In this document: positions 1-64,000 of the stretch, piece by piece
How positions within the stretch are numbered: position 1 is the first letter of the stretch
Layout: each line of letters opens with the position of its first letter
DNA from: Rhizophagus irregularis
Lineage: Eukaryota > Glomeromycota > Glomeromycetes > Glomerales > Glomeraceae
DNA: 64,000 nucleotides
Assembly: GCF_026210795.1 (NCBI RefSeq)
Contig: NC_089429.1
Span: 496,001 to 560,000 of the forward strand
Reading direction: 5' to 3'
Position numbers and translations under genes: made by a program
The notes under the pieces: model-generated
What the model saw: the letters and a program-made list of their open reading frames with translations, nothing else
Database searches by the model: none
Told to the model about the DNA's origin: nothing

Positions 1-1870
1 CTTTAACTTTAAAAGTAGTAATAGGTTGCAACCCTTACTATTACAACACAAGGTAGTAATTATCAATTACATACTACATCTTTAATTGGACTGACTAATA
101 TTTATAGTTACACTATCTATTTATATTATTTTTTCATTTTTTTCTTTCTCCTTGTTTTTTTTTTCTTTCTGTTTTATTTTATTTTTCTTCTTTTTCTATT
201 CCATTTTCTTTTTTTGTTTATTATTTTTATCTGCTTTTTTTTTTTAGTATATTTTTTTAGGTCTTTAAGCTTTTTCAGGTTTTACAATTTCTAATAAAAT
301 ATTATATTTTAACACATTAAAAAGATACATTCTTTTTTTTTGTTAGTTATATTTTTTAATTTTGTTCTTTATTAAGGGAATTTCTAATTTCTAATATTTA
401 TTATATAATATAATTCTTTCTGCCATTTTTTTTTTTCTTTTATAATAAAATAAAATAATAATAAATAAATATTAGTATTATTGCAAATATAATAATAATT
501 TTGTAAATTTACATAAAATTAATATTCACATTTTTCCTTTTAATATTTATACCAGTTCTTTATTTATTTATAGAAATTTTTTGAAATATTATATATATCC
601 CTTTAATAGTAATAAAAATTTTATAAAATCTTCTTCAATTCTATATTAGTATACTAAAATCTATTACTAAATATGTTTTAAATCACATATTTTTTGATAT
701 TAATCTAATAATTCTTATCTAATATTAAAGAATTATCTAAATTCTTAACTCTTTAAAATTTGGATAACTTTATCTTATAATAAAAAAATAAATAAATAAA
801 TAAAATAAATAAAATTATATATTTAATTATTTATACAAAAATTATTATAACTAACCTGAAAAGTTTTTTTATATTGTTATTTATTAGCTTTAAGGTTTTT
901 CAAACTTTTTAAAATATGTTTAGTTGATAATGGATTAAATTATTGCATTCTTATTTTACTTTCTTTTTTTTTATAACAAAATTTATTTGCTTTTTTTATT
1001 AATTTTAAAATAGTTATATATAATTTTATAATTTTTGATATGAAATTATTAGTGATTAAAATACAATTTTTACGTCATATCATATAAAATTATATTATTT
1101 TTATGACTTCTTTTTATTCTTATTTTTTTTTATAACTTTCTTTACTAAAATTCTCTCTTTTCTTTTCTTTATATTTTTCTTTATATTTAGCAAAGAATTT
1201 TTCTGATGAAAATATGAAGTTTAAGTTAATATTTCATACAAATTAAATTTTTTTTCTGAAATTTGATTCAATTCAAACTTAATTCAAACTTAATTCAAAC
1301 TTCAAAAAATATTATCTTAAAATTTAATGATTTGATTTTAATAATTTTTTTTTAATTAATAGCTCTTATTTAAAATTGTTTGCCAAAATTAAGCAATTTA
1401 AGTCAAGGTCAAAATTTTTTGTAACTGAAAGTTTAGGCAATCAAACATAAATTTGCCAAAATTTATAATACCAAAATTATTGCCAAAAATCCAAAATTTA
1501 ACCAAAATTAGTATAATTTTAACTATTTTTAGAATATAATTTTGGCTAGAAAAATAATTAATATTAAAATTTCTATTTTAAAATTTGTATAACTATTGTA
1601 TAACTGATTTCTTCAATTTTACTGAAAAATAAAATTTCTTTTTTGGAAAATTGGTATAATATTATGACATAATATCATAATTTCAGCTGAATTTTAATTT
1701 TAGCTAAAATTAAGATTGAGTTTTGGCTTAGAGGCGTATCAGAAATCAGCTAATTTCTCTCAATTAGTAACCTTAACCCCACCCCTACCTGATTGAAATC
1801 TGATTAGTTAAAAAAATTATTACTATTACTAAATATTAAATATTATACATAATAATTAGTATTTATAATT
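1..1870. other. A+T-rich intergenic DNA, no gene seen
   Basis: I see no open reading frame of note, no RNA gene and no recognisable relic here. The stretch is dominated by A and T runs. Around 1380-1560 there are scattered short motifs of the type GCCAAAATT, which recur in other repeat-rich parts of the window (22.3-22.5 and 31.3-31.4 kb), so part of this DNA is probably old, diverged repeat. Confidence 0.6.
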
Positions 1871-2180
1871 ATCTTGGCTTCTAGTGATTCAATTTGAACA
1901 AACTTTTTTTTGTTTTGTAAAGCTAGATTTATAGAACTAAATGAGTACTATAAATTAAAAAGTTTATTAAAATTGAATCACTAGAAGTCAAGATAATTGC
2001 ATTATAATAATTATTATAATGTAAATACAAGTATCTTGGCTTCTAGTGATTCAATTTGAACACACTTTTTTTTTGTTTTGTAAAGCTAGATTTGTAGAGC
2101 TAAATGAGAAATATAAATTAAAAAAAAGTTTATTAAATTGGATCACTAGAAGTCAAGATAATTGCATTATAATAATTATA
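1871..2180. repeat. Tandem pair of fold-back repeats
   Basis: Two direct copies, at 1871-2020 and 2033-2180, each contain a near-perfect palindrome. The left arm begins ATCTTGGCTTCTAGTGATTC and the right arm ends GAATCACTAGAAGTCAAGAT, with about 60 bp of A+T-rich loop between them. Each is followed by the same tail, AATTGCATTATAATAATTAT, so the whole unit was duplicated and not only the hairpin. The arm sequence resembles the arms of the elements at 4106-4408 and 26819-27083. The function is unknown. It looks like a miniature inverted-repeat or fold-back element. Confidence 0.8.
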
Positions 2181-4105
2181 TAAAAATAATTAAATTACTT
2201 ACATTTATATTTAGATATATAAATGTCACATGATATATATAGACCTGATCTGAAGCTTGACTCCCCCACCCCCTTTCAAATCAGCTGATTTCTGGCATGC
2301 TCCTTAATTTCAGAATTAATTTTAATTGGTTAAAACTTTTCAGAATTTTCTTTTTAGTTTTAGCAGGCAACCTTACTCTTATTATTCTGATTAAAATAAA
2401 AAAAATTATTAAAATTGAATTGCTAAATCAAAAGTTATTTGCAAAAAATATTTTTATTCTTTAGAATCAATTGAAGTCACATTATATTATAAATTGATTG
2501 TGCAGAATACTTTTAACTTCTATTCTTATTTTTATAATAAAAGTATGAAATATCATCGTCTTTTTGATATAAGTATAAAGTCTGTATTTAACAGAATATT
2601 ATTTTAATAAAAATATGAAGTCTGATTTTTATTTTTACTTAATAAAATATTATTTTGATGAAAATATAAAGTTTAATTTTTATTTCTGTTTATAAAGTAT
2701 TATTTTAATAAATGTATAAGTATGAAGTATACGTTATTAAGATGCAAACAATATAATACAACTTACATTTAAGTTTACTTAGAATTTATATTAAAATTTT
2801 TTAAAAGTTGTATATTATAGAAGTATTTTCAAAATTTTATTATCCTATATACTCCTATTTTTAACATAATCAGTAATTTAATTTTAATAAAATTTATATC
2901 ATTAGATTTATTTTGAGGATAAGAGGATTCTAATACTAGTAAATTGTATTTTTAGCTTTAATATTGATAGAGATTTGCCATAAAAAATATTTTTACTTTA
3001 GTATTTAAAGTTAAATATTACTAAATTTTATCAGTAGTGATTTTTACTGAATTTATTTTATAAAGTTAATTTCAAAACTATTTCAAAACTTCAAAATTAT
3101 TTTCAAAATTCTGAAATTACTTTTGAAATTCCTGAAAAAAAAAGAGTATTCCTTTAATAAAAATAATAAAAAAAGACTTATTATTTTTACTGTTTAGATA
3201 TTTTATATTAATAATTTAATATGTTTTACTGATATATTACACATAATATTAGACTAATATCATATAAACATTAATAACCTATTGAATACCAATAAGTTTT
3301 CCAAAATTTTAATGAGTAAATATCAGTATATTATCAGATAAAACTATTACTATATCAAATACTAATATATATAATTTTTAATATTACACATTAAATTATA
3401 TTAGATTTATAATATTTGAATAATATGTTATAATAATTTATAACCTAATACCTAATATTTCATTATCTGAATTAACTAATATAATATTATAGTAAAAATA
3501 AACTTTTAAATATAAATATTAAATAGAATTTTTTTTAATAATAAAAAACTATATAAATTTATATATATTAATTAAATAATATAATATATCTGTTATAATA
3601 CAGCAAATTACATTATATTTGTAAAAATAATTATTATTATATTAATTCAAATTTGATATCTGTACAGTAATATTTTAGTATTTTAAATTTTAATTTATGA
3701 TTTATAATATAGCATATTTTTATAACTTATGAAACATAATATTAAATTGCAATATTTTTCTTTATTTTACTAAAATTAGTTTCAAGTCAACAGGTTATTC
3801 AGGTTATATTAATATTACAACCTGTATTAATATCAAATTGCAATGTTAATTTGAATTAGTAAATTTAGGTCAACAACTCAGTTGTTAGGTAATCTGAATT
3901 TGATTAACCTGTTCAAAACTTTATATTTAACCTTTCAATCAATTATTAGATCATATATATTAATTTATTATGCATTTGATTTATTATATGAATTTATTTT
4001 ATTAGTTAAAATAATAACATATCAGATATTATTAGCTAATATTAGTTTTATAAGGAACTTTACTCTTCCATCTTTAGATAAGATTTTTTTTAAACCAATA
4101 ATATA
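2181..4105. other. A+T-rich intergenic DNA, no gene seen
   Basis: I see no gene or recognisable relic, only A+T-rich low-complexity sequence. A 122-codon open frame beginning in this stretch (3882) runs into the inverted-repeat element at 4106 and is made of hydrophobic A+T codons, so I do not treat it as a gene. Confidence 0.6.
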
Positions 4106-4408
4106 TATAGGACCCCGGATATCTCCAAAACAGGTCATAAGTCACACTTTCGGCAGATTGGCCCATTTTTCGGGAGGCTCAAAAATCGTTTTTTGTAAAT
4201 ATCTCGGCATCCAGTGGTCCAATTTTGATGAACTTTTTTTTAAATTGTAGAGCTAAATGAGGGCTACAAAATAAAAAAAAGTTCATTAAAATTGAATTAC
4301 TGGATGCTGAGATATTTACAAAAAACGATTTTTTGAGTTTCAGCAAAAAGGGGTGTTTTTGGCCAAAAGTCCATTATGACCTTTATATTAGATATCCGGG
4401 GTCCTATA
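4106..4408. mobile_element. Palindromic miniature inverted-repeat element
   Basis: The ends are a 19-bp perfect inverted repeat: TATAGGACCCCGGATATCT at 4106-4124 and its complement at 4390-4408. The interior is also largely palindromic. The sequence around 4190-4240 (TGTAAATATCTCGGCATCCAG) returns in complement around 4300-4325. The flanks are alternating TA, so a target duplication cannot be defined. The element has no coding capacity. The inner arms match the fold-back family seen at 1871-2180 and 26819-27083. Confidence 0.8.
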
Positions 4409-5099
4409 TATATAATATTAATTTTAATTAATAAAAATGTTTAATTTTATATTATATAAAGATTTTGCTTAATTCTTTTACTTTCTAAATATTAGCAGGT
4501 ATTTTTAATTATATATTAAATTTGGTCACTATACAAAAATTATATAAAAGTTTAAGTTGATATGTACATAAAAAAAAATATTTTTTTTAAAAAAAAGTTT
4601 TGAAAGAACAAAACTTTTAAAACTTACTGATTCAGAATGAAGAGTTAAAGCTAATATCTAAAAAAAAAGAGAAAAAAAATAATAGAAAAAATTAATTTTT
4701 TTAAAGTATAAAGTTTTAAAAGAATAACAGATAAAACTTTTAAAATTTATAATTTAAGCCAAAATTTCTTAAATTGGAATAAATCTCCTTCTATTTTTTT
4801 TCATTATACTGATTGGTATTAAAAGTAAAAAAAAAATCATATATTTGCATGTAAAATATTACAAAAAGCAAAAAATTAAAAAAAAAATACAGATTACTGA
4901 AGAAAGTTTGATAATAAAATATTTGATAATTTTAAAAATGATGATATTTGAGATAATTATGATTTGGAAAAAGTTGTAGATAAAATTATACTATCTGTAT
5001 TTAATATTATATATCAAAATTCTTGTAAAGCATAATTATAAATATATGTTAACCAATAAATTAAAGCCACTAAATAAAATATTGGTTGGCAGCACTACA

Positions 5100-5199
5100 G
5101 TAACACCAACAAATTTTCTAACCTCACGTGACCAAAAAATATTCATACCGGCCCCTTAAATGGTCACGTGGAGGTAAAATTTTTAAATTATAGTGTTAC
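5100..5199. repeat. Short inverted repeat with CACGTG cores
   Basis: Left arm motifs GTAACAC and CCTCACGTGACCA (5122-5134) are answered by TGGTCACGTGGAGG (5161-5174) and GTGTTAC. The two halves make a palindromic unit of about 100 bp. It is either a very small miniature element or a paired CACGTG regulatory site. I cannot separate the two from sequence alone. Confidence 0.55.
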
Positions 5200-6001
5200 A
5201 ACGGTTAATAATCTGCATCGCAAATACCATATGATGTCTATAAAATATTTACTAAAGTCTAAAAATATACCATTATCAATTTATCATGGCAAGATTAGAA
5301 CCAATCATATATTGTCCATATAATATTAGGACATGGGTTGTTCACAAATTTGATTTGAGACCAAATCGAGGTCAAAATTTCAAAAGCACATTTATAACGA
5401 ATATTTTTTTTAGGTATCCCACGAGTACATCGTATAAAAGTCCATGTGATTACCCATCTGACATCTGCGGATTGACCAGAATCACCAGATCGTAACTCTT
5501 AACTATAAAAGACTCATTTTTAAAATTAATTTTTTTTTCACATTGATTATTCCTTTCTATTATATGATAGGTTAAGTGAAACATGATATATGACATGATT
5601 TCAAAGGAAGATTTACACAATTCAAGAAATTAATTTCTTTTTACAACGAGTTTGATTGTAAGAAATTTTAATCGATATCCCAAATCAGACCCGATAACCA
5701 TGTCCTGGAAGTATGGCCAGGACATAGTCACGTTTGGGCAACAGCCTACAGTATTTCTATTTCCTTGTTTTCCTAACGGAGAAATAAATAATCATGTGAC
5801 TTGACATCAATAATTAACCGTCAAGTAAATTTGGTTGACATGAAGGAATTGTACAACGAAGAAGTTTCGAATTTCACATGTAAATTCTTGTTTATCATTG
5901 TAACTAAATGTGGTTGATTATGTACTCAAACCGGTTATATAACATAATAAAGATAAAAAAGGGTTAATTTTTATCGACGGTTTCAATTTTTTTTTCTTAA
6001 G

Positions 6002-6029
<28 letters not shown>
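6002..6029. promoter_or_regulatory. Homopolymeric A tract in the proximal promoter
   Basis: An uninterrupted run of about 28 A residues ends roughly 30 bases before the ATG of the F-box gene. Poly(dA:dT) tracts commonly exclude nucleosomes in fungal promoters, so a promoter role is plausible but inferred. A+T runs are frequent throughout the window. Confidence 0.35.
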
Positions 6030-6033
<4 letters not shown>

Positions 6034-6058
6034 CCCTTCCCCTAAACTTGCTAAAACG

Positions 6059-8278
6059 ATGACATATATGAAATCATCTCTAGGAGATTTACCAGAAATA
6101 ATCAATGAAATTTTACAATATCTTCATGATGATTATTCAACATTATATTCTTGTATATTAGTAAATAGAATATGGTGTCGTTTATCTATTCCATTATTAT
6201 GGAGAGATCCATTTTCTATTTCTAAATATAAAAAACATTTGAATTATCATTTTATAGATTTTTATTTATATTATCTTAGTGAAGCTGATAAGAATATATT
6301 TAAAGAAGTATTTGAAATCAATAGAATTGATTTCATATCATCACCTTTATTTAATTATCCACATTTTATTAAATCATTGAGTACATATAAACTTGATTTA
6401 ATTGTATCTGATTGGATAGATTTATTTACTGAACAAACACCAAAATTGAATCGAAAGAAAGGAAATTCATTATATTGTAATTTACCACCACTTCAAAATA
6501 CTAGAAGGACAACACCACGACCACGTTTATGTGAAAGATCAGTAATATTACCATCTTGGATATCAAACGAATTTCCACCACTTCCATCAAGTATTAAAAA
6601 TAGTAGTGGAAATATTCGACAAGATTTTCAAAATAGAATACTTCCAATTCCAAGACGTGGGACATATCCTGTATTAACATATTCATTACCAACAAATTTT
6701 AAATATTTGAAAAGAGAGATAGTAACACCATCAGAAAAAATAAGGTTAAATGAACCACCACCATTAAATTTTTTACCAATACCAACATTACAACCACGAT
6801 CACGATCACGACGAATTTCACGACATCAACCTAATATTCATCGTCAATTAACAAGATTAGTAAAGGCTCAAGATGCGAAACTTGAAAAATCGAACAGATT
6901 AAAACGATTTGTTTGTTGTGCTCTGATTAAATTATTTATTTCAAATTCTGCAACATTAAATACTTTTGAAATAATTCTTCATCGTAAAAATGATAAGCAT
7001 GGGTTCGATTTCATGTATGATGTATATGAAATGATTAAAAATAATTCAAAATTTATTTCAGAAGTTGAAAATTTTACCTTTCATTATAGTTTACCACCTT
7101 ATCAAAGACAAAGTTTTACAATTACTGAATCGAAGAGAATGTCTATATTACCCTTAATTACTTTTTTACCATCATTATGTAACTTGATTAAAAATTTAAA
7201 AATTCAAGTAATACCAAATTTTAGTTTTGAAGCTTCAAAAAATTTATCAAAATTCATTGGTTCACAAAAACAACTTTCAAAACTTACCTTTACTTTCAAC
7301 AAAGAAGTTTTTCAAGATTCTTTATCAAACTTGAAAAGCGTTGCTCATACTTTAACATGTCTTATATTTGATTCATGTCATTTTACTAATATACAATCTT
7401 TTCAAGGTCTTGAATATCTTGAAAATTTGGAATCTTTACAATTCTTTCATTGTTATCCTGTATTGAAATTGGAAATTGTTCAACATTTATCAGAAATCAA
7501 GAATCTTAGAATTAAAACTTTAGCAATTGTTAATAATAATAATTATATTACACGTGGTAATTTATATATTGATATATTACAATATCAATTATTATTACAT
7601 AAAATTGGTAGTCATTTAGAAAATTTGATTTTATCAATAGATTTTGATATTAAAAAAGATATATTTCAAAGTATTTTACATTATTGTGAAAAAATTAAAT
7701 TTATTCATTTTACAAAATTAAATCATGATAATATTCCAGATTTAAATGATTTGATTTTAAATTTTAGTAATACTTTAAAATATCTTACCCTTGATATTGA
7801 TTGTATAAGAATAACTACTCCTTATATGGAAGATGATGATTCTAATGTTATTCAAAATATGAAAAAAACAAGTACCCTTTTATTACAACAACTTGGTCAA
7901 TTATTACCTCCTACTTTAGAATATATTGATTTATTTTTAATAATTGATCCTATTAATCTTGAAATTTTTTTAAATAATATTAAACATATTAAGAATTTAA
8001 AAAAATTATTACTTAGAAATTCAAGAGAATTTTATTTAGATGAAAATTTAAAATTATTAAAAGATTTTATTATTGAAATGTTTAGTATAAAATATTTTTC
8101 TTATAGAATTGGTAAAGGTGCTGATACTCTTGAATGGGATTTAGGTGGTAATAATTCAAAAGAAAAAGAAAAATCAAAAGAATTTGAATCTTTTGTTAAA
8201 GTTCGAAAATATTCTGAAGTAATGGTTAGAATGACTGAACCATTTTATAATGATTTTACTGCAAATTATGCATTGTGA
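6059..8278 (+). CDS. F-box protein with Pro/Arg-rich insert
   Basis: This is an intronless frame of 739 residues. The N-terminus (about residues 9-55) carries the F-box: DLPEIINEILQYL, then LYSCILVNRIWCRLSIPLLW. F-box proteins bind Skp1 and recruit substrates to SCF ubiquitin ligases. The C-terminal 450 residues are leucine/isoleucine-rich with repeated NL..L..F segments that suggest degenerate leucine-rich repeats, the usual substrate-binding part. Residues about 129-280 are different: basic and rich in proline, arginine and serine (for example RTTPRPR, PRSRSRRISRHQ). This block is absent from the paralogue at 49935-51566, where the corresponding flanks join directly. The ATG at 6059 is the first in frame and sits just before the F-box. 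The likely compartment is cytosol or nucleus, and the substrate is unknown. Confidence 0.85.
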   Translation: MTYMKSSLGDLPEIINEILQYLHDDYSTLYSCILVNRIWCRLSIPLLWRDPFSISKYKKHLNYHFIDFYLYYLSEADKNIFKEVFEINRIDFISSPLFNYPHFIKSLSTYKLDLIVSDWIDLFTEQTPKLNRKKGNSLYCNLPPLQNTRRTTPRPRLCERSVILPSWISNEFPPLPSSIKNSSGNIRQDFQNRILPIPRRGTYPVLTYSLPTNFKYLKREIVTPSEKIRLNEPPPLNFLPIPTLQPRSRSRRISRHQPNIHRQLTRLVKAQDAKLEKSNRLKRFVCCALIKLFISNSATLNTFEIILHRKNDKHGFDFMYDVYEMIKNNSKFISEVENFTFHYSLPPYQRQSFTITESKRMSILPLITFLPSLCNLIKNLKIQVIPNFSFEASKNLSKFIGSQKQLSKLTFTFNKEVFQDSLSNLKSVAHTLTCLIFDSCHFTNIQSFQGLEYLENLESLQFFHCYPVLKLEIVQHLSEIKNLRIKTLAIVNNNNYITRGNLYIDILQYQLLLHKIGSHLENLILSIDFDIKKDIFQSILHYCEKIKFIHFTKLNHDNIPDLNDLILNFSNTLKYLTLDIDCIRITTPYMEDDDSNVIQNMKKTSTLLLQQLGQLLPPTLEYIDLFLIIDPINLEIFLNNIKHIKNLKKLLLRNSREFYLDENLKLLKDFIIEMFSIKYFSYRIGKGADTLEWDLGGNNSKEKEKSKEFESFVKVRKYSEVMVRMTEPFYNDFTANYAL

Positions 8279-8433
8279 AAAAAAAAAAATTTCATTTATT
8301 TTATTATTTTATTTATATTTTTATTTATACGATATTTATTATATATATATTTATTTTTTTTAAAAAATAAAAAATTATTATTATTTGACTCAAGATTTAT
8401 TTATGAGAAGGATACTTTTTCAAATTAAATTAC
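8279..8433. other. 3' flank of the F-box gene
   Basis: A+T-rich sequence immediately follows the TGA stop and probably contains the 3' UTR. I see no specific processing signal that stands out from the background. Confidence 0.4.
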
Positions 8434-9122
8434 GACTTTCTTGCGGGGTTTCCTGTAATTGTGTCAGGTCGACTGGTCGAATACGTACTTCCATCAGCAT
8501 TTATGATCTTTTGCTAGTTGTCCGGCAGATATGTAAACCGTTGACGTCCTGGCCCTGATTGTGTAAAAGGTCCACTCGCATAACTAAAGTCACTTATCGG
8601 GTACTTGCGGGGTCATCAAGTTTATCTCCCGTAATTGTGTCACGTCGAGTACGTACTTCCATCGGCATTTATGATCTTTGCTAGTTGTCAAGATATGTAA
8701 ACCGTTGACGTCCTGACCCTTGAGGGGTTATCAAGTTTATCTCCTGTAATTGTGTCCGTACTTTCATCGGCATTTATGATCTTTGCTAGTTGTCAAGATA
8801 TGTAAACCGTGACCCTTGAGGGGTTATCAAGTTTATCTCCTGTAACTGTGTCCGTACTTTCATCGGCATTTATGATCGTTGCTAGTTGTCAAGATATGTA
8901 AACCGTTGAAGTCCTGACCCTGATTGTATTTCGAGTGTAAAAGGTTTACTCGCATAACTAAAGTCACTTATCGGGTACTTGCGGGGTCATCAAGTTTATC
9001 TCCCGTAATTGTGTCACGTCGAGTACGTACTTCCATCGGCATTTATGCTTTGCTAGTTATCTGGCAGATATGTAAACCGTTGACGTGCTGTAACTAAAAT
9101 CACTTATCGGGTGGTGGACCTG
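8434..9122. repeat. Minisatellite block 1, about five units
   Basis: Five diverged direct units start near 8434, 8604, 8720, 8815 and 8980. A full unit carries, in order, CTTGCGGGGTCATCAAGTTT, GTAATTGTGTCACGTCGAGT, CATCGGCATTTATGATCTTT and GATATGTAAACCGTTGACGT. In the longest units this is followed by a tail ending CACTTATCGGGTA. Units 2 and 3 lack that tail, so the array alternates long (about 165 bp) and short (about 95-115 bp) forms. It has no coding capacity. It is clearly less A+T-rich than its surroundings. Confidence 0.85.
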
Positions 9123-9207
9123 ACTGTGCGTGTAATCGTGTGCCAATTTTTTTTTCCTGTATTAAAAATTCCGATCACTATTTTTGCACATGTAGCGTAA
9201 TGATCGT

Positions 9208-9760
9208 TAATCGTCTATCCAACTTGGAAATTTGTAAGTGGAAAATCCTTAATAGATGTTCACTATTTGTCATGTAATAAATATTTATTCATATCTCTTT
9301 TAAGATCGTCTATCTAATTTGGAAAATTTGGAAGTGGAAGATCCTTAATAGATGTTCACGCAAAGAATATTTGGCATATTATAAATATTTATTTATAGTT
9401 CTTTTAGGATCGTCTATCCAATTTGAAAAATTTGGGACGTCCACGCAAAGAATTTTTGGTATATAAAAAATTGCACATATAGCGTAATAATTAACAGCTT
9501 GGAAAAACTTGAAGTGGAAAATCCTTCCACGCGAAGAATATTTGGCATATTATAAATATTTATTCATAGCTCTTTTATCGTCTATCAAATTTGGAAAATT
9601 TGGGACGTCCACGCAAAGAATTATTGGTATATAAAAAATTGCATATATAGCGTAATAATTAACAACTTTGAAAAACTTGGAAGTGGAAAATCCTTGAATA
9701 GATGTTCATATTTGGCATATTATAATAACTCTTTTAAGATCGTCCTTAATAGACGTTGTT
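9208..9760. repeat. Minisatellite block 2, about five units
   Basis: A second, unrelated array abuts the first. Units start near 9210, 9306, 9411 and 9584 with TCGTCTATCCAATTTGGAAA, followed by GGAAGTGGAAAATCCTTAAT, TAGATGTTCACGCAAAGAAT and a segment ending in TATTCATAGCTCTTTTA. Two units carry an extra inner segment, GCATATATAGCGTAATAATT. Units are 95-170 bp. No coding potential is seen. Confidence 0.8.
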
Positions 9761-10917
9761 AATAATTCATTGCACGAAATTTTGGATTTTTAATTAAAGA
9801 ATTTTAGCTTAAAAAAAAAAGATTAATTTATGCATAAAAATTTTTTTAGTTTGAAATAAACTAGTGTATATTCAATATTTTTATTTTACATTCATGATCG
9901 TTTGTCAGACAATTTTTTGACCGACTAAAGAAAATTTCATGCGTTAATTTTGCGATCTATATTACGAAATGGAAGCTTAGAAACAAATGATGCGATTTTA
10001 TTGGATGACGATCGCGTGAATGGATTGAATAGTCACAAGTTTCCATATGTTTGGGGAGAAGCAAAGGTCAAATAATAAATGGCTGATTCTCGTTTCTTTT
10101 CCCTGTACAACATGAGAGTTGCTCATGCAGATTATACATGGGATTAGAAAGATTCGAAAACTCAAAGAATAGAAGAACTATTTGAATTAGGTTCGAGCGT
10201 CTTCGTTTGTAGATAACGTTTCAGAATATTTTGTACGATTATGTACGATTCTCTTTACAAAATAAATTATTATGTGTGATATACTATGAATTTTTTTTTA
10301 ACGTAAAACTGCTATCTCAGAATCACTTAAAAGCTCGTCACGATACTGCTATCTCGGAAATAGAATTCAAGGGCCTTGGAATCATGTGCACTATATGAGA
10401 AAGTAAGCATAATTACAATTTAATGATTTAATGTACGCCACGCTTTGCGCTACCCCAATTTATATTATTGGCTCAGAACACGAGGATAATAAAACATTTG
10501 CGCATAAATCCAACGCACATACATTATGCACGAAAAAAATTTCTATGTAGATTATCTACATTCAAAATGATCTTTTTTTTTTTATTAATAATAGATTTTA
10601 TCTACTATTATATGAATATAATTAATGAAATATAAAAAAAATAAAATAAAAATATAAAAAAATATATTTTACAAAAAACAAAAAAAATAAAAAAAAAATG
10701 ATTTATGAAGTATTTATAAAAAGTTTTGAATTTTTTGTTATAATGTTATACTGCTTGTATTTATAAAAAGTATTTAAAAAAATTTTTTCTTTTTTGATGT
10801 AATCTTTGTCTTATTTATAAAAAGTTTTTTATGTTTTGTCTTTTTTTTTTTTTTAAAAAAAAAAAAAGTTTTATGAAAATTTTTTATTTTTTGTTTTTGT
10901 TTTTTTTTTCTTTTTTT
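9761..10917. other. Intergenic DNA, no gene seen
   Basis: The part from 9880 to 10530 is of mixed composition and the part from 10540 to 10917 is A+T-rich with long A and T runs. The latter is probably the 3' UTR side of the P450 gene. No recognisable coding relic was found. Confidence 0.45.
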
Positions 10918-13151
10918 TTATAATCTTCGTTTAAATTGAATTTCTACACTTAAATCTTTTGGTTTAAGTAAGAAATTGGAATCTAAATAAAATTTTTCTT
11001 TATGCATGCTGTTTTCTGGAAGAGTCCATTCATATTTAAGAACTAAAGAAATTTTATAAATATAATATGTTAATATTTGATCATAAAAAAAACTTGATGA
11101 TAATAAATTTTATTACTTACGTATCATGGCTATAAGAACTCTTTGTTCCATTAAAGAAAAGTTTTGACCGGCACTATATATTATATAAAGTTTATTTAGA
11201 AATTTATACGATTTTACAATTTTACATTTTTAATAATAATTTGATTACATACCAATTTCTTGGACCTCCACTGAAAGGAATCCAAGAATAAGGGTGTCTC
11301 TTTTCACCATTTAAAAATCTTTCAGGATCCCATTGATTTGGATTTTTCCAAATTTTAGGATCATGATGAACGTGCCAAACATTGACACAATTATAAGATT
11401 TTGGAGGAATAATATATGGACCAACTTGAACGTAATCGTTTGGCTGACGTGGAATTAAAATTGCTAATGGAGGATGTGTACGTAATGATTCTTTGATGAC
11501 TGCGTTAATATATTTTAATTCCTAAAATAAAAAATTATTTTTATTAATATACATATAAACTGTATATATAAATAATAGATGATAAATGATATTTACCTTT
11601 AATTGTTCTGGTGTTGGGATATTTAATTCATTTCCAAGAACTCTTATAACTTCATCTCTAGCTTTCTTTTGCATTTCCTAAAAGGAAGGAAAGAAAGGAG
11701 AATTAATAATTAACCACTAGACATTGAATAGATAAAATATTTTTTTAAATTTAAACCTACAGGATATTTAGCGAGGTGATAGATAGCCACGCTGATATTT
11801 AGAGAGGTGGCTAAAAAAAAAATTTATTTGTAAGTAAAAAAAGTAAAAGAGGAAAAATTTGGGATAATTGATTATAAAAATATATACTTACTATCATGGC
11901 CGGCAATAAAGAAATTTACTAAATTATCTCTTAATTCATGAGAATCAATTTTAATTCCCTCTTTTTCACTCATTTCTAACATACTCATTAATAAATCCTT
12001 ATTTTCGGATTCTTTTACTATTTTATTTTGATAATTTAAATTAAATAAATCTCTCTTTCTTTTTTCGATTATATTTAAAATAAAATTATCAAATTCATTC
12101 ATTTTTTCCTTATATAATCTATTTGATTTTAATGGTAATTTATCCAATATAGGGAATAAAATATGTAATTGATTTTCGGTTTGATCCATGATATATTTAT
12201 ATGATTTGATTATATCGGGAGTCTCAAAAGAATCTAACCCCTAAAAAAAAATAAAAAAAAATAAATAAATATGTACAAATATGTAAATATAAATTAGTAT
12301 CCGTAGTATCCTTTTTTAAATTAGGATAATAACTTACACCAAATTTATAAGCGAAAGCGACTTGACCCAATATTTCAATTGTTGTACGTTGCATCATATC
12401 ATAAATATTTATAGGGATATTCAAATTATAATCCATCAAGTTGAATAATTTGAAAGCATTTTCGCCGATGACATCATGTGACAAGGCTCGATTGAACGCA
12501 GCATTGGCCAATTTTCTTTGCATGCGCCACGTCTAAAAAAAAAATATAAAAAAAAAAAGGTTTTGTTATTTAAAATATTTTAATTATTAAAATTAAAAAA
12601 CTTTATTTGTTATTTATACTTACGCTACTATTCGAAAAAAGGATACCGTTACCGTAAAAACTTTTTACTCTATTTCCTAAATTATGTTGCATTTTAGGAA
12701 GGGCATCCTCTACATTTGTAATGTTTATGTATTTATTTGGTTATTTTTTTGCCATGATAAATAAAAAAAGGAAAAAAAATCAAAAAATAATTACCTGATT
12801 TTGTTAAAAATTGCTTTATATATTCAACATCTTGAAAATAGAAGAAAGTTATGGTACCAGCGTTGGCCTAAAATAAGATATGACATTTAATAATTCCATA
12901 TAAAAATATTCCATTTTTATATTTTAAAAACGTGATAAAATTACCTTAAGAATTCCTTCATGGGGAACTCTTGATATAATTTCTTGTATCTCATCTTGAG
13001 GTTTTTTCCTAATCATAGCCCACATAAATTTTAATGTAGGCATTGATGGAATTCTTTCAAAATCATTTAGTTTACTTGGTCGTGATAAAAGTCTTTTTAG
13101 AATATGATATCCCACTATTATTACACTAACATAAAAGAGAAGTTCAATCAT
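10918..13151 (-). CDS. Cytochrome P450 (ten exons)
   Basis: Splicing of 12945-13151, 12795-12867, 12624-12709, 12338-12532, 11892-12240, 11761-11810, 11597-11677, 11253-11521, 11121-11173 and 10918-11042 gives an unbroken 495-residue protein. Every intron is GT-AG. It is a haem monooxygenase. It has an N-terminal membrane anchor (about residues 2-21), the I-helix oxygen-binding motif AGHDTT (300-305), the K-helix ESLR (E358, R361), a PERF motif, and the haem loop FSGGPRNCAGQ with the iron-ligand cysteine at 437. That cysteine codon is split by an intron. The loop and I-helix resemble CYP4/CYP52-type fatty-acid hydroxylases, but the substrate is not determined. It probably sits in the ER membrane and needs a P450 reductase. 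It lies head to head with the P450 at 15011. Seven internal exons have the same length in both genes, which supports the models. Confidence 0.9.
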
Positions 13152-15010
13152 TTTTTTTTTATAGGAAAAGTTTTTTAAATATGTTTTTTTTTTCCTTTAT
13201 TAAATACGTTTTATTATTAATTTGGAAATAACGATTTTTTTTTTTTAAGGAAAACAAATAGAATAAAGAAAAAGAAAAAGAAGAAAAAGAAGAAAATGGA
13301 AAAATGATTTATTAAATATTTTTTTTTTTTTTGCAAGAAAAAAAAAATATTAACGAAAATTTCTTCTGATTTCGATGTATATATAAATTTTTTTTTTTTT
13401 ATTTATTTATTTATTTATTTATTTTATTAAAAAATTAATTTATTTTGTTTTTAATTTTATTTTATTTTTATTTTTATTTTTTATTTGAGTCCTTATTATT
13501 AAATCAAAAACCAGTCGTAAATCGATACATAACAATTCCATTGTATAAATTATTTTAGCCCTTGTATTTTAAGTAATAATATCATAAGATAGTCAACTAG
13601 TATATATCCTCGGATTTCTATATTTTAAACAACAATAATAAAAAAAAATTAGACGGAAATAAGCGGAGTAAAACAATATTTTACAAACCCAAAATAGTAT
13701 AAATGGAAAGTGTATCCCCCTTAATGATTAACCAGGGTTCCAAAGATTAAGGTTTAGGATGTAAAAGATTGATGGTGCTTATTGGTCACAGTGCCCATTT
13801 CTTTCATGTATAATGTAAACAAATTATTTATTTTTGAGTAACGGGGAATAAACAAAAAAAAACAATGATTTTTAGATCTTTGGTAATAAATGAATTTTTG
13901 TTTTGTTTCATTAATGCTGTGTTGCATGCAGACAATGGACGCTTCTTTCAAAAAAGATTTTTTGATGTATGATGTATGATGATATTATGATAACATGAAA
14001 TAATAATTTGTAATCCTTTTGAAACAATACCAACGTATCTTTTACCCGGTTATCTGTATTCCATTATAATACAATCCATTTTATTCATTTGTATTATTCC
14101 CAATTTTCTATTTTCTGGATAAAATCTACTTCTTAAATCAAAAAATTCTTTTTATAATAAATTTTGTGATTATAAATATTATTATTATTATTATTTATTA
14201 TTATTATTAATGAAATTTATAGAACAGGAAATTAGGATATCATAGAAAAAAATGTTGGAATTTCCGAAAAGTTACCCCGGTGTGTGTTAAATAATCTGCG
14301 AACCAATAGAAACAATCTTATTATGTATAAAGTTTTGTACGACCATATTTTAAAACCGCCTTATGAAAAAAAAGATTTTAGATTTGTTATTTATAAAGTT
14401 TCTATGAGTTTAATTAAAGATTAACCCATTTCTTATCTATTTGGTCGGTTTCCAATTATATCAGTAACATCCGGTTTTTTTTTTTTATGAATGAATGTAT
14501 ATTTGGAAACTATTTGTTTGAATTTGAAACAATAGAAATTTAATAATTTCGGCCAATAAATTGAAATATTTGATGTATGGTAGAATGGTAGAATGAACCT
14601 AATTGATGTACGTAACAAGCGGTTGATTTTTTATGATTTTTTGGTTGCACCCTTTTTTCTTTCTATTTTTTTTTTTTTTATTATTATTTATTTATTTATA
14701 CTTTTTATTATATTTTTTACTTTTTTATATTTTTTTATACTTTTTTACTTTTTTATACTTTTTTATACTTTTTTATACTTTTTATATACTCTTTTTTGTC
14801 TTTTCCCGTTATTTTCACAATATTTCACATTTTAATATTAAAATTAGATGAGTTAAATGAATCTGATGATCATGATTTGAAATATCTGATATATATAATA
14901 TCAGCTTTTTTTTAAAAAAAAAAAATTTTTTTTTTCAAAACTTTCAAATTATTTTATTTCAATAAAAATACATAAAAATACATAAAATAATAAAAATACA
15001 ATTTTAAATC
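13152..15010. promoter_or_regulatory. Shared intergenic region between divergent P450 genes
   Basis: About 1.86 kb separates the two start codons, so this region must hold both promoters. It contains long A/T runs at both ends and a T-rich array around 14699-14785 built from TACTTTTTTA-like units. The middle part is of mixed composition. Open frames here (13754-13951, 14433-14618, 14593-14851) are low-complexity or lack any domain, and I do not call them. No specific regulator site could be identified. Confidence 0.5.
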
Positions 15011-17547
15011 ATGTTTTTGATCATATTCTTTACTGTACTTTTAATTATTATTATTCATTATGTTTATAATTTTAATAAAATACCGAAAGAATCTGAAAAT
15101 ATTCCGTATGTTTCCGGATTACCATTAATGTGGGCATTGATAAGACAAAAGCCTCATGATGAAGTTGAAGAAATTATGTCAAAAACATCAGGAGACCATG
15201 AAATATATTTGGTAGAACAAGTTTTAACCTTTTTTTTCCTCATGAAAAAAAAAATTATATTTATGATTTTTATGTCGTGAACTATCGTAACTGTCGTGGT
15301 CTAGCCACAAAATTAGCCGCACGCGCAGTATTTTCTTAAACTTTATTTATTTTTTTGTTAGACTCGATTTGGTCCATTTAAGCAAATTAATTTTGTAAGT
15401 CCCGAATGTGTAAAAGATTTACTAATGGCATCAGGTAATGTGATGAAGTTCAAAGATTTACATAGAGTAAAACCAAAATTTTAAAACTATAACGATCTTG
15501 ATTAGAGGATGTCGCACCAAAAATTGAATTTCATCCTGGGAGCGTTTTCTATGATTTTTTTGGGAAGGGATTACCATTTTCTAATGGTGACGTATGTATA
15601 ATATAAAATTTTAATATACTCATTTTAATATTGACCACTTGACTTGACCACTTATCCACTTATCCACTTATCCACTTATCCACTTGACCACCAATTCCAC
15701 TTGACCACTTATCCACTTGACTTAGTTATGGAAAACCTATAGAAAATTAGCAACTCCTGCATTTAATAGCGCATTACGTACTGATATGATTGGTGAAACT
15801 ACTATGGAACTTTTCACGTTTATGGAAAAGAATTTAAGTGGACCGACCGATATTTTTATTTTATTGCAACGTATTACGATTGAAATATTGGGAAAAATGG
15901 CCTTCGGTCATCAATTTAATGTAAGTCAATTTTTTTTTTTATGTCGATTTGTATCTCCATGAATCATGATGGGTCCTTACAAATCCCGAATGTCAAAAAG
16001 CTGTCATTAAGCATAATCCCGATTCTGGATTTTGAGTTTCGAGATTTCGTGTCGGACTCCCTTCCATTATCAGGGAAATCATGGAAATAATTTTTGATCT
16101 TCTATCTTTTAGTGTTTGAAATCACTTGAAATTCCTCATATGATAAATGTTTATAAATATATTATTTCATTCGTTGAATCTCCTCTTCGTATTATATTTC
16201 CATTCATAAATAAATTACCTTTGGAATCAAATAAAAAATTCCTTGCCGCTATTAAAGAATTTGATAATTTTATTTATGAAATTATAGAAAAGAAGAAGGA
16301 TGAAATGAATAATAATAAAATTAATAATAAAGAAAATAGTAATGATTTATTAACTAAAATGTTAGAATATAGTAAACAAGAAGGAATTAATACTGATAAC
16401 AAACAATTAAGGGATGAGATGGTAAATAATTTCGTAGCGGGTCATGACAGTAAGTTGAATTTTAACAATTGGGTTGTAGTAATTTTTTAGTAATCGTAGT
16501 AATTGGGTTGTAGTAATTAAATTGTAACATTTTGGTCTTTTTTAATAGCCACGGCGGTTGCATTAACTGTATCACTTTATTATCTTGCAAAATATCCCGT
16601 AAGTCGATAATTATATATATATATATTGTATGATTTTGGGATAATATTATTTTTTATTTTGAATAGGAAATACAAGAAAGAGCTAGATCGGAAGTAATTA
16701 ATATACTTGGGGATAAATTAACTATACCAACTTCAGAACAATTAAAAGTAAGTACCCTTGAAATAATACCATAAGTATTCATATTTCGGTACATCTTCCG
16801 GACGGTTTAAACAATTTCCAGACATCTTCTAATATTCTCATTGCAATTTCCGAACACTCAATCTTTTTTTTAGAAAATGAATTACGTTAATGCAATTATT
16901 AAGGAATCTTTACGAATTCATCCACCAACTACATTAATAAATCTTCGAAAACCATCAAAACCGATTAAAGTTGGATCTTACGTTGTACCTAAAGATAACT
17001 TGTGTATCGCGAATATATGGCAAATCCATCATAATCCTAAATACTGGGAAAATCCAAATCAATACAATCCCGATAGGTTTTTGATAAATGAAAAAAGACA
17101 TCCATTTTCCTGGATCCCATTTTCTGCTGGGCATAGGAACTGGTACGTATTGTTTTTCAGTGTCACCATAAACATTATGGAGAGGTCAGATTGTGACTTT
17201 ATTTATTTATTTATTTATTTATTTTAATTACTTGATTTATTTATTTATTTATTTATTCTTAGCATTGGACAAAATTTTTCTTTAATGGAACAACGAGTTA
17301 TACTTTCCATGTTTTGTAAGTTCATTTTATTTATTATTAAAATATAATGTCTTTAACAAATATATTTTTATTATCAATTATATGATAATGTTATATCAAT
17401 TTTTTTAATTTAGTACTCAAGTACGAATGGACACTTCCAAAAGATAGTATTAACAAAGAAAAGTTGATATTAGAATCTCAATTTTTATTACGACCAGTTA
17501 ATATTGAACTTTTATTTACTGAAAAGGAATTTGTTTACCAAAATTAA
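15011..17547 (+). CDS. Cytochrome P450 (ten exons), paralogue
   Basis: Exons 15011-15211, 15362-15434, 15506-15591, 15726-15920, 16113-16449, 16549-16598, 16667-16747, 16874-17142, 17263-17315 and 17414-17547 join to a 492-residue protein without a stop. Exon 1 uses the GTAGAA donor at 15212, which is the least certain junction. Features are an N-terminal hydrophobic anchor, I-helix AGHDTT (294-299), K-helix ESLR (E352, R355), PDRF, and haem loop FSAGHRNCIGQ with the ligand cysteine at 431. It has His where most family members have Pro two residues before the conserved Arg-x-Cys block ends. It is a probable ER-bound monooxygenase of unknown substrate. Exons 2, 3, 4, 6, 7, 8 and 9 (73, 86, 195, 50, 81, 269, 53 bp) match the neighbouring minus-strand gene exactly in length, so the pair arose by inverted duplication. 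Confidence 0.88.
15631..15722. repeat. TTATCCAC microsatellite in P450 intron 3
   Basis: The intron contains a run of CACTTATCCACTTATCCACT units alternating with CACTTGACCA variants. The period is 8-10 bp. The array ends directly before the acceptor of exon 4 (CTTAG at 15721-15725), so length variation here could affect splicing efficiency. Confidence 0.75.
15971..16060. repeat. Diverged repeat fragment in P450 intron 4
   Basis: The segment ACAAATCCCGAATGTCAAAA, followed by a CATTAAGCATAAT stretch, resembles the left arm and loop of the inverted-repeat element at 32607-32725 (ACAAAATCCCGAATGTCAAA, CATTATGCTTAAT). It is an old insertion that makes intron 4 (192 bp) longer than most other introns of this gene. 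Confidence 0.5.
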
Positions 17548-18065
17548 CTAAAAATTTTTTTAAACTTTTTTTTTATTTTTTTTATTATTTTTTTTTTTTG
17601 TGTTCCCTATTGTAAATTTCTTAATTAATTACGGGACGATAGTTTAATTTTTTTTTCTTTAATAAACAAATTATTTATCATGATATTATATTTATTACGC
17701 AATAATTGTTATTAAATATTATTGTTGTTATAATCATTATAATCATTATAAAAAAAACGTTATATGCGTTATATGAAATTTCATCTGTTTATTTGGCGTG
17801 TGAAAATACCAAAATAAGTTTTAAAAAAAAAAAGTTTTAAAAATTTTGAAACATGATAAACATAAAGCTTGAAGTTTAAATTTGTGTTATGAATCATATG
17901 TAAACTTTGTTAGCAATAAATAAATAAAATCGATAGATAGATTGGATCAATGATTCTTTACAAAGAATTTTTACACAAAAAAAAAAAAATATTAAGGGAT
18001 AAAACCCCATTTATATTCTTTGATATTTTTTTGATAATTTTGATTTGATGGATGACATATATGTA

Positions 18066-18104
18066 AGGTAACCAAAAGGTAACCAAAAGGTAACCAAAGG
18101 TAAC
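18066..18104. repeat. GGTAACCAAAA short tandem repeat
   Basis: Four near-identical units of AAGGTAACCAA with spacing of 10-11 bp. It is a simple minisatellite with no coding or obvious regulatory meaning. Confidence 0.8.
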
Positions 18105-18483
18105 TTTTAAATGTATTACATAATTGCATAAATGTCAGGGGTTAAAAGAAGTCGGAGAATTTCATCCAATGATCATCATTCTTTTTTTTTTAAAAAAAAA
18201 AAGCAAATGATTTCGATTACAAGTATTTTTCGCCACGATGACCCATGATTGTGATCTTTATAATACACAAAAAAAATTATTTTGAATCTAACGAATTTTG
18301 TCTAGTAATTAATAAAAATTAATATAAACAAACGAGTGAATTCATAATTTATTACATGAAAATAATAAATATACTTGCTTTTTTATTTATTGTCTCCTTG
18401 AATCTTGTTTTAAACTTTTTATATGTTTCAACTTTCGTATAATATATTTATATAAATATATTATTGATAGGGAAATTGTTATT

Positions 18484-18850
18484 TAGGAAATTATTATCAA
18501 TGAGAAATATTATCAATGAGAATTATTTATCGATGAGAAATATTATCGATGGGAAATATTATCGATGAGAAATATTATCGATGAGAAATATTTATCGATG
18601 AGAAATATTATCGATGAGAAATTAATTATTGATGATCAATGAGAAATATTATCTATGAGAAATATGGGAAATATTATCAATGAGAAATACTTTACTGTAT
18701 TACCGAAGAATTAAATTATCGATAAAGAAAATATTTATTGATGTAAAATATTTGTCGAGAAATATTATTGAATTATGTCTTGTCGATGAGAAGTATTGTC
18801 GATTAAAAAAAATATTATTTTCGGTGAAAAGATTTGTCAATGAAAAAAAA
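18484..18850. repeat. Tandem array of ATGAGAAATATTATCG units
   Basis: More than fifteen units of 16-17 bp (GATGAGAAATATTATC and variants such as GGGAAATATTATCGAT) run head to tail and become more degenerate toward the right. Unit spacing is too short, and the variation too even, for a CRISPR array. It is an ordinary satellite. Confidence 0.85.
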
Positions 18851-20310
18851 ATATTATTTGATGATGATTTGATTTCTATTTTTATTTGATTAAGAAATAA
18901 TTAATAATTAATGATGAAATAATTAATAATAATTAATGATTCATTGGTAGATATAAAAAAATAATTTCTCTCATTTTATTTTTACAGTTTCGTTTTATCA
19001 TTCGTTCACCTTTCATAATCATTATTAATTAAAATATATTGTGTTTATTAAAATTTCCTAGTAATTTTTTTTAAAAAGGTATTTCCGGGAATTCCCTTTT
19101 TTATATAAGTCTTGTAATACGATAAATAATGTGTAGTGTCATCATAATTTGTGTAAAATGTACAAAATAAAAAAATAAAAAAAATAATATTCAATGTAAT
19201 TTAATTTTTTTTTTAATGTATTTATGAATTTTGGGTAATAATAAATCACTTTCTTTCTTTTTTTTTTAAAATAGAATATATACTGTATTATAAATAAATA
19301 AATATATATCTAAAATAAAAAAAAATTATTTATTTTATTTATTTATTTTTATTTTTATTTTTATTTTATTTTTAACCCATGTTTAAACAATAAAAACAAT
19401 CGTATTGTATAATTATCATGTTATTGTATAATTCATTTTAATCATCATAAAGAACAGAAACACGTAATTTTGTTAAAAGTATCAGGTATTTATTTATTTA
19501 TTTATTTATTTTTTTTTTAAAAAAAAAAATATGAAAATGATGAAATTTATTGAAAAATAATTACTTTGGTGAGAAAGGTTATAACTTATAAGAACAAAAT
19601 TTGTAGTATCTAAATCTTTCTTGTTTAGTAAAGTATTTAATTTTTACGAAATATGACAGTCGCGGTAAGTTTCTAAAAGTATAATCGAGAGATTTTGCTT
19701 TTAACTTCTTCTTCTAAAAGGAACAGCAGCGTAAATTATTTTTTTAAAAGTATTTTTCAACGTAAATTATTTTCTTTTTTTTAAAGTATTTTTTTTTTTA
19801 AAAAAAAAAAATAAACATAAAAAAAATAAAAAGATTTTTGGTCTTTTGAACAAATAAATTTTAGTTTTTCATATTATTGTATCCTGACTTTGTAATTTAA
19901 AATATCAGACTTCCCAAGAGATATATGCCAAAGTTCGGAAATGGTTTTGAAAATGGCGTCATGTGATACATTGTCTCATTTCTTGACACTTTTAATTTCC
20001 CATTATGTTTTCGTTGCCAAGCATTATACCTACTATTATACTGCGGCATAAGTCATCTGATAAGAAAATAAGATTGTTGAAAAATTGGGGTTACTAGAAA
20101 AAATATATTACCTCAGGAATTGATCGGCTAACTGAATATTTTTTTTTTCTAACTAATTCTTAATTATTTAATTTATTTAGTACATTCAGGTACGTTATAC
20201 GACTTATACGTTGAATAATTATGAAATATCGTAATATTGATTAATTAATATCTGATATTAATAATAATATTTTTATTATTAAAAATGAATCTTTTTTATA
20301 TAGTATTTGT

Positions 20311-21066
20311 CACCTCCCATGGTCCTGTGGTCCCTGTCTGAGAAAGAAACAATTATAGTGAAATGAACATCCTATGATCCCTGTGGTCCCTGTCTGAGAA
20401 AGAAACAATTGTAGGTGAAATGAACCTCCTATGGTCCCTGTTGTCCCTGTCGGTGAAATGACTGTCGATGAAACAAATTGTCGGTAAAATGACTGTCGAT
20501 GAAATTGTAGGTGAAATGAACCTCCTATGATCCCTGTGGTCCCTGTCGGTGAAATGACTGTCGATGAAACAAATTGTCGGTAAAATGACTGTCGATGAAA
20601 TTGTAGGTGAATGAACCTCCTATGATTCCCTGCGATCCTGTCTGAGAAAGAAACAATTGTAGGTCAAATGAACCTCCTATGTCCCTGCGATCCCCTGTCG
20701 GAGAAAGAAACAATTGTAGGTGAAATGAACCTCCTACGATCCCCGTGATCCCCTGTCTGAGAAAGAAACAATTGTAGGTGAAATGAACCTCCTACGGTCC
20801 CTGTGATCCCTGTCCTGGAAAGAAACAATTGTAGGTGAAACGAACCTCCTACGATCCCCCTGCGATCCCCGTCTGAGAAAGAAACAATTGTAGTGAAACG
20901 AACCTCCTATCTATCGTGAAATGACTGTCGATAAAACAAATTGTCGGTAAAATGACTGTCGATGAAACAATTATAGGTGAAATGTCCGTCGATGAAACAA
21001 TTGTAGGTGAAATGTCCGTCGATGATAGAATTGTAGGTGAAATGTCCGTCGATGATAGAATTGTCG
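20311..21066. repeat. Composite minisatellite (CCTCCTATG.TCCCTG family)
   Basis: The first 600 bp consist of units of about 55-60 bp: ATGAACCTCCTATGGTCCCT, then CTGTCTGAGAAAGAAACAAT and TGTAGGTGAA. A shorter second unit, GACTGTCGATGAAACAAATT with GTCGGTAAAAT, is interspersed and takes over at the right end, with further GTCCGTCGATGA variants. Sequence at 21150-21235 contains the complementary version (GACAATCATTTCACTGACAA, ATTTGATCGAC), and a direct remnant lies at 21690-21717. The array is less A+T-rich than its surroundings. Confidence 0.8.
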
Positions 21067-21970
21067 GGGATAATCCTCCGTAATAACTGTGTCAGTAAGA
21101 CGATTTTCAGCCTTTTTAGTTATTTTAGTTATTTTAAGGAGGGGTTAGGTATATTAAACCGACAATCATTTCACTGACAATTATTTGATCGACGGGTACA
21201 TTAATTATACCAATAATCAATTACCGACAAATATTAGTCATTTATTATGCTATCTATAAAAAATGGGGTATTTGTAATTTATATGTTATATTCTTATAAA
21301 TATCTAATAAAGAAAGCGCGTATATCTATTAAATAATAAACAAATAAGGTATCATCCGAATACGAAAGGAAAGAGTTAAGAAAAAAATTGTTGTTGACCG
21401 CGTACGAAATAATACAATTTCCTGTTGTACTAATTAAATTATGAAAGTAAGTATTTTTTGCATTGTGTTATACATTTCATTTTGTGAAATATTAAATACT
21501 AAGTTAACATTGACGTAATTTACATTTGTCATCTGATATCAAAATTTTGTACGTGATTTTGAATTTTCTTAATTGGTAATTGTCTTATGCTTTAGATTGC
21601 TTGTCATTTCAAGAAAAAAAAAAACAATTCAACATTTACAAAAAAGAAATAAATATTTTTGTCGGTACAAATTCGGTATAATGTACAGTACCTTCGATTA
21701 AATGATTGTCGGTAAAAATCTCTCCCGCTCCTGTTTTAGTAATATTCTTGCCAAGCGTCGTATATTCGAAAATGGTATGCATAAAATACTGCAGGATAAT
21801 ATTAATATCATCCATCAATGTTTATGGACCAACAAAAAAGCAGGGTTAGGAAGTGAGGATTATCAAAAGGCGACTGAAGCGGTATTTAGATATGTTAAGG
21901 AAAGGTTTAACGGATATGAAGGAAAATTGGTGTGTTAAACATTCAGGAGGAGGTTCGATTTTTCTTATTA
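21067..21970. other. Intergenic DNA with repeat remnants
   Basis: It contains inverted and direct remnants of the minisatellite to its left (21150-21235, 21690-21717) and the possible coding fragment at 21739-21938. Otherwise nothing is recognisable. Confidence 0.4.
21739..21938 (+). pseudogene. Possible 3' coding fragment, unrecognised
   Basis: An open frame ending at 21938 reads like ordinary protein (FENGMHKILQDN, WTNKKAGLGSEDY, KATEAVFRYVKERF, then stop) and has mixed composition, unlike the low-complexity frames around it. A T-rich stretch ending in TTTTAG at 21733-21738 could be its acceptor site. I find no convincing upstream exon and recognise no family. It may be the last exon of a decayed gene, or simply chance. 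Confidence 0.25.
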
Positions 21971-22565
21971 CAGTCAACTCTCTATAAATGCACCCCTTGG
22001 GACCAGGTATAAGAGTGCATTTATAGAGGGTGTACAATTATAGAATACATGTAAATCTATATGATATTAATCTAACATTAAGGTAATACAAAAATTTTAT
22101 AAGTAAACTATATAAATTTTTTTTTATAAAGGGTGCATTACAGAATATGTATATATAAAAACCATGCATTTAGCATTAAGGCTCAAGTTGGGACTAGATA
22201 AAAGGTGCATTTATAGAGAGTGTGCATTTATAGAGGATGTGCATTTATAGAGGGTGTGCATCAGGGACGATGATTTTTTGTGATCACAGAATTTCACAGA
22301 AAATCACAAAATTTGGCTATAAAATGTTGATAATTTTCAAGTTTTTGGCCTGATTTAGGATTTGAAATTATTATAATTCCGGCAGACACTAAATTTGGCC
22401 AGAATTTACGAATCGTAATGTTGGCCAACCTTGCATAATTCTGGCCAAATCACAAAATTTCACAAAATTTACCTTTATCACACACAAAATTTACTTTATA
22501 CCGCCGCAAAAAATCATCGTCCCTGGTGTGCATTTATAGAGGGTGCATTTATAGAGAGTTGACTG
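21971..22565. mobile_element. TA-flanked inverted-repeat element (CAGT...ACTG)
   Basis: The ends are CAGTCAACTCTCTATAAATG and the complement CATTTATAGAGAGTTGACTG, flanked by TA on both sides (21969-21970 and 22566-22567). CAGT termini with a TA duplication are typical of the Tc1/mariner/pogo group. The interior holds repeated GTGCATTTATAGAG motifs, especially near the right end. There is no transposase frame, so it is non-autonomous. A second element is inserted at 22262-22525. Degraded relatives are at 28880-29077 and perhaps 31076-31490. Confidence 0.75.
22262..22525. mobile_element. Nested hAT-type miniature element
   Basis: 264 bp long with a 19-bp perfect terminal inverted repeat, CAGGGACGATGATTTTTTG, and flanked by the 8-bp direct repeat GTGTGCAT (22254-22261 and 22526-22533). 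An 8-bp duplication and CAGGG ends are the marks of the hAT superfamily. The interior is A+T-rich with ATCACAAAATTT-like motifs and no reading frame. It sits inside the TA-flanked element. Because the host carries GTGCATTT tandem motifs, the duplication was checked: removing one copy restores a continuous GTGTGCATTTATAGAGG unit. Confidence 0.8.
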
Positions 22566-22567
22566 TA

Positions 22568-23243
22568 TACAGTAAATGGTTTTTAACTCACCTGGTCTAA
22601 CGGAAGTACGGAACTATCTCTTTTTTTTAAATTAGCTCATAAATTTTTGATACAATCTTCTTCGTAGCCAACAACAAGAAATTAATAATCATAAAGCTGT
22701 TTATGAAGGCGTATTTATGTGGGAACCATGCAATTTATAAAATTTTACCCGAAAGAAATAAACATCCCTGATAGTGTCAATTAATGCGTCAACTATTGTG
22801 AAACTTTCATTAATGATTTAATAAAAATAATACCTAATCTGATATGTTCTAATTGTCCAAAGTACCCTTAGAGAAACCTCAAATCTTTGGTTATCTGTTT
22901 TATTTTTCTAATTAATTTTATAGGTATTTATTCGTTTCAAGGGTAACAAGACTTTGCATTATAAACATGCAGTACAATTAAATATCCTCCCTTCTTTCAA
23001 GTTTTAACTCCTTGATTAATTTCGTCTACAATTTTGAAAATGAAAAATGAAAAAAAACCAATATTTATTTATTTATTTAGATATATTTTTTTTCGTATCT
23101 TGAACTTTTTATTTGCGAGTTTATTTATTTTTATTACAAAAATATTCGATCACGATTTTAATTCTATATCACGTTGCGTGTAATGGCCAATGAAATTTAG
23201 GACCAGGTGTAACACGTAAAAAATAAAACGCAGCAGAGACAGT
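22568..23243. other. Intergenic DNA left of the hAT element
   Basis: No gene is seen. The 44-bp repeat at 23170-23213 lies here. Otherwise the sequence is A+T-rich. Confidence 0.4.
23170..23213 (-). repeat. Repeat shared in inverse with 35721-35769
   Basis: Read on the minus strand this is GTTACACCTGGTCCTAAATT followed by TCATTGGCCATTACACG. The segment at 35721-35769 carries the same text on the plus strand with two or three differences. It is a short interspersed repeat of unknown nature. It lies just outside the hAT element. Confidence 0.65.
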
Positions 23244-25640
23244 TAGGGATGGGGGTTAATTAACCACGGTTAATTAACCATGGTTAATTAACCGTTAATT
23301 TTGTTAGTTATGATTGATTTAAAATGGTTAATTAACCGTTATTTATAATTAGCCAATCAAAATGCAGAATTTAAATCATGTGATTAAATGATAATCCATT
23401 ATTTTGTTACACAATTAAATATTAATTAATATAAATATTGATTAAATCTATGATCTACATATTGCATGATCTTTTTTTTAAGATAAATTTTTTTTAAAAA
23501 AACACTTTTTTTTGCAAATTTATTGTTCATTATCATGGTAAAAAAAAAGGGAACTGTTTGGAAACATTGGACAATAATTACTGAAGCAGAAAGTAATGAA
23601 GAAAGTAGTAGGTCTAAGAAAAAAACACATCCTTCTGTACGTTGTAATTATTGTTCTAAAGTTTTTGAACAAGGTACAGCTAAAAGAATGCAAGTTCATC
23701 TTAATGATAGTTGTCCTAGAGCTCCAGAAAGTGCAAAAACAAAGAAACAACAAATTCCTGAACTATTAGAAACTTCTGATGCTACTACTTCTACTTTTAT
23801 TCCTACAGTAAAAACATCAAAAAAGCATTTAAAAAATACAACAATTGAGAATTTTGTTGATCGTATGAGTGAAGAAGAACAAGATACTCTTGAAATTTTA
23901 CTAGCTCAAGCATTATTTGCTGCTGGAGTTCCTTTTTCTTTTCTTGAAAATAATTATGTTATTCAGTTTTTTCAACAATTACGTCCAGCATTCAAATTAC
24001 CTAATCGAAGAAAACTTGCTGATGAATTACTTGATGATGTTTTTGATGAAGTTAAAGCTGAATGTAATGAACAAATTTTACAAGCTAAATCTCTTACAAT
24101 GGTTTCAGATGGTTGGTCTAATATTAATCGAGAATCAGTTCAAAATTTTGTTATTTGTACTCCAAAACCATTATTCTTTGATGCTATTTATTCTGGTGAA
24201 GAATCTCATACAGCTAAATGGGTTGCAGATGAAATTATTAAACAAATGGAAATTGTTGGTATTAATAAATTTTCAGCAGTTATTACAGATACAGCTAGTG
24301 TAATGAAAGCAGCTTGGCGAATTATTGAAGATAGTTATCCAAGTATTGTTTGTTTAGGATGTAATTCTCATGTAATGAATCTTTTAATTAGTGATATTTT
24401 AAAGATTGATCAAATTAAATCTGTTGTTGAAAATGCAAAAAAGTTGGTCAATTATTTTAAGGCACATGTACAGGCAACAGCTAAATTGAAACGTATTCAA
24501 AAAGAAAATTATTCTAAAGAAATTGCATTGGTTTTACCAGCACTTACAAGATGGGGAACACATCTTGCTTGTTTTCAATCACTTCAAAATTCAAGAACAG
24601 CACTTGAACAGGCTTTAATGGATATAAGAATTCGTCAAAATATGGATTTAACTTTAAGAGCTCATATTTTATCAGATGAGTTTTGGGAAGATTTAGATAT
24701 AATAACAAAAATTATGGAACCAATGGTTTCAGCATTAAAGTTATTTGAATCAGATATTTCAATTCTTTCAAATGTTTATTCATATTTCAAAGAAGTAATG
24801 AATCAAATTAATCAAATAGATTGTAATTTTTCTGATAAACTTCAAGAACTTATTGCAAAGCGATGGGAATATACTTATCATCCTATTATGATAACAGCTT
24901 ATATGTTAGATCCACAATTTTTGGAAAAAAGTAAAAATGATGAAGTTGAATCTATTGGTTATGTAGAATTTACAACATTTGTAAATAAAAGATTTAATCA
25001 GGAAGAAGCAGTAGAATTATTTGCTGAATTGGTAAATTTTCGTAATAAAAATTCACCTTATGATAATGAAATTATTTGGAAATCTGCTAATATTCTTAAT
25101 TCATCTTTATGGTGGCAATCATGGCCAACTAGTAAACTTCAACAACTGGCTATTAAAATTCTCTCAATTCCTACATCTTCTGCAGCTGCAGAAAGAAATT
25201 TTTCTACTTTTGGTTTTATTCATAATAAAATTCGAAATAGATTGAAAAATGAACGTGTTAAAAAATTAGTTTATATTTATGGAAATCTTCGAATGTGTAA
25301 TAGACTTGTAAAAATACAAAAAAAGAAACAGATTAGTAATTTTAATGAAAATGAAGAAGATAGTAATAATAGTTCTGATAATGAAAATAAAGAAGATGAT
25401 AATAATAATAGTTCTGATAATGATAGTATATTTGGATTTGAAGCAAATGTTATTAATTTAGATGATGAAGAATAAATAAAATATATTAAAATTTTATAAT
25501 ATTTAATAAATTATAAATTTATTTTAACTTCCTTAAAATTATATATACAGGTTATTTATGGGTTAATTAACCGTTAACTAACCGTTAATTAACCGGTTAA
25601 TTAACCAAATTCATAACTAACGGTTATTTTACCAACCCTA
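23244..25640 (+). mobile_element. Autonomous hAT transposon with palindromic end arrays
   Basis: The ends read TAGGGATGGGGG (left) and, in complement, TAGGGTTGG (right). They enclose an intact transposase gene. Both subterminal regions are packed with the 12-bp palindrome GGTTAATTAACC. There are at least four copies in 23252-23341 and four in 25558-25606, counting one-base variants. These are good candidates for transposase-binding sites. Flanking 8-bp sequences (GAGACAGT and AGCAGAGT) do not match cleanly, although AGCAGAG occurs on both sides, so the target duplication is unresolved. The copy is coding-competent and may be recent. Confidence 0.8.
23535..25475 (+). CDS. hAT-superfamily transposase
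   Basis: This is a single 646-residue exon. I start at the ATG at 23535, because the in-frame codon twelve bases upstream is TTG. It cuts and joins transposon ends. A BED-type zinc finger lies at residues 37-60 (C37, C40, H55, C60). The RNase H-like core follows, with candidate catalytic acids D192 in MVSDGWSN, D252 in ITDTASVM and E553 in AAAERNFST. The C-terminal hAT dimerisation region spans about 530-590 (WWQSWP, LSIPTSSAAAERNFSTF, KIRNRL). The tail is acidic and Asn/Ser-rich (NNSSDNENKEDDNNN). Length and domain order are normal for the family, and no frameshift or stop interrupts it. It acts in the nucleus, presumably on the GGTTAATTAACC arrays at both ends of its own element. Confidence 0.93.
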   Translation: MVKKKGTVWKHWTIITEAESNEESSRSKKKTHPSVRCNYCSKVFEQGTAKRMQVHLNDSCPRAPESAKTKKQQIPELLETSDATTSTFIPTVKTSKKHLKNTTIENFVDRMSEEEQDTLEILLAQALFAAGVPFSFLENNYVIQFFQQLRPAFKLPNRRKLADELLDDVFDEVKAECNEQILQAKSLTMVSDGWSNINRESVQNFVICTPKPLFFDAIYSGEESHTAKWVADEIIKQMEIVGINKFSAVITDTASVMKAAWRIIEDSYPSIVCLGCNSHVMNLLISDILKIDQIKSVVENAKKLVNYFKAHVQATAKLKRIQKENYSKEIALVLPALTRWGTHLACFQSLQNSRTALEQALMDIRIRQNMDLTLRAHILSDEFWEDLDIITKIMEPMVSALKLFESDISILSNVYSYFKEVMNQINQIDCNFSDKLQELIAKRWEYTYHPIMITAYMLDPQFLEKSKNDEVESIGYVEFTTFVNKRFNQEEAVELFAELVNFRNKNSPYDNEIIWKSANILNSSLWWQSWPTSKLQQLAIKILSIPTSSAAAERNFSTFGFIHNKIRNRLKNERVKKLVYIYGNLRMCNRLVKIQKKKQISNFNENEEDSNNSSDNENKEDDNNNSSDNDSIFGFEANVINLDDEE

Positions 25641-25649
25641 AGCAGAGTA

Positions 25650-25793
25650 TTGCTAAATATCACCGCTGGTGACTGTCAACTTACCAGAATTAGGGTAGAA
25701 ATTTGGGCAGAATTAAAAATGTCATGAAACCCTGCCCGTTAATATTTGCTAATGCTGGTGCAGTGAGAATCACCTGCGATGAGATTTAGCAAT
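25650..25793. repeat. Imperfect inverted-repeat element beside the hAT copy
   Basis: ATTGCTAAATATCACCGCTGG near 25650 is answered by the complement of CACCTGCGATGAGATTTAGC ending near 25793. About three quarters of the bases in 30-bp arms match. It is non-coding and probably an old miniature element. Confidence 0.55.
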
Positions 25794-26510
25794 GCCAATT
25801 AAAAAAATACATCATGGAAATAAATCAAAAAATTGCAATGCAGCACTAACTTTTAACATATAATTTAACTAATGGTGTTTTTTAGAGAGGTTTTTCAGTG
25901 GCTTTTTTGTGATTATAAATTTATAATGTTCAGATACTCTAACGGTTCCTGTAGTAATATGATATACTAAACACTGAAAAAGTTTAATGGTATGGGATTC
26001 ATCGAGTTACATGTAGTGCCGATAGTAATTTAGTATTTCAAGATTCATTAATCCCCAAATTCGATATATTATAGATCAAGTCAATTCGAAAATCGATCAC
26101 GTTAGAAAGAAATCGGAAAATTCGTAAAAAAACGAGCAAAACCATTGTTTACAATCGAAGTCATGTGATTGAAAATTCTGTCGTAAATGCGCCACGTTAC
26201 TCATCCAGGACAGCCGATTACGAGCCAAAGGCTGAGTCGAGGCTGATGACGCTTTTATTAAGATATCCGATGACAGTTCTGAGGATGAAGAAAGCCAGAA
26301 TAAAACGTCAGCAAGTTCTTCCAATTCTGTTCTGATGATAACAACTCCGATATAAACTCGAATCACCTGATCCATGATGAACTCCTACGCAAAAAAATGG
26401 CGAGGTTAGGGGAGATGGCTGATCTTGACCTTGGCCTCGACGACCCTTGCGACAAAGGAACACGAGGCGATTCTTGACGAAGAATATATAGACTAGAAAT
26501 GCCTGAACTA
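25794..26510. other. Intergenic DNA, no gene seen
   Basis: Mixed composition. Several short overlapping frames on the minus strand (26097-26777) run into the palindromic end of the next element and are not genes. Confidence 0.4.
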
Positions 26511-27434
26511 TAAGGATGGTCATCGGTCCTACCGGTCCTACTCGGTCCTGGACCGGTCGGTCCCAGGACTTGTAGGACCGGACCGCGGTCTTGCATTTTT
26601 TTGTGGCGCAGTAGGACCGGTCCTGAGGACCGACCAGTCCTCATACCGGTCTTCATATAATAAATGATTTTTATATTGAATAAACCTATTAATCTGACAA
26701 AGGTCTTCATAAAATAATATAAAGACCGGCCATTTCCAAACCAATAAATAATTCCCACTTGTAGAGTTGCTTGTCAAAACGCTGAAACTCCGAAACTCCG
26801 AAAAAAGCGTTTAAGCGGAATATCTCGTCATCCAGTGATCATAAAAGGATGAAACCACCACCATTCGAATCGTCTCAGCGAGACGCGTCGAATGGTGACT
26901 AAATCATGTTTCTAGGATCGATAGATAGTCGGTAATTATTGAATTTATTATCAAATAGTTTTGCCGATGTAATTTTTTTTATCGATTCTAAAATCATGAT
27001 TTTGATACCATTCGACGCGCCGCAGCGAGAAGATTCGAATGGTGGTAAAATCATCCTTTTATAATCACTGGATAGCGAGATATTACGTTTTGAAGTATTT
27101 TTTCTCAAAGCTTTAAATTTTGCATGACGTTGTGATGATATCCAGGTGATTTGTAAAAAAAAATTTATATTAAAAATCATCATCCCAATTAGTGTTCATT
27201 TATAAAACAAGGCTATTCCTAATAAAGTTAGGGAAGAAAATCTTTTTTTATTTGCAAAAAAAGAAAAAAGACCGATCGGTCTTAAAAAGACTGCGGTCCT
27301 TAAAAAGACCGACGGTCTTATTATATGTGATACAGGACCGAAAGACCGCGGTCCTACACTAAGACGGACCGGTCCGTCTTTTTATGGTGTAGGACCGTAG
27401 GACCGCGGTCTTCTAGGACCGATGACCATCTTTA
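26511..27434. mobile_element. Non-autonomous hAT element, GATGGTCATCGGTCC ends
   Basis: 924 bp with terminal inverted repeats TAAGGATGGTCATCGGTCC (left) and TAAAGATGGTCATCGGTCC (right, in complement). It is flanked by the perfect 8-bp direct repeat CTGAACTA (26503-26510 and 27435-27442), diagnostic of hAT. Both ends contain many GGACCGGTCC-like palindromes over about 150 bp. The centre carries an independent inverted repeat (26819-27083). No transposase is encoded. The element at 58074-58395 has related termini. Confidence 0.88.
26819..27083. repeat. Fold-back repeat nested inside the hAT element
   Basis: The left arm, AATATCTCGTCATCCAGTGA with ACCACCATTCGAATCGTCTC, returns in complement as GAATGGTGGTAAAATCATCC and TCACTGGATAGCGAGATATT. 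The arms are about 85 bp with a loop near 26910-27000. The outermost part (ATCTCG.CATCCAGTG) matches the fold-back repeats at 1871-2180 and 4106-4408. Confidence 0.75.
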
Positions 27435-28506
27435 CTGAACTACGATATTCTACGCGAAGAAATGGCTCGATCAGAAGGAATCTCGGTACAAGCATAATCC
27501 GGTCATGTGAAATGCGCAGCGGAAAATTCTTACCAAAAATAGGGGCTGTGCAACGTAAGATTTACTTTTGACGCGTTCGAGGCATGAAAAAATATATCAT
27601 TTCACAGGATTCGTCTTCAGCACTACGGCACCGGGAGTATAATTTCAAATAATACAAGAGGACTGACTGTCACCTTTCAGCTAATTTACTCGTGCTTAAA
27701 AATTTCTTGATAAAGATCTGTCTAACTGTCTTTTTCTGACTTCCTTCCTCCTCAAATTTCGGCACGATCGTAAATTCACAGTCATTATGAGTAATTTACT
27801 CGCCGCGTGCTAAAGGGTTTTTTAAAGAATCTTACCAGGTCACTACCTGAGTCAAGAGGATCAGTACACTTACTGCCCCTTTATGTGCGACTTTCCTTTT
27901 GTTCTTATAATTAAATCTTGTTTGAACTAGTTTATTCATGAAAAATATCTAACTAAACTCGCAAGGGTAATCGTTTGAACATCCAAAATTTTTTTACAAT
28001 GTGGTTCTACCCGATTGGAGGTAGGTGTATGTTCACTTTACTAATTCTCAGCACTGTTAGCAGAATAACACTTTTAATTATAATTTTAAACATTACAATA
28101 GATCGCGCGACAACGAAATATTGCAATTTCAAAGGTAGTTTTATACCTATAATTAATCATCATGTTAATGGAACTTGTTTATAATCAGTCAAGGGCTAAG
28201 ATTATTGCGGACACAAGGTATTATCCTTGTGAGAAGCATCATATGATTTTCATGGATCTGACATGATTGCAGAATATTCACTTAATCGATCAAATCCAAA
28301 CGAGACTTAAATGAACGATATTGAAAGCGATCTATAATCAGAAAAAAAATGACGAATTACGGATGATTATAAATCAACTCTGCTAAACAGGGACAGGATA
28401 TAATTTTAATATATAATTTTCACAAAATGTTCTTTAATTCTTTAGCTAATCTTTTGGACATATGCACAGATTAGAAAATCTAGTTCCTCAACCATATAAT
28501 GAAGAA

Positions 28507-28840
28507 TCGTTTTTAAAGAGTTTTTTTATGTAGGTGATCTGGAATCTTTAGCAAATGTTTAGATGAAAATCAAATCGATATGGGCAATGCGTCTAATGAC
28601 CTCATATATGCGCGAACGCTGTTGGATCAGTTTTTCTTTATGTACAAAAAATGAATACGAATTTATACTTATATTGGACACTAATTAGAAAGGCATTTCT
28701 TGGAAAGCTGATATGAAATTAAGTTGCGGAGATTTAGCATCCAATTCTTATGAAAAATTAAATATTGGTGGTCGAAGTACCCCTAGATTAGATGAAAAAG
28801 ATCTTCTAAAAGCATTAGGAACAGAATTACTTGTACAATA
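28507..28840 (+). pseudogene. Decayed coding relic, family not recognised
   Basis: One frame reads continuously for about 110 codons apart from two in-frame TAG codons. It ends in a clean stop at 28838-28840. Protein-like segments include VGDLESLANV, MTSYMRERCWISF, GISWKADMKLSCGDLASNS and STPRLDEKDLLKALGTELL. The codon mix and amino-acid balance differ from the low-complexity frames of the surroundings. I do not recognise the family. It may be a remnant of a transposon gene or of a host gene. Confidence 0.4.
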
Positions 28841-28879
28841 AGAGGAGTACACACCATATGTACGAATTTCAAAATAGTG

Positions 28880-29077
28880 CATTTAGAGAGGTTGTGCATT
28901 TATAAAGGTAAAATAATTAGAGATCATATAAGCTTGAGATCGAATCAGAGGGTGCATTTAGAGAGGGTATACATAATGGGTGCAATTATGGAGGGTGCAA
29001 TTATGGAGGGTACAATTATGGAGGGTGCAATTATGGAGAGTGCAATTATGGAGAGTGCAATTGTAGAGGTCTAACTG
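28880..29077. repeat. Degraded copy of the GTGCATTTATAGAG element
   Basis: GTGCATTTAGAGAGG and GTGCATTTATAAAGG are followed by a small tandem run of GGGTGCAATTATGGA units (28978-29060) and the terminus GTCTAACTGTA. This corresponds to the right end of the element at 21971-22565, with a local expansion. The 65-codon frame across it is a product of the repeat. Confidence 0.65.
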
Positions 29078-30192
29078 TATTAAGTCTTACACGTGGTAAA
29101 AGAAAAGGATACTTGAGCATTGTTTAAAAATAATTTTAACACCGCTTTATATTGCATTACCGACATCAACAAAAGATTACATTACATAGATTGAAACATA
29201 TAGTCTTCAGTCGAACGGATTTCGACTTACGGTACCTTGTTTGAGAGATATATAAATATAAAGTCTTTTGAATTTAGAACACTATCATTACTATGGGTCT
29301 ACAGGATGTAGAAATTCACTATAGAAGGTTTCCCGAAATTGATAAAAGCTATTAAGGTAATTCTTTCGTGAAAAGCACGCACTGAAAAAAATACTTGGCG
29401 ATTTTACGAAATAATAAAAATAGGTAACAGCCATCTTGAAAACGGAACACAATTTTCTCCCAAAAAGATGTCTGTATAAACTAAATATTATATGAAAGTA
29501 ACAGGTAATTTAGTTGATCTTGTAACTCGCAATACTAGTCGTAATTTAAAAAATAAAGTTTTATTTTTCTTGACTTTTTGCTTGCGTTGGGATGATAAAA
29601 TTTTTATTGGCAAAAGCGTTTTTACGCGGACACGTGATTTTCACTTTGATTGCAAGGCAATAAGTGGTATACGTAGAATTTGAATCTGTCCATCCGGATA
29701 TCTGAAAAACTTGTATCCGCGGGACATCATAAATTGTTTAGATTACCAATATAAATGAAAAGATGATCTGTGTTTCGCTCAAAGAAGTTGCCAAAAGTGC
29801 TATCCGAAAGAAAACGGAGAGAGCTAGAAATGTTTATGATTTTTTTTCCACCCTTCGTTAGAACGAACTGATTAATGGAAAAACTAGTCGCCATAGCAGT
29901 GAACGAACAAAGGGAAATAAAATTCAATAGATGGCATACATCTAACGAATAAAAAGTTTGGCGCAGTGATCACGTGGTACCTGAATTCCACGTTCTCAGC
30001 AATGAATGATTTATTACGCATAAGAAAAATTAATAAAGTTTTGCCTAATATGCCTAATATACAGTAAGTCTTGGTATATAATACGGCAATATTCACCAAT
30101 TTAATTATAGCTACGTATTATATAGCCTTGCTGAAATAATCAACTCAAAGCAAGGACCCACTCAGTTTTAAGTAATTGAATATATTTTCTTT

Positions 30193-30369
30193 CTTTTGTT
30201 TTACCGCTCCACATGCACCATATACCCCAGCAGGAATTAAAACAATCCTTTCATCTCCGCGAGTGGTATAATATCTACCCGCTTCCTAGACATATTTTGC
30301 TAATGATACTCTTCCATAAGCCCGTTGTATGACCGTTGCAATTTCCGAACTAGTACCAATGGCGCCACA
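30193..30369 (-). pseudogene. Decayed coding relic, family not recognised
   Basis: On the minus strand 59 codons read as ordinary protein with a single TAG: IGTSSEIATVIQRAYGRVS, LAKYV, then the stop, then EAGRYYTTRGDERIVLIPA and GVYGACGAVK. Charged and small residues alternate as in a folded domain. The base composition is richer in G and C than the flanks. I cannot name the family. Upstream the frame is closed by a stop next to 30369. Confidence 0.4.
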
Positions 30370-31075
30370 TTATCTCCGGAAGCACCTTTGATTCAAACAC
30401 TGTAATTTGAGATCTTCCTTTTCACGCATTTTTCCATACATAATCAAAATATGCATTAACCAATGCACCTCTTTAGGTGGATAAATTCATTCTTGGAGAA
30501 GTGGTTCGGGTTATATTCAAGAAGTTTCTTAAATGGAACACGAATCCAGTATCTCATCACTATGTAGATTGATTAATTCTTGTACTACTCATGTCTGTTA
30601 CAAATCCAGTTGGTCCTAACCATCTTTACAAATGTTTAAGCGATTTATAGCATTTGATTTAACGATTACAGTAATATAGCGATTTATCAAGTTTATGCTC
30701 TAAAAAATAGATTCACTCAAGCACAGTATTTCATGATGAATGTGCCTGGAACACACGCATGACATAACAAGCTTATCTGATAACGGTGGCATTTTATACA
30801 GGATATACTGGTTTAAAAGACTAGCCTGATCGGCATATACGAAAAAAAATAATAACCATTTGTGGTGTTGTGAGGTTAACTATTTTCGTCTTTAGGTACA
30901 AGGATCTTAACAATTTTCTTTTTTTCAGAAATAAGGGGTATATATATTGATATCATTTTCATGCACAACGCCTTTCGGCCAAATGTTCCCAGATCTATAT
31001 TTTGATACGGGTTCACTATTCCAATTTTACAAGCATCAATGGGTAAATACAAAATCCTTACCGTGTAAGCGTATA

Positions 31076-31490
31076 CAGTCTGAACTCTATGTAACCACAC
31101 CTTAAATAGTCACACCTCTTTATAAGCACCCATTTTTGTAGAACAGATTTTAGTACTATTAGATTACCTCCATATCAGTTATACTGTAGTCACTATTACA
31201 TAAAATTCTTAACATACATATTATTAAAAAAAACCTCGAAATTACTTATAAATTATAATTCTGGCCGCGTATTAATTTTTAGCTGAAATTATAATATATT
31301 TGTAAGTCGTAATTTCCTTATTAGGAAAATTTTATAATTCCGACCAGCACTATATTTGGCCAAAATGTCAATATTTTTATAATTTCGGCCAGAATTTAAT
31401 TTTGATTAAATTAAAATTTTCTATATAATCACTCCTCCAATTTTAAAGGAACCGAATAAGTGCTATATGTGTTATATGGAGATCAGACAG
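31076..31490. repeat. Possible degraded TA-flanked inverted-repeat element
   Basis: The left end, CAGTCTGAACTCTATGTAAC, partly matches the complement of the right end, CTGTCTGATCTCCATATAAC, and both are flanked by TA. The interior has several GGCCA and AATTCCGACC-type motifs like those inside 22300-22460. It is diverged, so the boundaries are uncertain. Confidence 0.45.
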
Positions 31491-32606
31491 TATATAATAA
31501 TCACAGATTTATTTTAATAAGCAAATATTTCACTATAAAAAAATAATAATAAAAAATAATGCAAACCAATTATATCTTATTTTTATATGGTAGCTTGGGA
31601 TAGTTAACTAAAAAGTAAAATTTGAATAGAAATTACAAAAAAGTGAAATCTGAAAAAGTGAAATCTGAATAGAAATTATAGAAAAATAATATTCAAAAAA
31701 TGATGGTAATAATAAAGAAGTTAATAAATATGGTTCAATTCCTTTTTTTTTTTGTCTTTATATCATTTTATTTTCTATGAATATAGTACTTCTAGTGTTT
31801 TAATTTTTTACTTTAAAGAAGTCTAATTAAAAAAGTTAGTTTATTATATTTCTTTTATATAGAGATCCAAATAATATATAAATAGATTAGTTGTAAAAGT
31901 TGTTTATTAGTTATATAAATTTTCATAAGTTAATTATTTCAGAATATGTTTTAAATTTTCTTATTCTACATACTTCCTGTTTTTAAATAATCTACTGATT
32001 GGATTTTAATAAATTTTATATCATTGGATTCATCTTAACAAGAGAATTTAATAATAGCAAAATTGGATTTTTAATATTGATAATAGCTGAGTTATTATAG
32101 GTTAAAAATTGACTATATATATTTATTGTGTTATATTCAGAATTCTGATTAAATACTTATTTAATATTAGCATTTAGTTATTTGACTAGAAGTTAGCTGT
32201 TGATTATTTAACTATTTTAGCCAGCCAAAATAGCTAAACTTTTTAATAAATTTTAGCTGGCTAAAATAGCTAAATCTTTAAGATATAAAAAGAAAAATAT
32301 AAAAAAAAAATTAAAAAGAAAAAAAATTCTTTAAGATTTATTTAGATTTTTTTTAAGATTATTTAAGTTTTTTTAAAATTTATTAGATTTTTTTAAAAGT
32401 TTATTAAATTTATTTAAAGTTTATTTGTGTTTCTTTAAAATTTATTTATATTTTTTAGGATTTATTTGTATTTCTTTAGAATTTATTTAAATTTCTTTAG
32501 AATTTATTTGGATTTCTTAGAAGTTATTAGGTTTATTTAATATTTGTTAAATTTTTTTTAAAATTTGTTTAAATTTAAATTATTTGTTTATTTTTATAGG
32601 GGTCTG

Positions 32607-32725
32607 GTACAAAATCCCGAATGTCAAAATCCCAAAAATCCTGAACCAGGCAGCATTATGCTTAATGCTGGCCAATTTTTCAGGATTTTGTACCATTTGG
32701 GATTTTGACATTTGGGATTTTGTAC
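32607..32725. repeat. Inverted repeat with GTACAAAATCCC arms
   Basis: GTACAAAATCCCGAATGTCA (32607-32626) pairs with TGACATTTGGGATTTTGTAC (32706-32725), with arms of about 30 bp overall and one or two mismatches. The loop contains CAGCATTATGCTTAATGCTGG, itself a small palindrome. A related fragment lies in intron 4 of the P450 gene at 15011-17547. Confidence 0.75.
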
Positions 32726-34150
32726 GGATTTCTTTTATAGTATTAAATTTATTTAAATTGTTAGATTCATTGCTTAAATATATTAGTTATTTTTATTTAG
32801 ATTTATTAGATTATTATATTTTAAATTAAAATCAAAAAGTTTATATTAAAATTATATAATTTATTATAATTAGATGATTTATATTTATACTTTCTAAGCA
32901 TATTACTATATTTGCTAAATAAGTAGAGAAATATTTTATTTTATATAAAATTATTTTTAATAAAGTTACTATTTTAAAAATTTAAATAAAAAAAATATAA
33001 TTTATATTTGTATAGCAGATATTATTATAAATAAAAACAATGGACTTATGGGATATATCTGCAAATAGGTAGAGTGTAATTTATTTATAATAGGTTTAGT
33101 TTATGTAAATTTTCCAAATATTATTCTCTTTGAGTATAATATTAAAAAAAGAAATAAATAAATAAAAATAATTTTAAAAAAATTGTAGATAAATTTTCTG
33201 CATATTATATTGATATTTTTTAAAATAATTTTAAAATTTAACTATATATTTATATTTATATAATAAAAGAATGACCAAAAATAATGTAATTTAAATTTCA
33301 GAATTTTTACTCTATATTATCATCTATTTTAGGAATGCAAAATTAAAACATAATTCCAGCCAAAATTATATTAACTACAAATTTACAAAAATGGAAAATG
33401 TGTAATATCATCATAATCTGCTCTTTTTAGAATGTTATTTTTGGCTATTTTTAAATAAAGTAAAAGGCAATTTAAATACCAATTATTAATTTTATATAGA
33501 AACTAATATTTGCAATTTATTTTTATAAAATTATAAAATTTAAAAAATATAAAATAATAAATAAGTAAATAGTAATTGTAATAGAATAAAATTTAATTTA
33601 TTTAATAGTTTATTATAATGTATCAAGTAGTAGTAATTATATATTTTTAATATCATTATAAATAGTAAAAAAGTATTTTATTATCTTTTATAATAATTTA
33701 AATTAATTATAATTTATTATTTATAGATATTAAGGTTATAAATTAAATCATAGTTATAATTTAATGCAAAATAATGAAGTGAATCCAATAAATTTATTTT
33801 ATCCTTTTATGATTACTAGAAGGTAAGTTATAAATTTAAATTTCAAAATTTAATTATTTAAACTATTTTATATAAAAATTGTATTAATTAATAGGCTATT
33901 TTTTTTTTTATTTTTACTCCAAAAATACTATAAATTTTAATATAAAAATGTTATTTTTTTTAAAAAAACTTGTTATAAGTATTTTATTAGATTAAAGTTT
34001 TAAATAATGTAATTTTTTTTAGAAAAATTAAAATACAAACTGGATTTAAAATTTATACACCGATTTTAAAATCTTAAAATTTACGACTTTGTCCACTTTA
34101 AAAATTACTTAATATGAAAAAAAAAATTGATTTAGAATGCTGATATTGGG

Positions 34151-34276
34151 TTTAAAGCCGTTTGATCACGTGATTTTTCATACCAACTATGAGGCGTGAC
34201 AATAAAATTTATAAATAGTAAAAATGGAAAACTAGGGTGATGAATTTTAAAATCACGTGATCAAACCGGCTTTTAA
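34151..34276. repeat. Inverted-repeat element with ATCACGTGAT arms
   Basis: AAAGCCGTTTGATCACGTGA on the left pairs with TCACGTGATCAAACCGGCTT on the right. The loop is about 70 bp. The unit is non-coding and probably a miniature element. The CACGTG cores resemble those at 5122-5174, but the arms are otherwise different. Confidence 0.7.
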
Positions 34277-34779
34277 GTTTGATTATTACATTTGTTAATT
34301 GGCAATTAAAAAAATGTTTTCCAAAATTTGCAGGGAAATTTGCTTGCAAAATCGAATAGGAGATTATTAGATAAATATTGTACAGAATAAATCTAACCAA
34401 TGAAATTTATTAAATCATATTGCCAAAATTTTTTGGTAGTGTTTATTATATTTATTTTATCCAATGTTTTTTTCTTTCTTTTATTATTATTATTATTATT
34501 ATTTTTTATTGTCAACCCAATAAAGCGAATTGAACAAGTTTATTTATTTTTATTTTTTTACATTTGACATTTTTTTTATTCAGACAGGATTCTATCCCTT
34601 ATTAGTGCTGACAGATCCATTGTCTTCCTTAGACTTTGCACAATAAAGGGTAAAGAAAATAAAAATCTCTACTGTTATAGTCCTTTGGAATACACTCATG
34701 ATTTGTGACACCAACCATAAAAGCAGGTACATTGGCTAATCTTCTTCCAGGAAAGACGGTTTCTCCTATATTCTTCTCC

Positions 34780-34921
34780 AACTTTTTTTTTTTATCTATA
34801 AACCTGTATCATTAAAACTATGTTAAAACTTAAAAGCAGGAAGCTTAATAAATAGATGATACTGCAAATCTTTTTTGGCCCCTTTGATAACGTCAACCTT
34901 CCAAAATTTTAGACTGTCAGA
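34780..34921. repeat. Interspersed repeat, copy 1 of 2
   Basis: CCTGTATCATTAAAACTATG and its surroundings recur at 47297-47412 in the same orientation, including the T-rich lead-in ATCTRTAGACCTG and a terminal GACTGTCA. Identity is moderate with small gaps. No reading frame is shared, so this looks like a dispersed non-coding repeat. Confidence 0.55.
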
Positions 34922-35720
34922 TTGTTGACATTAAGTTTATAACAAACAAGGGTAATTTTATATCGAATATATTTTTCCGTAATAAAGTAATAAAATATTT
35001 TTTTTTTTAGAGAAGTGTGTGTATATTTAAGAAAGAAGTTTGAAGTTTATTAAAAAAGAAAGAAGGAAATTTTATATTGAATATATCTTTTTTTTTCTAA
35101 GAAATTTTTTTAAAAAAAGAAAGAAGTTTTGAATTTTTTCAACAAGTGTTGAGAAATACAAATTGTTAATAAAAATTTAATCAAGTATATATATAACTAG
35201 GTCAGAAAACCTAGTAACCTACTACTCATTTATTTAATTATGTAGTATCATTATAAAATTACTTCTCTTGAAGTATCTTCAGTATAACGATAATAATAAT
35301 CGTTAAATTTTTTCTTAATCAGGTACAAGATAAAAAATCATGTAAAAAAAATCGGTTTCCTAAAAATATCATGATTAAACGAAGTACGCGCAATAATAGA
35401 CTGATACACTTACGCTTCGGACAATTAGCCGTAGGTAATTTGTAATTTTGCGTGGCGTATTTATACAAGTGTATATTGTATATACTTTGGATACTTAGGA
35501 ATGGGAACCTTTAAAAGAATTTATCGTATTTTAATATCTGTTCGGAGCGTCCGAGGCGTTGTAATCTTTTTAAAAAAATGTATCACTGCATCATTAAATT
35601 TATCATAAATATATATTAAAAGTACTACGTTGCAGATTTTCTGTTTATTTCCATGACGTTAACATTAATTGCAAAATTTTTGAAACAGGTTAATTAGAAT
35701 GACAAAACAATTATATAATC

Positions 35721-35769
35721 GGTTACACCTGATCCTAAAATTTCATTGGCCATTACACGTGGCGTGACA
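35721..35769 (+). repeat. Repeat shared in inverse with 23170-23213
   Basis: GGTTACACCTGATCCTAAAA, then TTTCATTGGCCATTACACG and TGGCGTGAC. The minus strand at 23170-23213 carries the same sequence with few differences. The nature of the repeat is unknown. Confidence 0.6.
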
Positions 35770-37838
35770 GTGAAGAAAAAAATGGTTCAGCCATTTTTAC
35801 GTAAGTATTGTTATCGTTATATATATTTGTTAATAATATTCATGAATCACATTTGTTTAACCTTGTCAATTAATCTGAATAGCATTTTGAGGGTTTAATC
35901 CCCTTTAAAGATGTAAAGATGCGCTAAATTATTTAAACGATCGTCAACATTTTTAGGAAAATCAGGGTCGTTTTGCTTAACGAATACAAATCAACAATTA
36001 TTTGTAGACAAATGAAAAAAATTCTACTCTTTTTTAGTGAGGAAAGTATGTTATATTTATATCCGATTTTTTTTTAAAATGATTTTTTAAGTAATGTTTG
36101 AATTGCAGTGGTCTGATGTTTTGTTCATGCTGGGCTTTCAAGAAAATTTCCTGATTATTCGCCGAAACAAGTTTATCATCGGTAATTCGGTACTATAATT
36201 ATAAAGAATAAATCAAATATTTGTCGACTACCAATTTTTCCGATGATGGCTGACAAATCGATAAAAATTTGGCTAGCTTTTTATAGATTAGAATAAAAAA
36301 AAATACACTCACAATTTCTATGATCAAATGACACAAGACTAAACCCAGATCGTCATTTAAAAAAAAAAAAAAGATTCTAATAGAATATATACTGTATAAG
36401 GGTACTTTTGTGAATGATAATCAAAAATTGATGATACGGTTAAAATATTATAGATCTACGTAGAAGATTGACAATTCTTGTACTCCCAAGATTCCCAAGA
36501 AAATGAAGAAAATCATGAATAAATACGGGATGTTGAAAGCCTCCGCATCATATTATGATCACGTGAGAACAATAATCATTTATTGTGATACAAGATGGAA
36601 AGTTTTCTATTTTTATGATAAAAAATATTATTACTAAGGGCGTGGGCAAAAAAAAAACTCGATTTAATTATTAACATAAAAGGTGTGGGCCAAAAAAAAA
36701 AACGATTATATATGTTTTTGAACTTTTTAATTTAATTGGCTAATGACACATTTATTGTGAAACAGAACAGTCATATGATTCATTAATCATCATTGACTTT
36801 GGCCATAAAAATATAAATTTATTTCAGAATTTGATTAAGTGTTTCTCTTCATTGAAATTTTTAAGATCTAAACTTATTTTGTATAATCTTTCCATAAAAG
36901 ATTTTATAATAATAATAATTATAAATGATACATCAAATGTATACCCCTTAAAAATCCGCATTCCGTATTTAAGCGATCTTTGTATTTTTTTGTATTCACG
37001 CAAATCTCATTTCGACACGTTCATTTTTAGGTAACGCGTTAAAACGACCGTTACTTGAAATACGCGTATTTTAATAATAAACACGTGATTTATTCGATTT
37101 GTTCGATTTTGTTCTATTTGACGTAAATTCTAAAAATATCTAAAAAGATTAAGATTGATAATTAATTTTTAAATTACGTGTTTAAAAAAAATCAAATAAT
37201 AAATTAGTTTTTTTTTTTTACAATCAAAAAAACAACTTATTAATATTTCTTTTTCATTTATTCGATTATTTTTTTTTTTGAAGAATTTTTTTTAAAAAAA
37301 AATGCTGATTAAATGGATTTTGAAATGTAGATTTTTTTTTTTTGATGTGATAAATAAAAATTCAACCCATTAGATTGTTACAAAATTCAAATATACTTTG
37401 TATGAGAAATAATTATTTTTTTTTTTCGACACTCATTCAAATTAAAAACCAAAGAAAAAATAAAAAAAAAGTGAAATGCTATATATTAGATTTTTGCAAA
37501 AAGAAAAAAAAAAAAGAAAAAAAAAATTAAAAGAAATCTACAATGTTTAAGAAATTAAAAAAAAAAATTTAACTACAGGTAATATATATATATATATATG
37601 TATATAATTCTCTAAAAAAAAAAACACAAAATCTTTCAGAAGAAAAAGAAAAGAAAAAATTACATAAACTTTTTTTAGAAAAAAAAAAAGGAAAAAAAAA
37701 GTCTTTACCAAAAAAAATTTTTTTGATTCTCTAAGTTTTTTTTAATACAACAAAAGAACTTTTTTTGTACGATTCAACGAATCGGAGTCGGAGTAATCGG
37801 AGTAATAATAATAAATACTATTTCGTCATTAGGTACCA

Positions 37839-39368
37839 TTATGTAATATTCCATTTATGTAATATTTGTAAGTATTGGCGATAAATATTATAAAATTCAT
37901 CCGAAAACGTCCAGGTTAATGTAACTCCTATAAAATATTATAAAAAAAAATATTAAGTAAAAAAAAAGGAAACGGACTTTAAAATCAATATATGAATAAT
38001 TAATTATACATACTTCTTATAACTTGACCAAATTTTTGAATAGCGGAAGCAATACTCCATCTTCCTAATACGACAACAGAACCTTGTTTAATTCCCCAAT
38101 CGATAAATTTTTGACATTCCAATAAAGTTTGTTTTTCGGAAGGAATTTGAAATTGATGAACTTTTAGAAATTCTTCAACAGTAGAAGTGTCCCATATATT
38201 TGGACTATCAAGAAAAGCTTGCCAATCAGATTGAATAATATATTCATCAAGTTCATTTTTACTATCACCAATTATAGCAAGTAATTTTAAATTTGGAAAA
38301 TATGATTTCGTTAAACCTTCATACATAGTTTCACCAAATCCTATACAATCTTTAAATTTTAATTTTTGTAAATTTTTACATGCAGTAAGATTTTCCCAAG
38401 GTAATTCTTCACAACTCCTAAAATCTATTTTCCAAAAATGAATTGAACAAAGACTTTTCGATTGTGTTGATAATGAAGGAAAAATTGTATTAGGTATAAC
38501 ATTGGCAACTTTAAGGGATTTTAAACGAGTTTGAGTATTTACAAATTCTCGTAAAGATTCCAATTCTTCTGTATAATTTGGAGGTGAATCTTGAAGATAT
38601 ACGAATAATTTATCCTATAATAATAATAATAATACAAAAAAATTATCGGTTGAGGAAATGATCGACAAAAAAGGTCACGTGAACAAGAAATGAAAAAAGA
38701 ATCATAATCTCACCCCCTAAAAAACTTACCAAATTTTTACAAGAATCTTTTAATTCAGTTAAAACTCGATCTTTAACGAATTCACCTTGAATTTTTAATT
38801 TTCTAACCGGTTCTAATAAATTTTTAAATTCTCGTTCTATTAATCTTGTATATCTATAATCGGTTGCTTTTCGTGAAAGCCATTCACCGAGAACCAAATG
38901 TAATAATATAACGGATCTTGTAAGAAATAATTTAAATAATGCTCTTATCATTAAAGAGATTGAATTATAAGGAGCATTTTCTAAATAACCACACCAAACA
39001 TCAACGGATTGACAAAATCTGTCATAGTCTAATCTTTTCAACATAGAAGCATAATCAAAAGTAGGTCTTGCATAACTTTTTCTGTTTAACTCTAAACCTT
39101 CCTCTTCAAGATAAATATATTCTTCGTAACCAAAACATGAAATATAAGTATCAACTAATTTTGCATTTCCATTTTTAAAATAATAAAAAGGATTTCTCCA
39201 TAAAAGTGGTATAGCAGCTCTACACCATGAACGATTTACTAAAATACAAGAATGTAAATAACGTCTTATATCATAATCATCATTATTTGGATTTTTACTA
39301 GATTTACGAATAGATGTAAAAATGATTCTTAAAACGTCTAATGGCAATCTTGATGCGACCGATGACAT
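37839..39368 (-). CDS. F-box protein (three exons)
   Basis: Exons 38730-39368, 38014-38614 and 37839-37927 give 442 residues. Residues 8-62 form the F-box: LPLDVLRIIF, then YLHSCILVNRSWCRAAIPLLW. The first part of the protein ends near CKNLDKLFVYLQ, and the middle is leucine-rich with short repeats (SLKVANV, LCSIHFWKIDF, LQKLKFKDC), as in other F-box proteins of this type. Exon 2 could instead run to an in-frame stop at 38000-38002. I prefer a third exon because the donor GTATGT is strong, the acceptor is preceded by a T-rich tract and the added tail (RVTLTWTFSDEFYNIY) resembles the FYN ending of related proteins. The product is a predicted substrate receptor of an SCF ubiquitin ligase. Confidence 0.8.
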
Positions 39369-40856
39369 AATTTGATTGGATAATAAAGTTTGTTTATTAT
39401 TAAAGTAAAGGAAAAAAAATTTTGAGAAAGAGTTGTAAAAAAAATTTTTGAAATTTGCTCAAGTTGTATTTATAAGGGTATGAAAAATGTAAATCTAGTT
39501 TCGTGTAACAATACATAAATGGCGGTCAAGAATAATTGATTGGATAATTTGTAAAACATCATGGTCAGACAATTATCGATGATCAAAAATCATACAAGTC
39601 ACGTGAGTGTATTACGCAAACTTATATATAAAATTTCACAATTTACCCAACTTTGATTGAACAAATTAAAAATCAGGTTATTTAGGTTATTTTGACGATT
39701 TAAGCAATTTTATTATATCAAATTACAATTAAAAGGAACTAGAACAAAGAAAATCCAAGAAAAATTTATATATAAATAAATAAAAAATTTATATTTATAT
39801 ATATAAATATATTTTTTTTAAAAATCATTATAAAAAAAAAAATAATAATAATAATTTTCGAAAATTTATTAACTGCAGTATTATTAATTATTTTTAAATT
39901 ATTTTTTTATTTTTATTTTTATTTTATTTTTTATTTTTTATTTTGTCAAAATAAATTTTTTAATTTACTTTTCCTACATTTTTTTTTTTTTTAAACACAG
40001 CAATTATTATCGTTATATAGTTTTCGTTTTTTTTTTAATTTTTTTAACCGCATTTTTAAGAATTCACGTTGTACATTTGTACACGTGTACATTAACCGTT
40101 AAATTTAATTTTTTTATGCCTTATTTTGTTATTTTTTAAAGGAAAGCCATATAAAGAAAAAAATGAGGCTGTGCAAAAAATTTTTTTTTTATTTTGATAT
40201 TTTTTTTTTTATAAAAAAAACAATCCGCCTAATGATAAAAGAATCTAATTTTTTGATGAGGAAAATAAAAATGGGTGAGTAAATTTATTCTTTCTCAATT
40301 TAATTTTATCACATGATTATTCTATTCTTTTTTGTATAATTGTATTACCTATTTTCACTGAGTAATAATTTTTAACGATGCTTTATTTATTTATTATTAT
40401 TATTATTTTATTATTGTTATTATTATATTAATCAGAGATGCTAATCAAAAAAAGAAAAAAGCTAAGCGCGAAATAACAAAAAAAAAAATGTGGCGTAGCA
40501 TTTACTATTATATCATAACGGTAAATTTCACTTTAAAAAAATATCAAAGCCATTCTAATATTTACGATTACATTAAACTATGCCACAAAAGTAAATTATA
40601 GATATTTCCGTTTTGATAGATTCTCTATTATTGCCATTTTTCGTAACGTTTAAAATCGAAAGGACTTGATCATCATCGTGTTTTTTACCAAAACGAAGTT
40701 ACAATAGGATTACAATGATTAAACAAGTATTTTTTTTTTTTTTTTCTAACCGAATTAAATTTTTGAAAAAAAAAAAAAATTTCAAAAAAAAAAATTCTTT
40801 TCCCCTTTTCTTTTTGATTCTAATTAAAACCTTTTTACTTTTTTTTCTTTGAACAA
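39369..40856. other. Intergenic DNA between divergent genes
   Basis: A+T-rich with many homopolymer runs, including T and A tracts immediately before the ATG at 40857. It must contain the promoters of the F-box gene (leftward) and the cysteine-rich membrane-protein gene (rightward). No reading frame of note. Confidence 0.5.
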
Positions 40857-42427
40857 ATGTCAGAATCAAAAGATGAAGAAGATAATAATAATAAATCTAA
40901 CAAATTAGATACAAAAGATAATGAAGATTTTAAGAATTCACCGGTATCTGCATCAACGGTAACGCCACCACCAACGGTGTTAAAAAAATCATCATCAACA
41001 CCGTCTTCTGATAATTTCACAACAAGAGGTCAAATTTCTCCTACGCCAACACCATATTACACAGGCGAGTATTATACAGGTAATAATGATTATAAAATGA
41101 CGCCTCATATGAGAATAGATGACGATCGAAGAATTCCTATTGTGGATATTAGTGATGATGAAAAAGATGACCGTGAAGTAAAAATGAAGAATGGAAAAAG
41201 ATTTGGTCCTTTAATAATATGGGAAATAAATGCTTGGTGTAATTTTGTTATGTTATTTGGATGTGGGACTTTATTATTCTTTTATTTTAAGGTAAAAGTT
41301 TTTTGATCTTGATTGATTTGGTTGGTATTTTAATTTGTATGCGCTAATCGAAATATATCTGTCATTTAAGAGTTCAATACAAAGTGATTATGTACAATTT
41401 GCAAAAATAGTCATAATAATATTTCTTATAATAGAATTAATGGTTCGTATAATAAATTTATTACAAATGAATTATTATGATTATAATTTTGGTTTGGGGG
41501 ATTGTTTAGGAATTTTATTTAGTAAGTTATTAAATGGTTTTTTAATAATAATAATAATAATAATAATATATATATTTTTTAATTTACGTATTAATTATAT
41601 TTTTACATTATTTTACGTTAGTTAAGAAGGAATCTTATTTGATATTTAGTAACAAATGGATAGAATTATCACAAATAATTAGATTAGCAGATATAGCGGA
41701 TAATACATGTTTTATAATTCCAACATTATTCTTACTTCATATAATTTTATATTATTTAATACATAGAGAAGATCCCAAAGATACAAGTTATGATATTGAT
41801 AGTATTTGTAAATATATGGAAATAATTTTATCATTCCCTGCAATAATTTTAGTTATAACAAGAATTTGGTTTATTATTAAGACAATAGATTATGCAAAAA
41901 AAGTTGATGATGACGATGATGATTATCGTGATCGTAGTGATTGTTGTAATAATAATGGTAATTTTGATTGTGGAAGATGTGATTGTTATTGGTATGGATA
42001 TTCTGATCATGGTCATGGTGGAGATTCTTGTGGAGATTGTTGTGGAGCTTTTTGTGAATGTTGTGGAAATTGTTATGAAGCTACTTGTAATGCTTGTGGA
42101 AATTGTTGTGGAGCTTTTTGTGAATGTTGTGGAAATTGTTGTGAAGCTACTTGTAATGGTTGCAGAAATTGTTCCGAAGCATTTTGTGATGCTTGTGGAA
42201 ATTGTTGTGGAGCTTCTTGTGATGCTTGTGGAAATTGTTGTGGAGCTTTTTGTGATGCTTGTGGTCCTTTTTATGAAGTTTTAGGATCTATTTGTGGTCC
42301 TTTTTGTGAAGTTTTAGGTTCTTGTTGTGGAGGTTTTTGTGAAGTTTTAGGGTCTATTTGTGAAGCTGGTGGTTCTATTTTTGAAGTTTTAATAAGCATT
42401 TGTTGTTGTTGTTGTATTTGTGAATAG
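40857..42427 (+). CDS. Membrane protein with repetitive cysteine-rich tail
   Basis: Exons 40857-41291, 41371-41521 and 41622-42427 join in frame to 463 residues. Residues 1-116 are hydrophilic, rich in Ser, Thr, Pro, Asn and Asp. Four hydrophobic segments follow (about 118-143, 156-175, 225-242 and 260-281). After an acidic linker (DDDDDD, near 292) the last 165 residues contain 46 cysteines. They include seven or eight loose repeats of an 11-residue unit such as CGNCCGAFCDA, then GPFCEVLGS-type units, and end in CCCCCICE. I recognise no family. The tail resembles cysteine-rich membrane or metal-binding modules, but that is inference. The first acceptor (41370) is the least certain junction. 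The convergent neighbour at 42895-44273 also couples hydrophobic segments to a cysteine-rich end. Confidence 0.75.
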
Positions 42428-42894
42428 GGTGTGTTGTTGTGAATAATTTAATAATATTAAGCATTAGAATTTAAATTATTTTTAAATTGTTGTATAAACA
42501 GTAGACATGTTTTATTTTATTTATCAAGAAATATTATTTCGTTTTATAAATATTATTATTATACAAAATAAAACACATTTTTTTTAAAAACCCTTTCGTT
42601 TTATTTTATTTATTAAAAAAAAACAAGAAATATTATTATTATACAAAATAAATCCCTTTTTTTAAAAAACCCTTTCGTTTTATTTTATTTATTAATAAAA
42701 AAACAAGAAATATTATTATTATACAAAATAAATCACTTTTTTTTAAAAAAAAACCCTTTCCCTTCCCATTTCAACGTAAGACTCGGGAAAAATAATAACA
42801 TTAATAATAAAATAATAATAAAATAATAAAATAATAATAAAATAATAAATAGAAAATAATAATAAAAATAATTTTTTTTAAAAAAAAAAAAAAT
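42428..42894. other. Convergent 3' intergenic region with short tandem repeat
   Basis: Separates two convergent genes and contains the repeat at 42509-42775 and a run of AATAATAATA motifs (42800-42870). It probably holds both 3' UTRs. Confidence 0.5.
42509..42775. repeat. Tandem repeat of about 83 bp, nearly three units
   Basis: Units contain TTTATTTTATTTATTA, then ACAAGAAATATTATTATTAT, ACAAAATAAATC and TTTTTAAAAAACCCTTTC. The last two units are nearly identical and the first is more diverged. It lies in the 3' region shared by two convergent genes. Confidence 0.8.
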
Positions 42895-44273
42895 TTAATT
42901 AGAAGCAGCAGAATTAAAAGAAAAACAACAAAGAGCATTTAAACAGCCTGCAAGACAATAATTTAAACTATCTCTACAATTAGCACCCCATCCTCCACCA
43001 TTACAACAACTACAACAATAACATCCATCGCAACAACCTCCAAATAATGAAGATTTAGCAAAACCTCCCGAATTTTCATCTTGAGCATCTCGAGTATTAG
43101 TTGTTAATTGATTATTTTGTTCCATATTTATAACAGTTGCATCTTCTTGTTGTTGTTGAGTTTCTGTATAGGTTTGTGATGATGTATTATTATTATTTTC
43201 GTTGGTGGTATTAGAAGTTGTATTAGTAGTAGAAGTTGTAGTATAAGATTTTATATATGATTTGAATGAATCATTTTGAACTAATTATAGAAAAAAAAAA
43301 AAAAGTTAGTTAAAATTAGTTAAATTTTAAATTTAATTTTAAATTTAATTTTTAATTTAAAAAAAAAAAATTTTTTTTTTTTACCAAATATTATAATAAC
43401 CCTAAATATTAATGAAATTACGGTCAAACAAATAACAAAATATTTAATAGGCGTTATAAACCTGTATAAATATTTTGCTTCAAATGGATCCTAAAACATA
43501 TATAAAAGAAGAAGTATTAATAAAATGAATAATATTATTAACGATAAATATGATAAAATACGATAAATACGATAAATATGATAAAATAAAAAATTCATAC
43601 TAACCAAATAACAAATTAAAGATAATAAAATACTCCATATAATCAAATATCTCCATATTCTATCAATTTTACCTGATGGATAAATTGTAAATGGTCTAAA
43701 AAATATAATATTAAATTTAGGAAAGAAGAAATTTGGTTTTGGTTTAAATTTTATAAATTCTTTCTTTATTTCAGGAACTTTCATATATAATGGTTCATAA
43801 CTATATGGTTTTATATAAAGAGAAAGTTCATTTAATAAAGAATTATTTTGTGTTGATTGTGTTGATAATGATGATAAAGAAGAAGGTGAATAAATTGAAG
43901 GAGAAGGTAAAGATAATGAAATTGTTGAAGAATTTGATGATGATGAAAGTGAAGATAAAGGTGAAGATAAATTTTTATTAAAATTATTAAAATTTGATTG
44001 TTTTGATTGTTTTGAATCTTTTGAATCTTTTAAATCTTCAAATATATTAATAAAATAATCATTATTTTTCGTTGGATTAAAAGTATTAGAATTAATAATA
44101 TATGAAGGTTCAATAGAAGATGAATAATTTGTTAATTCCTTCTTCATTTTATTCGATTCCGAATTATATGAATTAATATCATCCTTATTCGTTTCCGACG
44201 AAAAATTATTTGAATAAGAAGAAATTATAGGTGGTGAATTATACATATACATAGATTGATATTGTCCTTTCAT
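42895..44273 (-). CDS. Membrane protein with cysteine-rich C-terminus
   Basis: Exons 43605-44273, 43385-43490 and 42895-43280 join in frame to 386 residues. The N-terminal 150 residues are Ser/Asn-rich and disordered (for example SSLSSSSNSSTISLSLPSPS). Two hydrophobic segments follow, one near the end of exon 1 (YLIIWSILLSLICYL) and one in exon 2 (YFVICLTVISLIFRVIIIF). A Thr/Asn/Gln-rich linker leads to a C-terminal block of about 50 residues with 12 cysteines (GGCCDGCYCCSCCNGGGW, then LCCFSF). I recognise no family. The layout (disordered start, LIIW-containing hydrophobic segment, cysteine-rich end) echoes the neighbouring gene at 40857-42427, with which it is convergent. A common origin is possible but not shown. 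Confidence 0.75.
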
Positions 44274-47200
44274 GATAAAAAAGAATTTTTATTTCCTTAA
44301 AAAATTTTTTTTTAAAAAAAAAAATGAAAAATTTGAAAAATGAAAAAATAAACCCAAAAAAATTTGAATTTTTCGTAAAAAGAAAAACGCCTGCGTCTAA
44401 AAAATTGATAGCCAAATACGTAATTGTACTTCTTTAAATGGACCTCAATTTGGTTAGAACAGTTTTATGTTCCACAAAGTTATTATTAGTCATAAATTGG
44501 TTAAAATAGGCGTGAATAGATGTAATGTTCGTAATACTCGTTCAATGAGCTCAATGAAACGAGTTGTACTACGAAGACAAAATTACCAACTCGAATTATG
44601 GCATTATGAATTATGAGATAAGTGATATTTTTTGCCCATTCTGGCTTTAAATGTGATAAATTGAACAAAGTGAAATGGATTAAGGGAGCGCGAAAAAAAA
44701 TATCAGATCTTGAATTGACTCTTACACTAAAAGAAATATTTTAAATGTAATAACGAATCAATTTTAAAAAGAATATTTAAAGGTTAAAAGATATACTATA
44801 TTTATTTATAAAGGCATTAATAAATTGAACGACCTTATTTGTATTATTACACGAACGGAATTCACTGTAAATTTTTTATCAGCCTGATATTTATCGACAA
44901 TGTAATAATATTAACACGCCTATTGATAATAATACTGTTATGGAATGGAATATCGGTATTCGAACAATATTTTGACTCCTCGTTCAATAAATAATAGATA
45001 TTGCGTCAGTCATGCTATTATTATTGTAAGAGTATTTAAACTGTAAAACTTATTAAAGGATTATCATATTTAGCCGATAAAAAAAAAATATCAATTATTT
45101 AGCAATTACTATATTGTTCCTGCGTGCTTATTTCATACTTGCTTCAAGCGTCTTCGATGGAATGCTTTTTTTTGTTGCGTAATAGAATTTGCAGCTTTTG
45201 CAGTCCATTAATTAAACATTCTGATACTGTAAACCAAAGAAAATCAATAAAATATACAATAGATAATTCATGATGTATATTAACCTGGATCTCATTCTCG
45301 CGCACCATTATGTGGAGAATACATGTCCAATATAGGTTGACACAATTAAACGCACCTCCCTATAAAAAATTTATTCCATTTTTTATTTATTCCGTAAATG
45401 TATCATATTCACGGAATTTATAGCCTCAAAACATGGAAATTATCCGAGTTGCTTAGATTTTTAGTATATTCATATTCAGTTTTTACATAAAATTTGTTTC
45501 ACGATTTGATATTTTGTAAATTCATGTTACTTTAAGGCAAGATTTTGCACATTTCATTGTTAATCATCTTAATTATAACTAGACTTCTTGAGGAAGGAAT
45601 CAATCTAAATGAAGGACAAAACAAAAGTTTAAATGCATAACATAATAATACGATCACTGAAATAGGTAGAGTATCAGTGCAAATTATTGTATGATATAGC
45701 CACATCAGCACATTAAACATATTAAGCATAACGCCCATTACTATCGTCAATCTTAATATCAAAGCTTATATATTTTTTGTATTATACTCATTATATTATT
45801 TTAGATAAATTATTAATTTGAAACTAGCATATAAATAAGGTACGCACTTGTAGCCCATAATGTTTACGGTATGTTGCCATTCATTAAAGGATACTAATGT
45901 GAACTATATTTTAGTATTTTTTTTCGGATCAACATATGCGCAGTGTTTTATATTAAACATATATTTGTGAGGTCATAAAAGAATTCATTCGGTACTGTAT
46001 TTATGCATTAATTTACAAGAGATTAAATTCGAATTTATTTGTAGATAATAAGTAATATAAACATCTAGAAGCGTAAAAGGTTGTGGCAACGACCATCTTA
46101 CACAAAATGAGGAATAAAAATATGATATTTTAGATGATGGAGAATTTTATTAAAGTTGTAATAGTTATAAGTTGAATAATCAGTCCTAATAAATTGAATT
46201 TGTGAAAAATAGAAAAAATTATGATTGAGAATTTATCAATGTACGGAGAACGTTATATTTAAAAATCTGGTGGATTTGGCGACTCTTACCCATTAAATCT
46301 ATAATCTACTGTATACCGTATGCATAGCACATACAACGGTAGTTATATCATACTAAATATCGTTACACCGGACAGTTGTTTATTTAAAAAAAAATATCGA
46401 TTATGCAAACGATTATACTGTATCTTATACGCGAACACAAACGTTAATTGTTAATCCTCAAATATTTAATACATTATTTTATTCTACAAATCTCTTGGCT
46501 TACGCCCTGGTAGATAGGCCCAACCCGGTACAGGAAAGTCAGTATAGGTATTATTTGATCTGATTAAGTTCATTCAGTAGGAATTACGTGCGCAGCTCTA
46601 GTGGGATATAAAATAAAATTTTTTTTTTTATTTTTATGTTAGTAGCACGCATTTCTTTATTAACTTTATTATATAGGGGGCATACGACAAGTAAACAAAA
46701 AATACATAGAGATAGTCTCTATCTAATACCCTATAAAAAAATTTTATCCGTTATTTCTATAAAAACTCCCTTTCACGATTCACGGAAAATGGTTTTTATT
46801 TTTGGTGGTGTGACGTTAATATATAATCTGGTTTATTAGGTTTTAGTTTAAATTATTGATTTAGCTATTTAGTTTTGATTTTTATATAGTATTTTACTAT
46901 TTTTTTTCTTGTATCAAACTAAGGGCTCGTACATAAAATCAAAACGAAAATAATTCGATAAATTCCGTTTTATAATGAGGCGGAATATAAGCCTCTACGG
47001 GAAAAAGATAGAATTTAAAAACGGATCGACTTTTTTACAGGGATATAATACGTAAATTTTTTTTTTTAAAAAAAAAATAAGGAAAGTTTACTTCTTACGC
47101 GATTATCACAAAATTTGATGATTGACCGCCTTGATATTCAAAAAAATTTGTTTTATCTTTACATAAAGAAAATAAAAAAAAAACGTTAGTATGTTGAAAG

Positions 47201-47296
47201 AGAAATTTCGAGAAATTTCAATTAACCACCACCATACTACATAAGAAAAAGCATCCAGACCCTCCAGTCCCTCCTTCAGGAAAACTATATTCAAAC

Positions 47297-47412
47297 TTTT
47301 TTATCTGTAGACCTGTATCATTAAAACTATGCTAAAAAAACAGGGAGTGCATGCTTACTTTAAATAAATAGATAAATCTTTCCTTTGTAATGTCAAATCT
47401 TCCCGACTGTCA
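47297..47412. repeat. Interspersed repeat, copy 2 of 2
   Basis: This is the direct-orientation relative of 34780-34921, sharing GACCTGTATCATTAAAACTA, TAAATAGATAAATCTTT and CGACTGTCAA. A further piece of the same family (GATTGTTGACATT) occurs near 47796, matching sequence that follows copy 1 at 34920-34935. Confidence 0.5.
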
Positions 47413-47969
47413 ATATCTAGCCTTAGCCTGCACAATGATTCAGGTACCTGACCTACAAAATATTTTATGGAATCCCCGCTAGTAAAACCATTACCCATAT
47501 GCCCTATAAAAAAAAATTCTGGAAAATCTCCGATAAATGATCATTTTTCTCGAAGAAACTCAGATACATGATCATTTTTCTGAAAAATTTTTTATAGGGA
47601 TGTTGTTCAGTAAATCTCAGCTATATAGAATGGGGATACAACGTAAAACTAAGTGAGGTATGCTATCATAGTAAGTTGATCCGCAAGGATCTCTAGATAC
47701 AATTCCCGAGATACAACTACCATATCGTAGACCTACTAAGCACTCTAGTTCTCACCTGAATCATCAGCCTCTTTTATCGTATAGAATGGAGAGGATTGTT
47801 GACATTGAGTTATTATTTTTTTTTGTTTTGATTATATTAACCAAGAAAGTCAGAAGTCTCGTCTAGAAAGTAACAAACGAATATATTATTTTCACCTATT
47901 ACACATATTTCAAGATTGATAGATTTTTAATACTAAGCCAAATATTAACATTTGGTTGCCACGTCAGAC

Positions 47970-48175
47970 GTTATCACGAACTATAGCTGTGAGACTACGA
48001 TTCAGAATTACTAAACTTTACTGATCGTAAATAATGCTCTCTCACCCATTGCAAAGGGCTACAGACATTATCACGAACCATGGCATGGCTGTGAGACTAC
48101 GATTCAGAATTACTAAGCTTTACTGATCGTGTTATCAATTGCCATCACTGAATAATATAAATGATTCTCTTTCAC
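47970..48175. repeat. Tandem duplication in the F-box promoter region
   Basis: Two copies of about 85-105 bp are present, each running from TTATCACGAAC through GCTGTGAGACTACGATTCAG and AATTACTAA.CTTTACTGAT to a CTCTYTCACC end. The second copy ends about 40 bp before the ATG at 48216, so the upstream region of that gene has been duplicated. Confidence 0.8.
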
Positions 48176-48215
48176 CTTTTTCTATTTTAATAAATTCTTT
48201 CTTGACTATTACAAA

Positions 48216-49784
48216 ATGGCTACTGATTACTTTGAAGAAATTCTTGAATATTTAGATGAGAATGATAAAAATACTTTATATTCATGTTTATTGGTTAATC
48301 GTTTTTTATGTAAAGTTTCTGTCAAGTTTTTATGGAGAAATATTTGGAATTTCAAACTTCAATCGGAAGCACAAAGACAAATTATAAGAACTCTATTAAC
48401 TTGCCTACCTAATGAATCAAAAAAACTTTTACATAAGGAAGAAACTATTATTATTCCAATTTCAGAAACTTCAAAACCTCCATTATTTGATTATGTATCA
48501 TTTTTTAAAGCTTTTTCGATTGATGATTTTATTATAATGATTGAATTTTTTATTCAAAAATCAACAAAATCAACAAAATCAACACAATCAGCAAAATCAA
48601 CAAAATCAACAAAATCAGGGAGTTCAAAAAATCCAAATCATCTAATTAGATTAAACAAAAGTAGAAATTTATTAATAGAAGAGATATTAAAAATGTTTAT
48701 TAGCAGGACCTCTTTGAAGATATTAAATTATACTATGAATAAAAGAAAAATCATGAAAATTCCGTATGATATAATGTTAACAGAATTTCCTGGAGCGAGA
48801 GATTGTTTAAAGAATTTAATTGAATTGAGATGTATAAATGAAGTTCGACCAGAAGTTTTCTATCAATTATCTCAAGTCTGTCATAATATTGAAACAATCA
48901 AAATTTTTGGTTCTCTATCACATGATAATGGAATGAAAAAATTAATTATTTTACAAGATAATTTAAAATGTTTAGAAGTAAAAAAACTTCATAGTTCAGA
49001 ATTAAATGGGATTTTGTGTTCATTAAATAATAAGCAATTAAATACGATAACAAAATTACATTTAAAAGGAATTAATAATTTATCGTCAATTTCATTTATT
49101 ATTAAATTCACAAATTTGCAAGAATTTACTTTAATAAATTATTATGATTATAATAAGGTTAAATTGGAAGAATTAAATTATGTTATTTTTTCAAAATTAC
49201 GATATTTTGCAATCAGATATAATATTAAAAGTGAAGCATTATTGAAATTTCTAGAAAATAATGGAGAGAATTTAGAAGAATTTAAGCATTATTCATTTCG
49301 TACTTCAATAAATAAATCAATAAATTTAGCCGTAGCAAAATTTTGTTTGAATTTAAAATCATTATACGCTCGATTTGAGGAAACAAATACAGTAATATCA
49401 ATTTTAAATAGCTGTCAACAATTAGAAAGGATTTGTGTTTATTGTGTTTACTGGGAAGGAATTGATAGAATTGAAGAATTAACCGAAGTTGGTGTTTATT
49501 GCGATACTTTTAGAATTGAAGCATTAGAAATTATTAAAATTATTGCTAAATATTCACCAAAAAAATTTCATGAATTGAAATTACATGGAATAAATTTACT
49601 TCCGAAAGAATTGGAAACCATTTTTATGATTTGGGAAGATCGTATACCATGTAAAACACTTACTCTTATTATTAAAAGTGATGTAGTTAAAAAAGAGGAA
49701 AATATGAAAGTAATTGAAAAATATAAAAAGTTTGTGGATGTAAAATATGAAAAATATGAAAAATATAAGGAGATGGAGATGTAA
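48216..49784 (+). CDS. F-box protein with leucine-rich C-terminus
   Basis: Intronless, 522 residues. The F-box occupies residues 4-47 (YFEEILEYLDENDKNTLYSC, LLVNRFLCKVSVKFLW). A low-complexity stretch of KSTKST units (about 115-136) follows. The rest has repeated NL..L segments in degenerate leucine-rich repeats (for example LKCLEVKKLHSSELNGILCS, ITKLHLKGINNLSSI). The final residues are lysine/glutamate-rich (KYEKYEKYKEMEM). The predicted role is substrate recognition for an SCF ubiquitin ligase. The ATG at 48216 is the first in frame. The gene is convergent with the F-box gene at 49935, leaving only 150 bp between the two stop codons, so the 3' ends may overlap in transcripts. Confidence 0.88.
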   Translation: MATDYFEEILEYLDENDKNTLYSCLLVNRFLCKVSVKFLWRNIWNFKLQSEAQRQIIRTLLTCLPNESKKLLHKEETIIIPISETSKPPLFDYVSFFKAFSIDDFIIMIEFFIQKSTKSTKSTQSAKSTKSTKSGSSKNPNHLIRLNKSRNLLIEEILKMFISRTSLKILNYTMNKRKIMKIPYDIMLTEFPGARDCLKNLIELRCINEVRPEVFYQLSQVCHNIETIKIFGSLSHDNGMKKLIILQDNLKCLEVKKLHSSELNGILCSLNNKQLNTITKLHLKGINNLSSISFIIKFTNLQEFTLINYYDYNKVKLEELNYVIFSKLRYFAIRYNIKSEALLKFLENNGENLEEFKHYSFRTSINKSINLAVAKFCLNLKSLYARFEETNTVISILNSCQQLERICVYCVYWEGIDRIEELTEVGVYCDTFRIEALEIIKIIAKYSPKKFHELKLHGINLLPKELETIFMIWEDRIPCKTLTLIIKSDVVKKEENMKVIEKYKKFVDVKYEKYEKYKEMEM

Positions 49785-49934
49785 AAAAACATGGTAAAAC
49801 TTAGTATGACTGCATGATAGTATGTTAAAATCGTTAAATGTATGTAATGTACAGTTTTTTAAAACTTAGTACGAGTATAAAGTAATATTGTTTTATTATA
49901 TATATTTGTATATATTATATATTTATATTTTTTT

Positions 49935-51566
49935 TTAAAAGCAATACATTTCGGCTATAAAAGTAACATATATATTTGGACTATAATAACTTTCTACTTT
50001 AATACCATATAATTCAAATTTTTTCACCTTGTTTTTTGATTCAAATAAATCTCTACCAATAAAATCATCTTTAAAAGCTAAATACTTAACCCTTTTCTTT
50101 TTCATAATATATTTTTCTATATAAGGTAAAATATCTTCACTTCCTATAGTTGTATAATCTCTAATTAATAATTTCTTAATAAAAGTATTTTGAGATTTTT
50201 TTAAGAATAATTCAAAATCACTTGGATTAATTTTAAGACATAATTTTAAATATTCTAATTTATTAGGTAAAATTTGACCCAATTCTCTTAATACTATAGA
50301 ACTAAGTTTAATCATTTCATTATCAATAGAAAGATAATTAAGATTTTCACCAATAATTTCAATTATATCAAAAGATAAAAATATACATTGTTCATTAAAA
50401 CCTAATAATTCAAAAAATTTAATATTTGTACAATATTTTATAATTAATTCAAGTAATTGTTGTTTTAATTCATCATTTGTAAAAAAACCAAATCCAATAT
50501 TTTCTAAATAATAACCAAATTTTTGTAATAATAATTGAAAAGATTCAATTTGAAATGATCTACTACTTAAAAATAATGATTTTAATTTAAATGGTTTATT
50601 ATTAATACTAATAATTTGTTGAATAAATTCATTATTTAAAGAAAAACAATAAAGAATATGAATAGATTCTAAAACATTTAATTGTTCAAATACTTCTTTT
50701 AATATATTTATATTTTTAAAATCAATATTATAAAATATAATTGTTTTTAAAGTATTTGAACAATTAGAATTTTTTAATGTTAATAATGAATTATGTAAAT
50801 GAAATTTATTTTGTTTAAATAAATAATTTCTTTGTACAAATGAAATCTTTTCAAGTTTTTTTTGTGTTTTAATTATATTTAATAATGGTTTTTCAATTGT
50901 TGAAATATCATGAATTTCATTAAATTCAAGATAAAGTGTTGAAATGGATTTACAATTATTTGATAAAACTGTTAAAAATTTAAAATATTGATTTGTAATA
51001 AGTTTTAAATTTTTTATTTCATTAATAAAATTGGGATTTTCTAAAATTATTTCAACACTATCATTAAAATATTTTATATCTGATACTTTAAAAGTATTTA
51101 AATTTGCTTTATTATCAATAAATGATTTAAATAATGATTTATAAATTAATTTCACTGATTCTGTGTAATATTTTTTGTTACAATTTATTGAAATCCATTG
51201 TTCAATAGAAAGTTGAATTTCTCTTAAATTTAAAATTTTAATAAAATTTGGATAATTAAATAATGTTTTATTATTATTGTTATTATTATTATTAGGATTA
51301 TTATTATTTATAGGAATTTTTATATTAATTCCATATTCATATAATTTTTTTTTATCTTCTTCATTTAAATACATTTCAATAAATTGATAATTTTTGGTTG
51401 GAATCGAAAATGGATTTTCCCATAATATTGGTATTGTTAAACGACACCATATTCTATTAATTAAAATACATGAATATAATGTTGAAAAATCATTTCTAAA
51501 ATATTGTATAATTTCATTTATTAATTCAGGTAAATCTCCTGAAAAAATTTTTGAGCATGTCGTCAT
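49935..51566 (-). CDS. F-box protein with leucine-rich C-terminus
   Basis: Intronless, 543 residues. The F-box lies at about residues 8-54 (GDLPELINEIIQYF, LYSCILINRIWCRLTIPILW). This N-terminus is closely similar to the gene at 6059-8278, as is the leucine-rich body. An Asn run (NNNNPNNNNNNNN, about 94-106) is a codon-repeat expansion. There is no proline/arginine insert as in the 6059 gene. The protein is predicted to recruit substrates to an SCF ubiquitin ligase. Because a T-rich stretch (51571-51598) precedes the ATG, transcription probably starts close by. The decayed fragment at 57810-57978 derives from a relative of this gene. Confidence 0.9.
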   Translation of the reverse strand: MTTCSKIFSGDLPELINEIIQYFRNDFSTLYSCILINRIWCRLTIPILWENPFSIPTKNYQFIEMYLNEEDKKKLYEYGINIKIPINNNNPNNNNNNNNKTLFNYPNFIKILNLREIQLSIEQWISINCNKKYYTESVKLIYKSLFKSFIDNKANLNTFKVSDIKYFNDSVEIILENPNFINEIKNLKLITNQYFKFLTVLSNNCKSISTLYLEFNEIHDISTIEKPLLNIIKTQKKLEKISFVQRNYLFKQNKFHLHNSLLTLKNSNCSNTLKTIIFYNIDFKNINILKEVFEQLNVLESIHILYCFSLNNEFIQQIISINNKPFKLKSLFLSSRSFQIESFQLLLQKFGYYLENIGFGFFTNDELKQQLLELIIKYCTNIKFFELLGFNEQCIFLSFDIIEIIGENLNYLSIDNEMIKLSSIVLRELGQILPNKLEYLKLCLKINPSDFELFLKKSQNTFIKKLLIRDYTTIGSEDILPYIEKYIMKKKRVKYLAFKDDFIGRDLFESKNKVKKFELYGIKVESYYSPNIYVTFIAEMYCF

Positions 51567-53119
51567 ATTCTTTAAAAAAAATTTTTTTTTTTTTTTGTTA
51601 TAAGAAAGGAAAAAAAGGGGGAAATTAAAAATAGGGATTTGTGGCTATTTTTTCAATATAAACTAAAACTAATTAGGGTGAATTTCGGACTTCAATTCCG
51701 ATAATAAAATAATATGCGGAGTATGCAGATCAATAGTAGATCATTCGGAAACTTTACCGGTAAATCATAAAGTTATTACGTTAACAGTTAAGGATTCAAA
51801 TAATTTTTTTTATGTTTTAAATTTTGTCATAATACGAGTTATACATACGAGTTACGTTCAAATTGTATTGGATTTGTATCAAATATATACGAATCCCGTA
51901 TAGGTCGTATTACGCTCATTACTGCTAGAACTGCTAGACCTACTGATTCAAATGGGCAAAAATAGCAAAATTCTTCGTCTTATAAACCAAATAAATAATA
52001 TCTCTTATAAACCTATTCATTATGTTAACGAAGTATTTTTTAATTGAAAATTTTAGTCATGTATAATCCCGGTAGCACTAAGTGTCACTCATGATCACCT
52101 TCATACTAATTTTAAAAATTGCGAGTGATTAGCTGAGTTTATAAATGACCGGGTATCTTCGTTAAAATAGTTAAAATAGTTAATATTTAATGAGTGACAC
52201 GCTCCAGGAGATTACCCATTTATTTCATGGGAACATCAGGGTTTTTTCCTTTCGGAAAAACCCTATTATTCCCAACTCCCCATGAAATAAATAATACTAA
52301 TATTTCACATTTAGTCAAAATCAGGTATAAAATGAAAATTAATACTAACCGCAGTGACTGAGGTATCTAGAATTGTGGCCGTGATAAAATTCAAAATAAA
52401 AATAAAATATTTAATAGTACTAACTAGAGTTTAGAGGTCTTAAAAAATATGGATATTTATCATTGGTATAATAAAATTACGTCAAATTCATCATTTAATC
52501 CAAATCAATTCGCGTAGTAATAACAACTCTTTCTTTTAATTTAAGTAAATATAATGGCAAATATTTATTTTATTTTATTAGAATTTGCTTGATAACATTC
52601 CTTGCTGATCACCGTTAACGAGTTTGATTAATAATGTCAGGTGATTTAGAAATTGAGTCCTAGTAGGTATGGTACGTTGAACTGAATTTGTAAAAAATTT
52701 CACAATTTTCTAAAATATCTTTTAAATTATATTTTATAATCAAACTACGGAGAGATATATTTTTTTCTTTTTTTTGCATTATTAATTACTATTGCTTTAT
52801 AATAAAAAATCTGAGTTGCTTTTGGTGATTATCATCTTTACAGTTTAAAATGAGATAAAAAAATCAAGTCTATTCTAACTCAATGTAAAAATTAATAATT
52901 TAAAGTATTTTTTTTATTTATTTAACATTATAAATCATTATTTGTACTGTACGTTCACGGATTTTGATCAGTTGCTATTGATGTGGTGTCATGTAGGTCA
53001 AAGTAGAATTGATGGTTACACAAATTATTACATATAACTTTGTTACCAACCAATAAATGGATATCTTTCTTTCTTTGCGCTAACGTTCAAATTCTATTTT
53101 TCTAACAATTATAATATTC
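51567..53119. other. Intergenic DNA with inverted repeats
   Basis: No gene. Inverted repeats at 52082-52200 and 52218-52292 are described separately. The right part (52560-53040) is A+T-rich. Confidence 0.5.
52082..52292. repeat. Two adjacent inverted repeats, one a strong hairpin
   Basis: GTGTCACTCAT at 52082 pairs with ATGAGTGACAC at 52190-52200. Immediately after, ATTTATTTCATGGG (52218-52231) pairs with CCCCATGAAATAAAT ending at 52292, and inside it AGGGTTTTTTCC pairs with GGAAAAACCCT around a TTTC loop. The second unit would fold into a long hairpin of about 75 bases. It could be a small palindromic element or a structured RNA. No evidence decides this. Confidence 0.6.
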
Positions 53120-55224
53120 ATAATAACTTTCATAAACAACACAAGTTTATTGAACAAGCAATTCTTGCTCATAATTCCCTTACAGAAGAAGAAAAAACCA
53201 AAGCAATAATATTAAATAGTAAAGATTATGACCGGGATAAAATTTGTTTTAATTCAGGAACAAGAAGAATTTGTGAAAATTGTGACCAAGAATGTTTAGC
53301 TACACTATATTGTGAATATTGTGTTCGAAATTATTTAAAAGTAAATTTTTCAAATTGGTCATCTGAAAATAACAGATAATGATATTGATAATTTGATAAA
53401 AAATTGTCAAATGGAAACACTTCACCCACAAACAATAGTTGAATGGATTCCTTATAATAATTTACGAAATGTTAAATATTTAACAAAAGGCGGATTCTCT
53501 GAAATTTATATAGCAACTTAGATTGGTGTAAGGTATAATGAATGAGATACTAAAAAACAACAATTAATAAGGTTTGGAAATCTACAAGTAATACTTAAAG
53601 AATTAGGAAGTGTTGAAAGTGCCAATCGAAATTGGTTTGAAGAGGTTTATAATTAAAATATTTAAAGATTTTATTTCAAATTTTCTATTAACAATAAATT
53701 ACATTATCTTTATAGGCTAAATCACACTTAACCATAAGTAATAAATACATAGCTATTGTTCAATGTGTTGGTTTAACACAAAATCCATCAAGTGGAAATT
53801 ATATGCTTGTAATGAGAAGGATGGATATAAATTTAAGAGAATATTTACAACAAAATCACGTTCAGTTTACAACTTTACATGGAAAGAAAGAATTCATATT
53901 ATTTATGAAATAATTCAAGCACTTGGTCTAATTCATAAAGAGAAATCGATTCATAGAGATTTGCATTCCGGAAATATATTATATTCACAGCTTAATGATA
54001 GTTGGCGTGTTAGTGATCTTGGATTCTGTGGTCCTGCAGATAAACCATCAACAAGTATATATGGAAATCTTCCTTACATAGCACCTGAAGTTATTAATGG
54101 AAGAGGATATACTTTTAAATCTTTTAAATCTGATATTTATAGTATTGCAATACTTATGTGGGAAATTTCATCTGGACAACTACCATTTATGAATTACAAG
54201 CATGATCACAATCTTGCAATTAATATCATTAACGGTATGAGACCGAAAATTCTACCAAATATTCCTTCGAAATATAAAAGTTTAATGGAACAATGTTGGG
54301 ATGCTAATCCATTAAAAAGACCTAATACTTATACACTTTTGAAAAAAATAAAAGAAATTAAGTCATATTATCAAAATAACCCAAATGAATTACTCAACAA
54401 AATGTAAAAATAGATAAAGAAGGAAATAATATAATGAGCCATAAATTATTTACAAGTAAAATTTATAGATTTGAAAACCTACCTGAGCCAAAAAATGCGA
54501 CAGAAGGTATAGTAATTATTAGTCATTTAACATTTTTTTTTAACATTACTAATAATATTTTATTTTCAATTAAATAATAACAGAACAAAAAAAAGGTAAT
54601 GTAATGAATGTTAATAATGTTTTAGTAAAAGGCCTTCAATTAATAAATATATTGAAATAATCTCCTTTTTTAAATAAGCATTTTATACTAGTAAATTATA
54701 TGATTTTAGTATTCCTGATAATAGTAAGTATTTATTAAATCACATTGAGTTTTATATAGTAAATATTAAAATAATTGATTTTTATTATAGTTAGTAATCT
54801 TGGCAAATCAAGTAAACGGTATACTTCAATTAATTATAAAGATAATAAAGGTAATTTATTTTTTATTAAAATTTTGTAATAAATATTAAATGCTAATTTC
54901 TGTCTTAATTTTAGATAATGATAAAGAATCTCCCAGATCATTTAAAAGGTTGAAATTAGAGAATGGTAAACCAAATGTTCAATAAATTTGTTTATAAAAC
55001 AACGTTATTGGAATAAGGATTAAATTTTATTTATTTAATAATAGTAGATCTTAAAAGTGAAAGAGAAATAACGCAACAACGATCAAATATTGATATTAAT
55101 GATAGGTAATATCCATTAAATTATTTATATTATAATTAATCTTATTATTCTAATTTATTTTATTTTTATAGATAATGTACATAATAATCCAAATCTTCGT
55201 TCAGAAAAGCAAGGTGAATTTTAA
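53120..55224 (+). pseudogene. Decayed protein kinase gene (TKL type)
   Basis: The sequence follows the kinase layout of the minus-strand gene at 62271-64000 but is broken repeatedly. Lesions: a frameshift near 53370, TAG at 53519-53521 and TGA at 53543-53545 replacing what appear to be Trp codons, a frameshift near 53860-53880, and another near 54394-54406. A 9-bp in-frame duplication (TTTAAATCT twice, 54113-54130) doubles FKS in the TFKSFKSDIYS region. Between lesions the kinase motifs are well preserved: HRDLHSGNIL, SDLGFCGPADK, APEV, MEQCWDANPLKRP. An N-terminal cysteine-rich segment (CENCDQECLATLYCEYC) lies at about 53270-53330. The small tail exons of the intact relative are also recognisable (54595-55224). 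No start codon was found. Confidence 0.85.
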
Positions 55225-55339
55225 ATTCCAGATGGTCGGTTAGGGCGTCAGCAACTTCGTACCTCGAGTTACGAAGGGTCACATGGTCAAAAGCACTCTA
55301 CGCATTTTTTCAGAGCCGGAATTACGATAATGCCAGCAA
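55225..55339. other. Left flank of the retroelement with target duplication
   Basis: Includes ACGATAATGCCAGCAA at 55324-55339, repeated exactly at 57221-57236 on the far side of the element. The sequence between the pseudogene end and this point (about 55225-55323) shows nothing recognisable. Confidence 0.6.
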
Positions 55340-57220
55340 GAAAAAAAAAAAAACTCTTTCTTAAAAAAATTTTTTTCAAAAAATACTAAGAAAAAATTTA
55401 CATATAAGAAATGGGTAAAAGTAATAAAAAGAAATCTTCACAACAGTCTATACCCGTACAAGAGTTCGTTGACTCCTTCACCAACTCGTTCGCTTCTTTA
55501 TTAGGGAACATAATATTTGATTACTTACAGTGTGGTGATGTAGAGTCTGAATTTTATAAGACTGCAACTGCTAAACTCGTTCCAAAAGGCGACATAGTCA
55601 CAGAGCGGTCTATACTGGATAATGTAAGAGTTACTAAACAGTTTACGAGAACATTAAATCAAGCGATAATCTCAGGAGCTCGCTGCAAAGCTCGACAAAC
55701 GCTGGATAGTTTAAGCTCACGTTACCAAAATGCTCTTCCTTCACTCGTTCAAAGCGCTGTTGAGGCGCAGCTAAAAAAAAAGGAGAAGAAGGTCAGCAAA
55801 CAAAAAGCGCCTGTATCAGATGACGCAGACGCCAATCTTGTGATCGACGAATCCATGAACATAGATGACAATGTAGATCCAGATACAACCGCGTCCCAAC
55901 CAAATCAGGAAGGTTCATCCAATGTTGATCAATCATCTACATCTATATCAAAGCCGATTGGTTCTCAGATTCCGAAAAATGTAACATCTTCGGAATCACA
56001 AATTACAAAAGGCAAGATCACTAAGATGACTATTAATAACAATGTAATACACAATTCGCAAAAAGGTCAAGTGCGAACTATTATGATTTACGATATACCT
56101 GCGGCCTGGTCACATGATGCAATCCTGGAACATCTAAAATCATGGGGCCAAGTATTGGAAATATCCTTTAAGACACAACACAAGTATCAGTCCGTTTGGA
56201 CAAAAATGACACTCAAACCAACTACAGACATGGACTTCGTTATGAGAACGTGGCAACAAAAATTAGGTGATGGTCTTGTCCGCTGGTATCCTGGACATTG
56301 GAAATTAAGAGAACGTAAGGCTCGGGAACGTTTTCAAGTAAAATTTTCTCTTCCGGAAGACTGGAAGTCTAATCTGTTGGCATTCAGTTATCACGAAAAT
56401 CAATCCTTCGAACATATATTGAGTCATGAATTGAAGGGTCGTGCTTTTATTCATTTAAAGGTACATGGGAAACATCAGTTGATCGCTTACTTTGAGATGC
56501 ACGAACACCTACTTAGATGTATGGAATTTAGCCATCATTGGAAGCCGACCATTTCAACTCCTCCCACAAAAAAAATTCCTCCAAAGTCCAATAAGGACAA
56601 AAAGACTTATTCACAACAAAGTAAAGGGAAGAATCTGGGCAAATCGCTCAGTTCCTCGACTTGTTCGCGCAACAAATCCAACACTCAACAAAAGACTGAT
56701 GACATGCGTCCTTTACTCTTAAAACTCCTAAACCTTTTGGTGTGAGGTCGTGAATAATCAAATCCTAAATAGCATAGAATAAGTGGCTTTAACTGTATTA
56801 CAGTCATAACATTTTTTTTTTAGGTGAAATCAGTGGCGCTTATTTCTTTTGTAGGACCCATGAAAGAAGTTAATTGGTGTTTAAGGTGATTTAGGTGGTT
56901 CGGTAGGAAGGTGTTTTATTTTTTTTTTCCGTTCTTCTATTCTATTTTTCTTTTTTCTCGGTGTCTTTGGTTTTTTTTTAGCTCCCGCTTTTTTTCCACC
57001 CCTTTTATTAGTCATATTCCTGGTCCCAGTGCGTTTTTTTTATTCATTTTATTTTTTTTAATTATGGGCTGTAGCGTAGTTTTCCTGCCTGTATGAGTGC
57101 CCAAACTTAGATAGGTCCCGTAGGGGATGTAAATTGTTAAATCATTCAATTTTTAGTTTTATTTTATAATTCTATTCTTTGTAATTAACATCTACTATCT
57201 TCGATTGTAAAATAAAATAA
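55340..57220 (+). mobile_element. ORF1-only non-LTR-type retroelement
   Basis: 1.88 kb bounded by a perfect 16-bp direct repeat (55324-55339 and 57221-57236). This is the size expected for target-primed insertion, not for a DNA transposon. There are no terminal inverted or long direct repeats. The left end starts with an A run. The right end is an A-rich tail (AAAATAAAATAA) directly before the duplication. It encodes one protein (55411-56745) with an RRM-like region and no reverse transcriptase or endonuclease. The 3' part (56746-57220) is a T-rich non-coding region. Composition is clearly less A+T-rich than neighbouring genes. Confidence 0.75.
55411..56745 (+). CDS. ORF1-like RNA-binding protein of a retroelement
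   Basis: Intronless, 444 residues, intact. The N-terminal half is hydrophilic with a lysine-rich block (KKKEKKVSKQK, about 126-136) and an acidic Asp/Ser-rich linker. About residues 222-300 read as an RRM-like fold: RTIMIYDIPAAW, then LKSWGQVLEISFKT and VWTKMTLKP. A second folded part follows (FQVKFSLPEDWKSNLLAFSY, HEHLLRCMEF). The C-terminus is basic and rich in Lys, Ser and Gln. ORF1 proteins of LINE-type elements coat their RNA and often carry RRM domains, so this is the likely role. A reverse transcriptase is not present downstream. It could alternatively be a host gene that was retroposed. The context (16-bp duplications, A-rich tail) supports the element. Confidence 0.7.
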   Translation: MGKSNKKKSSQQSIPVQEFVDSFTNSFASLLGNIIFDYLQCGDVESEFYKTATAKLVPKGDIVTERSILDNVRVTKQFTRTLNQAIISGARCKARQTLDSLSSRYQNALPSLVQSAVEAQLKKKEKKVSKQKAPVSDDADANLVIDESMNIDDNVDPDTTASQPNQEGSSNVDQSSTSISKPIGSQIPKNVTSSESQITKGKITKMTINNNVIHNSQKGQVRTIMIYDIPAAWSHDAILEHLKSWGQVLEISFKTQHKYQSVWTKMTLKPTTDMDFVMRTWQQKLGDGLVRWYPGHWKLRERKARERFQVKFSLPEDWKSNLLAFSYHENQSFEHILSHELKGRAFIHLKVHGKHQLIAYFEMHEHLLRCMEFSHHWKPTISTPPTKKIPPKSNKDKKTYSQQSKGKNLGKSLSSSTCSRNKSNTQQKTDDMRPLLLKLLNLLV

Positions 57221-57272
57221 ACGATAATGCCAGCAATAATCTAAAAAAGGAAATAAACTCTGGCTGACATTA

Positions 57273-57631
57273 TATGGGCGTGCGTCAGTTAAAAAGGGGG
57301 AAATCTACGTTTTCATCATTTTGAGAAAAATGAAATTAACTTATTTGCAAGAAAAAATATTTTGCTTTCATGCGTCAGTTAAAAGAGGGGAATTTGGTGG
57401 CTAAACTTTTATCCATATCATGTGACTTCACCTTCATCATTACGTCATGCTATTGCTAAATAAGTTAATGATCGTCAAATAATCAAATGATCGTCCCTAT
57501 AGCATATTTCAGTTATTTGATTTTATTTCGATAATTTATTATGCTTATCGGCATACAATATTAAGTGAGCCAAAAACCTCAAATTTGGTTTTGAGGTAGA
57601 TTTCCCCCCTTTTAACTGACGCACGCCCATA
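57273..57631. mobile_element. Miniature inverted-repeat element with TA target
   Basis: The terminal inverted repeat is TATGGGCGTGCGTCAGTTAA on the left and its complement, TTAACTGACGCACGCCCATA, on the right. It extends inward to GGGGGAAATCTAC and GTAGATTTCCCCC. TA lies on both outer sides. An internal direct copy of CATGCGTCAGTTAAAAGAGG occurs near 57370. Length 359 bp, no coding capacity. Confidence 0.8.
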
Positions 57632-58073
57632 TATAAAAGGAAAATCCATAATTATTACTACGCAAACCCTCAATTTGTGATTTTGTGATCTTATATGTAA
57701 TATTCTGCTTAAATTCGCGTCATGTTAGGTTCCTAACTGACACCCATTAATAAAAATAAAAATAAAAAAAAATATGAACTTTATATAATATAGCTCAAAT
57801 GTTTTAACTTCATCTTTTCAAAGAAAATAAATTTCTATTAGTCTTAACTTCTTCAAAAGATAAATATTTAACTTTTCTTTTCATAGTAAATTCATTTATG
57901 AAAGATAAAATATCATCATCTCTTATTTTTAATTATAATTTTTAAATATAATCTGAAAATTTTTCAAAATCTTTTGTGTCGATGTATTGCGGCGGATTTA
58001 TGAAATTTTGCAAAAACTCTGCTGCGCCCTCGGGAATTAAGCTTTTTCCTAAGGAATGTCAACCAATGACGCG
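57632..58073. other. Intergenic DNA between two miniature elements
   Basis: Contains the F-box relic at 57810-57978. Otherwise nothing recognisable. Confidence 0.4.
57810..57978 (-). pseudogene. Relic of an F-box gene 3' end
   Basis: The minus strand reads KDFEKFSDYI, then stops, then RDDDILSFINEFTMKRKVKY and LSFEEVKT. This parallels the C-terminus of the F-box protein at 49935-51566 (SDFELFLKK, GSEDILPYIEKYIMKKKRVK, YLAFKDDF). Two in-frame stops interrupt it and no upstream part is left. A truncated copy is all that remains. Confidence 0.65.
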
Positions 58074-58395
58074 TAGAGATGGTCAGTCCCTGGACGGTCC
58101 TGCCCGGTCTTTAGGAAAGTTATAAGGAATGCACCCTTGAATTTTTAGGACGCAGCAAGTATGGCTAAAGACCAATAAATGTCAAAATTTGGCCTTTATA
58201 CTTCTTTTTTAAGATCAGCGGAGGCGAAATTGGCAAAAGACCGAAAAAAGTAACAAATATTGGTTTTGGTAAAATAAAAACCTGCCTAGTTCTGAATTGG
58301 GTGCTTAGATTGAGACCAAAATTTACCACTTTTCCAGTTCTATTGTGGTACAAAAAATTGGGAGTACAGATCGCAGGACCGACTGACCATCTCTA
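58074..58395. mobile_element. hAT-type miniature element, TAGAGATGGTCA ends
   Basis: 322 bp, with termini TAGAGATGGTCAGTCC and the complement of GGACCGACTGACCATCTCTA. It is flanked by the perfect 8-bp direct repeat ATGACGCG (58066-58073 and 58396-58403). The termini are related to those of the element at 26511-27434 (GATGGTCATCGGTCC). The 62-codon frame inside (58165-58353) has no recognisable domain and I do not count it as a gene. Confidence 0.87.
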
Positions 58396-58403
58396 ATGAC
58401 GCG

Positions 58404-61400
58404 CCTTTAACACCGGAAAAATTGGTTATATAGTGGGGAAATTAGTTAGACGCAAGATTTGGGGCACAAAAAAATTTTTTGGAGCACATTTTTGACTGTT
58501 CACTAATAAATTTGGGGAAAATTGGTGACTAAAATACGGTCAAATATTTATTTAATTAGACATGACGGACAAATTTTAATAGGGTATTTCATAAATCCGC
58601 CATGATGCAGTTAATTAAAAAGAGTATATAGTAAAGTAGTATGGTACGATATGATATAATAAATAAGGTATTATTAATTATGTACAGGTACAGCACGATG
58701 GGTACGATACCAATCATATTTATATAATATATACATCCAGAGAAACAGGTATGGTAAGATCGGGCAAATGGGGAAAGCATATCGGTTAAAGTTTCATACT
58801 TAAAATCGATAAAGCAAATACACAAGAACATACTGTAACCAAATAAATAATATCTTAATTAAAAATATTCTAAATAATTTTTCCTAAATTTAATAAAATG
58901 ATTGAACTACTGTATGTTGGATTTTATGTCGACTTTGAACTGCTCCAGCAAGCCAGCTTAAGTTGAAATTAAGATGGTTTATTTAATAACCAATCAAAGA
59001 AATTTTTGTTGATCAATATCCGCATGTTCTACTTGTTTATAATTTTTCTCAGAGATCCGTTCAAATGGGAACCGACGAATCATTCCTTTCCTGTTAGGGA
59101 CATTTAGAATTATATAATTTTTTTTCATTGCTAAATATTCCAAAGCTGTGATATTAAATTTTTTTTCGTTGTTAAATTTTGTTTCATCGGTAAGAAGAAA
59201 ATTCAAATTTTATCTTATTGCAGTACGGTGCATGAGAATTATCTAAACAAACACAATTCGTGCATACAAATGTCTGAAATCCCGAGAGCATGAAGTGTAG
59301 AAACAGAGATTTAAATCTGTAAATTCTAATCGAATAAATAAAAACATGTCTACTAATTCTTAGTTCCTATTATCATTATAATTGCAAATTTTTATATATT
59401 AATAATATTGAAGTTAAAAATTTGTGCGAAACAATGGTAATTGGACGAAAATTATTTAATTTACATAAATTTGACCTTTGATGTTGAGTCAGGTCTCGCA
59501 AATGATTAACCCGATTATACAAATATCTAAATATCTTAATTATAAATGCAAAGTCACTAATAATAATCATTTTCAGATTAACACAAACAATATATTAATA
59601 TTAAAATTTCCAGTATTAACAACATTAATTACCTTGGTGCCAAAAGATATAACTAAAGTTTGCGATTTATTGGCTAATGATCACGTGAGTAGACGTAGAA
59701 ACCCGTGACTACAAAACCTTTCATAGACGCAGCAGTCGCAGCAACTCCATACAATTAAGTTTATATCTATTAACCGTCATTTGTTTTCACAAAATATGCA
59801 CTTTAATATCGACTACCGTCTGTTTATGTTAATCTAATAACAGATGTAGACGCGACATTCTCCTTATTTACTATTTGACCCTAAAGATCATGAATAGTTG
59901 ATTCAATAACGTCTAAAATAATTTATAACAATTTCTTGGTATTAGTTATATTATGACAATAAAAAGATTTAAAAATGGAAACTGTTTAAAAGTCCACAAA
60001 CGTATTACACCTTCTGACCGCGTTAAATAGTACAAAAACTTGCATTTCAATATTGTACAATTACAACAATAAATCAACAAGTAATCAATGTCTATCTGTT
60101 TAATCAGATTGGCAATATGAAAAATATTCAAAACTCAGCTTTTTTCTTAATTAACTAAATAATTTTTTTTAAGTTTCAAACATAATTTCACAGAAGTAAT
60201 AAATTCGGAATTTTTCAGACAAAATTTATTTTTTAATGGTCTCATCCATAACGAAAGTTACTTAATTAAATGCAGAGTGTATCAAACATCGCATCCTTAT
60301 TTATCACTCATTATAATAATAGTTAGTAGTTTGTAACGAAACAGTTTGAAATTTAGAAATAAGGCTATCATAACATAGTTACCAACTTGGTATAAGAGAT
60401 CATATTTATTTAAGCAATTTCTACATAGTGATTCTCGTTCTAAACTCTGATTCTCTGTTTAAATTAATGTAAAAAATAAGAGAAAATTATTAAATAATAT
60501 TTCATAAAATAGCAAAAGGAGTAGAATTAAACCATAAAACATTGTACTAAGACGCAAAAAGTCATAGATATTGAAATATGTTATCTCAATAAATTAAAGA
60601 GCATTAAACTTGCTTTCAGGTATAGTAAAATATCATTCTTATATAAAAAAAAGAAATAGTTGAATAAATTCTACATATAAATATGGTCGTTTGTTTCGGT
60701 GGAATGATTAATCGGATTTTCATTAAGAAATATTTTGTTTATTAGCGAATACAATTACCGTCTTTTGGCTTCATGGTTTTGGAGATAAGTTTTCAGGTAA
60801 AAACTTGGCACAGTCTGGATTGTGATTGTAACGCATATAGTTCATATAGGACTTTTGATGTCTTACATTCCAATTCATATTAAAGCGAACTAAATTCAAT
60901 ACGTCCACGCCCTCATATATTAATTTTGTACCCGCAAAAATGTCAGTTATTATATAAAGAATATTAATCCATATAACAACTAAAAAGCGCCCTCCTATTT
61001 TCTTGTTTTTTCAAACCAAAATTTACCTTTTGATTAGCCTTTTTTATGCGTAGCACAAACTCTTCATAAATATTGCAACAGAATTACATCATAATCACAT
61101 GACAAACTGTTAATATTTTATGCGGAATATTTTTTTAAAATCAAAAGTCATTAATAGAAAGGACTCTTACAATAAATTCTCTAGAGATTTATAAAATCCA
61201 GACTATCATTAATGTACTTTCATCCAAAGTAGAACTGTTTCATCTGTTATTCTAAATTGTTAGGGCACGAGCACTTAAATGGGGAAATCAATTTATTATG
61301 AGGACCATATTTTTCTTACAATAAATGTGTCACATGTAAAAAAACAACGTTATAGAAGACAAATTTTACAATTGATGGTATCATCCAAGTGATCCTGGCA

Positions 61401-62270
61401 AACAGAGTTCAAAATTTCGGACAAAATTAAAGCTTTTCTCACACCGAAATGTAATTTTAATTTAACGTCTTAATCCTCACCCCTCAACATGGACGAGAAT
61501 ACCGTGATGATTACTCCAGGCTCTTTGAAGTATCAAAGAGCAAGAATATATTACCTTCTCCATACTTTAACGTCTTTACTGTAACCAACAATTCCAAATA
61601 ATTCCATATTACACGATTTATTACGTTGACGCTCAAATAAACATTTATTTCTCTTATAAATTTCTTTTTTAAATTTTAAATTTAACAATAAATCTAAATT
61701 CGTATATGTTATTCCACACCTTTCAGTATACAAGATTACGAAGGTAATTTTACTGTAGATAGCATTCAAACTTTGCCTGATTTTTCATTGCAAGCTTTAC
61801 GTGATACAGAGTTGTAAAATACATCATAAATCAATAGAATAAATACTTTTGATGGATCATAACCATTTTCATCAAAATTATAACGTATTTATCAAAAATT
61901 CTATAATTTAACATAATTATCGAATAAAGGATTTATAATCTGTCAATTAAAATAATTTCTCTTATTATTCACTTAAAATACATTTTTATAACATTCGTGT
62001 ACCATATTTTATAATGATGAAATAAATTTATAATAATAAATAGTTTTCTTTATTTAATGATTGAATAACCCTTATAAAAAATAAACGAGAACTGAATTAT
62101 TTAAATTACAAACTAAGAATCTTCCTATTACCTGTTACTCTAATCTTAGTGTTTAAATAATTTAACATAAGATAAATAATAAAAAATGAAATTTGCATTC
62201 AAATCGTAAATTAATTTAAAGTTCATCTATAAAATAAATAAGATTAGTAAATGAAGATTAATTTATTATT
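58404..62270. other. Intergenic DNA, no gene seen
   Basis: Nearly 3.9 kb. The mixed to A+T-rich sequence contains only short frames (for example 58994-59206 and 61551-61769 on the minus strand) whose products I cannot link to any family. No tRNA or rRNA sequence was recognised. Confidence 0.5.
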
Positions 62271-64000
62271 TTAATATATTAACAAAGTAAACAAACCATC
62301 GAGGATTTCTGGTTTATCTTGTTCTGAATGAAGACTTGAATTATTCTGTACTTCATCTGTAAAATAGAATAAATTAGAATAATAATATTGATCATTATTA
62401 ATAAATAATTTATTTTACCTACCATTAGTACCAATATTTGATCGTTGTTGCATGAATTCTCTCTCATAGTCATTTTGAATATCTACTATTATCAATAAAT
62501 CAAATTTAGTGACATATTCATCCTTATCTTCAACAATGTTATAGGAAAATTAGAATCGATATATAAATGAATTTTTAAGGCTTTACCATTATCTATCTTC
62601 AATTTTTTGGATAATCTGGGTGATTCTTCACTATCATTATCTAAAATTAAGATATACAGTAAATTAGTATTTATTTATTTAAAACACTGATAGAAGAGTA
62701 AATTACCTTTAGAACTAATTGATGTATATTGATTACTTGATTTACCAAGATTACTAGCTATAATAAAACGAATCATTTAATATTTTGTCGTATAAAATTC
62801 AAATATAATCTTAATAAATACTTACAATTACTAGAAATACTAAAATCATATGATCTACTGATATAAAATGCTATTTTTTAAAAAAAGATTATCTCAACCT
62901 ATTTATTAATTAAAGGACTTATACTAAAATATTATTATCTTTATATTACCTTTTTGTTCTTCTATTATTATTTATAAAAAGAAGATATTATTAATAGTGA
63001 TTGAATATTAGGAAAAGATTAGATTAATAAATATAAAACAATTATTATACCTTCTGTTGCATTTTTTGGTTCAGGTAGGTTTTCAAATTTATGTATTTTA
63101 CTTGTAAATGATTTACTATTTATGTTAATTTTTTCTTTATCTACTTTTGTTATTAATTGAGGTAATTCATTTGGGTTATTTTGATAATATGTTTTAATTT
63201 CACTTATTTTATCAAAAAGTGTATCAGCATCAGGTCTTTTTAATGGGTTAGCATCCCAACATTGTTCCATTAAACTTTTATATTTTAAAGGAATTTCTGA
63301 TATAATTTTTGGTCTTATACCATCAATGATATTAATTGCAAGAATATAATCATGTTCATAATTCATAAATGGAGGTTGTCCAAATGAAATTTCCCACATA
63401 AGCATTGCAATACTATAAATATCAGATTTAAAGGTATAACCTTTTCCATTAATAACTTCAGGTGCTATGTAAGGAAGATTTCCATATATGCTTGTTGATG
63501 GTTTGTCTGCAGGACCACAAAATCCAAGATCACTAATTTTCCAATGATCATTAAACTGGGAATATAAAATATTTCCAGAATGCAAATCTCTATGAATTGA
63601 ATTTTCTTCATGAATATAATAAAGTGCATCAATTATTAAAAAAGTAATATTAATTCTTTCATTCCATGTAAGTTGATTATGATTTTGTTGTAAATATTCT
63701 TTTAAATTCAAATCATACTTTCTCATTACAAGTAAATAATTTCTATTTGATGGATTTTGTGTTAAACCAAAACATTGAACAACATTTGGGTATTTATTAC
63801 TTATAGTTAAGTGTGATTTAGCCTATAAAGATAAATTTCAAAATTTTACTATTAATAGAGAATTTTAAATGTAAGTTCTTTAAATATTTTAAATTTACAA
63901 ACCTCTTCAAACCAACTTTGACTTGCATTTGCAACATTTTTTAATTCTTTAAGTATTACTTTATGAGTTCCACGTCTTATTAATTGTTGCACTTTAGAAT
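62271..64000 (-). CDS. Protein kinase (TKL type), 5' end outside window
   Basis: Exons from right to left: 63903-64000 (partial), 63051-63822, 62950-62961, 62826-62870, 62707-62757, 62587-62640, 62423-62485 and 62271-62356. All introns are GT-AG and the frame stays open to the TAA at 62271-62273. The catalytic core is intact. VILKEL carries the ATP-anchoring lysine, HRDLHSGNIL holds the catalytic Asp, SDLGFCGP is the metal-binding motif with Leu for Phe, APEV closes the activation segment, and SDIYSIAMLMWEI and MEQCWDANPLKRP mark the C-lobe. It resembles the tyrosine-kinase-like kinases expanded in Glomeromycotina. The tail after the kinase is polar and encoded by five small exons of 12, 45, 51, 54 and 63 bp plus a terminal exon. 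The copy at 53120-55224 is its decayed paralogue on the other strand. Confidence 0.85.

Follow-up and report, generated by a model that had tools for sequence, protein, structure and literature searches.

Among the described systems closest to the locus reported here, fungal metallothioneins are small soluble proteins, and, to our knowledge, cysteine string proteins lack membrane-spanning segments and Sprouty, an animal protein, lacks multiple membrane segments. Sprouty and SPRED proteins possess a long Cys-rich domain that is S-acylated, and loss of S-acylation of the 26-Cys domain of Sprouty-2 accompanies loss of plasma-membrane localisation, a precedent for an S-acylated Cys-rich tail (PMC7657471). 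In the CYSTM family (PF12734), a Cys-rich tail is carried by a eukaryotic membrane protein, and two members from yeast are involved in manganese stress (PMC10217909).

Here, we describe two genes, A and B, of Rhizophagus irregularis, which lie side by side in the window, i.e., the whole 64,000-nucleotide stretch of contig NC_089429.1 that was analysed. Like fungal metallothioneins, the tail of A is dense in CC, CxC and CxxC, whereas it is joined to several hydrophobic segments, has aromatic residues at fixed places and matches no family; with 463 residues and four hydrophobic segments in A, and 386 residues and two segments in B, neither product is small and soluble. Like cysteine string proteins, A has a Cys run, CCCCCIC, in its hydrophobic C-terminal stretch, but A gives no J-domain match. 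Neither A nor B matches a Sprouty/SPRED-type family in Pfam. Both proteins differ from CYSTM members in being long, with further hydrophobic segments, and the Cys end of B is not hydrophobic enough to span a membrane (no 19-residue window above 1.4); residues 444–462 of A do exceed that value. Neither isolated tail matches any Pfam family, CYSTM included, up to E 10; the whole genome also gave 0 CYSTM matches, but so did 14 control genomes, so that this count is not proof of absence. PLAC8 (PF04749) has no match in A or B, and the one match in the genome lies elsewhere, on C14.

Gene A (40857–42427, plus strand) and gene B (44273–42895, minus strand) are convergent, their stop codons ending 467 bases apart. 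GT–AG introns were enumerated within hand-chosen ranges. For A, 42 intron combinations remain open (428 to 470 aa), one of which, encoding 463 aa, combines good sites at each of the four junctions (donors AAG/GTAAAA and TTA/GTAAGT, acceptors ATTTAAG and ACGTTAG), and for B, one of four open combinations (372 to 386 aa) has good sites throughout, encoding 386 aa. Exon 1 of A (40857–41291) is an open frame up to donor AAG/GTAAAA and encodes a disordered N-terminus and the first hydrophobic segment (LIIW...FFYFK), exon 2 (41371–41521) encodes the second segment, and exon 3 (41622–42427) encodes segments 3 and 4, an acidic linker (DDDDDD), the Cys-rich tail and the stop. On the minus strand, exon 1 of B (43605–44273) encodes a long Ser/Asn-rich N-terminus and the first hydrophobic segment, LIIWSILLSLICYL, exon 2 (43385–43490) the second segment, FVICLTVISLIFRVIIIF, and exon 3 (42895–43280) an Asn/Gln/Thr-rich linker, the Cys-rich end and the stop. 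Both three-exon models are free of internal stops and have introns of phases 0 and 1, and the first-pass annotation, which had described two convergent membrane-protein genes with Cys-rich C-termini, is confirmed. The gap between the two genes also holds a tandem repeat of 80 bases (42548–42749, 2.5 copies, 94% match).

Pfam was also searched with nine further long ORFs from the window, giving two F-box-like matches (sub-threshold), two kinase-domain ORFs, one hAT-type transposase and four without a match. The transposase is a 662-aa frame without internal stops (23487–25472, plus strand), in which a BED finger, DUF659 and a hAT dimerisation domain all exceed the Pfam cut-offs. An N-terminal theme resembling LYSCILVNRxWCRxxIPLLWRxPF was seen by eye in four of the ORFs (5957–8275, plus; 38646–39458, minus; 48165–49781, plus, where it is weaker; 49938–51644, minus), two of which are the sub-threshold F-box-like matches and two of which have none. 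The kinase-domain ORFs (53745–54404, plus; 63022–63822, minus) have a near-identical stretch, IHRDLHSGNILYSQ to GNLPYIAPEVING.

Codon bias favours the modelled frames of A and B, with weak spots at B exon 2 and the A tail. The log-odds table derives from eight further ORFs in the window, taken in their long open frames; four lack a Pfam match and one is the transposase. Of the six frames, the modelled one scores highest in A exon 1 (0.42 per codon, runner-up 0.21), A exon 2 (0.25, with a close runner-up at 0.21), the membrane part of A exon 3 (0.33, runner-up 0.04), B exon 1 (0.40, with a close runner-up at 0.35) and B exon 3 (0.465, with a close runner-up at 0.459), and every one of these runner-up frames has stops. 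In the A tail, the modelled frame scores 0.49 with zero stops and is continuous with segments 3 and 4 in the same exon; one minus frame scores higher, 0.67, but has six stops. For B exon 2, the score is neutral (0.002). In the introns, the top frame reaches 0.35 (B intron 2, 31 codons, with stops inside), and the A–B intergenic stretch reaches at most 0.09. Two open stretches in other frames over the Cys array of A (41852–42280, minus strand, 143 aa; 41889–42281, plus strand, 131 aa) arise because of its 33-base repeat.

The four hydrophobic segments of A peak at about residues 126–144, 158–176, 224–242 and 263–281, and the two of B lie at about 206–228 and 241–259. A further hydrophobic stretch at A residues 444–462 scores 2.09 in a 19-residue window when Cys, which supplies much of this value, is counted as hydrophobic; it was left out of the membrane-spanning count, and if it does span the membrane, the repeat preceding it stays on the same side. 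The tail of A (residues 301–463) contains 46 of the protein's 51 Cys within 163 residues, and B has 12 Cys at residues 341–377, within its last 46 residues, in agreement with the earlier counts of 46 in about 165 and 12 in about 50. Cys is encoded by TGT in 50 of the 51 cases in A. At this base composition, random codons are expected to give about 2% Cys; the corresponding binomial tails are about 1e-33 for 46/163 in A and about 6e-9 for 12/50 in B, the former overstating the case for the A repeat, whose copies are products of duplication.

The first-pass annotation had also pointed to an 11-residue repeat like CGNCCGAFCDA in A. It is borne out by ten consecutive 11-mers at residues 332–441 (42029–42358, plus strand), in unbroken register with zero indels, seven of the CGNCCGAFCDA type followed by three of the CGPFCEVLGSI type, and TRF gives independent support with 33-base arrays over the same region. 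In units 1–7, Cys is invariant at positions 1, 4 and 9 and occupies position 5 in five units, and Phe occupies position 8 in four. In units 8–10, position 1 is still Cys; positions 4, 8 and 9 are Phe, Leu and Gly, and position 5 is either Cys or Tyr. From unit 1 to unit 10, the Cys counts are 5, 3, 5, 4, 3, 4, 4, 1, 3 and 2, and the spacings in A comprise 13 CC, 13 CxxC and 4 CxC.

Such spacings, together with the 46 Cys of the tail and the invariant Cys at positions 1, 4 and 9 of units 1–7, are what membrane-tethered metallothionein-like tails might present, in which case cytosolic thiolate clusters would sense Zn, Cu or Cd at the membrane, or buffer them. However, bulky residues at fixed repeat positions are unusual for metallothioneins, and A has Phe at position 8 in units 1–7 (four of seven) and both Phe 4 and Leu 8 in units 8–10, where Cys is moreover replaced in register by Phe and Gly. 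No metal-binding family is matched in Pfam or NCBIfam, and the PDB matches of the repeat region, three MLL chains at E 0.34 to 0.85, are at chance level. We regard metal binding as possible but somewhat doubtful.

The same repeat might alternatively be a drifting 33-base coding minisatellite, with the Cys arrays as by-products of little specific function in fast-evolving orphan genes. The 33-base TRF arrays would be expected in that case, as would the lack of relatives in the genome, viral-contig and prokaryote searches; units 1–7 show no purifying signal either (mean pairwise dN 0.21, dS 0.23), a comparison that is uninformative with few sites and shared ancestry. This explanation is nevertheless unlikely, given that the frame is unbroken by indels across ten units, that Cys at positions 1, 4 and 9 is invariant in units 1–7, and that B has a Cys-rich end in which no 11-residue repeat can be seen by eye.

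Relatives were sought in the 146.7-Mb assembly (32 contigs) by a heuristic six-frame search, which may lose distant or low-complexity matches, using the membrane parts and tails as queries. The membrane part of A matches its own three exons only, and that of B its own place twice and one place on C9 at E 0.179. The B tail matches itself only; the A tail matches itself and two places, C5 (E 0.016) and C28 (E 0.99), which were rejected as lying in unrelated tandem repeats. At the sensitivity of this search, the membrane parts and tails of A and B thus look single-copy. Outside this genome, the membrane part of A gave one pattern match in viral contigs and its tail 96 in prokaryote genomes, none of which was confirmed, as expected of a fungal gene.

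That no family could be recognised for either protein, as noted earlier, holds across Pfam, where the hydrophobic regions and tails were also searched apart, NCBIfam and PDB sequences. In Pfam, nothing exceeds the curated cut-off for A or B, whole or in parts. Sub-cut-off matches of whole B to eight families (the best being PFF1_TM, E 1.2e-4; DUF4834, 0.0025; New_glue, 0.02) overlap its hydrophobic segments and were rejected, as were DUF5883, the sole one left with the isolated hydrophobic part of B (E 0.018), and ABHD16_N on A, whose E of 0.15 weakens to 2.7 with the isolated part. NCBIfam gives no match for A, the B membrane part or the B tail, and five matches to whole B, at E 0.082 upwards, were discarded as far below the cut-offs. 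No PDB sequence matches the A membrane part, whole B or the B tail. Structure prediction of the A tail, which had been suggested, was run as a single-sequence AlphaFold model of exon 3 alone and yielded no usable fold: the mean pLDDT is 45.8 for A exon 3 and 43.3 for B exon 3, too poor for a fold search, and the array of A is drawn largely as helix at pLDDT below 50 nearly throughout, which is not evidence for a helix. A literature search found no paper linking Rhizophagus with palmitoylation of cysteine-rich transmembrane proteins, and a search for Rhizophagus together with metallothionein and cysteine-rich genes found, among the matches listed, none on such genes by title.

The two proteins are of similar design, as the first-pass annotation had stated, both combining hydrophobic segments with a Cys-rich end. 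Its further suggestion of a diverged pair is not supported by alignment. In 3000 segment-wise shuffles per comparison, which keep membrane and non-membrane composition separate, Smith–Waterman alignment to B gives p 0.45 for A segments 1–2 and p 0.81 for A segments 3–4, and alignment of A segments 1–2 with A segments 3–4 gives p 1.00; the two tails give p 0.75 in 2000 shuffles. Plain blastp of A against B, without composition correction, reaches E 4e-4 with its top pieces tail against tail, while the hydrophobic parts reach E 2.1. The motif LIIW, which had been reported in one protein, is in fact present in both (A 119–122, B 210–213), each time in the first hydrophobic segment; any shared 4-mer in the first segments occurs in about 1.5% of shuffles, and LIIW was picked after the fact. 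The two genes also have a common intron layout, i.e., two introns of phases 0 and 1, the first between segments 1 and 2, although agreement in two phases can easily arise by chance. The shared LIIW and the equal intron phases are hints of common descent, set against alignments no better than shuffles.

The tails are probably cytosolic, because neither protein has an N-terminal hydrophobic signal and both have an even segment count (four in A, two in B), from which both ends of each protein are expected on the same side. A weak lean the same way comes from basic residues, counted in the 15 positions before the first segment and in the loop after it (6 vs. 2 in A, 3 vs. 2 in B). However, the later loops of A lend no support or point the opposite way: the third loop, placed outside, has three basic residues, vs. 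one at the ends of the second loop and two, along with seven acidic ones, in the first 15 residues after segment 4. These charges past the first segment of A leave the topology unfixed and so give some room to disulfide-rich extracytoplasmic domains, surface or luminal, as do dense Cys with small residues between them. With an N-terminus that is not signal-like, an even number of hydrophobic segments and a terminal CCCCCIC in A that would be odd in an oxidised domain, we consider such domains very unlikely. Of the metal-binding or disulfide-linked surface role proposed in the first-pass annotation, the metal half keeps its place and the disulfide half is the less likely. If the tails are cytosolic, disulfides would be unlikely, leaving acylation or metal.

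Between these two, we favour a multiply S-acylated, membrane-lying tail over tethered metal binding. We tentatively propose that both products, orphans in the searched libraries, are integral to the membrane and would have many S-acylated cysteines in their tails. The 11-residue repeats of A would fold into an 11/3 amphipathic helix with its Cys/Phe/Leu face pressed onto the membrane and fatty-acylated into it, and the terminal LISICCCCCIC may work as a cysteine string. In both A repeat blocks, hydrophobic and Cys residues fall together on one face of an 11/3 helix, and the helical harmonic (98 degrees) is the top of the five for an 11-residue period (0.272 vs. at most 0.104; 0.319 vs. at most 0.109). 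When columns are permuted, p is 0.013 and 0.024 with hydrophobic and Cys residues pooled and 0.015 and 0.004 on the Kyte–Doolittle scale, uncorrected for six tests. Columns 1, 4, 5 and 8 are mostly hydrophobic or Cys in both blocks, and a greasy face accounts better than a fixed set of ligands for position 4 being Cys in the first block and Phe in the second.

Other observations count against parts of the acylation reading. The helical moment of Cys alone is not significant (p 0.08 and 0.18), which speaks against the helix, and Gly at position 2 in nine of ten units and position 6 in four of ten, with Pro in units 8 and 9, argues against a stable helix, since both are poor helix formers. The CC, CxxC and CxC spacings suit metal binding as well. 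On the supporting side, the DHHC acyltransferase family (PF01529) has 10 matches above the Pfam cut-off at 8 places in the genome, several with internal stops as expected across introns, and none in the 14 control genomes.

On the acylation reading, A and B may act as membrane-domain or scaffold proteins with their disordered N-terminal arms in the cytosol. A bolder and rather improbable extension is that A belongs to a new multi-pass class of membrane protein in arbuscular mycorrhizal fungi, in which a genetically expandable 11-residue Cys repeat would be a tunable acylation comb clamping the membrane, and that B, of like design but built independently, would be its partner. If the A repeat is functional, each 11-codon copy would add three to five thiols (units 1–7), and copy number would offer a simple means of tuning membrane anchoring or metal capacity, the cysteines perhaps being fatty-acid anchor points or metal ligands at the inner face of the membrane.
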